Positions 1-64,000 of a stretch of 64,000 nt of DNA are shown here, piece after piece (position 1 is the stretch's first letter; every line of letters starts with the position of its first letter). The DNA lies in assembly GCA_945873205.1 (NCBI GenBank), contig CAMCCC010000008.1, positions 1 through 64,000 on the forward strand, read 5' to 3'. Both the position numbers and the translations under genes were made by a program. The notes beneath the pieces were generated by a model that ran no database searches, had not been told where the DNA came from, and saw only the letters and a program-made list of their open reading frames with translations. The DNA comes from an uncultured bacterium (GTDB lineage Bacteria; Bacillota; Clostridia; Oscillospirales; Oscillospiraceae).

Positions 1-57
1 CACCTCATCCGCCCAGTGTGCGCACTGGGCACCTTCCCCTCCAGGGGAAGGCTTGGA
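1..57. repeat. Dispersed hairpin repeat, family A half-unit (window edge)
   Basis: This is one half-unit of the dispersed repeat seen again near 5088, 17014, 21250, 25215 and 31830. It has a conserved CACCTCATC arm, a palindromic tip (GCCCAGTGTGCGCACTGGGC), and the CCTTCCCCT/AGGGGAAGG hairpin. It lies just downstream of the minus-strand ABC transporter operon. The left part may be cut off by the window edge. Confidence 0.75.
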
Positions 58-85
58 AGAGGGGAAAGCAGCGTTTTCATAAGCA

Positions 86-883
86 TCAATTTTTCTGGAA
101 GCCACGCAGGAACTGGCGGGTGCGCTCCTCCGTGGGCTGAGCCATCACCTGGGAAGGGGGACCCTGCTCCACAATGACGCCGCCGTCAATGAACAGTACC
201 GTGTCGGACACGGCGGCGGCGAAGCTCATCTCGTGGGTGACGATGACCATGGTCATGTCCTCCTGGGCCAGCTGGCGGATCACGTTCAGCACCTCACCGG
301 TCAGCTCCGGGTCCAGAGCGGAGGTGGGCTCATCAAAAAACAGCACGTCCGGGGTCAGGGCCAGGGCACGGGCGATGGCCACCCGCTGCTGCTGTCCGCC
401 GGAGAGCTGGTGGGGGTAAAAGTCCAGCTTATCCCCCAGGCCTACCCGGCGCAGCAGCTCCACGCTCTTGTCCTGGATGGCCTGCTCCACCCCACGCCGG
501 TCCCGCCGGTATGCGGGCGTGGCTTTGGCCTGGAGCCGGGGCGCCAGAGACACGTTCTGCAGGGCCGTATACTGGGGGAACAGGTTGAAGTTCTGAAACA
601 CCAGGCCGAAGTGGAGCCGGTTCCGGCGAATCTGGGCAGGGCTCAGCTCCTGTCCGGCATCACTGTCAAACAGTACCTGGGGGCCGTCCTGGCCGTTGAT
701 GACGATTTTGCCCTGGGTGGGCATTTCCAGAAAGTTCAGGCAGCGCAGCAAGGTGGTCTTGCCGCCGCCGGAGGGGCCGATGACGGAAAGGGTCTGGCCC
801 TTTTCCAGGGAAAAGCTGATGCCCCGGAGCACCTGCAGCTGGTCAAAATTCTTATGGAGATTGGTAACCTCAAGCAAAGCCAT
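86..883 (-). CDS. Amino acid ABC transporter ATP-binding protein
   Basis: This is the cytoplasmic ATPase of a polar-amino-acid-type (GlnQ/HisP family) importer. The 265-residue length is normal for the family. Walker A GPSGGGKT is at residues 36-43, the Q-loop Gln at about 97, the signature LSGGQQQ at 160-166, Walker B LFFDEP at 181-186, and the H-loop motif THEMSF at about 216. It is the last gene of a minus-strand operon in the order binding lipoprotein, permease, ATPase, with 12 bp between it and the permease. The family and role are clear, but the transported amino acid cannot be read from the sequence. Confidence 0.95.
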   Translation of the reverse strand: MALLEVTNLHKNFDQLQVLRGISFSLEKGQTLSVIGPSGGGKTTLLRCLNFLEMPTQGKIVINGQDGPQVLFDSDAGQELSPAQIRRNRLHFGLVFQNFNLFPQYTALQNVSLAPRLQAKATPAYRRDRRGVEQAIQDKSVELLRRVGLGDKLDFYPHQLSGGQQQRVAIARALALTPDVLFFDEPTSALDPELTGEVLNVIRQLAQEDMTMVIVTHEMSFAAAVSDTVLFIDGGVIVEQGPPSQVMAQPTEERTRQFLRGFQKN

Positions 884-895
884 AGCGCCGCCTCC

Positions 896-1552
896 TTAAA
901 CCTTGAAGTAGTCCAGCTTCTTTTCCAGCCAGCCGAAGAGAATGGTCAGCAGGCCGTTGAACGCCAGATAGTAAACGCCGGTGAAGAACAGGGGCCAGAT
1001 GATGCCGGAGGATTTGATGAAGGCCTGGCCGTTCCACATCACTTCGTACACCGCAATGACACGAACCAGAGAGGTGTCCTTCACCAGGGTGATGATCTCA
1101 TTGCCCATGGGGGGCACGATGCGCTTGATGACCTGCAGCAGCGTCACCTTGAAGAAGATCTGGCTGCCGGTCATGCCCAGCACCTGGCCCGCCTCCTTCT
1201 GGCCCTTGGGGATGCTCTCAATGCCGCCGCGGAAAATCTCGGAAAAGTAGCAGGCGTAGTTGAGAATAAAGGCCGCCATGGCCGCGGCGAAGCGGCCGGA
1301 GGAGCCGGTGCCCCAGATGTTGCAGCCCAGCATACCGGGGCCGTAATACACCAGAAGCAATTGCAGCATCAGCGGGGAGCCGCGGATGATCCACACCAGG
1401 GTCTTTACCACGCCCTTGAGAGGCTTGAAGCTGCTCATGGAGCCAAAGGATATGATCAGGCCCAGGGGAATGGCCCCCAGCAGAGTCAGGAGAAAAATCT
1501 CCAGGGATTTGAAAAAGCCCTCGTTCAGGCTCATGATTACGGTCTGGAACAT
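896..1552 (-). CDS. Amino acid ABC transporter permease
   Basis: This is a HisM/GlnP-type inner-membrane permease of about 218 residues with several hydrophobic helices. It carries the family EAA-type loop around the segment SIPKGQKEAGQVLGM, which contacts the ATPase. I chose the ATG at 1552 because GAGG lies 8 nt upstream; a longer reading frame to 1591 has no ribosome site. It sits between the binding lipoprotein and the ATPase gene. With only one permease gene, the transporter is presumably a permease homodimer. Confidence 0.93.
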   Translation of the reverse strand: MFQTVIMSLNEGFFKSLEIFLLTLLGAIPLGLIISFGSMSSFKPLKGVVKTLVWIIRGSPLMLQLLLVYYGPGMLGCNIWGTGSSGRFAAAMAAFILNYACYFSEIFRGGIESIPKGQKEAGQVLGMTGSQIFFKVTLLQVIKRIVPPMGNEIITLVKDTSLVRVIAVYEVMWNGQAFIKSSGIIWPLFFTGVYYLAFNGLLTILFGWLEKKLDYFKV

Positions 1553-1591
1553 GGCAAACCTCACAATTGTTTTTCTATAATAACAGTTCAC

Positions 1592-1621
1592 AAGCAGAGG
1601 AGACGTCTGCCTCCTCTGCTT
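1592..1621. terminator. Intercistronic hairpin after the solute-binding protein
   Basis: An 11-bp perfect stem (AAGCAGAGGAG with its complement) with an 8-nt loop lies between the binding-protein stop and the permease start. On the minus strand no U-run follows it. It is therefore better read as an mRNA-stabilising or partial-termination hairpin that lets the binding protein be made in excess, a common arrangement in such operons. That role is inference. Confidence 0.6.
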
Positions 1622-1660
1622 ATCGATTTAGCACGCTATTTGATTATACATTATCTGCGC

Positions 1661-2482
1661 TTATTCTGCAACAATGGATTCCTGCACGCCGTAGACGGTG
1701 GCAATGTCTTTGACGGTGCCGGCGGCAAAGGCGTCAGCATAGAAGGCGTTGAAGGCATCCACCAGGTCGCTGCCGCTGCGGAAGCCGACGCCGTACTTCT
1801 CCTCGGTGAGGGAGACGGTGTAGGTCAGCTGCTCGTAGCTGGTGCCTTCGCCGATCATGGCGCCGGCCATCAGCAGGTCGATAACGCAGGCATCGGCGGT
1901 GCCGGCGGCCACGTTCATCAGGGCGTCAGCCTGGGTGGAGACGGCGGTGTAGTCCAGGCCCAGCTCCTGCACGGCGGCTTCACCGGCGGAGCCGGCTTCA
2001 ACCGCAAAGGCCAGAGAGGAGAGGCTGTCCACAGTCTGGTACTGGTCGGCTACGTCGGCCTTGACCACCACTACCTGGGCGTTGTTGCAGTAGGGCTTGG
2101 AGCAGCCCATGCTGTTGAGAACCTCATCGGTGAGGGTCATGCCGTTCCAGACGGCGTCAATGCTCTTGGAGTTCAGCTCCAGGATCTTGTTGTCCCAGTC
2201 GATCTCGATGAATTCCACGGCTACACCCAGAGACTCGGCAAAGGCCCGGGCCATGTCAGCGTCAAAGCCGATCCACTCGCCGGCGTCATTCTTGAAGTCC
2301 ATGGGGGCAAAATCGGTGATGCCGACGATCAGCGTGCCCTTGTCCTGCACATAGGCCAGGTCACTTTCGGCGGCAGGGGCTTCGGCGGGGGCCTGGGTGG
2401 CGGCAGGGGCCTGGGAACCGCCGCAGGCACACAGGGCCAGCACCATGGCAAGGGTGAGTATTACAGCAAGAAGCTTTTTCAT
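1661..2482 (-). CDS. Amino acid ABC transporter substrate-binding lipoprotein
   Basis: This is a family 3 (SBP_bac_3) periplasmic-type binding protein, here anchored outside the membrane as a lipoprotein. The precursor is 273 residues. It has a Lys-Lys start, a hydrophobic core, and a lipobox ending at Cys20 (ALCAC), followed by an Ala/Pro/Gln-rich linker to about residue 42. The mature domain contains the typical stretch GTLIVGITDFAPMDF and the GFDADMARAFAESLG segment. I chose the ATG at 2482, with GGAGG 8 nt upstream, over an in-frame upstream extension. It is first in the importer operon. The ligand is unknown. Confidence 0.94.
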   Translation of the reverse strand: MKKLLAVILTLAMVLALCACGGSQAPAATQAPAEAPAAESDLAYVQDKGTLIVGITDFAPMDFKNDAGEWIGFDADMARAFAESLGVAVEFIEIDWDNKILELNSKSIDAVWNGMTLTDEVLNSMGCSKPYCNNAQVVVVKADVADQYQTVDSLSSLAFAVEAGSAGEAAVQELGLDYTAVSTQADALMNVAAGTADACVIDLLMAGAMIGEGTSYEQLTYTVSLTEEKYGVGFRSGSDLVDAFNAFYADAFAAGTVKDIATVYGVQESIVAE

Positions 2483-2520
2483 TTTGTTGTCCTCCATACG
2501 GAATTTTTCAGTACGGTAGT

Positions 2521-2548
2521 ATAATAACACATTAGTGAAATAAAGCAA
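2521..2548 (-). promoter_or_regulatory. Predicted sigma-A promoter of the amino acid importer operon
   Basis: On the minus strand TTGCTT (2548-2543) and TATTAT (2526-2521) are separated by 16 bp, about 40 bp upstream of the start codon. The surroundings are AT-rich compared with the coding regions. Confidence 0.55.
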
Positions 2549-2616
2549 GAACTTTTTTCAATGACGCTGTGCGATTTTTGCACAGCAAAGAAAGATTGAG
2601 AAAAATAAAATAATGC

Positions 2617-2660
2617 TTTAATTCCCAGCAAACTTATGGTATATTAAAGCAGTAGGAAAT
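2617..2660 (+). promoter_or_regulatory. Promoter and candidate Rrf2 operator before the regulator gene
   Basis: TTTAAT (2617-2622) and TATATT (2640-2645) are spaced 17 bp. The segment carries AATTCCCAG (2620-2628) and TAGGAAAT (2653-2660), half-sites that recur upstream of the cysteine desulfurase. Rrf2-family regulators such as CymR bind inverted ATTCC/GGAAT-type sites, so autoregulation is likely but not shown. Confidence 0.55.
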
Positions 2661-2752
2661 GAAAACTAAATTCCGGCGTCTGATTGCTGCGCCGCGGCGG
2701 GGGAAGAACCCCGGTCCGGCAGCACAAAACATAGAAGAAGGAGGCGAAGCGC

Positions 2753-3184
2753 ATGAATATAACCAGCAAAGGGCGCTACGCACTGCGGGTCATGCTGGAC
2801 CTGGCCCAGCACCGGGAGGAAGGGTTTATCTCCCTCAAGACCATCGCCGACCGGCAGGGCTACTCCATGAAGTACCTGGAGATGATTGTGGGCAGCCTGA
2901 AGCGGGAGGGCTTGGTGGCCAGTACCCGGGGCAAGGAGGGCGGATACCGGCTGGTCCGGGACCCGGAGGACTACACCATCGGGGAAATCCTCCGCTGCAT
3001 TGAGGATAATCTGGCCCCGGTGGCCTGCATCAAGGCCGGCGACATTTGCTGCGAGCACGCCGGCGAGTGCATGACCGTGCCCATGTGGAAGGAGCTGGAC
3101 GACATCACCAACGCCTATCTGGACGGGGTGAGCCTGCAGGATCTGCTCACGGGCGAAAAGTGGAAAAAGCCCATTGACAAATAA
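2753..3184 (+). CDS. Rrf2 family transcriptional regulator (IscR-like)
   Basis: This is a 143-residue winged-helix regulator of the Rrf2/IscR family that likely controls the Fe-S assembly genes downstream. The N-terminus MNITSKGRYALRVMLDLA and the winged-helix segment with GGYRL are typical. The region around residues 91-105 has Cys residues (ACIKAGDICCEHAGEC) spaced like the Fe-S ligand cysteines of IscR, so it may sense cluster status. The ribosome site GAAGGAGGCG precedes the ATG. The desulfurase promoter overlaps the end of this gene. Confidence 0.92.
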   Translation: MNITSKGRYALRVMLDLAQHREEGFISLKTIADRQGYSMKYLEMIVGSLKREGLVASTRGKEGGYRLVRDPEDYTIGEILRCIEDNLAPVACIKAGDICCEHAGECMTVPMWKELDDITNAYLDGVSLQDLLTGEKWKKPIDK

Positions 3185-3223
3185 ACGCACTGTGATATAA
3201 TTCCCAGTAGAATAATAGGAAAT
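3174..3223 (+). promoter_or_regulatory. Promoter and candidate Rrf2 operator of the cysteine desulfurase operon
   Basis: TTGACA (3174-3179) and TATAAT (3196-3201) are spaced 16 bp and overlap the end of the regulator gene. Immediately after, AATTCCCAG (3199-3207) and AGGAAAT (3217-3223) form an imperfect inverted repeat over the probable transcription start. The same half-sites occur upstream of the regulator gene. Repression by the Rrf2 protein is inferred. Confidence 0.65.
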
Positions 3224-3235
3224 GGAGACAGAACC

Positions 3236-4426
3236 ATGTTTGTATATGCTGATAACGCAGCCACCACCAGCGTCAGCAAGACCGCGCTGGATGCCATGCT
3301 GCCCTACCTGACCGAGTATTACGGCAACCCCTCCAGCCTTTACGCCTTCGCACAGAAGGCCACCGAGGCGGTGACAGAGGCGCGGGCCACCGTGGCCGCC
3401 TGCCTGGGCGCCGCCAGCCCCCGGGAGATCTACTTTACCTCCGGCGGCAGCGAGGCCGACAACCAGGCCATTATGTCCGCCGCACGCCTGGGCGCGCGCA
3501 AGGGCAAAAAGCACCTGATTTCCACCAAGTTTGAGCATCACGCGGTGCTGCACACCCTCAAGCGCCTGGAGAAGGAGGGCTATGAGGTGACCCTGCTGGA
3601 CGTGCATGAGGACGGCGTGGTGCGGCTGGAAGATGTGGCCGCGGCCATCCGGGAGGACACCTGCCTGGTGACCATCATGTTCGCCAACAACGAGATCGGC
3701 ACCGTGCAGCCCATTGCAGAGATCGGCGCCCTGTGCCGGGAGAAGGGCATCCCCTTCCACACCGACGCGGTGCAGGCAGCGGGCCACATGCCCATCGATG
3801 TGGAGAAGATGAACATCGATATGCTGTCCATCTCCGGGCACAAGTTCCATGCCCCCAAGGGCGTGGGCGCCCTGTACTGCCGGAAGAACATCCCTCTGTT
3901 CAACCTGATCGAGGGCGGCGGCCAGGAGCGGGGCAAGCGGGCCGGTACCGAGAACGTGGCCGGGATCGTGGCCATGGCGGCGGCGCTGAAGGAATCGGTG
4001 GACAATATGGAAGAGGACAGCAAGAAGATGATCGCCATGCGGGATAAGCTGTTTGCCGAGCTTTCCAAGATCCCCCACAGCAAGATCAACGGCAGTCTGG
4101 AGCACCATGTGCCCGGCACGGTGAATATGTGCTTTGAGGGCATCGAAGGGGAGAGCCTGCTGCTGATGCTGGACGCCAATGGCATCTGCGCCTCCTCCGG
4201 CAGCGCCTGCACCTCCGGCTCCCTGGACCCCAGCCATGTGCTGCTGTCTTTGGGTCTGCCCCATGAGGTGGCCCACGGCTCCCTGCGCCTGTCCATCGGC
4301 GAGTACAACACCATGGAGGAGATCGACCATATCTGCCAGGTGGTGCCCCAGGTGGTGGACTATCTGCGGAACATGTCCCCGGTGTGGGATGAACTGGAGA
4401 AGGGCCAGCGGCCCCATCTGATCTGA
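3236..4426 (+). CDS. nifS: Cysteine desulfurase (NifS/IscS type)
   Basis: This PLP enzyme takes sulfur from L-cysteine as an enzyme-bound persulfide for Fe-S cluster assembly. It is 396 residues, of normal length. The PLP-binding lysine is in [10 protein letters not shown] (Lys203) and the catalytic cysteine is in the loop [10 protein letters not shown] (Cys325). The N-terminus [11 protein letters not shown] is typical of class V aminotransferase folds. The IscU scaffold gene follows 35 bp downstream, so the two act as donor and scaffold. NifS/IscS-type naming is by similarity; the exact subgroup is not certain. Confidence 0.96.
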
Positions 4427-4461
4427 TAAAACAGTAGACTTATATATTGGAGGAAATCATT

Positions 4462-4890
4462 ATGGCACTTTACAGCGACAAGGTCATGGACCATTTTCAG
4501 AACCCCCGGAACGTGGGCAAGATCGACGACGCCGACGGCATCGGCGAAGTGGGCAACGCCAAGTGCGGCGACATCATGCGGATGTATATCAAAGTGAAGG
4601 ACGGCATCATCACCGACTGCAAGTTCAACACCTTCGGCTGCGGCAGCGCCATCGCCACCAGCTCCATGGCCACGGAGCTGATCAAGGGCAAGAGCGTGGA
4701 GGACGCGCTGAAGCTGTCCAACCAGGCGGTGGTGGAGGCCCTGGACGGGCTGCCCGCCCATAAAATCCACTGCTCCGTGCTGGCGGAGGAGGCTGTCCGC
4801 GCCGCCGTCAAGGACTATTACGACAAAAACGGCATCGCCTACAACGCGGAGGAGTTTCAGATTCACGACTGCGAGCATTGCAGCGAGTGA
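4462..4890 (+). CDS. Fe-S cluster assembly scaffold IscU/NifU N-terminal type
   Basis: This is a 142-residue scaffold on which Fe-S clusters are assembled with sulfur from the upstream desulfurase. The three ligand cysteines are visible: Cys35 in NAKCGD, Cys60 in FGCGSAIA, and Cys104 in KIHCSVLAEEA. I chose the ATG at 4462 with GGAGG 8 nt upstream; a TTG at 4447 lies inside that ribosome site. The C-terminus carries two further Cys (DCEHCSE). A strong terminator follows at once. Confidence 0.95.
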   Translation: MALYSDKVMDHFQNPRNVGKIDDADGIGEVGNAKCGDIMRMYIKVKDGIITDCKFNTFGCGSAIATSSMATELIKGKSVEDALKLSNQAVVEALDGLPAHKIHCSVLAEEAVRAAVKDYYDKNGIAYNAEEFQIHDCEHCSE

Positions 4891-4911
4891 GGGCAAGGCC
4901 CTGTAAACAAA

Positions 4912-4947
4912 CCCCCGGAACACGATTTCCCGTGTTCCGGGGGTTTT
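4912..4947 (+). terminator. Intrinsic terminator of the Fe-S operon
   Basis: A 13-bp GC-rich stem (CCCCCGGAACACG with its complement) with a 6-nt loop is followed by TTTT, 21 bp after the scaffold stop codon. Confidence 0.9.
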
Positions 4948-4981
4948 GCTGTATGGGGAAGGGGAAACAATAGCGCTGCTG

Positions 4982-5175
4982 TAGGGGCGTGCATCGCACG
5001 TCCACGATGTTACGGCATGCAGAACAGGCGGACGGCCCTCTCAGCCCAGTGTGCGCACTGGGCAGCTCCCCCAGAGGGGGAGCCAAGCCACCTCATCCGC
5101 CCAGTGTGCGCACTGGGCACCTTCCCCTCAAGGGGAAGGCTTTGGGGTGGGGAGCCAAGGGGGGAAGGCTTTGGG
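4982..5175. repeat. Dispersed repeat cluster between Fe-S operon and GntR operon
   Basis: The stretch holds three repeat pieces. The first, at 4982-5039 (GTAGGGGCGTGCAT, then ACAGGCGG), recurs near 14155. Second is a variant hairpin unit with CAGCTCCCCCAGAGGGGGAG at 5040-5087. Third is a family A half-unit at 5088-5144, followed by a short tandem of GGGGAAGGCTTTGGGGTGGG. No reading frame here looks like a gene. Confidence 0.7.
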
Positions 5176-5217
5176 GTGGGGCGCCCGTGATTTTTTGAAA
5201 AAATTTTGTCAGGGCTA

Positions 5218-5270
5218 TTGACAAAGACAGAGAAGCGTGTTATTGTACTAATCACTTAATACAATAACAC
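5218..5270 (+). promoter_or_regulatory. Promoter and perfect inverted-repeat operator of the GntR-ABC operon
   Basis: TTGACA (5218-5223) and TATTGT (5241-5246) are spaced 17 bp. A perfect 11-bp inverted repeat, GTGTTATTGTA (5237-5247) and TACAATAACAC (5260-5270), covers the -10 box and the transcription start. This placement is ideal for repression by the GntR-type protein encoded directly downstream. Binding is inferred. Confidence 0.8.
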
Positions 5271-5284
5271 AGAGGAGGAATGAC

Positions 5285-5656
5285 ATGGACTGGAGCTTCA
5301 ACAACGATATGCCCATTTACACCCAGCTTGTGGATAAGATCAAGCTGAGCATCGTATCCGGGCAGCTGCCGCCCGGGGAAAAGCTGAGCACGGTGCGGGA
5401 TCTGGCGGCAGAGGCAAAGGTGAATCCCAACACCATGCAGCGGGCGTTCCAGGAGCTGGAGCGGGCGGGGCTGGTGTTTTCCCAGCGCAGCAGCGGGAGA
5501 TATGTGACGGAGGATGTGGAGATTATTATGGAAGCGAAAAAAGCCATGGCCCGGCAATATGTGCAGAGCTTTATGAAGAGTATGGAGCAGCTGGGCTACA
5601 CAGGGGAAGAGATTCTTCACCTGCTGGAAGAAGGAGAAGAGGAGGAGAAACAATGA
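5285..5656 (+). CDS. GntR family transcriptional regulator (YtrA type)
   Basis: This is a 123-residue regulator with an N-terminal GntR winged helix (about residues 8-75; NMPIYTQLVDKIKLSIVSG and VNPNTMQRAFQELE) and only a short helical C-terminal tail. That short form is typical of the YtrA subfamily, which controls adjacent ABC transporters. It lies directly after a perfect inverted-repeat operator and overlaps the ATPase gene start by 4 bp (ATGA). It probably represses its own operon until an unknown signal arrives, such as cell-envelope stress in characterised YtrA systems. Confidence 0.93.
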   Translation: MDWSFNNDMPIYTQLVDKIKLSIVSGQLPPGEKLSTVRDLAAEAKVNPNTMQRAFQELERAGLVFSQRSSGRYVTEDVEIIMEAKKAMARQYVQSFMKSMEQLGYTGEEILHLLEEGEEEEKQ

Positions 5657-6351
5657 CGGCAACTTTTGAATGTAGGGGACTGAGCAAGCGCTTCGGCGCC
5701 ACCCAGGCTCTGGAGGGCGTGAACATCAGCATTGCCCCGGGCCGTGTGGTGGGTCTGCTGGGCCCCAACGGCAGCGGCAAGACCACGCTGATCAAGCTGG
5801 CCAACGGGCTGCTGAGCCCCAGTGAGGGGGAAATCCTGATCTGCGGCAGCCGCCCCGGCCCGGAGACCAAGGCAGTGGTCAGCTATCTGCCGGATAAGCC
5901 CTGTATGCCCCAATGGATGAACGCGGTGCAGCTGATGGACTTTTTCCAGGACTTCTACGCCGATTTTGACCGGCAGCGGGCCGAGGAGATGCTGGCCCGG
6001 CTGGGTCTGGATCAGAAGCAGAAGCTGAGCCAGATGTCCAAGGGCACCAAGGAAAAGGTGCAGCTGATCATGGTGATGAGCCGGAAGGCAAAGCTCTACC
6101 TGTTGGATGAGCCCATCGGCGGGGTGGACCCGGCCACCCGGGACTACATCCTGGACACCATCATCCGCAACTATGACCCGGAGGCGGTGGTGCTCATCTC
6201 CACCCATCTGATCAGCGATGTGGAAAAGGTGCTGGACGAGGTGCTGTTTATCAATCAGGGCAAGGTAACGCTGCAGGCCTCGGTGGACGATATCCGGCAG
6301 CAGTATGGCATGAGTGTGGACGAATATTTCAGGGAGGTGTTCAAATGCTAG
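5653..6351 (+). CDS. ABC transporter ATP-binding protein (exporter type)
   Basis: This is a 232-residue ATPase with Walker A GPNGSGKTT at about residues 36-44, Walker B LYLLDEP, the D-loop region GGVDPATRD, and the H-loop ISTHL. The signature is degenerate (MSKGTKEKVQL instead of LSGGQ), as often seen in YtrB/BcrA-like ATPases. It overlaps both neighbours by 4 and 7 bp, so translation is coupled. It works with the following membrane protein. The substrate is unknown. Confidence 0.9.
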   Translation: MTATFECRGLSKRFGATQALEGVNISIAPGRVVGLLGPNGSGKTTLIKLANGLLSPSEGEILICGSRPGPETKAVVSYLPDKPCMPQWMNAVQLMDFFQDFYADFDRQRAEEMLARLGLDQKQKLSQMSKGTKEKVQLIMVMSRKAKLYLLDEPIGGVDPATRDYILDTIIRNYDPEAVVLISTHLISDVEKVLDEVLFINQGKVTLQASVDDIRQQYGMSVDEYFREVFKC

Positions 6352-7181
6352 GGAAACTCATTAAGCATGAGCTGCGGGGCAGCGGAAGAACCATGCTGCC
6401 TTTTATTCTGGTGAGCCTGTTCCTGTCGGTGATGGCCGGGCTCTCCATGCGGGCCATGGAGCACCAGCAGGAGTACAGCTGGTTCAACATTCTGTTCGGC
6501 ATTGTGATCTTCCTGTTTGTGGCGGGACTGATGGCGGTTTGCATCATGTCCGTGGTGGTGGTGATCAACCGCTTCCGGCAGAACCTGCTGGGGGACGAGG
6601 GCTATCTGATGTTCACCCTGCCAGTGAGCGTGGATCAGCACATCTGGGCAAAGCTGATTGTCTCTGCCATCTGGTTTCTGGCTACTGCCCTGACCTGCAT
6701 GCTGGCGGTGGTGCTGGTGCTGCTGTGCAACGTGCGGACCTTTGACGTGAACTGGTCTGAGGTGGGCTATGTGATGGGCGAGCTGGGGCGCATGATAAGG
6801 GAATTCGGCGTCCTGCATATTGTGGGCTACTGCCTGGAGCTGCTGGTGATGTTCTTCGCGGGCGTCTGCGTCTCCTGTCTGCTCTTCTACTGCGCCATGG
6901 CCATCGGCTACAGCTTTGCCAACCGGAAGGTGCTGCTGTCCATCCTGGCCTGCTTCGGGCTGGACATCTTTTTCACTACGCTTCAGTCCGCACTGATTGC
7001 GGCGCTCAACGCCATGCCCGGTGTGGAGCGGTTCCTGGACAACCTGGACCTGAGCCGAGTAGGCACCGCCGGCAGCGTGCACATTGTGATGCTGTGCTGG
7101 ATTCTGTATCTGGCGGTCTATGCCGCGGTGCTGTACATCCCCACCAGGCTGCTGCTGAAGAAAAAGCTGAATCTGCCCTGA
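6345..7181 (+). CDS. ABC-2 type transporter permease subunit
   Basis: This is a 278-residue membrane protein with about six hydrophobic segments, beginning with the short cytoplasmic stretch MLGKLIKHELRGSGR that is typical of ABC-2 permeases. A loop GDEGYLMFTLPVSVDQHIWAKL after the second helix is characteristic of this exporter group. The gene is the membrane partner of the ATPase and overlaps it by 7 bp. No substrate can be assigned. Confidence 0.85.
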   Translation: MLGKLIKHELRGSGRTMLPFILVSLFLSVMAGLSMRAMEHQQEYSWFNILFGIVIFLFVAGLMAVCIMSVVVVINRFRQNLLGDEGYLMFTLPVSVDQHIWAKLIVSAIWFLATALTCMLAVVLVLLCNVRTFDVNWSEVGYVMGELGRMIREFGVLHIVGYCLELLVMFFAGVCVSCLLFYCAMAIGYSFANRKVLLSILACFGLDIFFTTLQSALIAALNAMPGVERFLDNLDLSRVGTAGSVHIVMLCWILYLAVYAAVLYIPTRLLLKKKLNLP

Positions 7182-7202
7182 GAAACATACTATATATATT
7201 GG

Positions 7203-7232
7203 AAAACAGGCGCCCTGCGGGGCGCCTGTTTT
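7203..7232 (+). terminator. Intrinsic terminator of the GntR-ABC operon
   Basis: The stem AAAACAGGCGCCC with its complement and a 4-nt loop ends in TTTT, 21 bp after the permease stop. The stem is A/T-flanked, so it can act on both strands. Confidence 0.88.
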
Positions 7233-7271
7233 GAGGTAAGAGGGAAGGGCGAAGAGTGAAGAAGTATTTTG

Positions 7272-7324
7272 CCACCTCATCAGTCGGCTGCGCCGACAGC
7301 TTCCCCTCAAGGGGAAGCCTTTGC
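7272..7324. repeat. Dispersed hairpin repeat, family A half-unit
   Basis: CCACCTCATC, then the tip CAGTCGGCTGCGCCGACAGC, then CTTCCCCTCAAGGGGAAG. The arms match the other family A copies, but the tip is a different palindrome. It lies between convergent genes. Confidence 0.75.
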
Positions 7325-7329
7325 GCGGG

Positions 7330-8388
7330 TCAATCCAGGTAGCGCTCGGTGTAACAATCGTCGGGGAGGCTGCCGGCAAGGGCGGTGAGAATGCCCTGCA
7401 TATCGTTTTCCCAGGCGTTCTGGCTGCCGGAACGCCGGTGGCCGGACAGGCGGCGGCTGAGGGAGACCCGGACGGTGGTGCCTTTGTCCTGCCGGCTCTC
7501 CAGCAGCAAGGTACCCTGATGGAGCCGGGCCACGGAGCGGGCCACGGTCAGGCCCAGGCCGGCGCCGGAGAGCAGGCTGCCCACATCAAATTCGTGGCAG
7601 TACCGGTCAAAGACCGTGCCCAGCTGCTCCGGCGGGATGCCGCAGCCGTCATCATCCACGGAGAGAACCAGATTTTCCCGGGTTTCCATCAGGTGCAGGT
7701 GCACCCGGGTGCAGCCCCTGGCGTGGACGGTGCAGTTGGAAATCAGGTTCAGCACCATCAGCTCCACCAGCTGCCTGTCGGCCACGATGGGGTGAATCTC
7801 CCCGTGGCTCAGGCGGAAATGGATGCCGGGGCATAGCATACCCACCGTGTCCAGCAGGCCGGAGAGAAAGGGGACCATATCCATCTCCTCCGGGGTGAAG
7901 GGGGCAGAGCCATCGGTGACGGACAGCACCAGGGAGGCGTTGGTCAGCAGCCGCAGCAGCCTGTAATAGCAGTGGGTGACGGAACGCAGCGTATTCAAAA
8001 GCAGGCCGTCACCCTGCTCCTCAGCCCGGGAACGGAGCAGCTCTGCCGAGGCACTGAGATTCATCAGGGCGCTGCGCAGGGAATAGAGCAGCGCGTCATT
8101 GAGCGGCAGGGGAGCGCTGCCGCAGCGGCGCAGGAAAATCAGCTGGCAGTCGCCGAGCCGGTTCACCCGGACGGTGCAGCGGCAGCCGCTGATGGTCTGG
8201 TCAAGGAGAAAGGAGGAGGCCTGGGTCTCGCACAGGGCAGGGCCCAGCAGCTCCTCCAGGAGCCGGCCCTCACAGTCGTCCCCCAGAAGCTGCCTGGCGG
8301 CGGCGTTGGCGAAAAATACGCGGAAGTGCCGGGCCAGCAGCGCAGGCTCGCCGGACAGGGCAAGGATTTCGGTGGAGATCTGGTTCAT
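7330..8388 (-). CDS. Histidine-kinase-like ATPase lacking the phospho-acceptor histidine
   Basis: This soluble 352-residue protein looks like the transmitter of a sensor kinase: a PAS-like N-terminus, a helical dimerisation region, and a HATPase_c domain. The ATPase has an N-box (NLISNCTVHA), G1 (DDDGCGIPPEQ) and G2 (GAGLGLTVARSVARLHQG). In the dimerisation helix the segment reads LLYSLRSALMNL where kinases have the pattern xSHEhRTPL, so Tyr102 stands at the histidine position. No response regulator gene is adjacent. I chose the ATG at 8388 with AAGGGAG about 11 nt upstream. It may be a pseudokinase or act through another residue. Confidence 0.82.
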   Translation of the reverse strand: MNQISTEILALSGEPALLARHFRVFFANAAARQLLGDDCEGRLLEELLGPALCETQASSFLLDQTISGCRCTVRVNRLGDCQLIFLRRCGSAPLPLNDALLYSLRSALMNLSASAELLRSRAEEQGDGLLLNTLRSVTHCYYRLLRLLTNASLVLSVTDGSAPFTPEEMDMVPFLSGLLDTVGMLCPGIHFRLSHGEIHPIVADRQLVELMVLNLISNCTVHARGCTRVHLHLMETRENLVLSVDDDGCGIPPEQLGTVFDRYCHEFDVGSLLSGAGLGLTVARSVARLHQGTLLLESRQDKGTTVRVSLSRRLSGHRRSGSQNAWENDMQGILTALAGSLPDDCYTERYLD

Positions 8389-8575
8389 GTTGGCGCGCTC
8401 CCTTCTGCCGCAATCGCCGGTTCGCCTCATATTTCCCCGCGGCGGTGGGAAGAAGGCTGCCCTGAGAGGGCCTGTTTTCTCGAATCTTGACAAAATACAC
8501 AATACCGCCGGAGAATAATGGCTGAAAACCTGCGAAAATTCGGCACTTTTTTGGGCAAAATACATAGGAAACGTA
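8389..8575. other. Divergent intergenic region between kinase-like gene and gap
   Basis: The region upstream of the kinase-like gene has no coding signal. A TTGACA occurs at 8486-8491 on the plus strand without a suitably spaced -10 box. No promoter for the minus-strand gene could be assigned with confidence. Confidence 0.4.
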
Positions 8576-8605
8576 TTGATTTTTGCAAATATTATGTGTT
8601 ATTAT
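8576..8605 (+). promoter_or_regulatory. Predicted promoter of gap
   Basis: TTGATT (8576-8581) and TATTAT (8600-8605) are spaced 18 bp in an AT-rich stretch about 90 bp upstream of the gap start. A short hairpin, TTCCTGC with GCGGGAA, lies in the leader at about 8628-8646. Confidence 0.5.
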
Positions 8606-8677
8606 TTAGACACTTAGTAAGGCATTTATTTCCTGCCATAAGCGGGAAGTCTATGTATATATTGTATTTCATTATAA

Positions 8678-9721
<1,044 letters not shown>

Positions 9722-9740
9722 GAAAAACTCAATTACTGAA

Positions 9741-9768
9741 AAAACTCCCCGAGAGATCGGGGAGTTTT
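9741..9768 (+). terminator. Intrinsic terminator of gap
   Basis: The stem AAAACTCCCCG with its complement and a 6-nt loop ends in a run of five T, about 20 bp after the stop codon. Confidence 0.9.
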
Positions 9769-9854
9769 TGCATAAAAAGCTGAAAAGGCTTTCCCTTTGC
9801 CTGCGTCATATGATATAATTGAACAAGGCGATAAAGCAAAGGAGGCATGACACG

Positions 9855-10073
9855 GTGACAAGTCTGGTTCTTGTTATTCTGGCGGGTCTATGCCTGTGGG
9901 GATCGATTTGGTTATTCAGCCTGGTGTTTGGAGCCGGCCGCAAAAAGACTGCGCCAGGGGATGCGGCGGAGCAGAAAAAGCAAATTGTGATCGTGGTTGA
10001 GGACGAGGACGAATCGGAGGTGGACCGGCAGAACCGGGAATATGGAGACTTCTACGGCGACAGTTATTACTGA
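9855..10073 (+). CDS. Small single-pass membrane protein, unknown function
   Basis: This 72-residue protein begins at a GTG that has AAAGGAGG 9 nt upstream; the frame opens earlier, but without a ribosome site. Residues 2-28 form one hydrophobic helix (SLVLVILAGLCLWG and following). A basic stop (GRKKT), a short hydrophobic patch (IVIVV) and a highly acidic, Tyr-rich tail (EDEDESE, YGDFYGDSYY) follow. I recognise no family. It stands alone between gap and the FAD enzyme. It is likely real because of its ribosome site and composition. Confidence 0.6.
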   Translation: MTSLVLVILAGLCLWGSIWLFSLVFGAGRKKTAPGDAAEQKKQIVIVVEDEDESEVDRQNREYGDFYGDSYY

Positions 10074-10123
10074 CAGATTATCTGCCCAATGCTTGGCGCC
10101 GTTCAAGTTTACACTTCCTTAAC

Positions 10124-10152
10124 TTGACATTGCGCAAGGGGCGTGGTACCCT
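10124..10152 (+). promoter_or_regulatory. Predicted promoter of the leader and FAD enzyme
   Basis: TTGACA (10124-10129) and TACCCT (10147-10152) are spaced exactly 17 bp. It is followed directly by a long hairpin with a T-run. Confidence 0.7.
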
Positions 10153-10157
10153 ATATA

Positions 10158-10230
10158 AGGATACATTTGGCTGCTTCGCCGGGTGGCTGTCCCAAAAGGA
10201 TGGTCAAAGGCGGGGCGGCTATATTTTTTG
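10158..10230 (+). ncRNA. Structured 5' leader ending in a terminator-like hairpin
   Basis: The outer stem pairs GCTGCTTCGCC (10170-10180) with GGCGGGGCGGC (10209-10219). Inside, GGCTGTCC pairs with GGATGGTC around a CAAAA loop. The hairpin ends in ATATTTTTT, 56 bp before the FAD enzyme start. With a strong promoter just upstream, the transcript could stop here. This suggests an attenuator or a small RNA. I do not recognise a known riboswitch class. Confidence 0.5.
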
Positions 10231-10285
10231 TTTAAAAAGAAAAGGAAATATATGACCCCGGAATCAGGAAAGGATGTACAGAAAA

Positions 10286-11659
10286 ATGGCAGATTATGAC
10301 GTAATCATCGTGGGCGCAGGCCCCGGCGGGATCTTCACCGCTTATGAGCTGGCCAAGGCGGACAAGGGCCTGAAGGTGGCGGTGTTCGAGCTGGGCAAGC
10401 CCCTGGACAAGCGCAAGTGCCCCATTGACGGCAAGAAGGTGAAGGCCTGCGTCAAGTGCCCCACCTGCGCCATTATGAGCGGCTTCGGCGGCGCCGGCGC
10501 CTTCTCCGACGGCAAGTACAACATCACCAACCAGTTCGGCGGCACCCTGTATGAATACATCGGCAAGCAGGAGGCCATCGACCTGATGCGCTATGTGGAT
10601 CAGATCAACCTGGACCACGGCGGAGAGGGCACCAAGCTCTACTCCACCGCCAACACCCAGATCAAGCGTACCTGCCTGGAAAACGGCCTGCATCTGCTGG
10701 ACGCCCAGGTGCGCCATCTGGGCACCGACATCAACTATGTGGTGCTGGAGAACCTATACAATGAGCTGAAGGAGAAGGTGGATTTCCACTTCAACGCCGC
10801 TGTCACCGCCGTGAAAAAGACGGAGGAGGGCTACCAGGTGCAGGTGGGCGAAGAGAGCTACAGCTGCAGGCGCTGCGTCATTTCCGTGGGCCGCAGCGGC
10901 AGCAAGTGGATGGAGAGCGTCTGCGAGGCGCTGGACATCCCCACCAAGTCCAACCGGGTGGACATCGGCGTGCGGGTGGAGCTGCCGGCGGAGGTCTTTG
11001 CCCATCTGACCGACGAACTGTACGAGAGCAAGATCGTCTACCGCACGGAGAAGTTTGAGGACCTGGTGCGCACCTTCTGCATGAACCCCCACGGCGTGGT
11101 GGTGAACGAGAACACCAACGGCATCGTCACCGTCAACGGCCATAGCTATGAGGACAAGAGCAAGCACACCGAGAACACCAACTTCGCGCTGCTGGTTTCC
11201 AAGCACCTGTCCGAGCCCTTCAAGGACTCCAACGGCTACGGCGAGAGCATTGCACGCCTGTCCAACATGCTGGGCGGCGGCGTGATGGTGCAGCGCTTCG
11301 GCGATCTGGTCCGGGGCCGGCGCAGCACCGAGCGGCGCATTGAGGAGAGCTTCGTGACCCCCACCCTGGCCGCCACGCCCGGCGATCTGAGCCTGGTGAT
11401 GCCCAAGCGGATCCTGGACGGCATCATCGAGATGATCTATGCCCTGGACAAGATCGCCCCCGGCACCGCCAACGACGACACCCTGCTTTACGGCGTGGAG
11501 GTGAAGTTCTACAACATGGAGGTGGAAATTGACCGGAACCTGGAGACCAAGAGCCCCGGCCTGTTCGTCATCGGCGACTGCTCCGGTGTGACCCACTCCC
11601 TGTCCCACGCCTCCGCCAGCGGCGTGCACGTTGCCCGGCACATTCTGGGCCAGGACTGA
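10286..11659 (+). CDS. FAD-dependent oxidoreductase (COG2509 type)
   Basis: This is a 457-residue flavoprotein of the family annotated as FAD-dependent dehydrogenases. The N-terminal dinucleotide fold is DVIIVGAGPGGIFTAYELA. A Cys-rich segment follows at about residues 46-66 (KCPIDGKKVKACVKCPTC), and a C-terminal FAD-contact motif reads GLFVIGDCSGVTHSLSHASASG. I prefer the ATG at 10286 because GGAAAGG is well spaced. An ATG 12 nt earlier is too close to that site. The substrate is unknown. It stands alone behind the structured leader. Confidence 0.85.
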   Translation: MADYDVIIVGAGPGGIFTAYELAKADKGLKVAVFELGKPLDKRKCPIDGKKVKACVKCPTCAIMSGFGGAGAFSDGKYNITNQFGGTLYEYIGKQEAIDLMRYVDQINLDHGGEGTKLYSTANTQIKRTCLENGLHLLDAQVRHLGTDINYVVLENLYNELKEKVDFHFNAAVTAVKKTEEGYQVQVGEESYSCRRCVISVGRSGSKWMESVCEALDIPTKSNRVDIGVRVELPAEVFAHLTDELYESKIVYRTEKFEDLVRTFCMNPHGVVVNENTNGIVTVNGHSYEDKSKHTENTNFALLVSKHLSEPFKDSNGYGESIARLSNMLGGGVMVQRFGDLVRGRRSTERRIEESFVTPTLAATPGDLSLVMPKRILDGIIEMIYALDKIAPGTANDDTLLYGVEVKFYNMEVEIDRNLETKSPGLFVIGDCSGVTHSLSHASASGVHVARHILGQD

Positions 11660-11671
11660 GCGCCCTTTCCC

Positions 11672-11700
11672 TTGATTTCTGCGGCGGCAGGGTGTAAGAT
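11672..11700 (+). promoter_or_regulatory. Predicted promoter of the flippase gene
   Basis: TTGATT (11672-11677) and TAAGAT (11695-11700) are spaced 17 bp, 32 bp upstream of the start codon. Confidence 0.5.
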
Positions 11701-11732
11701 AGCAGTTAACCTTTCCCGTCAGGAGGACTGTA

Positions 11733-13376
11733 ATGGCAAAGACGAAGGGACAGAACTATATGCACGGCGCGGCCATTCTCACGGTGGGCGTCGTGATTAT
11801 GAAAATCCTGGGCTTCATTTATAAAATTCCGCTGGGGAACATTCTGGGGGACGAGGGCTTCTCCATGTTCACCAGCGCCTACAACATCTACTATGTGTTC
11901 TTCACCCTGGCTACCGCCGGTCTGCCGGTGGCCCTGTCCCGCCTGGTGGCGGAGGCAGACGCCAACGGCCGGGTCAGGCAGGAGGAAAAGACCTTCCGGG
12001 TGGCGCTGGTGACCTTCTTCGTCATCGGCGTTGCCTTTGCCCTGATTCTCTGGTGCTTCCCCAACTGGCTGGCGGACAATTATCTGGAAAACCCGGACGC
12101 GGCCCCCAGCATCAAGGCCATGGCCCCCTCCATCCTGCTGGTGTGCCTGGTTTCCGCCTACCGGGGCTACTGCCAGGGCAACGGCAATATGCTGCCCACC
12201 ACGGTGGACGAGGTGCTGGAGGTGCTGTTCAAGGTGATCTCCGGCCTGATCCTGGCCTCGGTGATCATAAACATGGGCCTGGGCAAGCCCGCCGCCTCCG
12301 CCGGCGCCATCTTCGGCGTTTCCATCGGGTCGGTGGTGTCGCTGCTGTACATGGTGGTATATAAGCGGAAAAATTACAATATTCTGGCCGCGCCCTATAC
12401 CGGCGGCCGGGCCTACAACGATATTCCCGATGACGACGACGATGTGGACTCCGCCCTGACCATTGTCCGCCGCATCCTCACCATCGGTATTCCCATCGCC
12501 TTTGGCGCCTGCATCATGGCGCTGCTGAACTCCGTGGATTCCAAGCTGTGCATGAACCGGCTGCAAAGCGCGGCGGGCTTCAGCTACTATGAGGCAAAGG
12601 TGCTCTACGGCGTGTACGGCAAGGCCATGACCCTGTTCAACCTGCCGGCCGCCTTCATCACGCCCCTGACCATCTCCATTGTGCCGGCCATCTCCGGCGC
12701 TTACGCCCGGGGCAACCGGGGCGAGGCCATGAAAACCGCCGAGGACTCCCTGCGGATTTCCGCCGCCATCGCCCTGCCCATGGGGGTGGGCCTGGCGGTG
12801 ATGAGCAAGCCCATCATGAACCTGCTCTACCCCAACAGCAACGCCGCAGGCCCCGGCCTGCTGAGCGTCATGGGCATTGCCTCCTTCTTCGTGTGCCTGG
12901 TGCTGATGGAGAACGCGGTGCTCCAGGCCTCCGGCAAGGAGAAGCTGACCATGATCACCCTCATCAGCGGCGGCGTGATCAAGATCGTTGTCAACTGGTT
13001 TTTGGTGGCCCAGCGGGGCATCAATATCTACGGCGCGCCCATCGGCACCCTGGTGAGCTATTTTGTTATGGCGGCCATGGACTTCGTCTTTATGTGCGTT
13101 ACCCTGCGGGAGACGCCCCGGATGCTGCGGGTCTTTGCCGGCCCTGTGGGGGCAAGCCTGCTGATGGGGGCCTCCGCCTGGGCGGTCTACGGCCTGGCGG
13201 GCCGCTTCCTGGGCACGGGGAGCTATTTCGGTATGGCTGCCTGCGCGGCCCTGGCCATCCTGGCGGCGGTGATCGTGTATGTGGTGAGCGTGATCGCCAT
13301 GCGGGTGATCACCAAGGAGGACATGAGTCTGATCCCCGGCGGCGAAAAAGTGGCAAAAATCCTGCATATGCGCTAA
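11733..13376 (+). CDS. Polysaccharide/lipid flippase of the MOP superfamily (SpoVB/MurJ-like)
   Basis: This is a 547-residue polytopic membrane protein with about 14 hydrophobic segments. The start (GAAILTVGVVIMKILGFIYK, then IPLGNILGDEGFSMF) matches the SpoVB/YabM group, which flips lipid-linked envelope precursors during sporulation or cell-wall growth. The ribosome site AGGAGGACTGTA precedes the ATG. HU and RqcP genes follow, as in the yabM-yabO neighbourhood of Bacillus. Orthology to SpoVB itself rather than a paralogue is not certain. Confidence 0.88.
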   Translation: MAKTKGQNYMHGAAILTVGVVIMKILGFIYKIPLGNILGDEGFSMFTSAYNIYYVFFTLATAGLPVALSRLVAEADANGRVRQEEKTFRVALVTFFVIGVAFALILWCFPNWLADNYLENPDAAPSIKAMAPSILLVCLVSAYRGYCQGNGNMLPTTVDEVLEVLFKVISGLILASVIINMGLGKPAASAGAIFGVSIGSVVSLLYMVVYKRKNYNILAAPYTGGRAYNDIPDDDDDVDSALTIVRRILTIGIPIAFGACIMALLNSVDSKLCMNRLQSAAGFSYYEAKVLYGVYGKAMTLFNLPAAFITPLTISIVPAISGAYARGNRGEAMKTAEDSLRISAAIALPMGVGLAVMSKPIMNLLYPNSNAAGPGLLSVMGIASFFVCLVLMENAVLQASGKEKLTMITLISGGVIKIVVNWFLVAQRGINIYGAPIGTLVSYFVMAAMDFVFMCVTLRETPRMLRVFAGPVGASLLMGASAWAVYGLAGRFLGTGSYFGMAACAALAILAAVIVYVVSVIAMRVITKEDMSLIPGGEKVAKILHMR

Positions 13377-13403
13377 GAAATTTGAAATTTGCGCAAATAA
13401 TAC

Positions 13404-13432
13404 TTGATTAACAGCCGGAAATATGGTAGATT
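13404..13432 (+). promoter_or_regulatory. Predicted promoter of the HU gene
   Basis: TTGATT (13404-13409) and TAGATT (13427-13432) are spaced 17 bp. The leader of about 105 nt has inverted segments (CACAG/CTGTG, ATGAGT/ACTCAT, GCGG/CCGC), suggesting a folded 5' UTR. Confidence 0.6.
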
Positions 13433-13544
13433 CACAGTGCTGCCTTTTCGGAGGCTGTGATTTAATGAGTATTCTTCCCGGTTTTCGGGCAGACTCATCA
13501 TAACGCGGTACTTGCCGCATAAAACATTCAGGAGGTTTTACATT

Positions 13545-13820
13545 ATGAATAAGGCAGATTTGGTCGCCGCTGTGGCGGAGAAGGCCGGCATTTCCAAGAA
13601 GGACAGCGAGAAGGCCGTCAACGCCGCTTTCGACGCCATCACCGCTGCTCTGGTAGCTGGCGATAAGGTTCAGCTGGTTGGCTTCGGCGCCTTTGAAACC
13701 AAGGAGCGCAGCGCCCGTGTTGGCCGCAACCCCAAGACCAAGGAAGAGATCCAGATCCCCGCAAGCCGCGTCCCCGCTTTCAAGGCCGGCAAGGCTCTCA
13801 AGGACGCAATTGCAAAGTAA
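13545..13820 (+). CDS. hup: HU family DNA-binding protein
   Basis: This is a 91-residue nucleoid protein that bends and compacts DNA. It has the full HU pattern: N-terminal helices ([17 protein letters not shown]), the arm motif [21 protein letters not shown], and the C-terminal helix [13 protein letters not shown]. The ATG at 13545 has AGGAGGTTTTACATT directly before it. Codon use is of the highly expressed type. A terminator separates it from rqcP. Confidence 0.97.
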
Positions 13821-13840
13821 TTTGTACGATAATGCGAAAC

Positions 13841-13870
13841 AAACGGCCGTCAGATGACGGCCGTTTTCTT
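13841..13870 (+). terminator. Intrinsic terminator after the HU gene
   Basis: An 11-bp stem (AAACGGCCGTC with its complement) with a 4-nt loop is followed by TTTTCTT. The rqcP gene downstream would be reached by read-through or a separate promoter. Confidence 0.88.
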
Positions 13871-13891
13871 ATATTCTTAGAGGAGGTTATT

Positions 13892-14134
13892 ATGAGGCTT
13901 GACAAGTATCTGAAAGTGTCCCGGCTGATCAAGCGGCGCAGCGTGGCCAACGACGCCTGCGACGGGGAGCGGGTCAGCGTCAACGGCCGGCAGGTGAAGG
14001 CCAGCTATCAGGTGAAGGTGGGGGATGTGATCGAGATCGCCTTCGGCCAGCGAACGCTGAAGGTGGAGGTCACCCAGGTCAGCGAGACCGTCTCCAAAGC
14101 CGACGCCCCGGCCATGTATAAGGAGCTGGAATAG
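13892..14134 (+). CDS. rqcP: S4-domain RNA-binding protein (RqcP/YabO)
   Basis: This is an 80-residue S4-domain protein. In Bacillus the homologue RqcP (YabO) assists RqcH in adding alanine tails to peptides stalled on 50S subunits. The sequence MRLDKYLKVSRLIKRRSVANDACD, then VNGRQVKASYQVKVGD, fits that family rather than a longer tRNA synthetase domain. AGAGGAGG lies 6 nt before the ATG at 13892. Its location next to HU and the SpoVB-like gene agrees with the YabO assignment. Confidence 0.9.
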   Translation: MRLDKYLKVSRLIKRRSVANDACDGERVSVNGRQVKASYQVKVGDVIEIAFGQRTLKVEVTQVSETVSKADAPAMYKELE

Positions 14135-14490
14135 AGGGGCTCGGGAAAAAGTGCCGTAGGGCGTGCATGGCACGCGATAAGGTACCATGTTAACAGGCGG
14201 GCGGCCAATGGATGCCCCTACGGGCGAGCCTGCTTCCCCTGGCTCCCTCTGATGAGGGAGCTGTCAGCGAAGCTGACTGAGGGAGATCCCCATGACAGTC
14301 AGATCAAAAAGGCTTACATATTCTCTCCCTCCGTCAAAAATCAGAGATTTTTGCCACCTCCCTCGTCAGAGGGAGGCTTTTTATAGGCTCCCCTTGGGAA
14401 GGGGAGCCTATGCCGCTTTATCCGCCCAGTGTGCACCTCAAAGGGGAAGGCTTGAGAAAGGGTTCTCCTTCACCGCAGTATAGCCCGGCA
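14135..14490. repeat. Mixed dispersed repeats upstream of feoA
   Basis: This non-coding stretch has three parts. At 14155-14212 is a relative of the repeat at 4982. At 14240-14390 is a diverged family B unit, with TGGCTCCCTCTGATGAGGGAGC, then CAGCGAAGCTGACTGAGGGA, and facing CCCTCCGTCAAAAATCAGAG. At about 14393-14485 is a degraded family A end with GGGGAAGGCTTGAGAAAG and CTCCTTCACCGCAG. Short reading frames crossing it are repeat-encoded and not convincing. Confidence 0.65.
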
Positions 14491-14517
14491 CCTGTGACAT
14501 CCGGGGGGAAAGGGGCA

Positions 14518-14523
14518 TATAAT
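14518..14523 (+). promoter_or_regulatory. Candidate -10 box of feoA
   Basis: TATAAT lies 25 bp before the feoA start. No good -35 box is present at 17 bp (the best is TGACAT), so an activator may be needed, or the true promoter may lie in the repeat upstream. I could not identify a clear Fur or DtxR box. Confidence 0.35.
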
Positions 14524-14547
14524 GCAGCGTAAAGCAGGTGTATCATA

Positions 14548-14781
14548 ATGGAAAAGGGAACCGGCCTCAACACGCTATGTCCCGGTGAAATCGCCGTTGT
14601 CAAGAGTCTGAACAGCAGCGGGGCCCTGCGCCGCCGGCTGCTGGACATGGGGATCGTGGAGGGCACAAGGGTGGAGTGCCTGGGGATGAGCCCCGGCGGC
14701 GACCCGAAGGCCTTCCTTGTCCGCGGCGCGGTGCTGGCCATCCGGGGCCAGGACTGCCGGGACATCATGATATATCCATAA
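14548..14781 (+). CDS. feoA: Ferrous iron transport protein A
   Basis: This is a small SH3-like cytoplasmic protein of 77 residues that assists FeoB. Family hallmarks are the opening LCPGEIAVVKSLNSSG, the RRRLLDMGIVEGTRVECLGMSPGGDP segment, and VRGAVLAIRGQDCRDI. The ribosome site is weak (AGCAGGTGTATCATA). feoB follows after a 99-bp gap that holds two hairpins. Confidence 0.93.
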   Translation: MEKGTGLNTLCPGEIAVVKSLNSSGALRRRLLDMGIVEGTRVECLGMSPGGDPKAFLVRGAVLAIRGQDCRDIMIYP

Positions 14782-14795
14782 ATCGTAAGCCCACA

Positions 14796-14860
14796 GGGCG
14801 GCCAGCACATTGGCCGCCTTGTGACATAAGCCCTGACGCCATCAACCGTGTCAGGGCTTA
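14796..14860. promoter_or_regulatory. Two hairpins between feoA and feoB
   Basis: Hairpin one pairs GGGCGGCCA (14796-14804) with TGGCCGCCT (14811-14819). Hairpin two has a perfect 11-bp stem, TAAGCCCTGAC (14827-14837) with GTCAGGGCTTA (14850-14860), ending about 10 nt before the feoB ribosome site. Neither is followed by a T-run, so they are unlikely to be simple terminators. They may control feoB translation or mRNA processing. Confidence 0.55.
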
Positions 14861-14880
14861 CCGGCCTGAAAGGAGGAGCC

Positions 14881-16977
14881 ATGGGACTGACGCTGGAATC
14901 CACCGGGAGAGGCGCCCGGGGGGAGGCGCTGCATATTGAGCGGCCCCGGCCGGGGGATAAGATCATTGCCCTGGCGGGAAACCCCAACGTGGGCAAAAGC
15001 ACCATATTCAATAATCTCACCGGCATGAAGCAGCACACCGGCAACTGGCCGGGCAAGACCGTCAGCAACGCCAGGGGCTACTGCCGCAGCGAAAAGCGGG
15101 GCTATGTGCTGGTGGATGTGCCCGGGGCCTATTCCCTGACGGCGGCCTCGCCGGAGGAGGAGCTGGCCCGGGATTTCATCTGTTACGGCGGTGCGGACGC
15201 GGTGCTGCTGGTCTGTGACGGAGGCTGTCTGGAACGGAACATGAAGCTGCTGCTGCAGGTGATGGAGACAGGAAAGCCGGTGCTGCTGTGCGTGAACCTG
15301 CTGGACGAAGCGGAGAGCAGGGGAATACATATTGACCTGAAGGCCCTGGAAGGGCAGCTGGGCGTGCCGGTGATCGGTACGGTAGGCAGAGACAAAGGAA
15401 GCCGGGGGTGGCTGCTGGCGGCCCTGGACGCACTGTTTGACCGGCTGGCGGAGCAGAAGCCCTACGCGGTGGAATACCCGGCGCCGGTGGAAGAGGCGGT
15501 GGCAGCCCTGGCACTCCTGATAAGCAAGGGGGAGGGACTGGCACGGCGCTTCACGGCCCTGCGGCTGCTGGAAGGGGAGCAGAGCATGGAGGAGCGGGCC
15601 GGGCCGGCGCTGCTGGCCGCGGCCCGGCAGCAGCGGCAGAAGCTGGAAGAACAGGGCCTGGATGAGGAGCGGCTCCATGACATCCTGGCCGCCGCCCTGG
15701 TGGGGGCAGGGGAGCACATCTGTGCCCGGGCGGTGGAAAATGCCGGAAGCGGTTACGGGAGCCGGGACCGGCGGATCGATGGGATCGTTACCAGCCGCCG
15801 CTGGGGCTATCCGCTGATGGTCGCCCTGCTGGCGCTGATCTTCTTCCTGACCATCAGCGGAGCCAACGTCCCTTCCCAATGGCTGTCCAAAGGGCTGTTT
15901 TGGGTGGAGGACGCGCTGGCAGCGCTGCTGCTGAAGCTGGGGATGCCGGCCTGGCTGCGGGGCTTGCTGGTGGATGGGGCCTTCCGCACCCTGGCCTGGG
16001 TGACGTCGGTGATGCTGCCGCCCATGGCTATCTTCTTTCCGCTGTTCACGCTGATGGAGGACTCCGGCTATCTGCCCCGGATCGCCTACAACCTTGACCG
16101 GCCCTTTTGCCGCTGCGGCTCCTGCGGGCGGCAGGCCCTGACCATGGCCATGGGTTTTGGCTGCAACGCCGCGGGGGTGGTGGGCTGCCGGATTATCCAT
16201 TCGCCGCGGGAACGGCTGCTGGCCATCCTCACCAACAGCATGGTGCCCTGCAATGGGCGCTTTCCCACCCTGATTGCCCTGATCACCATGTTTTTCATGG
16301 CCGGCAGCTCGGCTCTGGGGGCGGCTTTGGGACTGACCGGGCTGATCCTGCTGGCGGTGGGGCTGACGCTTCTGACCACAAAGCTGCTGAGCGTCACGCT
16401 GCTGAAGGGGGAGGTCTCCGCCTTCGTGCTGGAGCTGCCCCCCTACCGGCGGCCGGAGCTGGGGAAGGTGATCGTGCGGTCGATTCTGGATCGGACGCTG
16501 TTTGTGCTGGGCCGGGCGGCGGCGGTGGCGGCGCCGGCGGGGGCCTTATTGTGGCTGCTGGCCAACGTAAAGGTAGGCGGAGCGCCGTTACTGATGGCGC
16601 TGGCCGGGGCCCTGGACCCACTGGGGCGGCTGCTGGGCATGGACGGGGTGATCCTGCTGGCCTTCCTCCTGGGCTTCCCGGCCAATGAGATCGTGCTGCC
16701 CATTGCGGTGATGATCTACAGCATGGGAGGCAGCCTGACGGAGCTGGGGGAGCTGTCGGCCCTGCGTCCGCTGCTGGCGGAAAACGGCTGGACGGCAGTG
16801 ACGGCCCTGTGCGTGATGCTGTTTTCCCTGTGCCACTGGCCCTGCTCCACCACGCTGCTGACCATCAAAAAAGAGACCGGCAGCGCCAAGTGGACAGCGC
16901 TGTCGGCCCTGCTGCCCACGGCGCTGGGGGCGCTGCTGTGTATGGCGGTGAATGGGCTGGCGAGGCTGCTGGTATAG
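14881..16977 (+). CDS. feoB: Ferrous iron transporter B
   Basis: This is the main Fe(II) importer. The 698-residue protein has an N-terminal cytoplasmic G domain and a C-terminal membrane domain. GTPase motifs are G1 GNPNVGKS (33-40), G3 DVPG (79-82) and G4 NLLD (139-142). The Gate/core membrane part has GFGCNAAGVVGCR and SMVPCNGRFPTL, including the conserved Cys of FeoB. AAGGAGGAGCC lies directly before the ATG at 14881, while a longer frame to 14848 lacks a site. No separate feoC was found. Confidence 0.97.
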   Translation: MGLTLESTGRGARGEALHIERPRPGDKIIALAGNPNVGKSTIFNNLTGMKQHTGNWPGKTVSNARGYCRSEKRGYVLVDVPGAYSLTAASPEEELARDFICYGGADAVLLVCDGGCLERNMKLLLQVMETGKPVLLCVNLLDEAESRGIHIDLKALEGQLGVPVIGTVGRDKGSRGWLLAALDALFDRLAEQKPYAVEYPAPVEEAVAALALLISKGEGLARRFTALRLLEGEQSMEERAGPALLAAARQQRQKLEEQGLDEERLHDILAAALVGAGEHICARAVENAGSGYGSRDRRIDGIVTSRRWGYPLMVALLALIFFLTISGANVPSQWLSKGLFWVEDALAALLLKLGMPAWLRGLLVDGAFRTLAWVTSVMLPPMAIFFPLFTLMEDSGYLPRIAYNLDRPFCRCGSCGRQALTMAMGFGCNAAGVVGCRIIHSPRERLLAILTNSMVPCNGRFPTLIALITMFFMAGSSALGAALGLTGLILLAVGLTLLTTKLLSVTLLKGEVSAFVLELPPYRRPELGKVIVRSILDRTLFVLGRAAAVAAPAGALLWLLANVKVGGAPLLMALAGALDPLGRLLGMDGVILLAFLLGFPANEIVLPIAVMIYSMGGSLTELGELSALRPLLAENGWTAVTALCVMLFSLCHWPCSTTLLTIKKETGSAKWTALSALLPTALGALLCMAVNGLARLLV

Positions 16978-17013
16978 CGCCCCCATTTGAGGGAGAGCCG
17001 GGAATGGCATTTC

Positions 17014-17096
17014 CACCTCATCCGCCTCGCTTCGCTCAGCACCTTCCCCTCCAGGGGAAGGCTTTCCCGCAGCTTGGTTCTTTGACAGTCTCAGGC
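17014..17096. repeat. Dispersed hairpin repeat, family A half-unit
   Basis: CCACCTCATC, then the tip CCGCCTCGCTTCGCTCAGC, then CCTTCCCCTCCAGGGGAAGG. The right end runs to TTTGACAG, the same terminal sequence as family B copies. It sits between the convergent feoB gene and the exported-protein gene and touches the stop codon of the latter. Confidence 0.75.
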
Positions 17097-17639
17097 GCTG
17101 GCCACATAGCCCCGGCCGTCGGAATACAGCACGGGGGCCATGCCGGAGACCAGAAGCACCATGTCCTCCACCGGGGTCTGGCTGCCGGCGCGGCCATACT
17201 GGGGCCGGGTGACCAGCTCCTGGCTGAGATAGCCGGTTTCCGCCCAGGTGGGCAGCTGACCGGTGATGAACTGCCGCAGGCTGCTGAAAAGCGCCTCCCG
17301 GCTCTGGACGCTGCCCAGATACACGCCGCTGACGTACACGCCCTCACTGCGCTCCACCCCTGGCGTGGCGTCCAGCAGGGCGGCGGAAAGCTCCGGCACA
17401 GTGCCGGAGGGAGGGCGCAGCCGCAGATGATAACGCTGCCGCACCCGGGGCTGTTGGGCCGGGCCGGCCACGATCTCCTCCGCCGCGGCGCCGGCTGCGG
17501 TACGGGCCCGGCCGGCGTCCAGGGGGGAATACAGCCCCGCCAGCGCCTGCCCATCCACCCACAGGGAGCAGCACAGGTGCATATTTGCCGCCAGCCCGAA
17601 GCCCAGGGCCAGGGCCAATAATAGTAGCTTCTTCCACAT
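17091..17639 (-). CDS. Exported protein of unknown function
   Basis: This is a 182-residue protein with an N-terminal signal sequence (MWKKLLLLALALGFGLAANMHLCC). The rest is soluble, rich in Ala, Arg, Pro and Ser, and contains a segment (RYHLRLRPPSGTVPELSAALLD, then EGVYVSGVYLGSVQSREAL) that loosely resembles repeat regions before murein peptidase domains. No catalytic domain follows. I chose the ATG at 17639, with GGAGG 9 nt upstream. No firm family assignment is possible. Confidence 0.65.
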   Translation of the reverse strand: MWKKLLLLALALGFGLAANMHLCCSLWVDGQALAGLYSPLDAGRARTAAGAAAEEIVAGPAQQPRVRQRYHLRLRPPSGTVPELSAALLDATPGVERSEGVYVSGVYLGSVQSREALFSSLRQFITGQLPTWAETGYLSQELVTRPQYGRAGSQTPVEDMVLLVSGMAPVLYSDGRGYVASA

Positions 17640-17660
17640 GAAAAAACACCTCCGGGAGTT

Positions 17661-17689
17661 AACATAATACATATGCGTTCCCGGGTCAA
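17661..17689 (-). promoter_or_regulatory. Predicted promoter of the exported-protein gene
   Basis: On the minus strand TTGACC (17689-17684) and TATGTT (17666-17661) are spaced 17 bp, just upstream of the ribosome site. Confidence 0.5.
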
Positions 17690-17715
17690 TGGCTTCGACA
17701 AAACTGGTGAAAAGG

Positions 17716-18345
17716 TCAGGAAAACTGATCTTCCTCCGGGGCGTCGGGGGCGGCGTCGGTGACGGAGACCTCAAAGGCGGTCTTTTCCACGGGGCCGTCC
17801 TCGGTGAGCTTTATGTAGCTGCGGCTCTGGATGCGGCCCTGGAGCTGCAGGTGGGTGCCCACGGTCCAGCCGGCGGCCTCCCTGGCTTTCAGACCCCAGC
17901 AGATGCAGGGCAGGTAGTCCGAGCGGCCGTAGTGCCGGTTTACCGCCAGCATCAGGTCGCAGATGTCCCGGCCCATGGGAGTGGTACGCAGGTTGGGGGC
18001 TTTGCATAGCGTGCCGGACAGCTGCACCAGGTTCTCGTCCTCGCCGTCGCAGAAGCCCAGCTCCTTGGCCAGCACCGTGATCACCAGCTTCGCCCCCTGG
18101 CCGTGGCGGTTGTTGAAGGTGCGCAGCTGCCCCTCCACCCACAGCTTGCCCTGGTTCTCCACAGTCAGCGCCGCCAGCTGCTCCTGCCGCACCACGATGT
18201 TGATCACGTCCCGGTTGCCGGAGAGCCGCTCCACCTCCAGGGGGAAGATGTAAAACTGCTGGGAGCGGCTGGAATGGGAATAGACCGGCTTGCCGCTCAT
18301 GCTGCCGCACAGCCGGGTGAAATTATTGTCGCATATCATGTCCAT
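17716..18345 (-). CDS. Single-stranded DNA-binding protein with duplicated OB fold
   Basis: This 209-residue protein appears to contain two OB-fold halves: residues about 1-105 (MDMICDNNFTRLCGSMSGKP, then FYIFPLEVERLSGNRDVIN) and about 106-200 (VQLSGTLCKAPNLRTTPMGR and CDLMLAVNRHYGRSDYLPCI). The second half has the usual SSB/PriB core pattern. An acidic C-terminus (DAAPDAPEEDQFS) is like that of SSB tails. I chose the ATG at 18345 with AAAAGGACGG upstream. It is divergent from deoC. A classical ssb is expected elsewhere, so this may be a secondary SSB. Confidence 0.82.
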   Translation of the reverse strand: MDMICDNNFTRLCGSMSGKPVYSHSSRSQQFYIFPLEVERLSGNRDVINIVVRQEQLAALTVENQGKLWVEGQLRTFNNRHGQGAKLVITVLAKELGFCDGEDENLVQLSGTLCKAPNLRTTPMGRDICDLMLAVNRHYGRSDYLPCICWGLKAREAAGWTVGTHLQLQGRIQSRSYIKLTEDGPVEKTAFEVSVTDAAPDAPEEDQFS

Positions 18346-18397
18346 GGGTCGTGCCGTCCTTTTCGTTGAGATACTCAAGCATATTCCCGCGGCGCAC

Positions 18398-18425
18398 TTG
18401 AATATGACAGCGGAAATGGTATAAT
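18398..18425 (+). promoter_or_regulatory. Predicted promoter of deoC
   Basis: TTGAAT (18398-18403) and TATAAT (18420-18425) are spaced 16 bp, 28 bp before the start codon. Confidence 0.65.
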
Positions 18426-18453
18426 AGAGGCATCTTACTGAAGGAGAAAAAAT

Positions 18454-19137
18454 ATGGATATCAAAGAAATCCTTGAAAAATGCGACCATACCCTGCTGCG
18501 GGTGGACTGCACCAGCCAGGAAATCCGAAATCTTTGCGACCAGGCCATAAAGTATCACTGCGCCAGCGTGTGCATCCCGCCCTGCCATGTGGCCGGGGCC
18601 AAACGCTATGTAGGCGACAAGCTGACGCTGTGCACCGTCATCGGCTTTCCCAACGGGTATATGACCTCCGCCGCCAAGGCCTTTGAGGCCGCCGACGCCA
18701 TCCGCAACGGCGCCGACGAGATCGACATGGTGATCAACCTCTCCATGGTGAAGGACGGCTGCTGGGTGGATGTGGCCAATGACATACGGGCCGTGCGGGA
18801 GGCCACCCGGGGCAAGATTTTGAAGGTGATCATCGAGTGCTGCCTGCTGACCGAAGACGAAAAGGTCCACCTGTGCAAGATCGTCTCCGACTGCGGGGCG
18901 GACTTCATCAAGACCTCCACCGGCTTCAGCAAGGGCGGGGCCACCCGGGAGGACGTGAAGCTGATGCGGGACAACTGCCCGGAGACGGTGAAGGTAAAGG
19001 CCGCCGGCGGCATCGCCAGCCTGCAGGACGCGGAGGACTTCATCGCCCTGGGGGCGGAGCGCCTGGGCACCAGCCGGATCGTAAAGCTGGCCATGGAACT
19101 GGAGAACCAGGCCGGCGCACCCAACGAGAATTATTAA
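18454..19137 (+). CDS. deoC: Deoxyribose-phosphate aldolase
   Basis: This cytoplasmic aldolase cleaves 2-deoxyribose-5-phosphate to glyceraldehyde-3-phosphate and acetaldehyde in deoxynucleoside breakdown. It is 227 residues, of family length. The Schiff-base lysine is in DFIKTSTGFS (Lys153), and the second active-site lysine in VKVKAAGGI (Lys182). It is monocistronic, with its own promoter and a following hairpin; no other deo gene is near. Confidence 0.95.
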   Translation: MDIKEILEKCDHTLLRVDCTSQEIRNLCDQAIKYHCASVCIPPCHVAGAKRYVGDKLTLCTVIGFPNGYMTSAAKAFEAADAIRNGADEIDMVINLSMVKDGCWVDVANDIRAVREATRGKILKVIIECCLLTEDEKVHLCKIVSDCGADFIKTSTGFSKGGATREDVKLMRDNCPETVKVKAAGGIASLQDAEDFIALGAERLGTSRIVKLAMELENQAGAPNENY

Positions 19138-19141
19138 AGCA

Positions 19142-19174
19142 CATAAGCGGGGCCGAATACCGGCCCCGCTTATG
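19142..19174. terminator. Bidirectional hairpin between deoC and the membrane protein gene
   Basis: A 14-bp perfect stem (CATAAGCGGGGCCG with its complement) with a 5-nt loop lies between convergent genes. T-runs are weak on both sides. Confidence 0.75.
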
Positions 19175-19176
19175 CA

Positions 19177-19551
19177 TTATAAATGGGCGGCCAGGAAGCG
19201 GCGCAGCAGGGTGCACAGCCCCAGCCCCGGCAGGGACAGGGCCAGCCACAGCAGCAGGAACTGGGGGCAGATCTGCCCCAGCAGGTTGAAGGGCATGGCG
19301 GAATAGTCCCAGACCTGCCAGCCCAGCCGCAGATTCACCAGGCAGCCGGTGAAAAACTCCACCGTGGTGATGGCCGCGGCGCTGAGCAGGCACTTGCGCC
19401 ACAGGGGCATGGCGCTCATGGAAATGAAGTACATCAGGGTGAAGCAGAAGCCGCCGCAAAGCAGCATGGTCCAGTGGGTCCAGCCCCGCCAGCACAGCTC
19501 CATCAGGCCGTAAAGGGCCGCCCCGCTCAGGTAAACCAACAGATATTCCAT
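19177..19551 (-). CDS. Small polytopic membrane protein (putative ABC transporter type IV/PF06541-like)
   Basis: This is a 124-residue protein with about four hydrophobic helices. The motif near the C-terminus, WDYSAMPFNLLGQICPQFLLLW, is typical of a membrane family annotated as a putative ABC-transporter permease. The stop lies just beyond the deoC hairpin. No ATPase gene is next to it, so the transporter role is only by family name. Confidence 0.75.
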   Translation of the reverse strand: MEYLLVYLSGAALYGLMELCWRGWTHWTMLLCGGFCFTLMYFISMSAMPLWRKCLLSAAAITTVEFFTGCLVNLRLGWQVWDYSAMPFNLLGQICPQFLLLWLALSLPGLGLCTLLRRFLAAHL

Positions 19552-19642
19552 GCGTTCAACTCTCTTCCTCTCTGCCGCTAGCTTTTGCCGGCGGCGGCAT
19601 TTTCATGCGGGGAAGGGCATAGAATAAAATTGGAAAAAAGCC

Positions 19643-19671
19643 TTGACACGGGGGAGAAAAACTGGTATAGT
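19643..19671 (+). promoter_or_regulatory. Promoter of the infC-rpmI-rplT operon
   Basis: TTGACA (19643-19648) and TATAGT (19666-19671) are spaced 17 bp, giving a near-consensus strong promoter about 160 bp upstream of infC. Confidence 0.88.
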
Positions 19672-19677
19672 ATCAGC

Positions 19678-19817
19678 GCTAAAACAAAGAAGGCTCGGCG
19701 TCCGCCGTCCTCACCCAGCGGTAATTGGGCTGCTGCGGTTAATAAAGCACCGCCCCTGTCTGTGGGGGATTCCTGTGTTTTACTGTGCGGATGCCATCAT
19801 CCGCACTTTTTATTTTT
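19678..19817 (+). promoter_or_regulatory. Ribosomal protein L20-type leader with attenuator
   Basis: This non-coding leader ends in a perfect terminator: GTGCGGATG (19785-19793), loop CCAT, CATCCGCAC (19798-19806), then TTTTTATTTTT. It stands between the strong promoter and infC. In Firmicutes this operon is controlled by L20 binding its leader and causing premature termination, and the layout here matches. I did not trace the full antiterminator fold. Confidence 0.78.
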
Positions 19818-19832
19818 CCGGAGGTGTTAACA

Positions 19833-20408
19833 ATAGCAAACGCTGTTCATCAAATCAACGAGGAAATTCTTGACAAGGAAGTCCGCCTGATCGGCGACCA
19901 GGGCGAGCAGCTGGGTATCATGTCTGCCCAGGAGGCGCTGAAGATCGCTGTGGAAAAGGAACTGGACCTGGTCAAGATAGCTCCGGGCTCCAATCCCCCG
20001 GTCTGCAAGGTGATGGACTATGGCAAGTTCCGCTTTGAGCAGGCCAAGAAGGAGAAGGAAGCCAAGAAGAATCAGCGAGTGATCGAGATCAAGGAAATCC
20101 GGATGAGCCCGGGTATCGGCGAGAACGACTTTAACACCAAGCTGAAAAACGGCCAGAAGTTCCTGAACGACGGCGACCGGGTGAAGGTTTCCGTCCGCTT
20201 CCGCGGCAGAGAAATGGCCCACACCGAGATCGGCGAGCAGCTGCTGAAGGACTTCGCGGCCAAGTGTGCGGATATTGCCACTTTGGATAAGAACCCCAAG
20301 CTGGAGGGGCGGAATATGTCCATGTTCCTCTCTCCCAAACCCCAGGCTCCGGCCAAGAAGCCGGCCAAGCCCAAGGCCCCCAAAGCAACGGAGGCGCAGG
20401 GCGAATAA
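19833..20408 (+). CDS. infC: Translation initiation factor IF-3, likely AUA start
   Basis: IF-3 binds 30S subunits and checks the start codon and initiator tRNA. The protein has about 191 residues, beginning [29 protein letters not shown], with the family core SRFRF-like segments ([27 protein letters not shown]) and the C-terminal [23 protein letters not shown] lies exactly 8 nt before an ATA. No ATG is placed well; an in-frame GTG at 19824 overlaps the ribosome site. IF-3 genes often use AUU-like starts for autoregulation, so AUA fits. It is followed by L35 and L20. Confidence 0.93.
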
Positions 20409-20463
20409 ACGTCAGCAGCAGGCAAGGCTGCCTGTCAACCCAGATACGGAAGGAGAAAACATC

Positions 20464-20661
20464 ATGCCCAAACTGAAAACCCATAGCGGTGCAAAGAAGA
20501 GATTCAATCTCACCAAGTCCGGCAAGGTAAAGCGCGCACACGCTTTTAAGAGCCATATCCTCACCAAGAAGGACACCAAGCGCTGCCGCCGTCTGCGTTC
20601 CGAGGCTTATGCCGACGCCACCAACGAGGCAACCATCAAGAAAATGATCCCTTACAAATAA
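20464..20661 (+). CDS. rpmI: 50S ribosomal protein L35
   Basis: This is a 65-residue basic protein of the large ribosomal subunit. The sequence [20 protein letters not shown] and the Arg-rich middle are diagnostic. AAGGAGAAAACATC precedes the ATG. It lies between infC and rplT in the standard operon. Confidence 0.97.
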
Positions 20662-20690
20662 GGGCCGACGCTATATAGGAGGATAATCAA

Positions 20691-21044
20691 ATGGCAAGAG
20701 TTAAAGGCGCAATGATGACCCGCAAGCACAGAAATAAGGTTCTGGGTCTTGCTAAGGGTTACTGGGGCAACAAGTCCCGTCACTATAAGATGGCAAACGA
20801 GCAGCTGATGAAGTCCGGCCGCTACGCTTACGTTGGCCGTAAGCAGAAGAAGCGCGACTTCCGCAAGCTGTGGATCACCCGCATCAGCGCGGGCTGCAAG
20901 ATGAACGGCATGAACTACTCCAGCTTCATGCACGGTCTGAAGCTGGCCGGTATCGACATGAACCGCAAGATGCTCTCCGAGATGGCCATCCACGACCCCG
21001 CTGCCTTCGCCACCCTGTGCGATATGGCAAAGAACGCCAAGTAA
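20691..21044 (+). CDS. rplT: 50S ribosomal protein L20
   Basis: This is a 117-residue protein of the large subunit, needed early in assembly and known in Firmicutes to repress its own operon through the leader. The sequence begins [20 protein letters not shown] and has [15 protein letters not shown], the family core. The ribosome site is TAGGAGGATAATCAA. The codons are those of a highly expressed gene. Confidence 0.97.
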
Positions 21045-21064
21045 TTTCAAATTACAGCATAAAG

Positions 21065-21094
21065 CCCCCTGACGCAAAGCGTCAGGGGGATTTT
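21065..21094 (+). terminator. Intrinsic terminator of the infC operon
   Basis: An 11-bp stem CCCCCTGACGC with its complement and an AAA loop ends in ATTTT. Confidence 0.88.
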
Positions 21095-21096
21095 CA

Positions 21097-21335
21097 ACTT
21101 GTCAAAAAAGTCCTATTTACCTGCTGCACCAGTGGATTCTGCCGGTCAAAGGCTTCCCCTTGAGGGGAAGCTGGCGGCACAGCCGACTGATGAGGTGGCA
21201 AATGAAAACTTGGAAAAAGCGGGGACTACCGTCAAAAAAGCAGAATTTCCACCTCATCCGCCCAGTGTGCGCACTGGGCACCTTCCCCTCCAGGGGAAGG
21301 CTTGAGAAAGCTTACTCCTTCCTCACAGTGTGTTT
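21097..21335. repeat. Composite family A repeat (about 235 bp, two facing half-units)
   Basis: The left end CTTGTCAAAAAAG is followed by AGGCTTCCCCTTGAGGGGAAGC and GACTGATGAGGTGGC. A facing unit has CCACCTCATC, a palindromic tip, and CCTTCCCCTCCAGGGGAAGG, then CTTGAGAAAG. The two halves are inverse complements along their arms and could fold into one long structure. A near-copy sits at 31683-31915 and another at 25085-25275. It holds no gene. Confidence 0.85.
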
Positions 21336-21392
21336 TTGTGTGTTCGGGGTGATAAAACCGGCTTCACCGGGCAAACTAAGCCGGGTGATCAT

Positions 21393-21569
21393 ATGAAATA
21401 CAAAGACCCGAAAATGGAACAATACTGGAACACGCTGCCCCCGGGGGTGCAGACCCTGATCGAGGGCACCGGCGCCCAAATCAGCTCCCTGGGCATGCTC
21501 ACCAAGCTGGGGGAATACTACAAAAACGACACTACCCTGGAAGGAAAGCAGAAGGGCAGCATTACCTGA
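21393..21569 (+). CDS. Small protein of unknown function
   Basis: This 58-residue protein begins MKYKDPKMEQYWNTLPPGVQ and ends in a polar tail. It has no signal sequence or membrane helix. The aromatic, Pro-containing start resembles small hypothetical proteins I have seen in Oscillospiraceae, but I know no function. The ribosome site is weak. It overlaps the last 8 bp of the convergent hydrolase gene, so the two transcripts share their 3' ends. Confidence 0.5.
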   Translation: MKYKDPKMEQYWNTLPPGVQTLIEGTGAQISSLGMLTKLGEYYKNDTTLEGKQKGSIT

Positions 21570-22221
21570 GGCAGTAGTCCAGGATCAGCTCCGCGATCTT
21601 CTCCTTGTGCACGATGTAGCTGGTGTGGCTCTCCCCGGGCAGAATCCGGAGGGTGGCGTTGGGGATGCTTTCGGCGATGAAGCGGGTGTCCTCCTCCAGG
21701 ACCAGGTCCTTACTGCCGGCCAGCACCAGGGTGGGGGTTTCAATGGCCTGCAGCTGCTCTTTCGTGATGTGGGGCTCCGTCAGCATCAGCTCAAACAGGG
21801 GATTCTTGTGGAGGAAGTTGATTACCTTAAAAAGGCGCACAATCCGCTTGACCACCGCGTCCGGCCGGGTATTGGCGCCGCTGATGACCATTTTATCCAG
21901 CAGCTTTGGGTGCTTGCCGGCCAGCAGCAGGCCGATGATCCCTCCGTCGCTGAAGCCGTAATAGGTGACATGCTCCAGATGCAGGGCCTGAATGAACTGA
22001 AAGACGTCCTCCGCCATGTCTTCATAGTGGTACTCCGTCACCGGCTGGCTCTGGCCGTGGCCCCGGCTGTCCAGCAGGTAGCAGGTGAAATGTTCCGCCA
22101 GCAGGGGAAGGGCCTTGTCAAAAATTGCGTGGGTCTCGCCGTTGCCGTGGACCATCACCAGAGGCGCGCCGCTGCCGGCCACCTCGTAATAGAGATTCAC
22201 ATTGTTGACTGTGATATTCAT
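21562..22221 (-). CDS. Alpha/beta hydrolase
   Basis: This is a 219-residue cytoplasmic hydrolase. The oxyanion motif is VMVHGNGE (about residues 22-29). The nucleophile elbow is GFSDGG (Ser about 91), the acid is in SKDLVLEED, and the His is in GESHTSYI. The substrate is not known. GGAGG lies before the ATG on the minus strand. It overlaps the small plus-strand gene at its end. Confidence 0.9.
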   Translation of the reverse strand: MNITVNNVNLYYEVAGSGAPLVMVHGNGETHAIFDKALPLLAEHFTCYLLDSRGHGQSQPVTEYHYEDMAEDVFQFIQALHLEHVTYYGFSDGGIIGLLLAGKHPKLLDKMVISGANTRPDAVVKRIVRLFKVINFLHKNPLFELMLTEPHITKEQLQAIETPTLVLAGSKDLVLEEDTRFIAESIPNATLRILPGESHTSYIVHKEKIAELILDYCLR

Positions 22222-22413
22222 AGGGGACCTCCTCCAAAGTTTTTTCCCATCATAGCACGTCGCGATTGGAAGTGCAAGAGGCTGGAAAGGCCCATTTCTC
22301 CACTCCTTTCCCGGGAAATTTGGATTTTGCTCTTGATTTTTTCTGTATTTCCTATAGAATGGTAAAGTAAATTATCTGGAACATCCAGAACATTCTCAGG
22401 AGGAATGAATCAA

Positions 22414-22968
22414 ATGACTTACGAGATGGACATTGCCGGCTTAAAGCGGGACCTGCCCCTGTGCAAGGTAGCGGATGACCTGTACATAGGCGCTTTCGTC
22501 ATGTTCGGCGATGTGGAGCTGACCGTGCACTGCGCGGCGGAGCTGCTCAAGCGTGCCCCCGAATATGACTATATCATCGCCCCCGAAGCCAAGGCCATCC
22601 CTCTGCTCTACGAAATGGCCCGCCAGAGCGGCGCGGACAAGTACTTCCTGGCCCGCAAAGGCCCCAAGGCCTATATGTCCGGCGTATTTGAGGTAGAGGT
22701 GAAGTCCATTACCACCGCCGCTGTGCAGAAGCTGGTGATCGACACCGCCGATGCGGAGCTGATCCGCGGCAAGCGGATGCTGATCATTGACGACGTGATC
22801 TCCACCGGGGAGTCTCTCCGGGCCATGGAGGAGCTGGTGAACCGGGCCGGCGGCATCATTGCCGGTCGGATGGCCGTCCTGGCCGAGGGCGACGCCCAGC
22901 AGCGGGACGACATCATCACCCTGGCCCCCCTGCCCCTCTTTAATCCCGACGGCAGCATCAAGGCATAA
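22414..22968 (+). CDS. Phosphoribosyltransferase, adenine phosphoribosyltransferase-like
   Basis: This is a 184-residue type I phosphoribosyltransferase. The PRPP loop RMLIIDDVISTGES (Asp126/Asp127) is clear. The segment YDYIIAPEAKAIPLLYEMAR is like that of Apt proteins, and PRPP-dependent salvage of a purine base is likely. I chose the ATG at 22414, with AGGAGG 10 nt upstream; the ATG at 22405 is too close. It is a single-gene unit with a terminator. Confidence 0.87.
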   Translation: MTYEMDIAGLKRDLPLCKVADDLYIGAFVMFGDVELTVHCAAELLKRAPEYDYIIAPEAKAIPLLYEMARQSGADKYFLARKGPKAYMSGVFEVEVKSITTAAVQKLVIDTADAELIRGKRMLIIDDVISTGESLRAMEELVNRAGGIIAGRMAVLAEGDAQQRDDIITLAPLPLFNPDGSIKA

Positions 22969-22980
22969 ACCGAATAACAA

Positions 22981-23012
22981 AAAAGCTGACCCAGAGATGG
23001 GTCAGCTTTTTT
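22981..23012. terminator. Terminator between the phosphoribosyltransferase and MATE genes
   Basis: A 13-bp stem (AAAAGCTGACCCA with its complement) and a GAGA loop followed by T's serve the plus strand; the A-run on the other side lets it work for the minus-strand MATE gene too. Confidence 0.9.
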
Positions 23013-23026
23013 GTTTATCGGAAGGT

Positions 23027-24427
23027 TTAGGCCTTTTTGCACTTGGGGCTGGGCAGGCAGCTGAGGCTGCTGTCCTCCTCCTGGGCCTGGGCGGCGAAGC
23101 GCTCATCCAGGCGGCGCAGCTTCACCGCGTACAGGGGCAGCAGGATCAAATCGGCAAAGAGCCAGGCCAGGGGATTGGCGAAGCACACTGCTCCGAAGGC
23201 GAAGCGGCCCACAAAGCCGAAGGCCACGATGGACCGGGCAATCAACTCGGCCAGGCCCGCGAACATGGCGGAGCTGGAATAGCCCATGCCCTGCAGGCTG
23301 TTGCGGAAGATAAAGATCAGCACCAGCAGGGGGTAAGCCGCGCCGTTGATGGTCAGATAGCGGTGCACCTGGGCCAGAATGGCGGTCTCGGAGGCATCCA
23401 TGAACAGGCAGGCGATGGAAGTGCCGGCGAAATAGTTCACGCCGAAGGCCAGCAGGGAGTAGCCGATGGTGACCCAGGTGATGGCCATGACGCCCTTGCG
23501 GATCCGGTCCGGCTTCCCGGCACCCAGGTTCTGGCCGCAGTAGGTGGCCATGGTGATGCCGGCAGTCTCCATGGGGGCGGCCATGATGTTGTGCACCCGG
23601 GACCCGGCGGACACGGCGGCCACCGCCCCGGCGCCCAGACTGTTGACGGCGCCCTGGAGGATGATGGAGCCAACGGCGGTGATGGAGAACTGCAGGCCCA
23701 TGGGCACGCCGATGGAGGCGATATAGCCCATGCGCCGCAGGCTGGGCCGCAGGTGGCTGCCGCTGAGATGCAGGGCCGGTACCCTGGCGTGGATGTACAG
23801 CAGGCAGGCCAGCCCGGAAGCGGCCTGGGAGATGACGGTGGCCAGGGCGGCCCCTTCCACGCCCATGCCGCAGGTGGCCATAAACAGAATATCCAGCACC
23901 ACGTTAACGACCACCGCAGCGATCAGGAACAGCAGGGGGGTGCGGCTGTCGCCCAGGGCCCGCAGAATACTGGAGCTGAGATTGTACAGGATGGTGGCCC
24001 CGGCGCCCATGAAGACGATGAAGATGTAGGTGTAAGCGTCGTCATAGATTTCGGCGGGGGTGTTGATCAGGCGGAGAATATCGTCGGTGGTGAAAAAGGT
24101 CAGCACCGTCAGGCCCAGGGAAAAAATCAGGCCCAGCCAGACCAGCTGGCCGGTGCGGCTACGGACGGCCTCCTCATCCCCGGCGCCGAAGCTCTGGGCG
24201 ATGGGGATGGCAAAGCCGGAGCAGATGCCCAGGGCAAAGCCCAGCACCAGGAAGTTCAGCGCCCCGGTGGAACCCACGGCGGCAAAGGCGTTGACGCCCA
24301 GCAGCCGGCCCACAATGATGCTGTCGGCCAGGTTATAAAACTGTTGGAACAGGTTGCCCACCAGCAGCGGCGCGCAGAAGGCGAGGATCCGCGCAAGGGG
24401 GGAACCTGTGGTCATGTCTCTTGTCAT
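23027..24427 (-). CDS. MATE family efflux transporter
   Basis: This is a 466-residue membrane protein with about 12 hydrophobic helices in two repeats. It starts with MTRDMTTGSPLARILAFCAP and has the conserved segment YNLADSIIVGRLLGVNAFAAVG. It is predicted to export cationic or drug-like compounds using a Na+ or H+ gradient. AGGAGGAAAGTTTT precedes the ATG, and a good promoter lies upstream. The substrate is unknown. Confidence 0.94.
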   Translation of the reverse strand: MTRDMTTGSPLARILAFCAPLLVGNLFQQFYNLADSIIVGRLLGVNAFAAVGSTGALNFLVLGFALGICSGFAIPIAQSFGAGDEEAVRSRTGQLVWLGLIFSLGLTVLTFFTTDDILRLINTPAEIYDDAYTYIFIVFMGAGATILYNLSSSILRALGDSRTPLLFLIAAVVVNVVLDILFMATCGMGVEGAALATVISQAASGLACLLYIHARVPALHLSGSHLRPSLRRMGYIASIGVPMGLQFSITAVGSIILQGAVNSLGAGAVAAVSAGSRVHNIMAAPMETAGITMATYCGQNLGAGKPDRIRKGVMAITWVTIGYSLLAFGVNYFAGTSIACLFMDASETAILAQVHRYLTINGAAYPLLVLIFIFRNSLQGMGYSSSAMFAGLAELIARSIVAFGFVGRFAFGAVCFANPLAWLFADLILLPLYAVKLRRLDERFAAQAQEEDSSLSCLPSPKCKKA

Positions 24428-24492
24428 AAAACTTTCCTCCTCTCAGAACATAAATGGCAGGGCAGGGAGTACTGCCTGCCAACGAAGTCCAT

Positions 24493-24520
24493 ATTTTAGC
24501 CTTTTTGGCGGGAAAGTCAA
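24493..24520 (-). promoter_or_regulatory. Predicted promoter of the MATE gene
   Basis: On the minus strand TTGACT (24520-24515) and TAAAAT (24498-24493) are spaced 16 bp. The leader has a short hairpin, GGCAGG with CCTGCC. Confidence 0.65.
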
Positions 24521-24587
24521 GAGATAAAATGGAAATAAATTGTTAATACGCACAAATAAAAACAAAATAAATTGTACAATATTAACA

Positions 24588-24613
24588 AAACCCTCTCTGG
24601 GAGGAGAGGGTTT
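24588..24613. terminator. Terminator of tadA
   Basis: The stem AAACCCTCTC with its complement and a 6-nt loop lies just past the tadA stop; on the minus strand it is followed by TTGTTAAT. An AT-rich, gene-free stretch upstream holds the MATE promoter. Confidence 0.75.
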
Positions 24614-24625
24614 GACGAGGGCAGA

Positions 24626-25072
24626 TTATCGCCGGCCCTGGAAGAAGTCCTTCAGCAGCCGGGCGCAGTCCTCCCCCAGCACCCCAGCATAGACTGCCGG
24701 GCGGTGGCCGTAATTTTCGCTGAACAGGTCAATGACGCTGCCGCAAGAGCCAGTGAGAGCCTCCCGGGCACCAAAGACCAGGGTGGGGATGCGGGCGTTG
24801 ATGATGGCCCCGGCGCACATGGGGCAGGGCTCCAGCGTCACATACAGGGTGCAGCCGTTTAAACGCCAATCCCCCAGGGCGGCGCAGGCCTGGCGGATGG
24901 CCTCCACCTCGGCGTGGGCGGTGGCGTCCGGCCGCTCCTGGCGCCGGTTGCGGCCCTGGCCGATGACCTTGCCATCAGCATCCGCAATCACGCAGCCCAC
25001 CGGCACCTCGCCGTTTTCGGCGGCCTCCCGGGCCAGGGAAAGGGCCAGGGCCATATACTCTTCTCGCTGCAT
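24626..25072 (-). CDS. tadA: tRNA-specific adenosine deaminase
   Basis: TadA changes the wobble adenosine of tRNA-Arg(ACG) to inosine. It is 148 residues. The zinc site is His53-Ala-Glu55 (HAE) with PCPMC (Cys83 and Cys86); Glu55 is the proton shuttle. GGAGGTGACCC lies before the start on the minus strand. The gene stands alone with a following terminator. Confidence 0.95.
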   Translation of the reverse strand: MQREEYMALALSLAREAAENGEVPVGCVIADADGKVIGQGRNRRQERPDATAHAEVEAIRQACAALGDWRLNGCTLYVTLEPCPMCAGAIINARIPTLVFGAREALTGSCGSVIDLFSENYGHRPAVYAGVLGEDCARLLKDFFQGRR

Positions 25073-25084
25073 GGGTCACCTCCG

Positions 25085-25275
25085 AATTTTTTTGAAAGGA
25101 ACAAAATCCAAAGGCTTCCCCTTGAGGGGAAGCTGTCACGCCACCGGCGTGACTGATGAGGTGGGCGGCAGATAGGGATAAACAAGAATAACTTCCGGCA
25201 AAAACGCAGGATTTCCACCTCATCCGCCTCGCTTCGCTCGGCACCTTCCCCTCAAGGGGAAGGCTTTGGAGCGGC
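25085..25275. repeat. Composite family A repeat (about 190 bp)
   Basis: Two facing half-units. The first has AGGCTTCCCCTTGAGGGGAAGC, the tip GTCACGCCACCGGCGTGAC, and TGATGAGGTGG. The second has CCACCTCATCC, the tip GCCTCGCTTCGCTCGGC, and CCTTCCCCTCAAGGGGAAGG. The arms match other copies while the tips differ but stay palindromic. It lies between tadA and pta upstream/downstream ends. Confidence 0.83.
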
Positions 25276-25346
25276 GCGATGTAGGTATCGCACCCTACGG
25301 GACAAATATCACCTTTTCATAGGTTCCCCTACAGGGGGAGCCTGTG

Positions 25347-25377
25347 AAAAAGGACAGGCAAGAAGCCTGTCCTTTTT
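25347..25377 (-). terminator. Terminator of pta
   Basis: A stem of AAAAAGGACAGGC with its complement lies 20 bp past the pta stop on the minus strand, with T-runs on both strands. Next to it (25318-25345) is another short hairpin, AGGTTCCCC/GGGGGAGCCT. Confidence 0.85.
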
Positions 25378-25398
25378 CTATGTTCTGCTTATACCAGA

Positions 25399-26397
25399 TT
25401 ATACCAGAGCGGCGGTGATGATGGACATCTGGTAAACTTCCTCGGCGTCGCAGCCGCGGGACAGGTCGTTGATGGGGGCGTTCAGACCCTGGAGAATGGG
25501 GCCGTAGGCCGCGAAGCCGCCCAGGCGCTGGGCGATCTTATAGCCGATGTTGCCGGACTGGATCTCCGGGAAGATGAAGGTGTTGGCGTAGCCGGCCACC
25601 TTGCTGCCGGGGAACTTCAGCTGACCCACAACAGGGGAGACAGCGGCGTCAAACTGCATCTCGCCGTCGATGGCCACATCGGGAGCCATCTCCTTGGCGA
25701 TGACGGTGGCGTTGCGCACCAGGTCCACAGCGGGGCCCTTGCCGGAGCCCTTGGTGGAGTAGGACAGCATGGCAACCTTGGGGCCGATGCCAAAGACTTT
25801 GGCGGTCTTGGCGGTCTCCACGGCCACCTCGGCCAGCTGGGCAGCGGCGGAGAGGGTCACGTTGCCTTCCTTGTCCAGCTTGTCCTCATAGGAGATGTTG
25901 ATGGCGCAATCGCCCATGGCCAGCATTTCCTCGCCGCGGACCATGATGAAGCAGGAGCTGACCAGGTTGGCGCCCTTCTTGGTCTTTACCAGCTGCAGAG
26001 CGGGACGGACGGTATCGGCGGTGGAGTAGGTGGCGCCGCCCAGCAGGGCGTCGGCCTTGCCCATCTTCACCAGCATGGTGCCGAAGTAGTTGCCCTTGGA
26101 CAGGGCGGCACGGCAGTCCTCAGCGCTCATCTTGCCCTTGCGCAGCTCCACCATGGTGTCCACCATTTCATCCATGCCGGGGTAGGTCAGGGGGTCCAGA
26201 ATCTCCAGGCCCTCGATATCAAAACCGCCCTTGGCGGCAGCGGCCTTCACTTCCTCCACATTGCCCACCAGAACGGGGGTCAGGAACCCGTCCTTCTTCA
26301 GGCGGGCGGCAGACTCCAGAATACGGGCGTCAGAGCCCTCGGTGTAGACGATCTTGCGGGGATTGGCCTTGAGTATTTCTACGAGATTTTCAAACAT
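25399..26397 (-). CDS. pta: Phosphate acetyltransferase
   Basis: Pta interconverts acetyl-CoA and acetyl phosphate, the first step of acetate formation in fermenters. The protein has 332 residues, the short Pta form. Family motifs include IVYTEGSDARILESAARL, GGATYSTADTVRPALQ, and GNIGYKIAQRLGGFAAYGPILQGL. I chose the ATG at 26397 with GGAGGTATTTGAAC upstream. No ackA is adjacent; it must be elsewhere. Confidence 0.95.
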   Translation of the reverse strand: MFENLVEILKANPRKIVYTEGSDARILESAARLKKDGFLTPVLVGNVEEVKAAAAKGGFDIEGLEILDPLTYPGMDEMVDTMVELRKGKMSAEDCRAALSKGNYFGTMLVKMGKADALLGGATYSTADTVRPALQLVKTKKGANLVSSCFIMVRGEEMLAMGDCAINISYEDKLDKEGNVTLSAAAQLAEVAVETAKTAKVFGIGPKVAMLSYSTKGSGKGPAVDLVRNATVIAKEMAPDVAIDGEMQFDAAVSPVVGQLKFPGSKVAGYANTFIFPEIQSGNIGYKIAQRLGGFAAYGPILQGLNAPINDLSRGCDAEEVYQMSIITAALV

Positions 26398-26486
26398 GTT
26401 CAAATACCTCCGAACTGTTATTTTATCGCCAAAAAATACTGTACCACGCTTTGCCATCTTTTTCAAGATTTTTGCTTCGATTTCTA

Positions 26487-26515
26487 TTTACAAAGCTCAT
26501 TTTCCCCAGTATAAT
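26487..26515 (+). promoter_or_regulatory. Promoter of the XRE-lepA operon
   Basis: TTTACA (26487-26492) and a consensus TATAAT (26510-26515) are spaced 17 bp in an AT-rich divergent region shared with pta. Confidence 0.8.
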
Positions 26516-26557
26516 ATACAGACTGTAATATTTAATAGGAAAACAGGACGGAAAACC

Positions 26558-26880
26558 ATGGACAGAACCTTTCCTGAAACCCTGTCGGCCCTCCGGCGGG
26601 AACGGAATATCAGCCAGCGTCAGGCGGCCCGGGACCTGGGCATCAGCCAGGCCCTGCTGAGCCACTATGAAAACGGCGCCAGGGAGCCGGGGCTGGCCTT
26701 CGTGTGCAGGGCCTGCGACTATTACGGCGTCAGCGCGGATTATCTGCTCTGCCGCAGCCAACAGCCCAACGCCCCCCAAAGCACCGCCGAGGCGGCCCGG
26801 GCCTTCCTGGGGGAGATGAACAGCCTGATGGACAAGGCCCGGATGGCCCTGGATGAATTTAGCGGTAAAGGAGCAGCAGA

Positions 26881-26884
<4 letters not shown>
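26558..26884 (+). CDS. XRE family transcriptional regulator
   Basis: This is a 108-residue protein with an N-terminal helix-turn-helix of the XRE (Cro/CI) type (about residues 8-65; [20 protein letters not shown], then [20 protein letters not shown]). A short helical tail follows. The start is the ATG after GGACGGAAAACC. Its last bases overlap the lepA start (ATGA), so the two are co-translated. Its target is not known. The coupling to lepA is unusual. Confidence 0.88.
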
Positions 26885-28686
<1,802 letters not shown>

Positions 28687-28692
28687 AAGTGC

Positions 28693-28728
28693 AAACGCCT
28701 CCCTCAAACCGAGGGAGGCGTTTCTTAA
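28693..28728 (+). terminator. Intrinsic terminator of lepA
   Basis: The stem AAACGCCTCCCTC with its complement and a 5-nt loop ends in TTTCTT. Confidence 0.9.
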
Positions 28729-28752
28729 AAAAATCTTAATCCTTTCCCCCAT

Positions 28753-28780
28753 TGGTTTTTAAGGGGATTTATACTACAAT
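28753..28780 (+). promoter_or_regulatory. Predicted promoter of the two-component system
   Basis: TTGGTT (28753-28758) and TACAAT (28775-28780) are spaced 16 bp, very close to the start codon, so the 5' UTR is short. Confidence 0.55.
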
Positions 28781-28797
28781 ACAGGCGAGGTGAGGAC

Positions 28798-29496
28798 ATG
28801 TACAACATTCTTGTGTGCGACGATGAGCGGGACATTGTCTCCGCCCTGCGGATCTATCTGGAGCCGGAGGGCTACCGGGTGCTGGAGGCCTACAATGGCC
28901 AGGAAGCCCTGGAGGTGCTGAGCCGGGAGCAGGTGCACCTGGTGCTGCTGGACATTATGATGCCCAAGCTGGACGGCATCAGCACCATTGCCCGCCTGCG
29001 GGAGACCAGCAATGTGCCCGTCATCATGCTGACCGCCAAGAGCGAGGACAGCGACAAGGTGCTGGGCCTGAACATCGGGGCGGACGACTATATCACCAAG
29101 CCCTTCAATCCTCTGGAGGTGCTGGCCCGTGTCCGCAGCCAGCTGCGGCGCTATATGCAGCTGGGGGGCAGCGCTGTGCCCGCCGGGGCGTTGACCATCG
29201 GCGGCATCAGCCTGGACGACGGCAGCAAGGATGTGACCGTGGACGGGGAGCCGGTGAGCCTGACCCCAACGGAGTACGAGATTCTGAAGCTGCTGATGAA
29301 CAATCCCGGCCGGGTGTTTTCGCCCAGAGAAATGTATAAGCTGATCTGGAAGGATGAGCCCTACGGAGCGGAGAGCACCGTGGCGGTACATATCCGGCAC
29401 CTGCGGGAAAAGGTGGAGATCAACCCGGCGGAGCCCCGGTACATCAAGGCGGTCTGGGGCCAGGGCTATAAGATCGAGAGGGGGAAGCAGGCATGA
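28798..29496 (+). CDS. Response regulator, OmpR/PhoB family
   Basis: This is a 232-residue regulator with an N-terminal receiver domain and a C-terminal winged-helix DNA-binding domain. The acidic pocket is Asp8/Asp9, the phosphorylation site is Asp52 (LLDIMMPKLDG), and the conserved Lys is in ADDYITKPF (about 102). The DNA-binding half has LTPTEYEILKLLMNNPGRVF and VAVHIRHLREKVE. It overlaps the sensor kinase by 4 bp (ATGA). The target genes are unknown. Confidence 0.96.
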   Translation: MYNILVCDDERDIVSALRIYLEPEGYRVLEAYNGQEALEVLSREQVHLVLLDIMMPKLDGISTIARLRETSNVPVIMLTAKSEDSDKVLGLNIGADDYITKPFNPLEVLARVRSQLRRYMQLGGSAVPAGALTIGGISLDDGSKDVTVDGEPVSLTPTEYEILKLLMNNPGRVFSPREMYKLIWKDEPYGAESTVAVHIRHLREKVEINPAEPRYIKAVWGQGYKIERGKQA

Positions 29497-31634
29497 AGAA
29501 ATTGAAAAGCAGCCTGGCAGCCAAGGTCGCTGCCTCCCTGCTGCTGGTGGTGATGGCGGTGGGGATGCTCTACAGCGCCATAGGCATCGGCGTCATGTAT
29601 GAAAAAGGCGCCTATTCCGGCAACGGCATGGTGCAGGTGCAGGAAAGCTATCTGAAGCCCTGGTGCGTCAGCAATATGTACAACCTGATGGAGCGCTACC
29701 GCTATGGGGAGCTGCCGGAGAATCTGGATACCATATCGGGCATGGGCTTTGAAATTTACGACGAGAAGGACAGGCTGGTCTACGCCTCCCAGGGGATCGA
29801 CGATTCCATTCTGAAAACCAGCCCCTACGGTTTCAACTACCCGGCGGAGAGCGTCATCGTCAACCGCATCCGGGGCGATATCAACAGCGCGGTCATCACC
29901 GATGGAAGCGACGGGGATGATCATTACTTCGCGGAAGAACCTTTTGAGAAGGAAGCCCTTGAGGAGGACCTGCCCGAGGAAACCGCCCCTGCAGAAGCTT
30001 CTGCAAGCACAGAATCCCCGGCGCCCACGGAAACCCCGGCGCCCACGGACTCTCCGGCGCCTGCGGAAACCCGGGCCCCCACGCTGGAGCCCACAGCCGC
30101 CCCGGAGGAGGACACCGTGCCGGACATCAGCACCTTTGTCAAGCGCTATAAGATGGTGGGCTATGTGCGCAACGATGTGGACAGCAACAGCCATGTGGGC
30201 TCCATGCTGCGGCTGCTCAGCATTTGTTATGCCCATCGGACGGACTTCATCTGGGTGCTCTGCGGCAGTGCGCTGCTTGCGCTGCTGTGCTTTGTGTTCC
30301 TGATGGCCGCCGCCGGGCACAAAACGGGCCTGGAGGGCGTGCAGTCCGGCTTCACCGAGCGGGCGCCTTTTGATCTGTTTACCCTGCTGATCGCCGTAGC
30401 CGGGGCAATTTGCTGCTCCATTGCGGTAGAATTTTCCTATGTGGATTCCATCCCGCTCCAGCTGGTGGGCTACGGCCTGACCTGCGCTGCCGGCGTGGTT
30501 CTGTGCCTCTGGTGGTGCATGAGCTTTGCGGTGCGGCTGAAGCTGCACACGGTGCTGAAAAGCTGCATCTGCTTCCGGGTTCTGGTCTGGTGCTGGCAGA
30601 TGCTAAAGCGGCTGTGGGCCTTTGCGCGGGAAGTGTTCCTGGGCATGAAGCTGCTGCCCCGGGCCGCGCTGGTCATTGGCGGAATTTTGCTGGTGGAGTT
30701 TTTCTGGATTTGCGTCTGTGAGGGCAACGGCGGAATGCTCTTCGGCTGGTTCGTGGAGCGGCTGGTGCTGGTGGCGCTGACGGTGTATGTGCTGCTGTGC
30801 ATGAAGCGGCTTTTACAGGCGGGGAGGGAAATTTCCGAGGGCAACCTGGATTACCATGTGGACACCGACCGGATGCGCGGCCCCCTGAAGGAGCATGGGG
30901 AACAGCTGAACCGGATCACCGAGGGCATGACCAAAGCCGTCAACGAGCGGATGAAGTCCGAGCATTTCCGCACCGAGCTGATCACCAACGTGTCCCATGA
31001 CATCAAGACGCCCCTGACCTCCATCATCAACTATGTGGATCTGCTGGAGAAGGAGGAGATCGACAACGACAAGGCCAGGGAATATCTGGCGGTGCTCTCC
31101 CGGCAGTCCGCCCGGCTGAAAAAGCTGATTGACGATCTGATGGAGGCCTCCAAGGCCAGCACCGGCAACGTGGCCGTGAACTGGGAGCGCTGTCAGCTGA
31201 ACGTGCTGCTGGACCAGTGCGCCGGGGAATACGCCGAGAAGCTGAAAGCGGCTCAGCTGGAGCTGGTGGTCACCAAGCCGGAAGAGCCGGTGGTGATCCT
31301 GGCCGACGGGCGGCACATGTGGCGGGTCTTTGACAACCTGCTGAGTAACATCTGCAAGTACGCCCTGGCGGGTACCCGGGTCTACCTGAACCTGGAGAAG
31401 GCAGAAGGCAAGGCGGTGGTCACCTTCCGCAACATCTCCGCCAGCCAGCTGAACATCAGCGGTGACGAGCTGATGGAGCGCTTCGTCCGGGGGGACAGCT
31501 CCCGCAGCACCGAGGGCAGCGGCCTGGGCCTCAGCATTGCCCGGAGCCTGGTGCAGCTGCAGAAGGGACAGCTGGACCTGACCGTGGACGGCGACCTGTT
31601 CAAGGTGACGCTGCAATTCAATATTGCGGAATAA
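29493..31634 (+). CDS. Sensor histidine kinase with long Pro/Thr-rich extracellular segment
   Basis: This 713-residue membrane kinase pairs with the upstream regulator. It has one N-terminal helix (about 10-32), then an external part ending in a Pro/Thr/Ala/Glu-rich stalk (about 150-210, with repeats such as ESPAPTETPAPTDSPAP). About five further membrane helices follow (roughly 245-440). The dimerisation helix has VSHDIKTPLTSI (His502). The ATPase has the N-box NLLSNICKYA and G2 TEGSGLGLSIA. The usual DxGxG G1 box is absent; instead FRNISASQLNISGDEL is found, as in a known kinase subgroup. Confidence 0.92.
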   Translation: MKKLKSSLAAKVAASLLLVVMAVGMLYSAIGIGVMYEKGAYSGNGMVQVQESYLKPWCVSNMYNLMERYRYGELPENLDTISGMGFEIYDEKDRLVYASQGIDDSILKTSPYGFNYPAESVIVNRIRGDINSAVITDGSDGDDHYFAEEPFEKEALEEDLPEETAPAEASASTESPAPTETPAPTDSPAPAETRAPTLEPTAAPEEDTVPDISTFVKRYKMVGYVRNDVDSNSHVGSMLRLLSICYAHRTDFIWVLCGSALLALLCFVFLMAAAGHKTGLEGVQSGFTERAPFDLFTLLIAVAGAICCSIAVEFSYVDSIPLQLVGYGLTCAAGVVLCLWWCMSFAVRLKLHTVLKSCICFRVLVWCWQMLKRLWAFAREVFLGMKLLPRAALVIGGILLVEFFWICVCEGNGGMLFGWFVERLVLVALTVYVLLCMKRLLQAGREISEGNLDYHVDTDRMRGPLKEHGEQLNRITEGMTKAVNERMKSEHFRTELITNVSHDIKTPLTSIINYVDLLEKEEIDNDKAREYLAVLSRQSARLKKLIDDLMEASKASTGNVAVNWERCQLNVLLDQCAGEYAEKLKAAQLELVVTKPEEPVVILADGRHMWRVFDNLLSNICKYALAGTRVYLNLEKAEGKAVVTFRNISASQLNISGDELMERFVRGDSSRSTEGSGLGLSIARSLVQLQKGQLDLTVDGDLFKVTLQFNIAE

Positions 31635-31648
31635 ACGGCAATAACAAG

Positions 31649-31678
31649 GCCGCCCGGAGCAATCCGGGCGGCTTCTTT
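31649..31678 (+). terminator. Terminator of the two-component system
   Basis: A 10-bp stem GCCGCCCGGA with its complement and a GCAA loop is followed by TTCTTT. Confidence 0.88.
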
Positions 31679-31682
31679 ATTG

Positions 31683-31920
31683 CCAAAAGAGTCCATTTTA
31701 GATGCTGCACCATTGGATTTTGCCGGCCAAAGGCTTCCCCTTGAGGGGAAGCTGGCGGCGCAGCCGACTGATGAGGTGGCAAGTAAAAACTGGGAAAAGC
31801 AGAAACTTCCGTCAAAAAAGAAGGATTTCCACCTCATCCGCCCAGTGTGCGCACTGGACACCTTCCCCTCCAGGGGAAGGCTTGAGAAAGCGCTCTCCTT
31901 CCTTGCGGTGTGGTTTCTTG
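31683..31920. repeat. Composite family A repeat, near-copy of the one at 21.1 kb
   Basis: The order and most bases match the copy at 21097-21335: AAAGGCTTCCCCTTGAGGGGAAGCT, GACTGATGAGGTGGCAA, a non-palindromic centre with CCGTCAAAAAAG, CCACCTCATCC with its tip, and CTTGAGAAAG. This copy lies between the kinase terminator and the small-peptide module. The tip of the right half has one change (ACTGGACACC). Confidence 0.85.
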
Positions 31921-31927
31921 TGCTATA

Positions 31928-31957
31928 TTGACTTCAATTACCATGATATGGTATATT
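31928..31957 (+). promoter_or_regulatory. Promoter of the small-peptide transcript
   Basis: TTGACT (31928-31933) and TATATT (31952-31957) are spaced 18 bp. The next 55 nt carry a hairpin CACCC-GAAAGG-GGGTG that contains the ribosome site of the 27-residue peptide. Confidence 0.65.
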
Positions 31958-32012
31958 TTGGATCATCAAGGGGCGAGGCGGTCAGCTACACCACCCGAAA
32001 GGGGGTGAGCCA

Positions 32013-32096
32013 ATGCGAATTACTTTAACGATAACATTACATAAGCTAATGTTCCAGTTGATTGTAAAAAGCAGAAACCGCCACTCTGCCAAGTGA
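32013..32096 (+). CDS. 27-residue peptide, candidate type I toxin
   Basis: This gene is too short for ordinary gene finding. It encodes MRITLTITLHKLM, then FQLIVKSRNRHSAK: a mainly hydrophobic first half followed by a basic tail. The ribosome site AAGGGGGTGA matches the 16S tail in 9 of 10 positions, with ideal spacing, and is sequestered in a GAAA-loop hairpin. The stop codon lies inside a terminator hairpin. A strong promoter faces it from the right. This layout is that of toxin mRNAs in type I systems. The toxin role is inferred; I cannot match it to a named family. Confidence 0.62.
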   Translation: MRITLTITLHKLMFQLIVKSRNRHSAK

Positions 32097-32151
32097 CGGT
32101 TTCCATGGAAATTTTCACTTAACGAGCTGACCGTTGGTCATCGCTCCTTGT
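32064..32151 (-). ncRNA. Predicted convergent antisense RNA (candidate antitoxin)
   Basis: The predicted RNA of about 88 nt starts 7 bp past the -10 box at 32158-32163. Its 5' end folds into a hairpin (GAGCGATGACCAACGGTCAGCTC), and it ends with the terminator hairpin at 32074-32103 followed by TGCTTTTT. It would be fully complementary to the end of the peptide gene and its 3' region. Both RNAs carry CGGTCAGCT near their 5' ends. Existence rests on promoter and terminator signals only. Confidence 0.6.
32074..32103. terminator. Bidirectional terminator at the end of the peptide gene
   Basis: The stem pairs GAAACCG with CGGTTTC and, after one mismatch, CACT with AGTG around a 6-nt loop. On the minus strand TGCTTTTT follows, so it fits best as the end of the antisense RNA. 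It contains the peptide stop codon. On the plus strand a second hairpin, GAGC-TGACC-GTT-GGTCA-TC-GCTC, followed by TTGTGTTTTT, is at 32124-32156. Confidence 0.7.
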
Positions 32152-32157
32152 GTTTTT

Positions 32158-32186
32158 ACTATACCACGGTCTGTCAAGGCCGTCAA
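32158..32186 (-). promoter_or_regulatory. Strong promoter of the antisense RNA
   Basis: On the minus strand TTGACG (32186-32181) and TATAGT (32163-32158) are spaced exactly 17 bp. No gene lies downstream on that strand for more than 2 kb except the antisense region to the small peptide. Confidence 0.78.
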
Positions 32187-32206
32187 TGAATAAAAAATAA
32201 ATTTTG

Positions 32207-32230
32207 GCTCCCCGGTTCCGGGGAGCTTTT
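32207..32230 (+). terminator. Hairpin terminator before the methyltransferase
   Basis: GCTCCCC pairs with GGGGAGC and is followed by TTTT. It isolates the small-peptide module from the next gene. Confidence 0.75.
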
Positions 32231-32269
32231 CTGCATCTGTAAACGAAAGGTAAAAAAGGATTACAGTCC

Positions 32270-32298
32270 TTGACCTGACTGGGCTTACATGGTAAAAT
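32270..32298 (+). promoter_or_regulatory. Promoter of the methyltransferase gene
   Basis: TTGACC (32270-32275) and TAAAAT (32293-32298) are spaced 17 bp, 45 bp upstream of the start codon. Confidence 0.72.
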
Positions 32299-32343
32299 AT
32301 CCTGTCTATTTATAGATAAGAATAAAATCGGAGAAATACATTC

Positions 32344-33204
32344 ATGTGGATTTCAGATAAATGGCAGGATTTTGAACTGATTGACTGCTCCAAGGGCGAA
32401 AAGCTGGAGCGCTGGGGGAAGTTTTACCTGGTGCGGCCGGACCCCCAGGCCATATGGGATACGCCCCGGCGGAACGTGCACTGGAACGACCGGGACGCCC
32501 GCTATCGCCGCAGCGAAACCGGCGGCGGCAGCTGGGATAAGGGCCGCCTGCCTGCCAACTGGCAGGTGCGCTATGGGGAACTGACCTTCAACGTCAAGCC
32601 CATGAACTTCAAGCATACCGGCCTTTTCCCGGAGCAGGCCTGCAACTGGGATTTTGCCATGCAGAAAATTCGCTCCGCCGGCCGGCCCATCAGCGTGCTG
32701 AATCTCTTCGGCTACACCGGGGCCGCCACCGTGGCCTGCGCCAAGGCCGGTGCCCAGGTCTGCCATGTGGACGCGGCCAAGGGCATGGTGGCCTGGGGCA
32801 AGGAGAACGCCGTTTCCTCCGGCCTGGCCGATGCCCCCATCCGCTGGATCGTGGATGACTGCGCCAAGTTCGTGGAGCGGGAGATCCGCCGCGGCCGCCG
32901 CTATGACGCCATCATTATGGACCCGCCCTCCTACGGCCGTGGCCCCGGGGGCGAGGTGTGGAAGCTGGAGCAGAATCTGTGGCCCTTCGTATCCCTCTGC
33001 GCCGGGGTGCTCAGCGACGAGCCGCTGTTTGTGCTCATCAATTCCTACACCACCGGCCTCTCCGCCTCGGTGCTCAGCTATGTGACCGAGAGCATCTTCA
33101 CCAAAAAATTCGGCGGCCGGTCCGACAGTCAGGAGCTGGCCCTGCCCGTCACCGACAGCGGGCTGTATCTGCCCTGCGGGGCGACCTGCCGGTGGGAAAG
33201 ATGA
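32344..33204 (+). CDS. SAM-dependent RNA methyltransferase-like protein
   Basis: This is a 286-residue class I methyltransferase. The SAM-binding motif is VLNLFGYTGAATVACAKAGA (about 119-138) and the acceptor motif is IIMDPPSYGRG (about 196-206), a DPPSY of the kind seen in 23S rRNA methyltransferases of the RlmI/RlmL group. It lacks the PUA domain of RlmI (compare the gene at 46884). The target is unknown. The gene begins shortly before the ecf operon but has its own promoter. Confidence 0.86.
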   Translation: MWISDKWQDFELIDCSKGEKLERWGKFYLVRPDPQAIWDTPRRNVHWNDRDARYRRSETGGGSWDKGRLPANWQVRYGELTFNVKPMNFKHTGLFPEQACNWDFAMQKIRSAGRPISVLNLFGYTGAATVACAKAGAQVCHVDAAKGMVAWGKENAVSSGLADAPIRWIVDDCAKFVEREIRRGRRYDAIIMDPPSYGRGPGGEVWKLEQNLWPFVSLCAGVLSDEPLFVLINSYTTGLSASVLSYVTESIFTKKFGGRSDSQELALPVTDSGLYLPCGATCRWER

Positions 33205-33266
33205 CCGGCGCTGCCGGGGGCAAATATTGATATAGAAGCGCGTCTGCGCGAAAGGATAATATTACC

Positions 33267-34100
33267 TTGAGCATCATCAAGTTTGAAAATGTACATTATA
33301 CCTATCCCGGCGACCAGATGGAGAGCCTCTGCGGCGTCAGTCTGGCAATCGAGGAGGGCAGCTTCGTGGCGGTGCTGGGGCACAACGGCTCCGGCAAATC
33401 CACCCTGGCCAAGCACATGAACGCCATCCTGGTGCCCACCGAGGGCAAGGTGACGGTGTGCGGCATCGACTCTGCCGACGAGGAGCGGCTGATCGAGCTG
33501 CGCCGGAACGTGGGCATGGTGTTCCAGAACCCGGACAACCAGATCGTCGCCAACGTGGTGGAGGACGATGTGGCCTTCGCCCCGGAGAACCTGGGGGTGG
33601 AACCCAGGGAGATTCGCCGCCGGGTGGACGAGGCTTTGAAGCAGGTGGGCATGTATGACAAGCGCCAGCATGCACCCCATCTGCTCTCCGGCGGGCAGAA
33701 GCAGCGGGTGGCCATCGCCGGCGTCATCGCCATGGAGCCCAAGATCATCGTCCTGGATGAGCCCACCGCCATGCTGGACCCCATCGGCCGGGAGGAGGTT
33801 ATCTCCACCGTCACCCGCCTGTGCCGGGAGAAGGGGATGACCGTGGTGCTGATCACCCACCACATGGATGAATGTGTGGGGGCCGACCGGCTGATCGTCA
33901 TGTCCAATGGCAGCATCGTTGCCGACGGGGTGCCGGCGGAGGTATTCGCCAATATTGAACTGATGGAACGGGAGGGCCTCACCGTGCCGGAGACTACCCG
34001 GCTTTTGTATGACCTGAAGCAGCGGGGCATGGACCTGCCCCTGACGGCGCTGGACGTGGATGCCTGCGCCAAAGAGATCGTAAAACAGCTCAGAGGATAG
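33267..34100 (+). CDS. ecfA1: Energy-coupling factor transporter ATPase EcfA1
   Basis: This is one of two ATPases of the ECF vitamin/cofactor import motor. It has 277 residues with Walker A GHNGSGKST, signature LSGGQKQR, and LDEPTAMLDP. The start is a TTG at 33267 after AAAGGATAATATTACC; no ATG fits. Three further genes follow with tiny gaps or overlaps. The substrate-binding S-components are expected elsewhere. Confidence 0.94.
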   Translation: MSIIKFENVHYTYPGDQMESLCGVSLAIEEGSFVAVLGHNGSGKSTLAKHMNAILVPTEGKVTVCGIDSADEERLIELRRNVGMVFQNPDNQIVANVVEDDVAFAPENLGVEPREIRRRVDEALKQVGMYDKRQHAPHLLSGGQKQRVAIAGVIAMEPKIIVLDEPTAMLDPIGREEVISTVTRLCREKGMTVVLITHHMDECVGADRLIVMSNGSIVADGVPAEVFANIELMEREGLTVPETTRLLYDLKQRGMDLPLTALDVDACAKEIVKQLRG

Positions 34101-34103
34101 AAC

Positions 34104-34964
34104 ATGTCAGAGATTATCGTGGAGAAGCTGCGCCATGTTTACAGCGCGGGCACTCCTTTTGAAGTGGCGGCCATTGAGGACATCGATCTGGTGATTCCCC
34201 AGGGCCAGCTGGTGGGCATCATCGGCCATACAGGCTCCGGCAAGTCCACCTTTATCCAGCATATGAACGCCCTGCTTGCCCCCAGCGCCGGCAAGGTCTG
34301 CTGCGGCGGGCAGGACATCAACGAGAGCAAGATCAGCCGCCGGGATGTGAAGCACCAGGTGGGCCTGGTGTTCCAGTACCCGGAGTATCAGCTCTTTGAG
34401 GAGACGGTGTATAAGGACATCGCCTTCGGGCCGAAGAACATGAAGCTCTCCGAGGAGGAGATCGACCAGCGGGTGCGGGAGGCAGCCGGCTTTGTGGGCG
34501 TGGAGGAGGAACTGTTTGAAAAGTCCCCCCTGGAACTGTCCGGCGGGCAGAAGCGCCGCATCGCCATCGCCGGCGTCATTGCCATGCGCCCCGGGGTGCT
34601 GATTCTGGACGAGCCCACCGCCGGCCTGGACCCTGCCGGATGCCGCCAGATATTGGACAACATCTGCGCCTACCGGGAAAAGACCGGGGCCACCGTCATC
34701 ATCGTCAGCCACAATATGGACGATGTGGCCCGCATCGCGGAGCGGATCATCGTTTTCAGCCATGGCCGGGTGGTGATGGACGGCAGCGCCGGAGAGGTGT
34801 TCTCCCGGGCGCAGGAGCTGATCGACATCGGTCTGGACGTGCCCCACGCAACGGCCCTGGCCCTGGCCCTTCGCAAGCAGGGGCTTCAACTGCCGGAGGG
34901 CATCTACACCCATGAGCAGCTTCTTAGCGCCATTCTGGAGATAAGGGGGGCCGCGGTATGCTGA
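34104..34964 (+). CDS. ecfA2: Energy-coupling factor transporter ATPase EcfA2
   Basis: This is the second ECF ATPase, 286 residues. Walker A is GHTGSGKST, signature LSGGQKRR, Walker B LILDEPTAGLDP. It pairs with EcfA1, and the two clasp the EcfT coupling helices. It lies 3 bp after ecfA1 and overlaps ecfT by 7 bp. Confidence 0.95.
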   Translation: MSEIIVEKLRHVYSAGTPFEVAAIEDIDLVIPQGQLVGIIGHTGSGKSTFIQHMNALLAPSAGKVCCGGQDINESKISRRDVKHQVGLVFQYPEYQLFEETVYKDIAFGPKNMKLSEEEIDQRVREAAGFVGVEEELFEKSPLELSGGQKRRIAIAGVIAMRPGVLILDEPTAGLDPAGCRQILDNICAYREKTGATVIIVSHNMDDVARIAERIIVFSHGRVVMDGSAGEVFSRAQELIDIGLDVPHATALALALRKQGLQLPEGIYTHEQLLSAILEIRGAAVC

Positions 34965-35755
34965 AGGACATTACCCTGGGCCAGTTCTTCCCCGGCGACA
35001 CCATCGCCCACCGGCTGGACCCCCGCACCAAGCTGCTGCTGGTGGTGCTGTTCATCGTGGCCCTGTTCCAGGCCAGGGGCTGGGTTGCTTACGGCGTCCT
35101 CACCCTGACGGTGGCAGCGTGTATGACCGTGTCCCACATCAGCGCCAGAAACATTTTCAAGGGCCTCAAGCCCATGATCTTTATCCTCGCCCTCACCGGC
35201 GTGCTGAACATCTTCTACACCGGCGGCACCCCCATCCTCCCCGGCTGGATCATCACCTGGGAGGGCATCGCCCGGGCCATCCAGATGGTGCTGCGCATCG
35301 TGCTGCTGATCACCGGCACCTTCCTGCTGACCTATACCACCAGCCCCATCGCCCTGACCGACGGGCTGGAGCTGCTGCTGAACCCTCTGAAAAAGCTGCG
35401 CTTCCCGGTGCATGAAATGACTATCATGATGAGCATGGCCCTGCGCTTTATCCCCACCCTCATTGAGGAGACGGATAAGATCATGTCCGCCCAGAAGGCC
35501 AGAGGTGCGGATTTTGAGACCGGCAGCCTGATGGACCGGGCCAAGGCGCTGCTGCCGGTGCTGGTGCCGCTGTTCGTCTCTGCCTTCCGCCGGGCGGACG
35601 AGCTGGCCGTGGCCATGGAGAGCCGCTGCTACCACGGCGGCGAGGGCCGCACGAGAATGAAGCAGCTGATCCTGAAGGGCAGGGACTACATCGCCCTGGC
35701 GCTGGGCATCCTGCTGCTGGCGGGAATCATTTATTTGAAGAAGTGGGGTCTATGA
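34958..35755 (+). CDS. ecfT: Energy-coupling factor transporter transmembrane protein EcfT
   Basis: This is the membrane scaffold of the ECF transporter, 265 residues with about five to six helices. The coupling motif with Ala-Arg-Gly is visible (AQKARGADFETGSL), and a second, less conserved motif (RRADELAVAMESRCYHGGEG) lies nearer the C-terminus. It overlaps ecfA2 by 7 bp and truA by 4 bp. The order A1-A2-T-truA is the standard one in Firmicutes. Confidence 0.94.
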   Translation: MLKDITLGQFFPGDTIAHRLDPRTKLLLVVLFIVALFQARGWVAYGVLTLTVAACMTVSHISARNIFKGLKPMIFILALTGVLNIFYTGGTPILPGWIITWEGIARAIQMVLRIVLLITGTFLLTYTTSPIALTDGLELLLNPLKKLRFPVHEMTIMMSMALRFIPTLIEETDKIMSAQKARGADFETGSLMDRAKALLPVLVPLFVSAFRRADELAVAMESRCYHGGEGRTRMKQLILKGRDYIALALGILLLAGIIYLKKWGL

Positions 35756-36519
35756 AGAATATCGCCCTGATCCTGCGCTATGACGGCAGCCGCTATCATG
35801 GCTGGCAGGTGCAGAAAAATGAGATCAGCGTGGCCCAGACCCTGGAGGAGGCCCTGAGTAAAACCTGCGGCCACCCGGTGAAAACCGTGGGCTGCGGCCG
35901 CACCGACGCGGGGGTCCACGCCCTGCGCTACTGCGCCAACTTCCGCTCCGACACCCGGATTCCTCTGGAGCGGCTGCCCCTGGCGGTGAACTCCCGCCTG
36001 CCGGGGGATATCGCCGTGCTGGAGGCGGTGGAGGCCCCGGAGGACTTTAACGCCATCGGCTCATGTATAAAAAAGGAATATGTATATAAAATATTAAACA
36101 GCAACATCCGCGACCCCTTTTTGCAGCAGCGGGTCTGCTTCTACCCCCAGCACCTGGACATGGAGCTGATGCAGCGGGCGGGCCGGGCCTTCGAGGGTAC
36201 CCATGATTTCAAAGCCGTCCGCAGCGAGGGCACCCAGACCAAGACCACCGTGCGCACGGTGCACTGGTGCCGGGCGGAGAAGGAGGGGGACCTGATCACC
36301 ATCTCCATCTGCGCCAACGGTTTTCTGTACAATATGTGCCGGGCCATGGTGGGCACCATGGTCTACGCCTCCTACGGCAAGCTGCTGCCGGAGGATATCC
36401 CCCACCTGCTGGAGATCGGGGACCGGCGGCTCACCGGCCCCACCATGCCGCCCCAGGGCCTGTATCTCAACCGGGTCTGGTACGACGGAGCGGTGGGCGA
36501 GATGTTTTCCAGATATTGA
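35752..36519 (+). CDS. truA: tRNA pseudouridine(38-40) synthase
   Basis: TruA makes pseudouridine in the anticodon stem-loop of tRNAs. It is 255 residues, with catalytic Asp52 in GRTDAGVHA. The start is taken as the ATG overlapping the ecfT stop; a GTG 9 nt upstream is possible. Around 36061-36105 the codons are strikingly AT-rich (encoding CIKKEYVYKILNSN) within an otherwise GC-rich gene, without a frameshift. Confidence 0.95.
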   Translation: MKNIALILRYDGSRYHGWQVQKNEISVAQTLEEALSKTCGHPVKTVGCGRTDAGVHALRYCANFRSDTRIPLERLPLAVNSRLPGDIAVLEAVEAPEDFNAIGSCIKKEYVYKILNSNIRDPFLQQRVCFYPQHLDMELMQRAGRAFEGTHDFKAVRSEGTQTKTTVRTVHWCRAEKEGDLITISICANGFLYNMCRAMVGTMVYASYGKLLPEDIPHLLEIGDRRLTGPTMPPQGLYLNRVWYDGAVGEMFSRY

Positions 36520-36655
36520 TGGCTATGTTATGATATATTTGTTCATAAACTAATGATAAAATGGCGGGAGAGCGGCAAACGGCTGATGGGAGCGGTGTGG
36601 GCATCGCTCCTTATGAGAGAGTAAAACGTGGAAATACATAAAGGATGAAATACGA
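36520..36655. other. AT-rich intergenic region before the CvpA gene
   Basis: It contains a hairpin, GGAGCG with CGCTCC around a 10-nt loop (about 36589-36610), and AT-rich sequence with several weak -10-like boxes. I could not assign a single promoter. No terminator for truA is evident, so read-through into the CvpA gene is possible. Confidence 0.4.
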
Positions 36656-37372
36656 ATGAAGATAATAATCGATATCCTGCTTCTGGTAATCATCGCCCTG
36701 TGTACCTGGAACGGGTATAAGCGGGGCCTGGTGGGCAGCGTGGCTGGGATTCTGGCCATCATCATCGCCCTCTTCGGCGCAAGCCTTTTGTCCTCGGCCT
36801 ATGCCCATGAGGTGGTCCCGGCGCTGGAGCCTTTTGTGGACGGGTATATCGACTCCCAGAAGACCCGGGACGACGTGCTGGAGCGGCTGGGCTACGGCAA
36901 CAGCGACCTGTCCCTGGAGGATATCCTGGCCCAGGACAGTTCCCTGCGCTATGACTATGCCTATGAGTGCATGATCAACGTGGGCTTCTACGAGAAACGG
37001 GCGGACACCCTGGCCGGCCGTGCCGTGTCCGTGGCGGAGGAAAATAACTGCACCATGACCCAGGCGGTGGTCTCCGTCCTGTGTGACACCATCACCTATG
37101 TGGGGGCCATGGTCATTGCCTTTTTACTGATTCTGATCTTCCTGGTGGCCATCGGCAACGTAGGCAACCTGTCCTTCCGATTGCCCAACATGGAGGCCCT
37201 GGACGAGGTGGGCGGCGCCATGCTGGGCTTTGCCAAAGCTTTTCTCTACTGCGTGCTGCTGTGCTGGCTGCTCAGCTTCCTGGGCGCCGTCATCGGGCGG
37301 GACACCATGGAGCGCACCACCCTTGGCCGCTTTTTCCTGATATTCGACTTTTTAACCAACAGCCTGATGTAA
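36656..37372 (+). CDS. CvpA family membrane protein
   Basis: This is a 238-residue membrane protein with about four helices. The first is IIIDILLLVIIALCTWNGYKRG, followed by the family pattern of a Gly-rich second helix. The long external loop (about 60-140) is acidic. CvpA proteins are linked to colicin V production in E. coli and to envelope functions elsewhere. Its exact job here is unknown. It is followed at 37 bp by the Clp chaperone gene. Confidence 0.85.
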   Translation: MKIIIDILLLVIIALCTWNGYKRGLVGSVAGILAIIIALFGASLLSSAYAHEVVPALEPFVDGYIDSQKTRDDVLERLGYGNSDLSLEDILAQDSSLRYDYAYECMINVGFYEKRADTLAGRAVSVAEENNCTMTQAVVSVLCDTITYVGAMVIAFLLILIFLVAIGNVGNLSFRLPNMEALDEVGGAMLGFAKAFLYCVLLCWLLSFLGAVIGRDTMERTTLGRFFLIFDFLTNSLM

Positions 37373-37409
37373 TCAACACAGGCAGCTATACTTATAACGG
37401 AGGCAATCC

Positions 37410-39743
37410 ATGCAGCCTACAATGTGTTCCCGCTGCGGTAAAAACGTGGCGATCGTATTCATTACCAAAATAGAAGCAGGCCAGACCAAGAACGAGGGTC
37501 TGTGCCTAAAGTGCGCCCGGGAACTGCACATAAAGCCCATTGACGACGTGATCAACAAAATGGGCATCAGTGACGACGACCTGGACAGTCTCACCGGCGA
37601 CCTCAGCTCCGCCATGTCCGGCCTGGAGAGCCTGATGCCCGTGGAAGAAGGGGACGACAGCATCGAGGACGACGGCAAGACCGCCACCTTCCCCTTCCTC
37701 AGCCGCCTGTTCGGCGGCAATAATGCCGGGGATAACGGCGGCAGCAACGCCGAAGCGCCCCGCCGGCCGGAGCCCAAGGAAACCCCCAAGGCCCCCAAGC
37801 GGAAGTTCCTGGACAGCTATTGCATCGACCTGACCCAGCGGGCCAGGGAGGGCAAGCTGGACAATATGATCGGCCGGGAGGAGGAGCTGGAGCGGGTGAT
37901 CCAGATCCTGAACCGGCGGCAGAAGAATAACCCCTGCCTGATCGGCGAGCCCGGCGTGGGCAAGACCGCCATCGCCGAGGGCCTGGCCCAGCGCATCGCC
38001 ATGGGCAACGTGCCCTATAAGCTGCAGGATAAGCAGGTCTTTCTGCTGGACCTTACCGCTCTGGTGGCGGGCACCCAGTTCCGGGGCCAGTTTGAAAGCC
38101 GCATGAAGGGCCTCATTGAGGAGATCCGCAAGCTGGGCAACATCATCCTGGTCATTGACGAGGTGCATAACATCGTGGGCGCCGGGGATGCCGAGGGCAG
38201 CATGAACGCCGCCAACATCCTCAAGCCCGCCCTGTCCCGTGGGGAAATTCAGGTCATCGGCGCCACCACCTTTACCGAGTACCGCAAGCATATCGAGAAG
38301 GACTCCGCCCTGGAGCGGCGTTTCCAGCCGGTGACGGTGAATGAGCCCTCCATTGAGGACAGCGTGAAGATCATCAAGGGCATCGCCCATTATTATGAGG
38401 AGCACCACGGCGTGCGCATCCCGGAGGAGATGTGCCGCCAGGCCGTGCTGCTCAGCGAGCGGTATATTACCGACCGCTTCCTGCCGGATAAGGCCATCGA
38501 CCTGATCGACGAGGCCTGCTCTGACGTGAATCTGAAGGATGAGAATATCAACAAGCGGATGATGGCCCAGCGGGACCTGGAGAACATCCGCTTTGAGCGG
38601 GAGGGCCTCATGTCCGCCGAAGCCCCCAAGGGCATGGAGATGACCGAGGAACTGCTGGATCAGCGCTACGCCCGCATTGCCCAGCTGCGCAGCAAGGAGC
38701 TGCAGCTGGAGCAGCAGCTGAAAGAGCTGGACGCGAAGCCCACGCCGGAGCTGGGGCTGGATAACCTGGCCCGGGTCATCGAGCTGTGGACCAAAATCCC
38801 CGCTTCCAGCATCCGTGAGGATGAGCTGGAGCATCTGGCCGGGCTGGAAGGCCGGCTGAAGGAGCATATTGTGGGCCAGGATGAGGCGGTCTCCGCCGTC
38901 TGCGCCGCCATCAAGCGCAGCCGGGTGGGCCTGAAAACCCACCGCAAGCCGGTGAGCTTCATCTTCGTGGGCGGTACCGGCGTAGGCAAGACCGAGCTGG
39001 TCAAGCGCCTGGCGGCGGATATGTTCGATTCCCCGGAGGCTTTGATTCGTCTGGATATGTCGGAGTTTATGGAGAAGTTCTCCGTCTCCCGCATCATCGG
39101 TTCCCCTCCTGGCTATGTGGGCTATGATGAGGCGGGGCAGCTGACGGAGAAGATCCGCCGCAAGCCCTACAGTGTGGTGCTCTTTGACGAGATCGAGAAG
39201 GCCCACCCGGATGTAATGAACATCCTGCTGCAGATTCTGGACGACGGCCGCATTACCGACGCCCAGGGCCGCACCGTGAACTTTGAGAATACCATCATCA
39301 TCATGACCACCAATGCCGGCAGCAACAACAAGACCGGCAGCGTGGGCTTCGGCGGCAGTCTCAGTGACATGAGCCGGGAGCGGGCCATGAAGGCCCTGAA
39401 CGAGTTCCTGCGGCCGGAGTTTATCAACCGTGTGGATGAGGTGGTCTGCTTCAACCAGCTCAGCGAAGAAAACTTCCGTGCCATCGCCGCCTTGATGCTC
39501 TCCGAGCTGCGGGACGTGATGGCGGAGAAGAACATTACCCTGACCTGGGACGAGAGCCTGATCGACCATCTGGTGAAGGAGGGCTACTCCGTCACCTACG
39601 GCGCCCGGAATCTGCGCCGCCTGATCCAGAAGCAGATCGAGGACGCCATTGCCGAGAAGCTGATCGCCGGGCGCAATACCAAGGTCAGCGCCATCTGCCT
39701 GTCCGCTGCGGAGGGTAAGGTGGAGATCGAAACAAAGGAGTAA
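37410..39743 (+). CDS. Clp protease ATP-binding subunit, ClpE-like (zinc finger, two AAA+ domains)
   Basis: This 777-residue unfoldase feeds proteins to ClpP. It begins with a zinc-finger (Cys6, Cys9, Cys32, Cys35), a ClpE trait. An acidic and Pro-rich linker follows (about 55-130). The first AAA+ domain has GEPGVGKTA (about 178-186) and the second GGTGVGKTE (about 520-528). A short middle segment lies between. The ClpP-contact loop tripeptide is VGF in [10 protein letters not shown] CtsR gene, the usual regulator, was not seen. Four genes follow with tight spacing. Confidence 0.93.
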
Positions 39744-39750
39744 GAGAGCG

Positions 39751-40272
39751 ATGGGGAAAATTCAGATCATCCAGGGCGATATCACGAAGCAGGCAGTGGA
39801 CGCCATCGTCAACGCCGCCAACTGCTCCCTGCTGGGGGGCGGCGGGGTGGACGGCGCCATCCACCGGGCGGCAGGGCCGGAGCTGCTGGCCGAGTGCCGC
39901 ACCTTAAACGGCTGTGCCACCGGCCAGGCCAAGATCACCAAGGGCTACCGGCTGCCGGCAAAGTATGTGATCCATACCCCCGGCCCGGTGTGGCACGGCG
40001 GCAGCCGTGGGGAGGCGGAGCTGCTGGCCTCCTGCTACCGTTCCTGCCTGACGCTGGCCCGGGAGCATGGCTGCAAAACCGTGGATTTCCCCTCCATCAG
40101 CACAGGGGTCTACCACTTCCCCCTGGAACAGGCGGCAGAGATCGCCATTTCCACCATTGCGGAGTTTCTGGAGACGGCCCCGGAGCTGCAGCAGGTGCGG
40201 ATGGTCTGCTTTGATGAGCGCACCAAGGCCCACTATGACCGGACTCTGGCCCGGCTGGAGGGGGCAAAATGA
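39751..40272 (+). CDS. Macrodomain protein (ADP-ribose/O-acetyl-ADP-ribose hydrolase type)
   Basis: This 173-residue macrodomain protein resembles YmdB-type O-acetyl-ADP-ribose deacetylases. Signatures are the start [20 protein letters not shown], the Gly-rich [14 protein letters not shown], and [15 protein letters not shown]. It removes or binds ADP-ribose groups. It lies 7 bp after the ClpE-like gene and overlaps the rhomboid gene by 4 bp. Confidence 0.93.
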
Positions 40273-40835
40273 AGCGCAGGTACATCAAGCTCCACTATAA
40301 TTCCCCGGTGGTGCTGACCTTTGCCCTGGTTTCTCTGGGCGCGCTGCTGCTGGGCTACCTCACCGACGGGGCCAGTACATACAAGTGCTTCAGCGTCTAC
40401 CGGGCGCCCCTGACCGATTTCTGGACCTATCCCCGCTTTGTGCTCCATGTGCTGGGCCATGGCGATTACAGCCACTATATCGGCAACATGATGATGATTT
40501 TGGTGGTGGGGCCGCCGCTGGAGGAAAAGTACGGCAGCCGTCCGTTGTTCTGGGCCATCTTTCTCACGGCCCTGATCTCCGGCATGGTGCACTTTCTCTT
40601 CTTCCCCAACACTGCCCTGCTGGGGGCTTCCGGCATCGTGTTCATGATGATCGTCATGTCCTCCCTGTCCGGCATGAAAAACGGCAGCATCCCCATCACC
40701 CTGATCCTGGTGCTGCTGCTGTACATCGGCGGGGAGATCGTCAACGGCTTCGTGCTGCAGGATAATATCTCCCAGCTGACCCATATCGTGGGCGGCGTCT
40801 GCGGTGCCCTGCTGGGCATCAGCATGAGGAAATAG
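40269..40835 (+). CDS. Rhomboid family intramembrane serine protease
   Basis: This is a 188-residue protein with about six membrane helices. The catalytic serine is in GASGIVF (Ser121) and the histidine in THIVGG (His172). The His-rich helix [14 protein letters not shown] has the family H-x-x-x-N pattern. It is predicted to cut within membrane-bound substrates. It is translation-coupled with the macrodomain gene. Confidence 0.9.
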
Positions 40836-40838
40836 CCC

Positions 40839-41291
40839 ATGGAAAACGTATTGATCAGTGCCTGCCTGCTGGGCTTTGAATGCAAATACTGCGGCGGCAG
40901 CAACAAGCTCCCGGAGCAGCAGCTGGCCGCTCTGCGGGAACGCTTCCGTCTCATCCCTGTCTGCCCGGAAACCGCCGGCGGCCTGCCCACCCCCCGGGAC
41001 CCCAGCGAGCGCCTGGGGGACAAGGTGGTCAGCAACCAGGGCCGGGATGTGACGGCCCAGTACCAGAAGGGGGCGGAAACCGCTTTGACTTTGGCCCGCC
41101 GCTACGGCTGCAAGGCGGCGCTGCTGAAAGAAAAAAGCCCCTCCTGCGGCAGCGGGCTGATCTATGACGGCAGCTTCACCGGCACCCTTGTGACCGGCGA
41201 CGGCGTGGCAGCCCAAATGCTGAAAGAAGAGGGGCTCATCGTCTTTGGCGAGAGCGATACGGAACTGCTTATTACGGTGTTTCAGGAATGA
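40839..41291 (+). CDS. DUF523 domain protein
   Basis: This 150-residue protein has the DUF523 hallmarks: the Cys-rich start SACLLGFECKYCGG, PVCPETAGGLPTPR, and KEKSPSCGSG. The spaced cysteines suggest a metal or cluster site or a redox role, but the function is unknown. It lies 3 bp after the rhomboid gene and is last in the run. Its final codons overlap a terminator-like hairpin. Confidence 0.9.
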   Translation: MENVLISACLLGFECKYCGGSNKLPEQQLAALRERFRLIPVCPETAGGLPTPRDPSERLGDKVVSNQGRDVTAQYQKGAETALTLARRYGCKAALLKEKSPSCGSGLIYDGSFTGTLVTGDGVAAQMLKEEGLIVFGESDTELLITVFQE

Positions 41292-41299
41292 AACACCGT
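41274..41299 (+). terminator. First copy of a duplicated hairpin
   Basis: A palindrome with a 10-bp stem (ACGGTGTTTC with GAAACACCGT) overlaps the DUF523 stop codon. Here it lacks a T-run. The same hairpin with T-run recurs at 41517-41549, with a dispersed repeat in between. Confidence 0.8.
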
Positions 41300-41300
41300 T

Positions 41301-41516
41301 CAGCTTGTCAAAGGACCAGCCAAAGCCTCCCCTGTGTAAGGGGAGGTGGCAAAAATCTCTGATTTTTGACGGAGGGGTTGTAAAGGAAACGTTCAATATT
41401 TGCAAGCTATAACTAAAAAGCTGGAACATTTCATAAAACAATCCCTCAGTCAGCTTCGCTGACAGCTCCCTTTACACAAGGGAGCCAGACAGGTTACCGG
41501 ATTTTTGACAGTATCC
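41301..41516. repeat. Family B dispersed repeat flanked by a 27-bp direct repeat
   Basis: About 216 bp begin CAGCTTGTCAAAGG and end near TTTTTGACAG, forming short terminal inverted repeats. Inside are facing hairpins CCTCCCC...GGGGAGG, AAATCTCTGATTTTTGACGG, CAGTCAGCTTCGCTGACAGC and CTCCCTTTACACAAGGGAG. A near-identical copy is at 45118-45330. The flanking 27 bp (41274-41300 and 41517-41543) are identical direct copies of the DUF523 terminator. This looks like an insertion that duplicated its target, though 27 bp is long for that. Confidence 0.85.
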
Positions 41517-41549
41517 ACGGTGTTTCAGGAATGAAACACCGTTTTTTTA
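41517..41549 (+). terminator. Second copy of the duplicated terminator, with T-run
   Basis: The same 10-bp stem as at 41274 is here followed by TTTTTTT. It restores termination behind the repeat. Confidence 0.85.
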
Positions 41550-41556
41550 TCCTTTC

Positions 41557-41585
41557 TTGACTTGCCCTGTCTGGGACGATATAAT
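41557..41585 (+). promoter_or_regulatory. Promoter of the SGNH-MBOAT operon
   Basis: TTGACT (41557-41562) and TATAAT (41580-41585) are spaced 17 bp, 32 bp before the start codon. Confidence 0.82.
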
Positions 41586-41617
41586 AAACTGTCATAAACC
41601 AAGCGTTGAGGTCAGAT

Positions 41618-42622
41618 ATGAAGAAGTTTTTTATCTGGATCGGGAAGGCGGCTGTGGCCGGCGCGGCGGCATTGCTGCTGCTGTGCCTGTGGTGCAGCTT
41701 CTATTATAACGTCCCCATCCACTATACCAACGAAACCGGCGCCACGGAGTACAAGTGGGAGAGCAACAAGTTCTTCCGCAAAGGCACCGAGGGCTTCGCC
41801 TTTGGCCGCACCAATAACGAGGGCTTTGTGAACCTGCGGGACTATACCCCCGGGGAGCAGATCGACATTCTGCTGATGGGCTCCTCCCATATGGAGGGGA
41901 TGAACGTGCAGCCGGAGGAGAACACCGCCGCCGTGCTGAACCGGCTCTTTGCCGGGGAGAAGTATACCTATAACATCGGCACCTCCGGCCACACCCTGAT
42001 GTATTGTCTCAAGCGCCTGGACGCGGCCCTGGATACCTACGCCCCCGGCGGCTTCGTGGTCATGGAGACCCGCACCCTGGACTTCTCCCAGGCGGAGCTG
42101 ACAGCGGTGGCGGAGGGGACCCTGCCGGACATTCCCTCCCACACCGGCGGCCTGGTGGAGCTGATGCAGCGCCTGCCCTATCTGAGGCTGTTGTACACCA
42201 AGTATGTGAAGGACGGCGGCGACGGGGATGGGGAGCCGCAGACGCAGACCGCCCCGCTCCAAACGGACACCGCCGAAAAAGCATCCCTGCTGAACACCGT
42301 CCTCTCCCGAGCGGCGGAGCGCTGCCAGGCCAAGGGGGTGCAGCTCATCATCGTCTATGACCCGGTGGTCTATACGGATGAGACCGGCGCCGGCTATACC
42401 GAGACGGACCCGGCGGATCGGGCCGCCATGGAAGCGGCCTGCCGGGAAAACGGGATTCAGTTTGTGGACCTGACGGACAGCTATCTGGCGGGCTTTGGCC
42501 AGCAGCACAGGCTGCCCTACGGCTTTGCCAACACCTCCCCCGGCAGCGGCCATATGAACGCCTGGGGCCACCGGCTCTTTGCCCAGGCCGTATATGACAC
42601 CGTAAAAGAAATGGAGGGCTGA
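41618..42622 (+). CDS. Membrane-anchored SGNH-like acyl-transfer protein
   Basis: This 334-residue protein has one N-terminal membrane helix (about 7-27) and an extracellular SGNH-type domain. The nucleophile motif is LLMGSSHMEGMN (Ser89/Ser90), a Gly block GTSGHTL follows, and GSGHMNAWGH near residue 310 provides the late His. It precedes an MBOAT acyltransferase by one base, as in AlgI/AlgJ-type pairs that acetylate envelope polymers. GAGG precedes the ATG at 41618. The acceptor polymer is unknown. Confidence 0.83.
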   Translation: MKKFFIWIGKAAVAGAAALLLLCLWCSFYYNVPIHYTNETGATEYKWESNKFFRKGTEGFAFGRTNNEGFVNLRDYTPGEQIDILLMGSSHMEGMNVQPEENTAAVLNRLFAGEKYTYNIGTSGHTLMYCLKRLDAALDTYAPGGFVVMETRTLDFSQAELTAVAEGTLPDIPSHTGGLVELMQRLPYLRLLYTKYVKDGGDGDGEPQTQTAPLQTDTAEKASLLNTVLSRAAERCQAKGVQLIIVYDPVVYTDETGAGYTETDPADRAAMEAACRENGIQFVDLTDSYLAGFGQQHRLPYGFANTSPGSGHMNAWGHRLFAQAVYDTVKEMEG

Positions 42623-42623
42623 C

Positions 42624-44063
42624 ATGGTATTCAATAGCCTGCCCTTTGTGATCTTTTTTGCCATCGTCTGCGGACTGATGGCCCTGACCAATTGGAACAG
42701 AGTCAAGGCCCTGCTGCCCTGGCCTGTCAATTCCCTGCGGCATGTGCTGCTGCTTCTGGCCAGCTATGTGTTCTACGGCTGGTGGAACTGGAAATGCTGC
42801 TTTCTGATGCTGGGGCTGACGGTGGTGGCCTATGTCTGTGCCGCCGCCTATGAAAAGGACGGCAGGAAGCTGTGGGTCACGCTGGGCGTCATCGCGCCCC
42901 TGGTGATCCTGGGGATTTTCAAGTATTTCAACTTCTTTGTGGACTCTTTCTGCGCCCTGTTGGGCCTGAGCCGGGCGGGGAGCCTGAACATCCTGCTGCC
43001 GGTGGGCATCAGCTTCTACACCTTCCAGTCCCTGAGCTATACCATCGATGTGTACCGGGGCAAGCTCCCGGCGGAAAAAAGCTTTGTGAACGTGGCGCTG
43101 TACATTGCCTTCTTCCCCCAGCTGGTGGCCGGCCCCATCGTCAAGGCCGGGGAATACCTGCCCCAGCTCCGGGAGGACAGGAACATCAGCCTGAGCAATT
43201 TGCAGCAGGGTGTCCAGTGCTTCGTCCTGGGCCTGTTCAAGAAGGTGGTCCTTGCCGATAACATCTCCGTCTTTGTGGACGCGGTGTATGACTGCCCGGC
43301 GGCCTTCCACGCGGTGACGGTGCTGCTGGCGGTGGCGGCCTATTCCATCCAGATCTATTGCGACTTCTCCGGCTATTCGGACATGGCGGTGGGCTGCGCC
43401 AAGTGCCTGGGCTATGACCTGCCCCGGAACTTCAACCTGCCCTACATCTCCAAAAACGTCACCGAGTTCTGGAAGCGCTGGCACATCAGCCTGTCCACCT
43501 GGCTGATGGAATATCTCTACTTCCCCCTGGGCGGCAACCGGAAGGGCACCGTCCGGCGGTACATCAACCTGATGCTCACCATGCTCATCGGCGGCCTGTG
43601 GCACGGCGCATCCTGGACCTTCGTGGCCTGGGGCGGCCTTCACGGTCTGGCCCTCTGCGTCCATAAGCTGTTCCTGAAAGCCGCCCAGGGCCGGGAAAAG
43701 AAGGACAATGCTCTCCTCTCCGCTCTCTCCGTGCTGGCCACCTTCTGCTTCGTCAGCCTGTGCTGGGTCTTTTTCCGGGCGGGGGATTTTGCCACCGCCA
43801 TGCGGGTCTTTCAGGCCATCTTCACCTGGCAGCAGGGGGTCATCCACCTCAGCAGCTGGGCCATCCTGGGCCTTGCCTGCGTGGCCCTGGCCACCCTGGC
43901 CGCCGTCCTCCGCAGCAAAAAGCGGGGCGGCCCCATCGATGGCTTCTATCCCCGGGTGAAGCTCAGCACCATTCCCGGCCTGCTGGTTTTCTTCCTTTTT
44001 GTTGGCCTGACCCTGGGCCTGGCCTACACCGGGGAGAACCCCTTCATCTATTTCCAGTTCTGA
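42624..44063 (+). CDS. MBOAT family O-acyltransferase (AlgI-like)
   Basis: This is a 479-residue membrane protein with about ten or more helices. The two conserved MBOAT His are in KRWHISLSTWL (about His287) and GGLWHGASW (about His327, the likely catalytic one). It moves acyl groups across the membrane to an extracytoplasmic acceptor, working with the SGNH partner. It begins next to the upstream stop. Confidence 0.93.
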   Translation: MVFNSLPFVIFFAIVCGLMALTNWNRVKALLPWPVNSLRHVLLLLASYVFYGWWNWKCCFLMLGLTVVAYVCAAAYEKDGRKLWVTLGVIAPLVILGIFKYFNFFVDSFCALLGLSRAGSLNILLPVGISFYTFQSLSYTIDVYRGKLPAEKSFVNVALYIAFFPQLVAGPIVKAGEYLPQLREDRNISLSNLQQGVQCFVLGLFKKVVLADNISVFVDAVYDCPAAFHAVTVLLAVAAYSIQIYCDFSGYSDMAVGCAKCLGYDLPRNFNLPYISKNVTEFWKRWHISLSTWLMEYLYFPLGGNRKGTVRRYINLMLTMLIGGLWHGASWTFVAWGGLHGLALCVHKLFLKAAQGREKKDNALLSALSVLATFCFVSLCWVFFRAGDFATAMRVFQAIFTWQQGVIHLSSWAILGLACVALATLAAVLRSKKRGGPIDGFYPRVKLSTIPGLLVFFLFVGLTLGLAYTGENPFIYFQF

Positions 44064-44078
44064 TGCGAGAGACAGAAT

Positions 44079-44765
44079 ATGAACAAGAATGTTTTCAAAA
44101 AAGCACTGACAGCCTGTCTTCCCGTGATCTCCAGCTTCATCGTCATTGGGATCAGCTTCGGCGTGGTGGTGCAGAGCCGGGGCTACGGCCCCCTCTGGGC
44201 CGGGGCCATGAGCGTGTTTATCTATGCCGGCTCCATGCAGTTTGTGGCGCTGGAGCTGATGGCCAGCGGGGCCGGCCTATTGACTGTCGCCCTCACCACG
44301 GTGATGGTGAACCTGCGCCATGTGTTTTATGGCCTGTCCATGATCGATCAATACAAGGACGTGGGAAAAGCCAAGCCCTATCTGATTTTTGCCCTCTGCG
44401 ATGAGACCTATTCCCTGGTCTGCAACCCGCCGCAGTTGGCTCCGGGGGAGAAAAAGGCCTTTTATCTTCTGGTTTCCGTCATGAACCAGGCCAGTTGGGT
44501 GCTGGGCAGCATCCTGGGTGGCCTGCTGGGCGCAGCCCTGCCCTTCAGCACCGAGGGGATTGACTTCGCCCTGACGGCTCTGTTCGTCTCCGTGGTGGCG
44601 GAGCAGTGGCTCAGCACAAAGGAGCACACCCCGGCCCTGCTGGGTCTGGGGCTGAGCCTTTTATGTCTGCTGCTGTTCGGGGCGGAGAACTTCCTTCTGC
44701 CCGCCATGCTGCTGATCCTGCTGGGGCTGAGCCTGTACCGACTGGGAAAGGGGGCAAAAGCATGA
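44079..44765 (+). CDS. azlC: AzlC family branched-chain amino acid exporter subunit
   Basis: This is a 228-residue membrane protein with about six to seven helices. It starts with the family pattern PVISSFIVIGISFGVVVQSRG and has FIYAGSMQFVALELM. AzlC and AzlD together export branched-chain amino acids and analogues. It overlaps azlD by 4 bp. It follows the MBOAT gene by 15 bp, so all may share one transcript. Confidence 0.92.
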   Translation: MNKNVFKKALTACLPVISSFIVIGISFGVVVQSRGYGPLWAGAMSVFIYAGSMQFVALELMASGAGLLTVALTTVMVNLRHVFYGLSMIDQYKDVGKAKPYLIFALCDETYSLVCNPPQLAPGEKKAFYLLVSVMNQASWVLGSILGGLLGAALPFSTEGIDFALTALFVSVVAEQWLSTKEHTPALLGLGLSLLCLLLFGAENFLLPAMLLILLGLSLYRLGKGAKA

Positions 44766-45082
44766 GCCGCGCTGCCCTGATCATTGCCGTGGCTGCCCTG
44801 GTGACGGTGGCCCTGCGCTTTCTGCCCTTCCTGCTCTTTGGCGGCAAGCGGGAAACCCCTCCCTTTATTGCCTATCTGGGCCGGGTACTGCCCAGCGCCA
44901 TCATGGCCATGCTGGTGGTCTACTGCCTGCGGAACGTGCAGCTGAGCGCATCGCCCTTTGGTATCCCGGAGCTGCTCTCCTGCGCAGTGGTGGTGCTTCT
45001 CCATGTGTGGAAGCGCAACACCATTCTCAGCATCCTGGGCGGCACCGCCTGCTATATGCTGCTGGTGCAGCTTATTTTCTGA
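44762..45082 (+). CDS. azlD: AzlD family branched-chain amino acid exporter small subunit
   Basis: This is a 106-residue membrane protein with about four helices, the small partner of AzlC. Typical are the start SRAALIIAVAALVTVALRFLP and SAIMAMLVVYCL. The start codon overlaps the azlC stop. A hairpin follows 8 bp after the stop. Confidence 0.9.
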   Translation: MSRAALIIAVAALVTVALRFLPFLLFGGKRETPPFIAYLGRVLPSAIMAMLVVYCLRNVQLSASPFGIPELLSCAVVVLLHVWKRNTILSILGGTACYMLLVQLIF

Positions 45083-45090
45083 ATAGAAAA

Positions 45091-45116
45091 CCAGGCCGCC
45101 CAAAAGGGCGGCCTGG
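45091..45116 (+). terminator. Hairpin after azlD
   Basis: An 11-bp perfect stem CCAGGCCGCCC with its complement and an AAAA loop. The T-run normally expected is missing, because a family B repeat begins right after it. Confidence 0.75.
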
Positions 45117-45117
45117 T

Positions 45118-45330
45118 CAGCTTGTGAAAGAACCAGCCAAAGCCTCCCCTGTGTAAGGGGAGGTGGCAAAAATCTTTGATTTTTGACGGAGGGGTTGTAA
45201 ATGAAACGTTGAATATTTCCAAGATATAACTGAAAATCTGGAACATTTCATAAAACAATCCCTCAGTCAGCTTCGCTGACAGCTCCCTTTACACAAGGGA
45301 GCCTTTTTTCGTAACCAGCTTTTTTGACAG
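45118..45330. repeat. Family B dispersed repeat, second copy
   Basis: It matches the copy at 41301-41516 almost base for base over its left 187 bp (CAGCTTGTGAAAGAACCAGCC to ACACAAGGGAGCC), differing at a few positions, and ends with TTTTTTGACAG. It too lies straight after a hairpin lacking its T-run. Confidence 0.85.
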
Positions 45331-45370
45331 CCTCACTGGCCGCCCTTTTGAACGGCTGGTTTCGCTTTGC

Positions 45371-46252
45371 TTATTCTCTTTTTCTCCCCGGCAGCTCCAG
45401 CAGGATGGCCGCGCCGATGATCAGCAAAGCCCCCAGCCACATCCCGCCGCTCATGGGCTCTTTCAGCACCAGGGCCGACAGCAGCACCGCCACCACCGGG
45501 TCCACATAGGCCAGGATGGCCACCGTCTGGGAGGGCAGATCCTCCATGCAGCCGAAGTACAGGTAGTAGCAGATGCCGGTATGTACCACGCCTACCACCA
45601 GCAGCAGGAGCAGGGCCGTGCCGCTGAGGGCGGCAAAATCCGCCTGCACCGTCAGCAGATTGTAGGGCAGCAGCACCAGGGCGGAAATGCCCAGCTGGAT
45701 GGCCGTCCGCTCCGTGCCGCCGATGCCGCTGAGCTTCTTGTTGCAGATCACGATGGCGGCATACAGGCCCGCCGCAGCCAGACCCAGCAGCACGCCCTTG
45801 ACCTGACCGATATCGGGCAAACCGCCCTCCAAAACGCCGGACACCAGCACCATGCCGCCCAGAGCCGCCAGCACGCAGAGCAGCTTCCGCCCGTTCAGGC
45901 TTTCCCCGAACACAAAGGGGGAAAGGGCCACCACAATCATGGGGGCCAAATAGTAGCACAGGGTGGCCGCCGCAATGGTGGTATAGCGGTAGGCTTCAAA
46001 GAGCAAAATCCAGTTAAAACCCAGCATCAGCCCGGAAAGCCCCAGATACAGGGCGTTGCGCCGGATGGCCTCCCCCTGGAAGCGGAGGTGCTTCAGCCCC
46101 ATTACCAGAAGCAAAAACAGCAGACCGATGATGCCCCGGAAATTGGCAATCACCGAGGAGGGCAGGGGAATATTCCGCACGAACAGCCCAATGCTGCCCC
46201 AGATGCACATGGAGGTCAACAGTTTGATTCTTGCTGCCGAATGCTTATCCAT
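45371..46252 (-). CDS. EamA/DMT family transporter
   Basis: This is a 293-residue protein with ten predicted helices in two EamA repeats (about 8-135 and 150-285). The second repeat begins after LPDIGQVKGVLLGLAAAG. Such proteins export amino acids or other metabolites. I chose the ATG at 46252 with AGGTGAGAGT upstream. No substrate can be given. Confidence 0.9.
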   Translation of the reverse strand: MDKHSAARIKLLTSMCIWGSIGLFVRNIPLPSSVIANFRGIIGLLFLLLVMGLKHLRFQGEAIRRNALYLGLSGLMLGFNWILLFEAYRYTTIAAATLCYYLAPMIVVALSPFVFGESLNGRKLLCVLAALGGMVLVSGVLEGGLPDIGQVKGVLLGLAAAGLYAAIVICNKKLSGIGGTERTAIQLGISALVLLPYNLLTVQADFAALSGTALLLLLVVGVVHTGICYYLYFGCMEDLPSQTVAILAYVDPVVAVLLSALVLKEPMSGGMWLGALLIIGAAILLELPGRKRE

Positions 46253-46330
46253 ACTCTCACCTGTAATCGACAAAATATGCAGAGAGTATACCACAGAAAA
46301 AAGAGAAAGGGAAGGGCCTGTTTCTCCCGG

Positions 46331-46359
46331 TTGAATCCTGCGGACTTCTGTGATAGAAT
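46331..46359 (+). promoter_or_regulatory. Promoter of the GNAT-methyltransferase operon
   Basis: TTGAAT (46331-46336) and TAGAAT (46354-46359) are spaced 17 bp. Confidence 0.65.
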
Positions 46360-46389
46360 GTGGCCCAAAGAAAAACTGCGGAGGAGAAT

Positions 46390-46887
46390 ATGAGTCAATT
46401 GGAATTTCGTTGGGCGGAGGAAAAGGACGCCGCTCTGATCCTGCATTTTATCCGGGCGCTGGCGGCCTATGAGAAGCTGTCGGACCAGGTGGTGGCCACG
46501 GAACCGCTGCTGCGGGAATGGATTTTTGAAAAGAAAAAGGCAGAGGTGCTTTTTCCCCTGGAGGATGGAAAAGAAGTGGGCTTTGCCCTGTTCTTCCATA
46601 ATTTCTCCACCTTTCTGGGCCGGACCGGGCTGTACCTGGAGGATTTGTATATCAGCCCCGAATACCGGGGAAAGGGTTACGGAAAGGCCACCCTGCAGAA
46701 GCTGGCCAAAATCGCGGTAGAGCGCCGCTGCGGCCGGCTGGAATGGTCCTGCCTGGATTGGAATAAGCCCAGCATTGACTTTTATCTCTCCCTGGGGGCT
46801 GTCCCCATGGAGGAGTGGACGGTGTACCGCCTGACCGGGGAAACCCTGACGCAGATGGCTGCACAGCAGAAGGGGGAAACAGTATGA
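46390..46887 (+). CDS. GNAT acetyltransferase, diamine N-acetyltransferase-like
   Basis: This 165-residue protein has a GNAT fold with the acetyl-CoA motif SPEYRGKGYGKATLQKLAK. The segment FLGRTGLYLEDLYISPEYRGKG and the RLEWSCLDWNKPSIDFYLSLGA block strongly resemble spermidine/spermine (SSAT-like) acetyltransferases. It is preceded by GGAGGAGAAT. It overlaps the next gene by 4 bp. The substrate call is by resemblance only. Confidence 0.85.
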   Translation: MSQLEFRWAEEKDAALILHFIRALAAYEKLSDQVVATEPLLREWIFEKKKAEVLFPLEDGKEVGFALFFHNFSTFLGRTGLYLEDLYISPEYRGKGYGKATLQKLAKIAVERRCGRLEWSCLDWNKPSIDFYLSLGAVPMEEWTVYRLTGETLTQMAAQQKGETV

Positions 46888-48095
46888 AAACAGAACGGGT
46901 CTATCCCCGCTTCACCATTACCCGGAAGGGGACCCAATGGGTGGAGCAGGGCCACCCCTGGATTTATGAAGGGGAGATTCTCGCCAGCCAGGGAGAGCTT
47001 CAAAACGGCTGCCTGGCGGACGCGGTCAGCGAGAAGGGCAAATACCTGGGCACCGGCTTTTACAGCCAGAGCAGCAAAATCCGCCTGCGGCTCATCTCCC
47101 GCAACGCCAACGACAGCTTTGACGAGGCCTTCTGGCGCCGCCGCATCCAGTACGCCTGGGACTACCGGAAGACCGTCATGGGGGATGACCTCTCCTGCTG
47201 CCGGGTGATTTTCGGCGAGGCCGACGGCTTCCCCGGCCTGACGGTGGACCGCTTCAATGACATTCTGGTGGCCCAGACTCTGTCCGTGGGCATGGAACAG
47301 ATCAAGCCCCTGCTCTTTCGCCTGCTGCCGGAGGTGCTGCGGGCCGACGGGCAGCAGATCGCCGGCATCTTTGAACGCAACGACGTGGCCATCCGCAGTC
47401 TGGAAGGTCTGGAGCAGTACAAGGGCTGGTACGGCGATGAGCACCCCGCAAGCCCGGTGACGGAGATCGTGGAAAACGGCATCCGCTACGCCGTGGATGT
47501 GGAGAACGGCCAGAAGACCGGCTTCTTCCTGGACCAGAAATATAACCGCCTGGCGGTGGCGAAGCTGGCCAAAGGCCGCCGGGTGCTGGACTGCTTCACC
47601 CACACCGGCTCCTTCGCCCTCAACGCTGCCCTGGGCGGGGCAGAGCATGTGACAGCGGTGGACGTGTCCGAAAGCGCCATCGCCATGGCCCGGGAGAACG
47701 CCCGCCGCAACGGCCTGGAGGATCGGATGGACTTCCTGGCTGCCGACGTGTTCGATCTGCTGCCCAGCCTGAAGCGGGGGGACTATGACTTCATCATTCT
47801 GGACCCGCCCGCCTTCACCAAATCCCGCAAGACCGTGGGCCGGGCGGAGCGGGGCTATAAGGAGATCAATCTCCGGGCATTGAAGCTGCTGCCCCGGGGC
47901 GGCTATTTCGCCACCGCCTCCTGCAGCCACTTCATGCCCCCGGAGCTGTTCGTGAAGATGCTGCGCTCCGCCGCCCTGGACGCGGGGGTGGAACTGCGGC
48001 AGATTGAGGCCCGCCAGCAGGCCCCGGATCATCCCATCCTCTGGAACGTGCCGGAGACGGACTACCTGAAATTCTACCTTTTCCAGGTGGTATAA
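46884..48095 (+). CDS. Class I rRNA methyltransferase, RlmI-like
   Basis: This is a 403-residue enzyme with an N-terminal PUA domain (about 1-80; RFTITRKGTQWVEQGHPWIY) and a C-terminal SAM-binding domain (VLDCFTHTGSFALNAALGGAEH, DFIILDPPAFTKS). RlmI methylates C1962 of 23S rRNA (5-methylcytosine) in E. coli, and the layout fits that family. It starts in the overlap with the acetyltransferase gene. A terminator follows. Confidence 0.92.
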   Translation: MKTERVYPRFTITRKGTQWVEQGHPWIYEGEILASQGELQNGCLADAVSEKGKYLGTGFYSQSSKIRLRLISRNANDSFDEAFWRRRIQYAWDYRKTVMGDDLSCCRVIFGEADGFPGLTVDRFNDILVAQTLSVGMEQIKPLLFRLLPEVLRADGQQIAGIFERNDVAIRSLEGLEQYKGWYGDEHPASPVTEIVENGIRYAVDVENGQKTGFFLDQKYNRLAVAKLAKGRRVLDCFTHTGSFALNAALGGAEHVTAVDVSESAIAMARENARRNGLEDRMDFLAADVFDLLPSLKRGDYDFIILDPPAFTKSRKTVGRAERGYKEINLRALKLLPRGGYFATASCSHFMPPELFVKMLRSAALDAGVELRQIEARQQAPDHPILWNVPETDYLKFYLFQVV

Positions 48096-48107
48096 AAGAG
48101 AAAAAAC

Positions 48108-48137
48108 GACCCGCCGGGATTTTTTCCCCGGCGGGTC
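48108..48137. terminator. Terminator between convergent genes
   Basis: The stem GACCCGCCGGG with its complement lies between the RlmI-like gene and the ABC-F gene. Its loop carries T's; there is an A-run on the left, so it best serves the minus-strand gene. Confidence 0.75.
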
Positions 48138-48149
48138 TGTGCTATTCTG

Positions 48150-49757
48150 TTATTGCCTGGCGGCAGATTCCAGATCGCTGATGTGCATATACTCGTCGTA
48201 GGTGCACATCCGGTCGATGATGCCGTCCTCGGTGATCTCAATGATGCGGTTGGCCACCGTCTGGGTCAGCTGGTGGTCATGGCAGGAGAAGATGATGTTG
48301 TGCTTGAAAGCCTCCAGGCCGTTGTTCAGGGCGGCGATGCTCTCCAGGTCCAGGTGGTTGGTGGGCTGATCCAGCACCAGGAAGTTGGCCCCGGACAGCA
48401 TCATTTTGCTGAGCATACAGCGGACCTTCTCCCCGCCGGAGAGCACCTTCACCTGCTTATACACATCGTCCCCGGAGAAGAGCATCCGGCCCAGGAAGGT
48501 GCGCAGATAGCTCTCCCGCTTATCCTCGGAGAACTGGCGCATCCATTCGATCAGGTCAAAGTCGCAGCCCTCAAAGTAGCTGTTGTGGTCCTTGGGGAAG
48601 TAGGAGGGCGTAATGGAGGCGCCCCACTTGACGCTGCCGCTGTCCGGCTCCTCCTCGCCCATGAGAATTTTGTAGAGCATGGTGACTGCCAGCTCGTTTT
48701 TCCCTACCAGGGCGATCTTATCCTCCTTGCCCACAATGAAGCTGACGTTATTGAGCAGCTTCACCCCGTCCACGGTCTTGCTGACCTCCGTGACGAAAAG
48801 CCGGTCCTTCCCCGGCTCCCGCTCCGCCTTGAAGCCCACCCAGGGGTAGCGGCGGTTGGAGGCGGGCATCTCCTCCACGGTGATCTTGTCCAGCAGCTTC
48901 CGGCGGGAGGTGGCCTGCCGGGACTTGGACTTGTTGGCGGAGAAGCGGGCGATAAAGGTCTGCAATTCCTGAATCTTCTGCTCCGCCTTCTTGTTCTGGT
49001 CCTTCAGCAGCTTCTGCACCAGCTGGCTGGACTCATACCAGAAGTCGTAGTTGCCCACGTACATCTTGATCTTGCCGTAGTCGATGTCCACAATGTGGGT
49101 GCAGACGTTGTTGAGGAAGTAACGGTCGTGGCTCACCACCAGTACCGTCCCCTCATAGTCCATCAGAAAATCCTCCAGCCACACCACGGAGGCCAGATCC
49201 AGGTTGTTGGTGGGCTCGTCCAGCAGAATTACGTCCGGGTGGCCGAACAGGGCCTGGGCCAGCAATACCTTTACCTTCAGCCGGGGGTCGATCTCCTTCA
49301 TCAGGTTCTGGTGGAGGCTCACGTCCACCCCCAGGCCCTGAAGGATGCGGCCCGCGTCGCTCTCGGCCTCCCAGCCGCCCAGCTCCGCAAATTCCTCCTC
49401 CAGCTCTGCGGCCCGGATGCCGTCCTCGTCGGTGAAGTCCTCCTTGTCATAGATGGCGTCCTTCTCCTTGCCACAGTCGTAGAGCCGCTGGTTGCCCATG
49501 ATCACCGTGTCCAGCACCGGGTAATCGTCGTACAGGCTCTGGTTTTGCTTCAATACCGACATCCGCTTTTTGGGTGCCAGGGTCACGCTGCCGGAGGTGG
49601 GCTCCAGCTCGCCGGAGAGAATTTTGATAAAGGTGGACTTGCCTGCCCCGTTGGCGCCGATGATGCCGTAGCAGTTGCCGGGGGTGAACTGCAAATCCAC
49701 CCGGGAAAACAGCACTGAGGAGCCGAACTGCATGGAAAGGTCGTTGACAGAAAGCAT
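48150..49757 (-). CDS. ABC-F family ATPase with one apparently functional ATP site
   Basis: This is a 535-residue cytoplasmic protein with two ABC domains and no membrane part; such proteins act on ribosomes. Domain 1 has Walker A GANGAGKST (34-42) and LLDEPTNNLD, but its signature is replaced by EIDPRLKVKVLLAQ. Domain 2 has a good signature LSGGEKVR (about 437) but its Walker A is GKNELAVT and its catalytic Glu is Gln (LVLDQPTNHLD). So only the site formed by Walker A/B 1 and signature 2 is complete. A related subgroup seems to share this. No antibiotic resistance role can be claimed. Confidence 0.9.
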   Translation of the reverse strand: MLSVNDLSMQFGSSVLFSRVDLQFTPGNCYGIIGANGAGKSTFIKILSGELEPTSGSVTLAPKKRMSVLKQNQSLYDDYPVLDTVIMGNQRLYDCGKEKDAIYDKEDFTDEDGIRAAELEEEFAELGGWEAESDAGRILQGLGVDVSLHQNLMKEIDPRLKVKVLLAQALFGHPDVILLDEPTNNLDLASVVWLEDFLMDYEGTVLVVSHDRYFLNNVCTHIVDIDYGKIKMYVGNYDFWYESSQLVQKLLKDQNKKAEQKIQELQTFIARFSANKSKSRQATSRRKLLDKITVEEMPASNRRYPWVGFKAEREPGKDRLFVTEVSKTVDGVKLLNNVSFIVGKEDKIALVGKNELAVTMLYKILMGEEEPDSGSVKWGASITPSYFPKDHNSYFEGCDFDLIEWMRQFSEDKRESYLRTFLGRMLFSGDDVYKQVKVLSGGEKVRCMLSKMMLSGANFLVLDQPTNHLDLESIAALNNGLEAFKHNIIFSCHDHQLTQTVANRIIEITEDGIIDRMCTYDEYMHISDLESAARQ

Positions 49758-49796
49758 AGTATTCTCCGTTTCTTTTCATAGTCACAGTGATTATTC

Positions 49797-49825
49797 ATTA
49801 TATGGGAAAGGTTAGCCCCTGTCAA
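49797..49825 (-). promoter_or_regulatory. Consensus promoter of the ABC-F gene
   Basis: On the minus strand TTGACA (49825-49820) and TATAAT (49802-49797) are spaced 17 bp. This is a full consensus, back-to-back with the plus-strand promoter 18 bp away. Confidence 0.88.
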
Positions 49826-49842
49826 GCAAGGGCGGCGGCTTA

Positions 49843-49871
49843 TTGACTTTTTCTGGGTTTTAGAGTACCAT
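49843..49871 (+). promoter_or_regulatory. Promoter of the polytopic membrane protein gene
   Basis: TTGACT (49843-49848) and TACCAT (49866-49871) are spaced 17 bp. Confidence 0.65.
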
Positions 49872-49902
49872 GAATCAGTTATATCAATTCAGGAGACTGC
49901 CT

Positions 49903-51543
49903 ATGAAGCTTCCCAGCGAACGTGTAAAAACCGGGAAAGGACTTTCCCTCCTGGCTATCCTGGTGATGGCCTGCTACTTTGCGGTTTTTGCGGTGATCAA
50001 TTTCAAATGCTTCGCCCGCTTCTGCGAGCAGGATATGTATGCCGACACCCTGGTGGCCATGATGATGTGGGAGCAAAAGAGCCTGTTCCCCCTGGGCTAT
50101 GTGTTCGGCAACCAGCTTTATGTGGTGGCCACCCCGGTGCTTGCCGCCCTGTTCTACGGCCTTACCGGCAGCCCCAACATCGCCATGGCTCTGGCCACCA
50201 CGGTGATGAGCGCCCTGATTCTGCTCAGCTTTTTCTGGCTGCTGCGCCCCGTGGTGAAGCGGGGACTGAGCCTTGCCTGTGCCGCGCTGATGCTGGTGGC
50301 CTGCGCCTTTGGGGATAAGCTGGTGAACCAGGAGATGGGCCAGCTGCTGTTCGTCTTTTGCAGCTATTACGCCTGCTATCTCATCACCCTCTTTGTGGTG
50401 CTGGGCGATTATACGCGCAGCGTGACGGAGCCGGGCCTGCGGCCGCTGCCCCTGGTCCTGTCCCTGCTGCTGTGCTTTGCCACCGGCATGCAGAGCCTGC
50501 GGCAGACCTGCATCATGGTGCTGCCCATCCTGGCCTTTGAGGGCCTGCAGCTGCTGCTGGGCTTCCGGGCGCAGGGGCGGGACGTCCTCCGCCGGCGGAA
50601 GCTGCCCCTGCTCCGCGCCCTGGCCTATGCCGCTGCCAATGTGGCAGGCCTGCTTTTCGTGAAACTCTTCCCCGTGCACCAATACACCATCTTTGACGCT
50701 GCCCCGGCCGGCTTTTCCCAGCGCCTTTCGGATATTTATGTGGCCTTCCGGGACGTGGCCGGCTTCGGCTGGGCCGGGCCGGAGCACCCCTTTTTCATCC
50801 TGCTGCTGGCCTTTCAGCTGGCGCTGCTGTTTGGCGCTCTGGCTTTGCAGCTGCGGCAAATCCGCAGCCCCAGCGCCCTTTCCGATCTGTGGTGGCTGCT
50901 GCTGATCAGCATCGCCGCCGTCACCGCCGCCGCCCTGTTTACCTCCCTTCGGATTCGGGCTGTCTATCTCTTTATGTACTATCCGCTGCTGGCTCTGTCT
51001 GTGGCCCTGGTGCTGGAGCAGACCGGGCCCCGGCTGCGGTGTACGGTATCCCTGGCCCTGTGCCTGCTGTCCCTGGTCAATCTGTATTGCAGCTATATTC
51101 CCTCCGTCCGCAGCGCCCTTGCGCCCCGGGAGGAGCCCCTGGAACAGATCAGCGCCTGGGCGGTGGAAAACGGCTATGAGCTGGTCTACGGCAACCATAC
51201 CTCTGTGGCCCCCGGCATCGCCGCCTATTCTGACGGCGCCCTGATGGCGGGCTGCTGGGATGAGGAGATCATGTTCAAAGCGAAACCCTATCTGAACATC
51301 CAGAACATTTACAGCCTTGAGGATGCGGAGCGGGCCATTTTCGTCTTTATGCCCTGGGAGCTGGACTACGCCCGTGAGGCCGCCATGAACGCCGGGGCGG
51401 AGCTGACCTTCCACGGTCAGTATGGAGCGCTTTCGGTCTATACCTCCACGGTGCAGCTGATGTACCCCCGGACCTATCCCTGGTTTGATATGCAGTGGGA
51501 GGCGGGCCAGTTCGGCGGCCCGGAGCAGACAGAAACAGAATAA
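49903..51543 (+). CDS. Large polytopic membrane protein, possibly glycosyltransferase-like
   Basis: This is a 546-residue protein with about 11 to 13 hydrophobic helices in its first 400 residues and a soluble C-terminal part (about 420-546). It resembles lipid-linked GT-C-type glycosyltransferases in shape, with an acidic first external loop (FCEQDMYADTLVAMMMWEQK), but I see no clear catalytic signature. AGGAGACTGCCT precedes the ATG at 49903. It is a single gene with its own promoter and terminator. Confidence 0.65.
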   Translation: MKLPSERVKTGKGLSLLAILVMACYFAVFAVINFKCFARFCEQDMYADTLVAMMMWEQKSLFPLGYVFGNQLYVVATPVLAALFYGLTGSPNIAMALATTVMSALILLSFFWLLRPVVKRGLSLACAALMLVACAFGDKLVNQEMGQLLFVFCSYYACYLITLFVVLGDYTRSVTEPGLRPLPLVLSLLLCFATGMQSLRQTCIMVLPILAFEGLQLLLGFRAQGRDVLRRRKLPLLRALAYAAANVAGLLFVKLFPVHQYTIFDAAPAGFSQRLSDIYVAFRDVAGFGWAGPEHPFFILLLAFQLALLFGALALQLRQIRSPSALSDLWWLLLISIAAVTAAALFTSLRIRAVYLFMYYPLLALSVALVLEQTGPRLRCTVSLALCLLSLVNLYCSYIPSVRSALAPREEPLEQISAWAVENGYELVYGNHTSVAPGIAAYSDGALMAGCWDEEIMFKAKPYLNIQNIYSLEDAERAIFVFMPWELDYAREAAMNAGAELTFHGQYGALSVYTSTVQLMYPRTYPWFDMQWEAGQFGGPEQTETE

Positions 51544-51557
51544 AGGGTCAAACAGAA

Positions 51558-51595
51558 AGAAGCCGCGGCAATTGTTTGCCGCGGCTTCTGATATT
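51558..51595. terminator. Terminator between convergent genes
   Basis: The stem AGAAGCCGCGGCA with its complement and a short loop lies between the membrane protein gene and the ABM-domain gene. Confidence 0.88.
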
Positions 51596-51603
51596 ATATG
51601 CTG

Positions 51604-51957
51604 TTATTGGTTGAAATATCGGTTTGAATCTTCCGGGGCCTGCACCCGGTCACTGGCACCATACTCCCGCAAGGGGGTACAGACGGTGATCTGATAGCTC
51701 TCGAACAGCTTTTCACGCCCCTCCAACTGACACATCCGGTGTTCCACCGTGTTGCGCCAGCGTTCCACAGCTTCTTCGCTTTCCCACACGTTCAGGCTCA
51801 GCAATTTTCCCTGCTCATTGAGGCTGCTGAAACGCTCTGCCCGCACAAAGCCTTCAAAACCGGCCAGCAGCGGCTTGAGCATAGCAGCCAGCTCCAGATA
51901 ACGCTTCATGCCTTCCTGGGTGGGTTTGACTTCAAACAATACCAGAACTTTACTCAT
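51604..51957 (-). CDS. Antibiotic biosynthesis monooxygenase (ABM) family protein
   Basis: This 117-residue protein matches the small ABM (dimeric alpha-beta barrel) fold: VLVLFEVKPTQEGMKRYLEL, then GFVRAERFSSLNEQGKLLSLNVWESEEAVERWR. Such proteins include quinone-modifying and haem-degrading enzymes, but many have no known job. It is the last gene of a minus-strand operon behind the CDF transporter, 30 bp away. Confidence 0.87.
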   Translation of the reverse strand: MSKVLVLFEVKPTQEGMKRYLELAAMLKPLLAGFEGFVRAERFSSLNEQGKLLSLNVWESEEAVERWRNTVEHRMCQLEGREKLFESYQITVCTPLREYGASDRVQAPEDSNRYFNQ

Positions 51958-51987
51958 AAACGTCTCTCCTCTGTAAACAATAAGATT

Positions 51988-53154
51988 TCACACAAAGCTG
52001 CGGTCGATATCCACCACCGCGTAGCAGCTGGGCCAGGTCTCGTGCACCAGGGCGGCAATCTGCTTTTGCAGCTCCTGGTCGCCGGTCCTGCAGTTGGCGG
52101 GCACCAGCGCGTCAAAAATCAGGTTGGTGTGGGTGGGGCCGGGCACCATGCGGAAATCGTGGATTCTGATCTCCGGGTCGACCTCCAACAGCTTCTCCGC
52201 CACCGCCTGCCGCAGGGTGGCCAGCTGCTCATTGTCGCAGTCAATGGGGTCCATATGTATGGTGGCCAGGATGCCGAACTTCTCCCGGATCTCCCGCTCC
52301 GCCTGATCCACCGCGTCGTGGAGGGCGAAGATGTCCCCGCAGCCCTTGACCTCCGCATGGAGGGAGACGAAGCCCCGGCCGGGGCCGTAGTCATGCATGA
52401 TCAGGTCGTGGATGCCCACGATCTCCGGGTGGGACAAAGCGGTCTGTTCGATCTCCTTCACCAGCTCCGGGTCGGGGGCCTGGCCCAGCAGGGGAGAGAG
52501 GGTGTCCCGCAGGGCATTGTACCCGGCGAAGATGATGAAGGCTGCCACCAGCAGGCCCGCCCAGCCGTCCACGTTCACCTGGAACAGCCAGGCGATTCCC
52601 ATGCTCAGCAGTACCACCGTGGTGGCGATGGTGTCGGAAAGAGAGTCGGTGGCGGTGGCCTGCATGGCGGCGGAGTTGATCTTCTTGCCCACTGCCTTGT
52701 TGTACAGGCACATATAGAACTTCACGCCGATGGAGGCCAGCAGGATCACCGCCGGCAGCAAGCCCACATTCACCGGCTCCGGGTGCAGGATCTTCAGCAG
52801 GGAGTTTTTGCCCAGCTCAAAGCCCATGGCGATGATCATGGCCGACAGCAGCAGCCCCGCCAGATACTCCACCCGGCCATGGCCGAAGGGGTGGTCCAGG
52901 TCCGGCTTCTTCCCTGCGATGGCGAAGCCCAGCAGGGTGATCACCGAGGACCCGGCGTCGGACAGGTTGTTGAAGGCGTCCGCCACAATGGCCACCGAGC
53001 CGGAGAGCAGCCCCGCGAAATATTTCCCCGCGAACAGCAGGATGTTGAGGAAAATGCCGTACACGGAGCAGAGGGTGCCGTAAGCCCGGCGTACCCCGGC
53101 GTCGGTCACATTTTCGCTGTCTTTAATGAACAATCTGGTCAGAAGTTTCAGCAT
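51988..53154 (-). CDS. Cation diffusion facilitator (CDF) family transporter
   Basis: This is a 388-residue metal/proton antiporter with about six helices and a C-terminal cytoplasmic domain. The metal-binding sites are visible in helices 2 and 5: DAFNNLSD and ATDSLSD. A DHPFGHGR loop is also typical. It probably exports Zn, Fe or Mn. The ATG at 53154 lies 13 bp after the pseudouridine synthase stop. Confidence 0.93.
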   Translation of the reverse strand: MLKLLTRLFIKDSENVTDAGVRRAYGTLCSVYGIFLNILLFAGKYFAGLLSGSVAIVADAFNNLSDAGSSVITLLGFAIAGKKPDLDHPFGHGRVEYLAGLLLSAMIIAMGFELGKNSLLKILHPEPVNVGLLPAVILLASIGVKFYMCLYNKAVGKKINSAAMQATATDSLSDTIATTVVLLSMGIAWLFQVNVDGWAGLLVAAFIIFAGYNALRDTLSPLLGQAPDPELVKEIEQTALSHPEIVGIHDLIMHDYGPGRGFVSLHAEVKGCGDIFALHDAVDQAEREIREKFGILATIHMDPIDCDNEQLATLRQAVAEKLLEVDPEIRIHDFRMVPGPTHTNLIFDALVPANCRTGDQELQKQIAALVHETWPSCYAVVDIDRSFV

Positions 53155-53167
53155 GGTTTCTTGCCTC

Positions 53168-54145
53168 TCAATCAAAATTCAGGTCGGTAACATCAAAATA
53201 TTTTTCTGCGAAGTCCACCTGCTCCACCCGGAACTGCCGGCCCCGGAGATAGTTCAGAATCCCCGCGTCGGTGGGGAAGGTGAACTCCAGCCGGTAGGAG
53301 TACAGGGCCTGGCCCTTTTCCCCAAAGTCCCTGTTGAAGCGCTCGCTGCCGTATTTCCCGTCCCCCAGCAGGGGCCAGCCGGCGTGAGCCATCTGGGCCC
53401 GGATCTGGTGGGTGCGGCCGGTGAGCAGCCGGCATTCCACCAGGGACAGCTTCCCCTTGCTGGTAATCAGCCGGTATTCGGTGACGGCGGTTTTGGCACC
53501 CGGCTCCGGCCGGTTTTTCACAAAGACCTGGTTCTTCCTGGCGTCCTTGAACAGATAGTTTTCCAGCCGGCCGGCAGGGGGCTTGGGCCGGCCCTGGACG
53601 GCGCAGAGATAGTATTTTTCGATCTCCCGGTCCCGGATCTTGTCGTTGAGAATCCGCAGCGCCTCCGCGTTCTTGGCGGCGATGACGATGCCGCCGGTGT
53701 TGCGGTCGATCCGGTTGCACAGGGCAGGGGCGAAGGCATTTTCTTCCTTGGGCCGCCATTCCCCCTTCTGAGCCATGTAGGCTTGCACGTTGGCGATCAG
53801 GGTGTTATAATCCCATACACCGGCACTGTGACACAGCACGCCGGGCTTTTTGTCCAGCAGCAGGATGTTCTCATCCTCATACACGATGTTCAGCTTGGGG
53901 GTGCCCACCTTCAGGTAGGAGTTTTCCTCCCGGGGCTTTTCAAAGAATTCGTCGTTGATGTAAAGCTGCAAAACATCCCCGGCGGCCAGCCGGGTGTCCC
54001 GCTTGGCGCCCTTGCCGTTAAGCTTGATGCGCTTGAGGCGGATGTATTTCTGCAAAAGGGAATCCGGCAGCAGGGGCACCGCCTTGCCCACAAAGCGGTC
54101 CAGCCGCTGCCCGGCGTCATTTTGACCAACACTTAGTTCTTTCAT
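53168..54145 (-). CDS. RluA/RluD family 23S rRNA or tRNA pseudouridine synthase
   Basis: This 325-residue enzyme has an N-terminal S4 domain (about 10-75) and a catalytic domain with NRIDRNTGG (Asp147), then a GRTHQIRAQMAHAGWPLLGD block typical of the RluA class. It changes uridines in rRNA or tRNA, but the exact site cannot be read here. It is the first gene of the three-gene minus-strand operon. Confidence 0.93.
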   Translation of the reverse strand: MKELSVGQNDAGQRLDRFVGKAVPLLPDSLLQKYIRLKRIKLNGKGAKRDTRLAAGDVLQLYINDEFFEKPREENSYLKVGTPKLNIVYEDENILLLDKKPGVLCHSAGVWDYNTLIANVQAYMAQKGEWRPKEENAFAPALCNRIDRNTGGIVIAAKNAEALRILNDKIRDREIEKYYLCAVQGRPKPPAGRLENYLFKDARKNQVFVKNRPEPGAKTAVTEYRLITSKGKLSLVECRLLTGRTHQIRAQMAHAGWPLLGDGKYGSERFNRDFGEKGQALYSYRLEFTFPTDAGILNYLRGRQFRVEQVDFAEKYFDVTDLNFD

Positions 54146-54178
54146 AAAAAATTACCCTTATTCTTTTGCTTTTTTTGC

Positions 54179-54207
54179 AGTATACTATAGAAAATTACAG
54201 TTGACAA
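54179..54207 (-). promoter_or_regulatory. Minus-strand promoter of the pseudouridine synthase operon
   Basis: On the minus strand TTGTCA (54207-54202) and TATACT (54184-54179) are spaced 17 bp. Its -35 box overlaps the plus-strand -35 box by 5 bp. Confidence 0.7.
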
Positions 54208-54229
54208 GTCTTGACAAGTAAACTATAAT
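54201..54229 (+). promoter_or_regulatory. Plus-strand promoter of the YceD-L32 operon
   Basis: TTGACA (54201-54206) and TATAAT (54224-54229) are spaced 17 bp, a full consensus. The segment has a tandem TTGACAAGT repeat (54201-54209 and 54211-54219). The divergent promoter shares its -35 DNA, so the two may compete. Confidence 0.9.
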
Positions 54230-54256
54230 ACTAGGGCGACTGTGCGAGGTGCTGTT

Positions 54257-54751
54257 ATGCGACTGAACTTGAGAGAGATCATTGAGATACCCGGCGGCTC
54301 TGTTCCCTTCCGCTGTGAACTGGAGACGGAGAGGCTGGATTTTCCTTCAATTCAGGCCTATAAGGGCAAGCCTCAGGCGGAAGGCCGCGTGTATAACGAG
54401 GCCGGCGTGCTGCATATGGAGGGCCAGCTGCGGGCGGAAATGACCTGCATCTGCGACCGCTGCGGCACGGAGTTTGACAGCGTGAAGCTGACACAGTTGG
54501 ATGCCACCATCGTGGAGAAAGAGACGGAGGAAAACCCGGAACTTTTTGTGCTGGATGGGGATGAGATCGATCTGGATGAGATCCTTTCCACTCTCTTCAT
54601 TCTGGACATGGAGACCAAGTTCCTCTGCCGGGAGGACTGCAAGGGCCTCTGCTCCACCTGCGGCAAGAACCTTAACCTTGGCCCCTGCGGATGCAGGAAA
54701 CAAATTGATCCAAGATTTGCTGTGCTTGAGCAGCTTTTGGATAAAGAATGA
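54257..54751 (+). CDS. DUF177 (YceD) family protein
   Basis: This is a 164-residue protein of the YceD/DUF177 family, often encoded just before rpmF in bacteria and linked to 23S rRNA accumulation. Cysteine pairs are CICDRCGTEF (about 66-74) and CSTCGKNLNLGPCGC (about 133-147), fitting a zinc-binding form. GAGGTGCTGTT precedes the ATG at 54257. The L32 gene follows 43 bp downstream. Confidence 0.9.
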   Translation: MRLNLREIIEIPGGSVPFRCELETERLDFPSIQAYKGKPQAEGRVYNEAGVLHMEGQLRAEMTCICDRCGTEFDSVKLTQLDATIVEKETEENPELFVLDGDEIDLDEILSTLFILDMETKFLCREDCKGLCSTCGKNLNLGPCGCRKQIDPRFAVLEQLLDKE

Positions 54752-54794
54752 AAATTAGAGCTGCTCAGAACAGCCGTTATCAGGAGGTGTCAAC

Positions 54795-54980
54795 ATGGCA
54801 GTCCCAAAAGGAAAAGTATCCAGACAGAGACGTGATAAGAGACGTTCTTCCGTGTGGAAGCTCACCGCTCCCGGCGTCGTAAAGTGCCCCAACTGCGGTG
54901 CTTTCTGCATGCCCCATCGTGCTTGCAAGGCTTGCGGTCAGTACAAGGGCCGTGTCGTCGTCAATGTTGAGGAGAACTAA
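54795..54980 (+). CDS. rpmF: 50S ribosomal protein L32
   Basis: This is a 61-residue ribosomal protein. It begins MAVPKGKVSRQRRDKRRSS and has the zinc-ribbon cysteines CPNC and CKAC, the zinc-containing (C+) form. AGGAGGTGTCAAC precedes the ATG. It is in the usual operon with YceD. Confidence 0.97.
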   Translation: MAVPKGKVSRQRRDKRRSSVWKLTAPGVVKCPNCGAFCMPHRACKACGQYKGRVVVNVEEN

Positions 54981-54990
54981 AAGAAGCTTG

Positions 54991-55024
54991 AGGAGGAAAG
55001 GTGTTTGACCCTTCCTCCTTTTGC
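54991..55024 (+). terminator. Terminator of the YceD-L32 operon
   Basis: AGGAGGAAAGG pairs with CCTTCCTCCT with one bulge, then a TTTT tract. It directly precedes a nested repeat cluster. Confidence 0.7.
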
Positions 55025-55380
55025 TTTGGTCGGAACAAGCGCGCACCGTTCCGTTTTCACGGTTTCCGTAAGAGCCGTGAAAACTGCACTCTGTTTCCTT
55101 GTTCCTCCCTTCCAAATTGAAACCGCTTCGCTGGGTTTCAATTTGGGGATGCGGGGGAGCGAGAGCAAACTCCATTCCGTTTCCGCGGTTAGCGTAAGAG
55201 CCGCGAAAACTGCATATCCGTTAGCTCATTCTTCCTTTCCAAATCGGACCCGCCGCGCAGCCGTCGGTGGCTTTGCCGCCCTACGGATGCGGCGTGCCCC
55301 TTGCGGGTACTTCGCTGGGCTCCGATTTGGGGATGCGGGGGAACAAGTGTGCCTTGCTCACTTGTTCCGACCAAAGCAAA
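55020..55380. repeat. Nested palindromic repeat cluster (361 bp)
   Basis: Outer arms of 20 bp (55020-55039 and 55361-55380) are perfect inverted repeats. Inside are CCAAATTGAAACC/GGTTTCAATTTGG (55112-55124 and 55134-55146) and CCAAATCGGA/TCCGATTTGG (55239-55248 and 55321-55330). There are two tandem TTCCG units with GTAAGAGCCG and AAAACTGCA (about 55049 and 55174), and a 10-bp hairpin GGAACAAGTG. The pattern TTTGGGGATGCGGGGGA occurs twice. No clear gene is inside, although frames are open through it. Function unknown. Confidence 0.8.
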
Positions 55381-55417
55381 CCAAAACAGAACCCATCACA
55401 CAAACAGGCAGGAATGT

Positions 55418-56782
55418 ATGGAAAACACCATCAAGTCCATTGACCCCACCAGTCCCCTCCATGGCAAGGCCCAACCGGGGGACACGGTGCTGGCCATCAA
55501 TAACAACCGAATACTGGACGTGCTGGACTATAAGTTCTTCGCCTATGACCGCAAGCTGGATGTGCTGCTGCGCCGCCCGGATGGGGAGGAGTACCACGTC
55601 CACCTGCTGAAGAACGAGGGCGGCGACCTGGGCCTGGATTTTGAAAGCTACCTGATGGACGCGCCCCGGCCCTGCGCCAACCGCTGCGTCTTTTGCTTCA
55701 TTGACCAGCTGCCCAAGGGGATGCGCCCCACCATGTACTTCAAGGATGATGACGCCCGGCTCAGTTTCCTGCTGGGCAATTACATCACCCTGACCAATCT
55801 CTCCAGGCGGGAGATCGAGCGCATCATCGCCCTGCACATCAGCCCCATCAACGTCTCCGTCCACGCCACCGACCCGGAACTGCGCCGTCAATTGCTGCGC
55901 AACCCAAGAGCAGGGGAGTGCATGGAGATCATGGGCCGCTTTGCTGGGGCCGGCATCGTCATGAACTGCCAGATTGTCTGCTGCCCCGGCCTGAACGACG
56001 GGGAGGCCCTGCTGCAGTCTATGCGGGAGCTGGAGGCATTGTACCCCCAGGTGCACAGCGTCTCCATCGTGCCCGTGGGCCTGACCAAATTCCGTGAGGG
56101 CCTCACCCCGCTGACCCCCTTTACCAAAGAGCACGCCGCCGAGACCCTGGATATGGTGGAAGCCTATGCCCGGGGCTGTCTGGAGCGGCACGGCAGCCGC
56201 ATCTTCTGGTGCGGGGACGAGCTGTATATCAAGGCCGGGCGGGAGATTCCGCCGGACGAGTTTTATGAGGAATATACCCAGCTGGAAAACGGCGTGGGGA
56301 TGCTGCGCCTGATGGAGACGGAGTTTTCCTCCGCCCTGAAGCTGGGGGACGCGCCGGACGGCGTGCCCTTCTCCATCGCCACCGGCGTCTCCGCCGCCCC
56401 CTATTTCCAAAAGCTGCTGGACATGGCCAAAGAGCGCTATCCCCAGCTGGACGGCCGGGTCTACCCCATCGTCAACGATTTCTTCGGCCACAGCATCAAC
56501 GTCACCGGCCTCATCACCGGCGGCGATCTGATCCGCCAATTGCAGGGCCGGGACCTGGGAGAGCGGCTGTTCATCTCCCAGAATATGCTCCGCCGGGCGG
56601 AGATGGATTTCCTGGACGATGTGACCCTGGAGCAGGCCAGCGCCGCCCTGGGCCTTCCCATCTACCCCACGGAGCAGGACGGCTTCGCCCTGTGGGATGC
56701 CATGTGCGGCATCCTGCCGGAAGTCCGCCTGCCGGTGCGGGAAGCGAATAAAGAACAGTTTTACCGGTATAATCAGAATTGA
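55418..56782 (+). CDS. DUF512 family radical SAM protein
   Basis: This is a 454-residue protein with an N-terminal PDZ-like segment (about 15-60; GKAQPGDTVLAINNNR), the radical SAM motif PCANRCVFCFIDQLP (Cys86, Cys90, Cys93), and a DUF512-type C-terminal half. The family is often next to der in Clostridia, as here. The reaction is unknown. The start is the ATG at 55418 after AGGCAGGAATGT. Confidence 0.92.
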   Translation: MENTIKSIDPTSPLHGKAQPGDTVLAINNNRILDVLDYKFFAYDRKLDVLLRRPDGEEYHVHLLKNEGGDLGLDFESYLMDAPRPCANRCVFCFIDQLPKGMRPTMYFKDDDARLSFLLGNYITLTNLSRREIERIIALHISPINVSVHATDPELRRQLLRNPRAGECMEIMGRFAGAGIVMNCQIVCCPGLNDGEALLQSMRELEALYPQVHSVSIVPVGLTKFREGLTPLTPFTKEHAAETLDMVEAYARGCLERHGSRIFWCGDELYIKAGREIPPDEFYEEYTQLENGVGMLRLMETEFSSALKLGDAPDGVPFSIATGVSAAPYFQKLLDMAKERYPQLDGRVYPIVNDFFGHSINVTGLITGGDLIRQLQGRDLGERLFISQNMLRRAEMDFLDDVTLEQASAALGLPIYPTEQDGFALWDAMCGILPEVRLPVREANKEQFYRYNQN

Positions 56783-56807
56783 GAAAGAAGATAAGGAGGG
56801 TTTGAAT

Positions 56808-58133
56808 ATGTCAAGACCTCTTGTTGCTATCGTAGGCCGCCCCAATGTGGGAAAATCCCTGCTCTTCAACCGCCTGGTAGGCCAGCGGCTGAGCATTGTG
56901 GAAGATACGCCCGGCGTCACCCGGGACCGGCTGTACGCCGAGTGCGAGTGGTGCGGCAGAAAGTTTGACATGGTGGATACCGGCGGCATCGAGCCCAGCA
57001 CCGACAGCGAGATTTTGCTCTTCATGCGGGAGCAGGCCCAGATCGCCATCGATTCCGCCACCGTCATCGTCCTGGTCACCGATATCCGCACTGGGGTCAC
57101 CGCCGCGGATAAGGACGTGGCCAACATGCTGCTGCGCTCCCGGAAGCCTGTGGTGCTGGCCGTCAACAAGGCGGACTCCACCGGGGCCGAGGACCCGGCC
57201 ATTTACGAATTCTATTCCCTGGGCCTGGGAGATCCCATCGCGGTATCCGCCGTTCATGGCCACGGCACCGGGGACCTGCTGGACGCCTGCCTGGCCCACT
57301 TCCCGGAGGCGTCGGAGGACGAGGAGGAGGCCGACTGCATCAAGGTGGCCGTCATCGGCAAGCCCAACGTGGGCAAGTCCTCCCTCATCAACCACATCCT
57401 GGGGGAGAAGCGGCTGATCGTCAGCAATATGGCCGGCACCACCCGTGACGCGGTGGACACCCTGTTTGAAAATCAGTACGGCCGCTATATGTTTATCGAC
57501 ACCGCCGGCATCCGCCGCAAGTCCAAGGTGGAGGAGCGGGTGGAGAAGTTCTCCGTCATGCGGGCCCAGATGGCCATTGAGCGGGCGGACGTCTGCCTGA
57601 TTATGATTGACGCCCGGGATGGCGTCACCGAGCAGGACACCAAGATCGCGGGTCTGGCCCATGAGGCCGGAAAGGCCAGCATCGTGGTGGTCAATAAATG
57701 GGACCTGGTGGAGAAAGAGACCGGCACCATGGAGAAAATGCGCAAGGACATCATGCGGGACCTGAGCTTCATGAGCTATGCCCCCATCCTGTTTGTCTCC
57801 GCCCTCACCGGCCAGCGCACGGATCGGATCTTTGAGCTGATCAACTTCGTCAACGACCAGAGCAATATGCGCATCACCACCGGTATGCTGAACAACGTTC
57901 TGGCGGACGCCCAGGCCCGGGTGCAGCCCCCCACGGACAAGGGCCGCCGCCTGAAGATCTATTACATGACCCAGACCGGCATCAAGCCCCCCAACTTCGT
58001 CATTTTCTGCAACAACCGGGAGCTGTTCCATTTCTCCTACCAGCGCTATCTGGAGAACCAGATCCGGGCCGTCTTTGGCCTGGAGGGTACCCCTGTGCGC
58101 ATCGTCATCCGCCAGAAAGGGGAAAAGGAATGA
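56808..58133 (+). CDS. der: Ribosome-associated GTPase Der (EngA)
   Basis: This is a 441-residue protein with two tandem G domains and a C-terminal KH-like domain; it helps 50S assembly. The first domain has GRPNVGKS (about 9-16) and DTGG, the second GKPNVGKSS and DTAG, with NKAD and NKWD as G4 boxes. AAGGAGGGTTTGAAT precedes the ATG. It overlaps the PlsY-like gene by 4 bp. Confidence 0.97.
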   Translation: MSRPLVAIVGRPNVGKSLLFNRLVGQRLSIVEDTPGVTRDRLYAECEWCGRKFDMVDTGGIEPSTDSEILLFMREQAQIAIDSATVIVLVTDIRTGVTAADKDVANMLLRSRKPVVLAVNKADSTGAEDPAIYEFYSLGLGDPIAVSAVHGHGTGDLLDACLAHFPEASEDEEEADCIKVAVIGKPNVGKSSLINHILGEKRLIVSNMAGTTRDAVDTLFENQYGRYMFIDTAGIRRKSKVEERVEKFSVMRAQMAIERADVCLIMIDARDGVTEQDTKIAGLAHEAGKASIVVVNKWDLVEKETGTMEKMRKDIMRDLSFMSYAPILFVSALTGQRTDRIFELINFVNDQSNMRITTGMLNNVLADAQARVQPPTDKGRRLKIYYMTQTGIKPPNFVIFCNNRELFHFSYQRYLENQIRAVFGLEGTPVRIVIRQKGEKE

Positions 58134-58777
58134 TCGTCTACTGGCTGTTGCTGCTGCCCACGGCCCTGGTGGCCTATGTTTTCGGCAGCATGGATACCAT
58201 GGTGCTGGCTTCCAACTTCGTCTTTCGCCAGAATCTCTGCCGCCTGGGTCAGGGCAACCGCTGGCTGTCCAACTTCCGGCGGCTCTACGGCATCCCCGGT
58301 TTTATCAAGCTGGCGCTGGTGGAGGTCATCAAGGACCTGCTGCCCATCCTGATCGGCGGCTGGCTGCTGGGCATCAAGGGCCACGCCGATGTGGGCCGGG
58401 CCTTCGCCTGCTTTTGCCTGGTGCTGGGCCGGCTCTACCCGGTGTTTTATAACTTCAAAGGCAGCCACGCCGGCATCGCCCTGGTGGTGGGCGCCTTTAC
58501 CCTGAACAGCTCTGTGGGCGGCGCCGCCCTGGTGGTGCTGGCTCTGGTCACCTGGTTCGGCCGCTACCTCTCTCTGGGCGCTGTGGCCGCCGCTGCCGTC
58601 GCCATGATGGTGTCCGTTCTGGTGGTGGATGGGGATTTGGTGCTGCGCCTGCTGGTTTTTTCTGCCGGCCTGATTCTTTTCAGGCATATCCCTTCCCTGA
58701 TCCGCATTGTCCAGGGGCGGGAATTCCGCTTCAGCCTGGAGGAGGATATCACCTACAAGCTGGACGAACGCTTCTGA
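58130..58777 (+). CDS. PlsY-like (glycerol-3-phosphate acyltransferase family) membrane protein, divergent
   Basis: This 215-residue membrane protein has about six helices and the overall form of PlsY, and follows der. Its family motifs are changed: RLGQGNRWLSNFRRLYG stands where RxxGSGNxGAxN is expected, and GRLYPVFYNFKGSHAGIA where GHxFPVFLxFKGGKGVA is expected. It may still bind acyl-phosphate or have a new role. It starts in the overlap with der. Confidence 0.75.
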   Translation: MIVYWLLLLPTALVAYVFGSMDTMVLASNFVFRQNLCRLGQGNRWLSNFRRLYGIPGFIKLALVEVIKDLLPILIGGWLLGIKGHADVGRAFACFCLVLGRLYPVFYNFKGSHAGIALVVGAFTLNSSVGGAALVVLALVTWFGRYLSLGAVAAAAVAMMVSVLVVDGDLVLRLLVFSAGLILFRHIPSLIRIVQGREFRFSLEEDITYKLDERF

Positions 58778-58792
58778 TCGGAGGGAATGACC

Positions 58793-59275
58793 ATGCGTCT
58801 GGAGCTGCTCCCCGGCTATGACCACCCGGAGGAAATCCTCTCCCTTTTTACCGAGTATACCCATATGCTGGTCTCCCATGACCCCAGCTTCCAGATCTAT
58901 CTGGACATCCAGCATTATGAGGACGAAATCCGGGACCTGGAAGCCAAGTACGGCCGGCCGGAGGGCCGCCTGTACCTGGCCCTGTGGGAAGGGGAGGCCG
59001 CCGGCTGCATCGCCCTGCGGAAGCTGGATGAACAGCGCTGTGAGATGAAGCGGCTGTACGTCCGCCCTGCCTTCCGGGGTCACAGAATCGGGGACGCCCT
59101 GGTTGACCGGATCCTTCAGGACGCCAGAGCCATCGGCTACCGGTACATGCTGCTGGACACCCTGCCCTTCCTGGAAAGCGCCATCCATATGTACCAAAAG
59201 CGGGGCTTCTATGAAATCCCCTGTTATAACGACAGCCCGGTGGAGACCACCATCTTCATGCAGTACGACCTGTAA
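58793..59275 (+). CDS. GNAT family N-acetyltransferase
   Basis: This is a 160-residue protein with the acetyl-CoA motif YVRPAFRGHRIGDALVDRIL. The C-terminal part has the usual MYQKRGFYEI segment. The substrate is unknown. The ATG at 58793 fits GGAGGG 7 nt upstream better than the one at 58787. A strong terminator follows. Confidence 0.9.
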   Translation: MRLELLPGYDHPEEILSLFTEYTHMLVSHDPSFQIYLDIQHYEDEIRDLEAKYGRPEGRLYLALWEGEAAGCIALRKLDEQRCEMKRLYVRPAFRGHRIGDALVDRILQDARAIGYRYMLLDTLPFLESAIHMYQKRGFYEIPCYNDSPVETTIFMQYDL

Positions 59276-59310
59276 AAAACATCCGCAGTCGCAGACTGCG
59301 GATGTTTTTT
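59274..59310 (+). terminator. Terminator of the der operon
   Basis: A 17-bp perfect stem (AAAAAACATCCGCAGTC with its complement) with a 3-nt loop and T-run overlaps the stop codon of the acetyltransferase gene. Confidence 0.92.
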
Positions 59311-59410
59311 ACAATTCACAGAATGTTCATGGCCGTTCCTGAAACTTTCTTCGCATAGAGAGCGTTCTATAAGTATACGCCACGAAAAAACTTTTTTCAG
59401 GAGGGAATCC

Positions 59411-61624
59411 ATGAAACGAAGTATATCCTTACTCCTGGCCCTGACCCTGCTGCTCACCATGGCGGGCTGCGCAGGGAAAGACCCGGAAGCCACCCCAGTG
59501 CAACCGGGGACGGAAGCTGCCCCCATAGCCGCCCAGACCCAAATGCAGCCGGGCTATGTGCTGCAAGAGCTTCCCGGCCCGGACTGGCTCTGGGACTGTA
59601 CTTACCTGATAGACGGCTGGGACACCTGGGGCGACACCATTTGGATCGGGCGCTCCGCACTCGGCGCCGTTCCTACCGTTGCCAGCTATGACACGCTGAA
59701 CGATAGCTGGCAGCGCTATGAGCTGGACATCGGGGAAGCCCGCTACCCCTATCTGGAGTGCATCTCTGCCGCGGAAGACTGCCTCTGGGTGCTGCTGAAG
59801 GAGTGGTACTCCGCGGAGGAGATGGCTGCCAGAGATTTCTCTGATGCCCGGGATGACTATTATGTGCTGCGGCTGGATCTGACCACCGGAGACTCCGTGT
59901 GCAGCCGGGTGCCCTTCCAGGGGGACCCCAGCACCGAAAGCAGCAGCCCCATGTTCAACCGCCTGATTGCCGTGGATGGTGAGCGGGCGCTGCTGACCAG
60001 CGAAGCCTCTGCCTATGTGATTGACACCCAGGCCAATATTCTTGCCCAGCCGGCAATCAGCCTGACCGCTGCCGGCGACTATTACCGGGTGAACAATGTG
60101 CCCTATTTCTGGACGGAGCGGGGCTCTGCACCGCTGGATCTAACTACCTTCCAGTTCGGACCGGACATCGGCACCCAGATTAACAGCCAGTTCAGCAGCA
60201 ATGCCGGTCGTTTCCTGCATACGGAGGAAAAGCAGCTCTTCGTCTATGACCCAGCCACCGGGGAGGACAGTGCGCTTTTCAACTGGCTGGATGTGGCCCT
60301 CAGCTACCGAACCATGGGCGGTTGGTTCGGGCTGGAAAACGCCCGGGGAGAAATTTTCTATCCCATGGGCAAGGGTATGGTCAAGGTGACGGAGGGCATG
60401 GTGCCGGTGAAAAAGCCTCTGGTCCTGGCCTGCTTTGGTGACAGCAGCGGTGAGATGTACCAGTACCAGAACAGCAGCTTCTCCTGCTCTGAGGAGATGA
60501 TGGACGCCATCGTCCGCTTCAACAATACCGACCCGGAGTACCGCATCCAGATCCGCCCCATTGTCTACAGCGGCGAGGCGGAGCTGAACCGCCTGCTGAT
60601 TGGATTGGCCACTGCCGATGATATTGACCTGCTGGATACCAGCTTCCTGCCGGAGTCGGCCCAGTCCACCGGCCTGCTGGAGGATATGCTGCCCTATCTG
60701 GACGGGGATGACAGCATCAGCCGGGAGGATTTTGTTGAGCCGCTGCTGAATGCCATGCTGAAAAAGGGGCACTTGTATGCGTACACCACCAAGTTCACCA
60801 TGCTGACCATCCTCACCGCAGCGGAGAACTTTCCCGGCCGTGAGAACTGGACGGTGGAGAACATCCAAAACCTGATGGCGGAGCACCCGGAGGCGCTGCC
60901 CATCGTCCACTGGATGGACAAGGACATGCAGAAGAAGATTTTCACCTGGGCGGCCTCTGCGGAGTTTATTGACTGGGACAATGCAGCCTGCTCCTTTGAC
61001 AGCCCCACCTTCTTACACTGGCTGGAGCTGCTCCAAACCCTGCCCGCCGGCGGGGAGTATGTGGATGCACCCAAGCTGATGATGCTCAGCTATGACCTGG
61101 CGAACGAGGCAGGCATTCAGGCACGGGATGCCATGGGTGAGGGCTATGTGGCTGCCGGCTTCCCGGAGACGGCGGGCACCGGCAGCTACTTCCTGCCCCT
61201 GGGCACCAGCCTAGATGAATGGCGCTACCCTCTGGGCGTGAACACCCAGCTGGGTATGATGGCTGCCGGCGGGCATAAGGAGGGAGCCTGGCGCTTTGTC
61301 CGCACTCTGATGCAGGGTGAGGAGGAGACCAATGTGATGTATGGCATTCCAGCTTTCAAAACCGCCTTTGAGCGGGCGCTGGAGGGCAGCATCCAGAAGG
61401 TATCTTTTGTGGGAAACGAGAATACGGATCTCTTCAATGCTCAGGACGCGGAACTTCTGCGTCAGCAGGTGTATCACAGCCAGAAAGCCGCCCACCTGGA
61501 CCAGGCGGTTATCACTCTCATAGGAAATGAGCTGGACGCCTTCCTGGCCGGCCAGAAAACCGCCGAAGACGCAGCCCGGCAAATTCAAAGCCGGGTGGGC
61601 ATCTATTTGGCCGAGCAGAGCTGA
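59411..61624 (+). CDS. Large lipoprotein: propeller-like domain plus solute-binding-type domain
   Basis: This is a 737-residue lipoprotein with lipobox LTMAGC (Cys20). Residues about 50-330 look like a repeat-rich beta domain (e.g., DTWGDTIWIGRSALG, WVLLKEW, YVLRLDLTTGD, LFVYDPATGE). Residues about 350-730 resemble family 1 extracellular solute-binding proteins (AIVRFNNTDPEYRIQIRPI, ADDIDLLDTSFLPESA, FVRTLMQGEEE). No permease or ATPase is nearby, so it may serve as a sensor or scavenger rather than an import subunit. AGGAGGGAATCC precedes the ATG. Confidence 0.8.
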   Translation: MKRSISLLLALTLLLTMAGCAGKDPEATPVQPGTEAAPIAAQTQMQPGYVLQELPGPDWLWDCTYLIDGWDTWGDTIWIGRSALGAVPTVASYDTLNDSWQRYELDIGEARYPYLECISAAEDCLWVLLKEWYSAEEMAARDFSDARDDYYVLRLDLTTGDSVCSRVPFQGDPSTESSSPMFNRLIAVDGERALLTSEASAYVIDTQANILAQPAISLTAAGDYYRVNNVPYFWTERGSAPLDLTTFQFGPDIGTQINSQFSSNAGRFLHTEEKQLFVYDPATGEDSALFNWLDVALSYRTMGGWFGLENARGEIFYPMGKGMVKVTEGMVPVKKPLVLACFGDSSGEMYQYQNSSFSCSEEMMDAIVRFNNTDPEYRIQIRPIVYSGEAELNRLLIGLATADDIDLLDTSFLPESAQSTGLLEDMLPYLDGDDSISREDFVEPLLNAMLKKGHLYAYTTKFTMLTILTAAENFPGRENWTVENIQNLMAEHPEALPIVHWMDKDMQKKIFTWAASAEFIDWDNAACSFDSPTFLHWLELLQTLPAGGEYVDAPKLMMLSYDLANEAGIQARDAMGEGYVAAGFPETAGTGSYFLPLGTSLDEWRYPLGVNTQLGMMAAGGHKEGAWRFVRTLMQGEEETNVMYGIPAFKTAFERALEGSIQKVSFVGNENTDLFNAQDAELLRQQVYHSQKAAHLDQAVITLIGNELDAFLAGQKTAEDAARQIQSRVGIYLAEQS

Positions 61625-61642
61625 AAAGGGAGACCCCCAATA

Positions 61643-61684
61643 AAACCTGTCCCTGCCGCGGCTGCGGCAGGGACAGGTTTTTAT
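61643..61684. terminator. Terminator between the lipoprotein gene and the ThiF-like gene
   Basis: A 17-bp perfect stem (AAACCTGTCCCTGCCGC with its complement) and a 4-nt loop is followed by a T-run. Confidence 0.92.
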
Positions 61685-61691
61685 ATCATGA

Positions 61692-62378
61692 TTATTCCGG
61701 TTTTTTCAGATCCAGCTTGATGGTCTCAAACTCCTGATTCAGCAAATCGAAGTAGTACAGCACCCCGGTCTCCACCGGGCGGCCGATCAGCATCTTCACG
61801 CACAGCGCCGCCTGCACCGAGGCGCAGAGGGAGGGCGCGAAGCTGAGCACGCTCCGGTCCCGGAAGCTGACGCCCTCGGGGTAGAGCACGTCGATCAGCC
61901 CGTCGCCGGGCATGGAGATGGCCACCTGGGTCACCCAGCCGGAGATGGCCCCGTGAATGTAGGGCACCCCTACCTCCGCGCAGGCGTCGGCCAACACCCG
62001 CCTTGCGGGGATATTGTCCAGCCCGTCCAGCACCAGGTCACAGCCGGAGACGATCTCCTTTGCGTTGTTCCTGTCCAGATAGGCAGTGACCGGCTCCACC
62101 TCGATCCGGGGATTGATGCGCTGCACCCGGGCCTCCGCGGCCTTGGCCTTGGAGCGGCCCATCAGCGGCTGCTCGCTGAGCAGCTGCCGGTTGAAGTTGC
62201 TCTCATCAAACACGTCCCCGTCCACCGCACGGATGTAGCCCACGCCGATGCGGGATAAAAGCTCGATCAGATACCCGCCGATACCGCCGCAGCCGACAAC
62301 GGCCACCCGTTTGCTCCGCAGCAGCCTGCACTCCTGATCCGACAGGGCAGGGATATTTCTCTCATAGCGTCTTTCCAT
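61692..62378 (-). CDS. ThiF/MoeB/HesA family adenylyltransferase
   Basis: This 228-residue E1-like enzyme has the dinucleotide fold VVGCGGIGGYL (Gly29-Gly35), the RQ motif FNRQLL, and a DGLDN segment. It activates the C-terminal glycine of the MoaD-like protein encoded 2 bp upstream. The CxxC zinc motifs of canonical MoeB/ThiF are absent, and the usual catalytic Cys is not obvious. Its place by an aldehyde:ferredoxin oxidoreductase gene suggests tungstopterin or molybdopterin synthesis. Confidence 0.9.
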   Translation of the reverse strand: MERRYERNIPALSDQECRLLRSKRVAVVGCGGIGGYLIELLSRIGVGYIRAVDGDVFDESNFNRQLLSEQPLMGRSKAKAAEARVQRINPRIEVEPVTAYLDRNNAKEIVSGCDLVLDGLDNIPARRVLADACAEVGVPYIHGAISGWVTQVAISMPGDGLIDVLYPEGVSFRDRSVLSFAPSLCASVQAALCVKMLIGRPVETGVLYYFDLLNQEFETIKLDLKKPE

Positions 62379-62380
62379 TT

Positions 62381-62602
62381 TCAGCCACCTCCCACCGGCG
62401 GGAACAGGGCAACAATGTCCCCATCCTTCACTTCTGTGTCAGGGGTCTTGTGGAATCCGTTGATCAGCAAAATGGAGACTTCCCCCGCCGGGATATCCAG
62501 ATGCTCAATGATATCTCTGGCGGTAGAAAAGCCCTGGCTCTCCAGCATGACCACCTTCTCCCGCCCTTGACGCAGTGTGGCAAACAGACGAACCTCGATC
62601 AT
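62381..62602 (-). CDS. MoaD/ThiS family ubiquitin-like sulfur carrier
   Basis: This 73-residue protein has a ubiquitin-like fold and ends in PPVGGG, the C-terminal Gly-Gly that carries sulfur as a thiocarboxylate. The start ATG at 62602 follows AAAGGAGAGAAGTC. Together with the next gene (ThiF-like) it supplies sulfur for the pterin cofactor, most likely of the oxidoreductase encoded upstream. Confidence 0.9.
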   Translation of the reverse strand: MIEVRLFATLRQGREKVVMLESQGFSTARDIIEHLDIPAGEVSILLINGFHKTPDTEVKDGDIVALFPPVGGG

Positions 62603-62722
62603 GACTTCTCTCCTTTCCCGCGCCCGCCCGGGCACGGAATGATTCTATTCCGAAAGGGCCTGGCCCTTACAGACAAAGTATAGCCGAAAAGAGAAACAGC
62701 AAAAACAAAAGCAAATGGAAAA

Positions 62723-62755
62723 AGGGTGGGGCCCTTGTCCCCACCCTCTCTTATT
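62723..62755 (-). terminator. Terminator between the oxidoreductase and the MoaD-like gene
   Basis: A 9-bp stem AGGGTGGGG with its complement and a 7-nt loop is followed on the minus strand by TTTTTCC. It lies directly after the oxidoreductase stop, so the MoaD-ThiF pair may be reached by read-through or a separate promoter near 62640-62700. Confidence 0.8.
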
Positions 62756-62759
62756 ATAC

Positions 62760-64000
62760 TTACTTACCTATGCACTCGTCAAGCCCCAGCTTCTTCAAAG
62801 TTTCGTCCGTGGGGAAGGCGTTGACCCAGCCGCGAGCCTCGTAGTACTGGGGCAGGGTCAGCGGAAGCTGAGACACCATGCCCTTGGAGGGGCCGTTGAC
62901 AATGGGGTCGTTCAGCAGGCGCTTGGGCAGCCGGTCATCCTCCGGCTTCATGCCTGCGGCCTTGTTGAACATACGCTCGATGTTGTAGATGCGGTCGCCG
63001 ATCTCCAGCACCTGCTCCACGGTCCAGTTGGTGCCGGTGGCGGCGTTGAGCAGGTCGGTGTACTCCGGCGCGCCCATGGCGAAGGAGGTGAACAGGCAGT
63101 GACCCATGGAGTCAATGACGGCGGTCAGATCCTGGAAGGTCTTGGCCCAGACGGCCTTGTCGTCGGTGACGGTGCGGTCCAGCTGCTGGGGCAGACCCAG
63201 CACCTCAGGGCTGATCATGTAGCCGCGGACGTGGCAGCCACCCCGGTTGGAGGTGGCGTAGGTGATGCCGATGCCCTGGATGCCGCGGGCGTCGTAAGCG
63301 GGCATCTCCTGCTTCTTTACGCTCATGGACAGCTCCGGCATGCCGTAATGCTCGCACAGGCGGGCGGAGCCGCTGCTCATCAGCCAATCCAGCTCCGTCT
63401 CCGGGTTGCCCATCCGCTTGGTCCACTCCACCAGGGCCTTGGTGCTGCCCCACTCCAGGGGCACGCCGGCGCAGTCCTCTTCCTTGATGGCGCCCCGCTG
63501 GTAAAGCTCCATGGCGGCGGCAATGGTGCAGGGGGTGGAGATGGCGTCCAGGCCGTACTCGTTGCACAGCATGTTGCACTCGTCGATCACGTTCAGGTCA
63601 TTGTTGCCGCAGTTGGCGCCGTAGGCCCACAGCGGCTCATACTCCGGACCGCCGGTGACATGGCCGTTGACGTTGATGATGCGGCCGCAGGCGATGGGGC
63701 AGCGGTAGCAGGCGCCGGGCCGGACCAGATACTTCTCTGCCAGGGCCTCGCCGGAGATGTCCTCCGCCTGCTCGTAATAGCTCTCCTGCCAGTTCTTGGT
63801 GGGCAGGGAACCCACATTGTTGATGATGTTCACCAGGATGGCGGTGCCCAGCTGCTTCAGGCCGCTGCTGGTGACGGGGTTTGCCATCAGCACATCCATG
63901 GCCCGCTTGGTGGCGGCCTTCAGGGCCTCCTCGTCGGCAATGTTGTCCAGCTTGATGCGGCTGGACTTCACCACGATGGCTTTCAGTCTCTTGCTGCCCA
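62760..64000 (-). CDS. Aldehyde:ferredoxin oxidoreductase (tungsten enzyme), truncated by window end
   Basis: This is the C-terminal part of an AOR-family enzyme that oxidises aldehydes to acids with ferredoxin and uses a tungsten-bis-pterin and a [4Fe-4S] cluster. The visible part (about 413 residues) has the cluster motif CYRCPIAC (C-x2-C-x3-C) and a candidate fourth Cys in SMGHCLF. The frame continues through the window edge (GSKRLKAIVVKSSRIKL), so the N-terminal domain lies outside. MoaD- and ThiF-like genes follow in the same direction, consistent with cofactor supply. Confidence 0.93.
   Translation of the reverse strand, partial: GSKRLKAIVVKSSRIKLDNIADEEALKAATKRAMDVLMANPVTSSGLKQLGTAILVNIINNVGSLPTKNWQESYYEQAEDISGEALAEKYLVRPGACYRCPIACGRIINVNGHVTGGPEYEPLWAYGANCGNNDLNVIDECNMLCNEYGLDAISTPCTIAAAMELYQRGAIKEEDCAGVPLEWGSTKALVEWTKRMGNPETELDWLMSSGSARLCEHYGMPELSMSVKKQEMPAYDARGIQGIGITYATSNRGGCHVRGYMISPEVLGLPQQLDRTVTDDKAVWAKTFQDLTAVIDSMGHCLFTSFAMGAPEYTDLLNAATGTNWTVEQVLEIGDRIYNIERMFNKAAGMKPEDDRLPKRLLNDPIVNGPSKGMVSQLPLTLPQYYEARGWVNAFPTDETLKKLGLDECIGK

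Follow-up and report, generated by a model that had tools for sequence, protein, structure and literature searches.

The 64,000-nucleotide stretch of DNA analysed here (the window) contains a unit of ~300 bp that we read, with a probability of roughly 80%, as a type I toxin-antitoxin-like module with a 3'-overlapping antisense RNA, a toxin mRNA closed between its 5' and 3' ends like those of hok and AapA, and a peptide of a new toxin family. The unit lies between a histidine kinase gene on its left (29493-31634; Pfam HisKA and HATPase_c) and a SAM-dependent methyltransferase gene on its right (32344-33204; PF10672). A first-pass annotation had already proposed a type I module here, and this proposal gains support at the sequence level from conservation of the peptide and of the antisense promoter, and from the occurrence of PF16935 Hol_Tox peptides in the same framework. 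The predicted parts of the unit are as follows.

31928..31957, + strand: promoter of the toxin mRNA, TTGACT-18-TATATT (10 of 12 consensus positions), with TG preceding the -10 box; the transcript is expected to start near 31964
31964..32231, + strand: expected full-length toxin mRNA of ~268 nt, its ends placed by inference
31967..31987, + strand: 5' arm of the long-range helix, whose sequence resembles that of the antisense RNA 5' end
31989..32008, + strand: Shine-Dalgarno (SD) hairpin, CACCACCC-GAAA-GGGGGTG, which contains the SD sequence AAGGGGGTGA
32013..32096, + strand: open reading frame (ORF) of a toxin-like peptide of 27 aa, MRITLTITLHKLMFQLIVKSRNRHSAK, for which homologues were found
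32066..32103, - strand: intrinsic terminator of the antisense RNA, which overprints the last codons of the peptide (SRNRHSAK-stop)
32066..32151, - strand: putative antitoxin, an antisense RNA of ~86 nt with ends placed from its promoter and terminator
32125..32150, + strand: 3' arm of the mRNA; the opposite strand is the 5' end of the antitoxin RNA
32158..32186, - strand: promoter of the antisense RNA, TTGACG-17-TATAGT (10 of 12 in the window copy), also preceded by TG
32207..32230, + strand: likely terminator of the full-length toxin mRNA, GCTCCCCGGTTCCGGGGAGC-TTTT, a terminator-like hairpin with a short T run

The ORF at 32013-32096, the SD within its GAAA-capped hairpin, and the promoters at 31928-31957 and, on the minus strand, 32186-32158 are all present as the first-pass annotation had described them. 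All promoter and terminator calls come from simple consensus scans, and the hairpin at 32207-32230 is absent from the list of a stricter terminator scan. The annotation had recognised no named peptide family, and the window peptide indeed has no match in Pfam or NCBIfam. The 9-mer that it had noted, CGGTCAGCT, does occur at 31979-31987 and as its complement at 32125-32133, but the repeat is longer than was described, with 31967-31987 and 32125-32150 forming 21 pairs around one 5-nt bulge. Its remark that both RNAs carry this 9-mer near their 5' ends holds as well, as inverted repeats make the two predicted RNA 5' ends alike. The inverted similarity reaches outward to both -10 regions (31937-31987 and 32125-32186), as if the antitoxin gene had arisen via an inverted duplication of the toxin promoter and leader. 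The predicted antisense RNA is complementary to the 3' part of the mRNA and not to the SD.

The first-pass annotation had staked its reading on conservation of the peptide frame and of the antisense promoter in relatives, and both were found. A search with the peptide matched 31 of 300 genomes of the family at E<=0.1, and a profile (A1) matched 42 of 101 genomes of the genus at the same threshold, with up to 11 matches per genome; both counts include the window's own genome, which is 91% complete and in which one copy of the module was found. A class-wide profile search returned 5 of 391 genomes at E<=0.01, namely, the own genome and four partial matches from other families: one is a remnant with an intact antitoxin (L268), two fell below the score cut (L269 and L270), and one was not among the module hits (L271). 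From the loci at hand, 110 distinct ORF hits gave 102 full modules with usable flanks in Clostridia, after exclusion of six hits scoring <32 and of two loci with short or N-filled flanks (L105 and L017). The records that carry modules are labelled, for example, Oscillospiraceae, Ruminococcaceae, Lachnospiraceae, Blautia, Eisenbergiella, Butyricicoccus, and Christensenellaceae. Recurrence in 102 full modules makes the arrangement more than chance, and by these sequence comparisons the unit is a real, conserved family.

The antisense promoter was sought 30 to 150 nt past the stop codon, with random 120-nt windows from the same loci as controls. A site matching TTGACA/TATAAT at 11 or more of 12 positions was found in 95 of 102 modules and in 21 of 1,601 control windows; at 9 or more of 12 positions the counts were 101 of 102 and 143 of 1,601, and the lone module below that level (L008) has lost its antisense-promoter region. 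Upstream of the ORF, a sense promoter-like site with at least 9 of 12 matches was seen in only 75 of 102 modules. An antisense terminator at the end of the ORF was found by the scan in 81 of 101 modules. As in a type I system, the peptide gene is small and conserved, with its own, likewise conserved SD and start codon, and an antisense RNA gene with a predicted promoter and terminator overlaps it.

Codon comparisons indicate that the peptide is under purifying selection across the family. Among pairs of ORFs of equal length (25 or 27 aa) with pS from 0.1 to 0.6, counted over codons outside the terminator, the median pN/pS was 0.36, and the ratio was below 1 in 98% of 566 pairs. For the window peptide, pN/pS was 0.25 against its nearest relatives (L072 and L087) and 0.81 to 1.05 against seven distant 27-aa members (pS, 0.47 to 0.59), so that selection on the window's subgroup is indicated by the two near relatives. 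Hydrophobic residues alternate along the peptide (RITLHIG-xYTVTIIV); in the window variant, MRITLTITLHKLMFQLIV, the alternation is kept in the first half and is less clear in the second. The beta moment, calculated with the Eisenberg scale, was larger than the alpha moment for all 89 distinct peptides, that of the window included, versus 1 of 9 helix-like peptides, and the longest apolar run had a median of 3 residues versus 12 in the same nine. The window peptide, at 27 aa, is under the length limit of the AlphaFold2 tool, and a 30-residue relative (L103; alignment A3 of 26) stands in for it; the prediction places strands at residues 2 to 7 and 10 to 15, with a pLDDT of 89 for residues 1 to 10, 80 for residues 11 to 20, and 57 for the tail (mean, 75.3; pTM, 0.30). 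In these models the peptide looks like a beta-hairpin, unlike the usual membrane helix. A place among the membrane-associated alpha-helical type I toxins was considered and rejected, as the beta moment dominates and the apolar runs are short. A review, in the part cited here, describes an alpha-helical membrane segment in the characterised membrane-associated type I toxins and in its Table 1 additionally marks a beta-sheet somewhere. A widespread beta-hairpin class, if true, would broaden that alpha-helical picture and suggest a different mode of action.

At the end of the ORF in the NRHSAK family, the last codons (SRNRHSAK-stop), read as their reverse complement, make up the antitoxin terminator. 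On the antisense strand, the stem at 32074-32103 forms an uninterrupted helix of 14 pairs, G.U included, followed by TGCTTTTTAC. The first-pass annotation had called this terminator bidirectional, which does not hold for the window copy, where C.A mismatches interrupt the sense strand of the stem and no T run adjoins it. In an alignment of 40 sequences the stem is 99.5% paired, and 5 of its 11 pairs show double changes. At its inner nine positions, counted in the 94 of 102 modules that fit a search pattern with C or T fixed at one position, the sense strand has 0 G.U and 167 A.C combinations, and these 167 are G.U on the antisense strand. Part of these A.C positions are forced by codons, since in 101 of 102 modules the A of the stem belongs to the TGA stop; the CGC codon, by contrast, is free to vary at its third base, which is C in 97 of the 102, T in 4, and was not found in 1. 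Changes in the stem are compensated even when they alter a residue (N to D in L089 and N to Y in L105). In L393 the ORF stops before the tail and the hairpin is placed after its stop codon, and the tail is likewise absent from the TSKKAKTQ...ATPHK group. Judged from these alignments, the conserved tail of the peptide is, at least partly, an RNA feature, and the ORF-end hairpin is the terminator of the putative antitoxin and, in the window copy, a poor sense-strand terminator. With such an overprinted terminator, an antitoxin would plainly have shaped the sequence of the very toxin it controls.

We compared the two arms of the predicted mRNA closure, taken as the 5' leader and the stretch from the stop codon to the antisense -10 box. 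The mean duplex energy was -48.8 kcal/mol for arms of the same module, -35.4 kcal/mol with arms of other modules, and -27.3 kcal/mol with mononucleotide-shuffled arms, and in 39 of 102 modules the own arm paired better than any of 40 others. Covariation was counted in an alignment (A2) of 40 sequences picked by hand from the 67 of 102 that passed an identity and length filter, for a structure made up of the outer arm helix, the inner arm helix, the SD hairpin, and the ORF-end stem. Twenty of its 35 pairs had changed on both sides, in 108 cells, a level reached in 0 of 500 shuffles; controls with a slid partner gave at most 13 pairs and 27 cells, a comparison in which the counted structure has an advantage because it was taken from the window and L005. 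Counts of further pair types were less striking, with 13 of 500 shuffles reaching the observed number. Within the arms, double changes affected 7 of 8 pairs of the outer helix, which in this alignment was derived from L005 and whose columns the window's subgroup does not share, and 6 of 9 pairs of the inner helix. The window mRNA (31964-32231) is itself predicted to be closed by 21 arm pairs, with P>=0.92 for every base of the 5' arm.

Wobble pairs point to the strand on which the arms fold. Read on the sense strand, the arms hold 188 G.U, 33 A.C, and 159 transversion positions beside 3,065 Watson-Crick positions; G.U outnumbers A.C in 73 modules and is outnumbered in 6, and a diverse subset of 43 modules gave 70 G.U versus 20 A.C. 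The G.U share was 0.85 for arms of the same module and 0.69 for arms of other modules, so part of the excess is baseline. Since the arms and the ORF-end stem are biased in opposite directions, opposite strands appear to be structured, the arms in the sense RNA and the stem in the antisense RNA, and the toxin mRNA should therefore extend over the antitoxin gene. We conclude that the mRNA most likely continues beyond the ORF-end hairpin, because the pairing of its 5' end with the 3' stretch (~20 to 30 bp) shows compensatory change. The end-to-end pairing of the mRNA that the first-pass annotation suggested agrees with the covarying arms but not with the transcript end it had assumed: a sense transcript that ends at 32074-32103 would miss the 3' arm that this pairing requires.

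The SD hairpin is conserved, and 2 of its 7 pairs show double changes in the 40-sequence alignment; a separate alignment of 20 leaders gave no SD-hairpin covariation above shuffles. In the wobble count, the search pattern for this hairpin matched 31 of 102 modules, some with wrong loops, and it was left out. The SD is predicted to be closed in both states, with an unpaired probability of 0.15 in the full RNA and 0.01 in the short RNA. When the 3' arm was blocked, predicted access to the SD fell in 40 of 100 modules and rose in 8, a weak effect, and the helix meant to extend the SD hairpin had no covariation above shuffles. In these models, an extension of the SD hairpin is a weakly supported account of how the antitoxin would act.

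The leader was also found in front of other peptides. A covariance model of the leader alone (R1), whose training set held three membrane-helix leaders and no Hol_Tox leader, matched 20 of 61 genomes of the genus at E<=0.001 and 38 of 150 genomes of the family at E<=0.0001, the own genome being among both. Among 59 loci taken from these matches, at most 30 from each search, 52 had the full module by our criteria, with arms and antisense promoter, and 7 did not. They gave 51 distinct ORFs, two of which were set aside as spurious (MAFARF... in L378 and MDVGKA... in L383). Sorted by eye, with Pfam deciding for two Hol_Tox peptides and the moments for nine helix-like ones, the remaining 49 distinct peptides comprise 37 beta-type peptides, 9 of membrane-helix type with KAC, KAY, KAR, or NAC at the C terminus, and 3 that look like holin-like toxins, of which two pass the Pfam cut-off of PF16935 Hol_Tox (L372 and L374). 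The same leader precedes KAC/KVC/KVY peptides in both genome contigs and viral contigs, and 4 of 5 such loci have an antisense promoter matching at 12 of 12 positions; in the fifth, the promoter region lies beyond the end of the contig stretch.

A second unnamed family, of membrane-helix type (...LYIAPKAY and ...LTAKAC), sits in the same framework of leader, arms, and antisense promoter (L347, L349, L357, L361, L366, L378, L383, L385, L388, and L391; L034, L111, L179, and L255), and the four scanned members all stayed below the cut-offs of Pfam and NCBIfam. Some viral contigs (L159, L176, L197, L209, L221, L230, L239, L253, and L254) carry holin-like peptides whose GGTGGTCTGGCTCA...GAAAGGGGGTGA leader is related and has a complementary stretch on the 3' side; in a 250-nt search, the antisense promoter there reached just 8 to 10 of 12 matches. 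That the window peptide may be a toxin is best supported, indirectly, by the slot it shares with Hol_Tox. We lean, by a small margin, toward seeing here a modular type I framework in gut Clostridia. Its single mirror-symmetric RNA circuit, with toxin mRNA and antitoxin alike at their 5' ends and the antitoxin terminator overprinted on the toxin ORF, would serve unrelated peptides: Hol_Tox, membrane helices ending in PKAC or PKAY, and the undescribed beta-hairpin toxin class of the window. The leader model R1, the arms, and the antisense promoter together give a rule for finding toxin slots without knowing the toxin.

Other accounts of the unit must be weighed against a type I module with a closed mRNA. 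In one, the two RNAs share a bidirectional terminator, as in Fst/RNAII, so that the mRNA is ~140 nt long and contacts the antisense RNA at the 3' end of the ORF only. The near-palindromic stem suits this account, as do the scans, since a sense terminator-like signal of some kind lies at the ORF end in 49 of 102 modules, and a sense terminator hairpin further downstream was seen in no more than 28 of 101, compared with 54 of 768 control windows; these same counts suggest that mRNA ends may vary across modules. We nevertheless consider a shared terminator improbable, given that the window's sense strand has the C.A mismatches and lacks the T run noted above, and that arms which covary and favour G.U on the sense strand demand an mRNA that includes the 3' arm. 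We hold it to be similarly doubtful that the peptide is RNA regulated in some other role, as an antimicrobial, a signal, or a regulator in the manner of ComI, which inhibits competence, although the Hol_Tox relatives score to NCBIfam ComI under its cut-off and a cationic beta-hairpin resembles antimicrobial beta-hairpins. Control as tight as that predicted here, by an SD hairpin, arm closure, and an antisense RNA, suits toxins better, and so does one framework shared by unrelated peptides.

The position of the unit bears on a further account, in which it is a small MITE-like mobile or repeat element whose arms are terminal repeats and whose ORF is functionless. Near relatives carry the unit at differing sites: homology to the closest modules is confined to 31946-32166, and in those two genomes the methyltransferase locus is homologous from 32251/32264 and lacks the module. 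The methyltransferase gene is present in 96 of 102 genomes, among which 30 loci were compared; 0 of the 29 from relatives carry the module, 26 of them with enough upstream DNA to be informative (L307, L316, and L330 have <310 nt), so the module is not at a conserved site. Tandem copies also exist. A MITE would not, on the other hand, be expected to have polar promoters, a terminator specific to one strand, an SD hairpin, or a constrained peptide, and the peptide frame and antisense promoter are conserved; we regard this account as very unlikely, and the unit may still be moved by other elements. Just upstream of the module, 31705-31905 is a partly palindromic repeat of ~200 bp of the CTTCCCCTTGAGGGGAAG type, MITE/REP-like, that matches the own genome 47 times, in many cases over almost its full length and at ~90% identity or more.

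Four IMG/VR contigs carry full modules, and three antitoxin-only remnants (the second unit of L335, L268, and L390) stand against one copy without an antisense promoter (L008). In L335 (Vescimonas fastidiosa MM35, NZ_AP023416.1; 4001-4430 of the locus), a complete module is directly followed by an antitoxin-only unit that has the terminator, arm, and promoter, no ORF start, and no annotated feature. A script had flagged 10 of 101 antitoxin units as toxin-less: six belong to a long-tailed group for which the span it searched was too small, in L273 the ORF is there but its leader is altered, and three are remnants by eye. As far as these few cases go, tandem copies, IMG/VR contigs, and antitoxin-only remnants fit toxin-antitoxin behaviour.

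For a type I module of this kind, we propose the following mechanism. The toxin transcript would read through the antitoxin terminator and close end to end, and the 5'-3' helix and the SD hairpin would keep the full-length mRNA silent, as described for aapA and hok (in part, PMC6733600). A steadily made antisense RNA would bind the 3' half of the mRNA, over the arm and the end of the ORF, and lead to RNase III cleavage, which is described for Bacillus subtilis antitoxins with a binding site at the mRNA 3' end (PMC6562991, in part). The 5' arm of the mRNA and the 5' end of the antitoxin would compete for the 3' arm, since their sequences are alike; binding of the antitoxin would free the 5' arm and may tighten or lengthen the SD hairpin, compare SR4 on bsrG in the same source (PMC6562991). 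The peptide would be made once the module or the supply of antisense RNA is lost, or once the 3' end of the mRNA is trimmed, and, with its two beta strands and basic tail, it would act against the cell that makes it, with the membrane as the most likely site.

We asked whether the peptide or the RNAs are already represented in databases or the literature. Among 20 A1 members, Pfam, NCBIfam, and PHROGs gave single-member matches only, at E values of 0.011 or worse, and PADLOC and PDB sequences gave no match. Membership in TxpA/PF16935 Hol_Tox was rejected, as the window peptide matches no profile and the 20 A1 members gave no Hol_Tox match. Rfam returned nothing at gathering level for the window or 12 loci, and its sub-threshold matches at 31900-32260 were far under the cut-offs. 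A phage collection gave no match for the window unit and two weak matches in phage records for a relative's module. The plasmid match is one record, of V. fastidiosa, at five places, with no gene listed under the match in an incomplete gene table. Literature searches with four peptide strings found no paper, and those on type I systems and gut Clostridia gave, among the papers listed, no title or abstract start that describes the peptide or the framework. In the passages of PMC6563280 used here, on type I systems in Clostridia, there is no mention of Lachnospiraceae, Ruminococc-, or Faecalibacterium; they report sequences resembling TxpA and Fst in C. bolteae, one resembling Fst in C. asparagiforme and, citing Fozo et al. 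2010, in silico candidates in clostridia. Members of the window peptide family may be among those candidates. Our best reading is that the peptide family is new to the libraries searched and that the module is a new arrangement of the type I kind.

The first-pass annotation had likened the module to Fst/RNAII and TxpA/RatA, and as to type I kind the likeness holds. In TxpA/RatA, BsrG/SR4, and BsrE/SR5 of B. subtilis, as predicted for the module, the antitoxin RNA is complementary to the toxin mRNA in its 3' part and the toxin has <60 aa; the predicted transcripts of the module converge as in txpA/ratA, and its SD would be sequestered in a hairpin as in bsrG (B. subtilis features from parts of PMC6562991 and PMC4147584). 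The window peptide is, in contrast, different from those of B. subtilis, the antitoxins there measure 163 to 222 nt versus an inferred ~86 nt here, and the window module differs in that its antitoxin terminator lies on the ORF and the 5' arm of its mRNA resembles the 5' end of the antitoxin.

With AapA/IsoA of Helicobacter and with hok/Sok the module shares a 5'-3' closure of the mRNA plus an SD hairpin, as predicted, and the long-distance interaction is indicated by both prediction and covariation. IsoA spans the 5' portion of its toxin gene, whereas the window's antisense RNA (inferred, ~32151-32066) starts downstream of the ORF, stops short of the SD and of the start codon at 32013, and has the complement of the 3' arm as its 5' end. 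For these systems, the parts of PMC6733600 cited here describe toxin mRNAs closed by a 5'-3' interaction and local SD hairpins, and AapA/IsoA RNAs that overlap in cis.

Fst/RNAII (par of pAD1) resembles the module in its small peptide, convergent RNAs that meet at a hairpin, and repeats near both 5' ends. In par, according to part of PMC4147584, both RNAs use one terminator, and they pair through the direct repeats DRa and DRb, which prevents ribosomes from binding. In the window the repeats are inverted, which makes the RNA 5' ends alike rather than complementary, and the hairpin serves mainly the antisense RNA, with no sense T run at the stem in this copy; we rejected membership in that family. 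PF16935 Hol_Tox is found in the same framework of leader, arms, and antisense promoter (L372 and L374), and its peptide is unrelated to that of the window, with a helix-like hydrophobic segment in contrast to the beta pattern described here.
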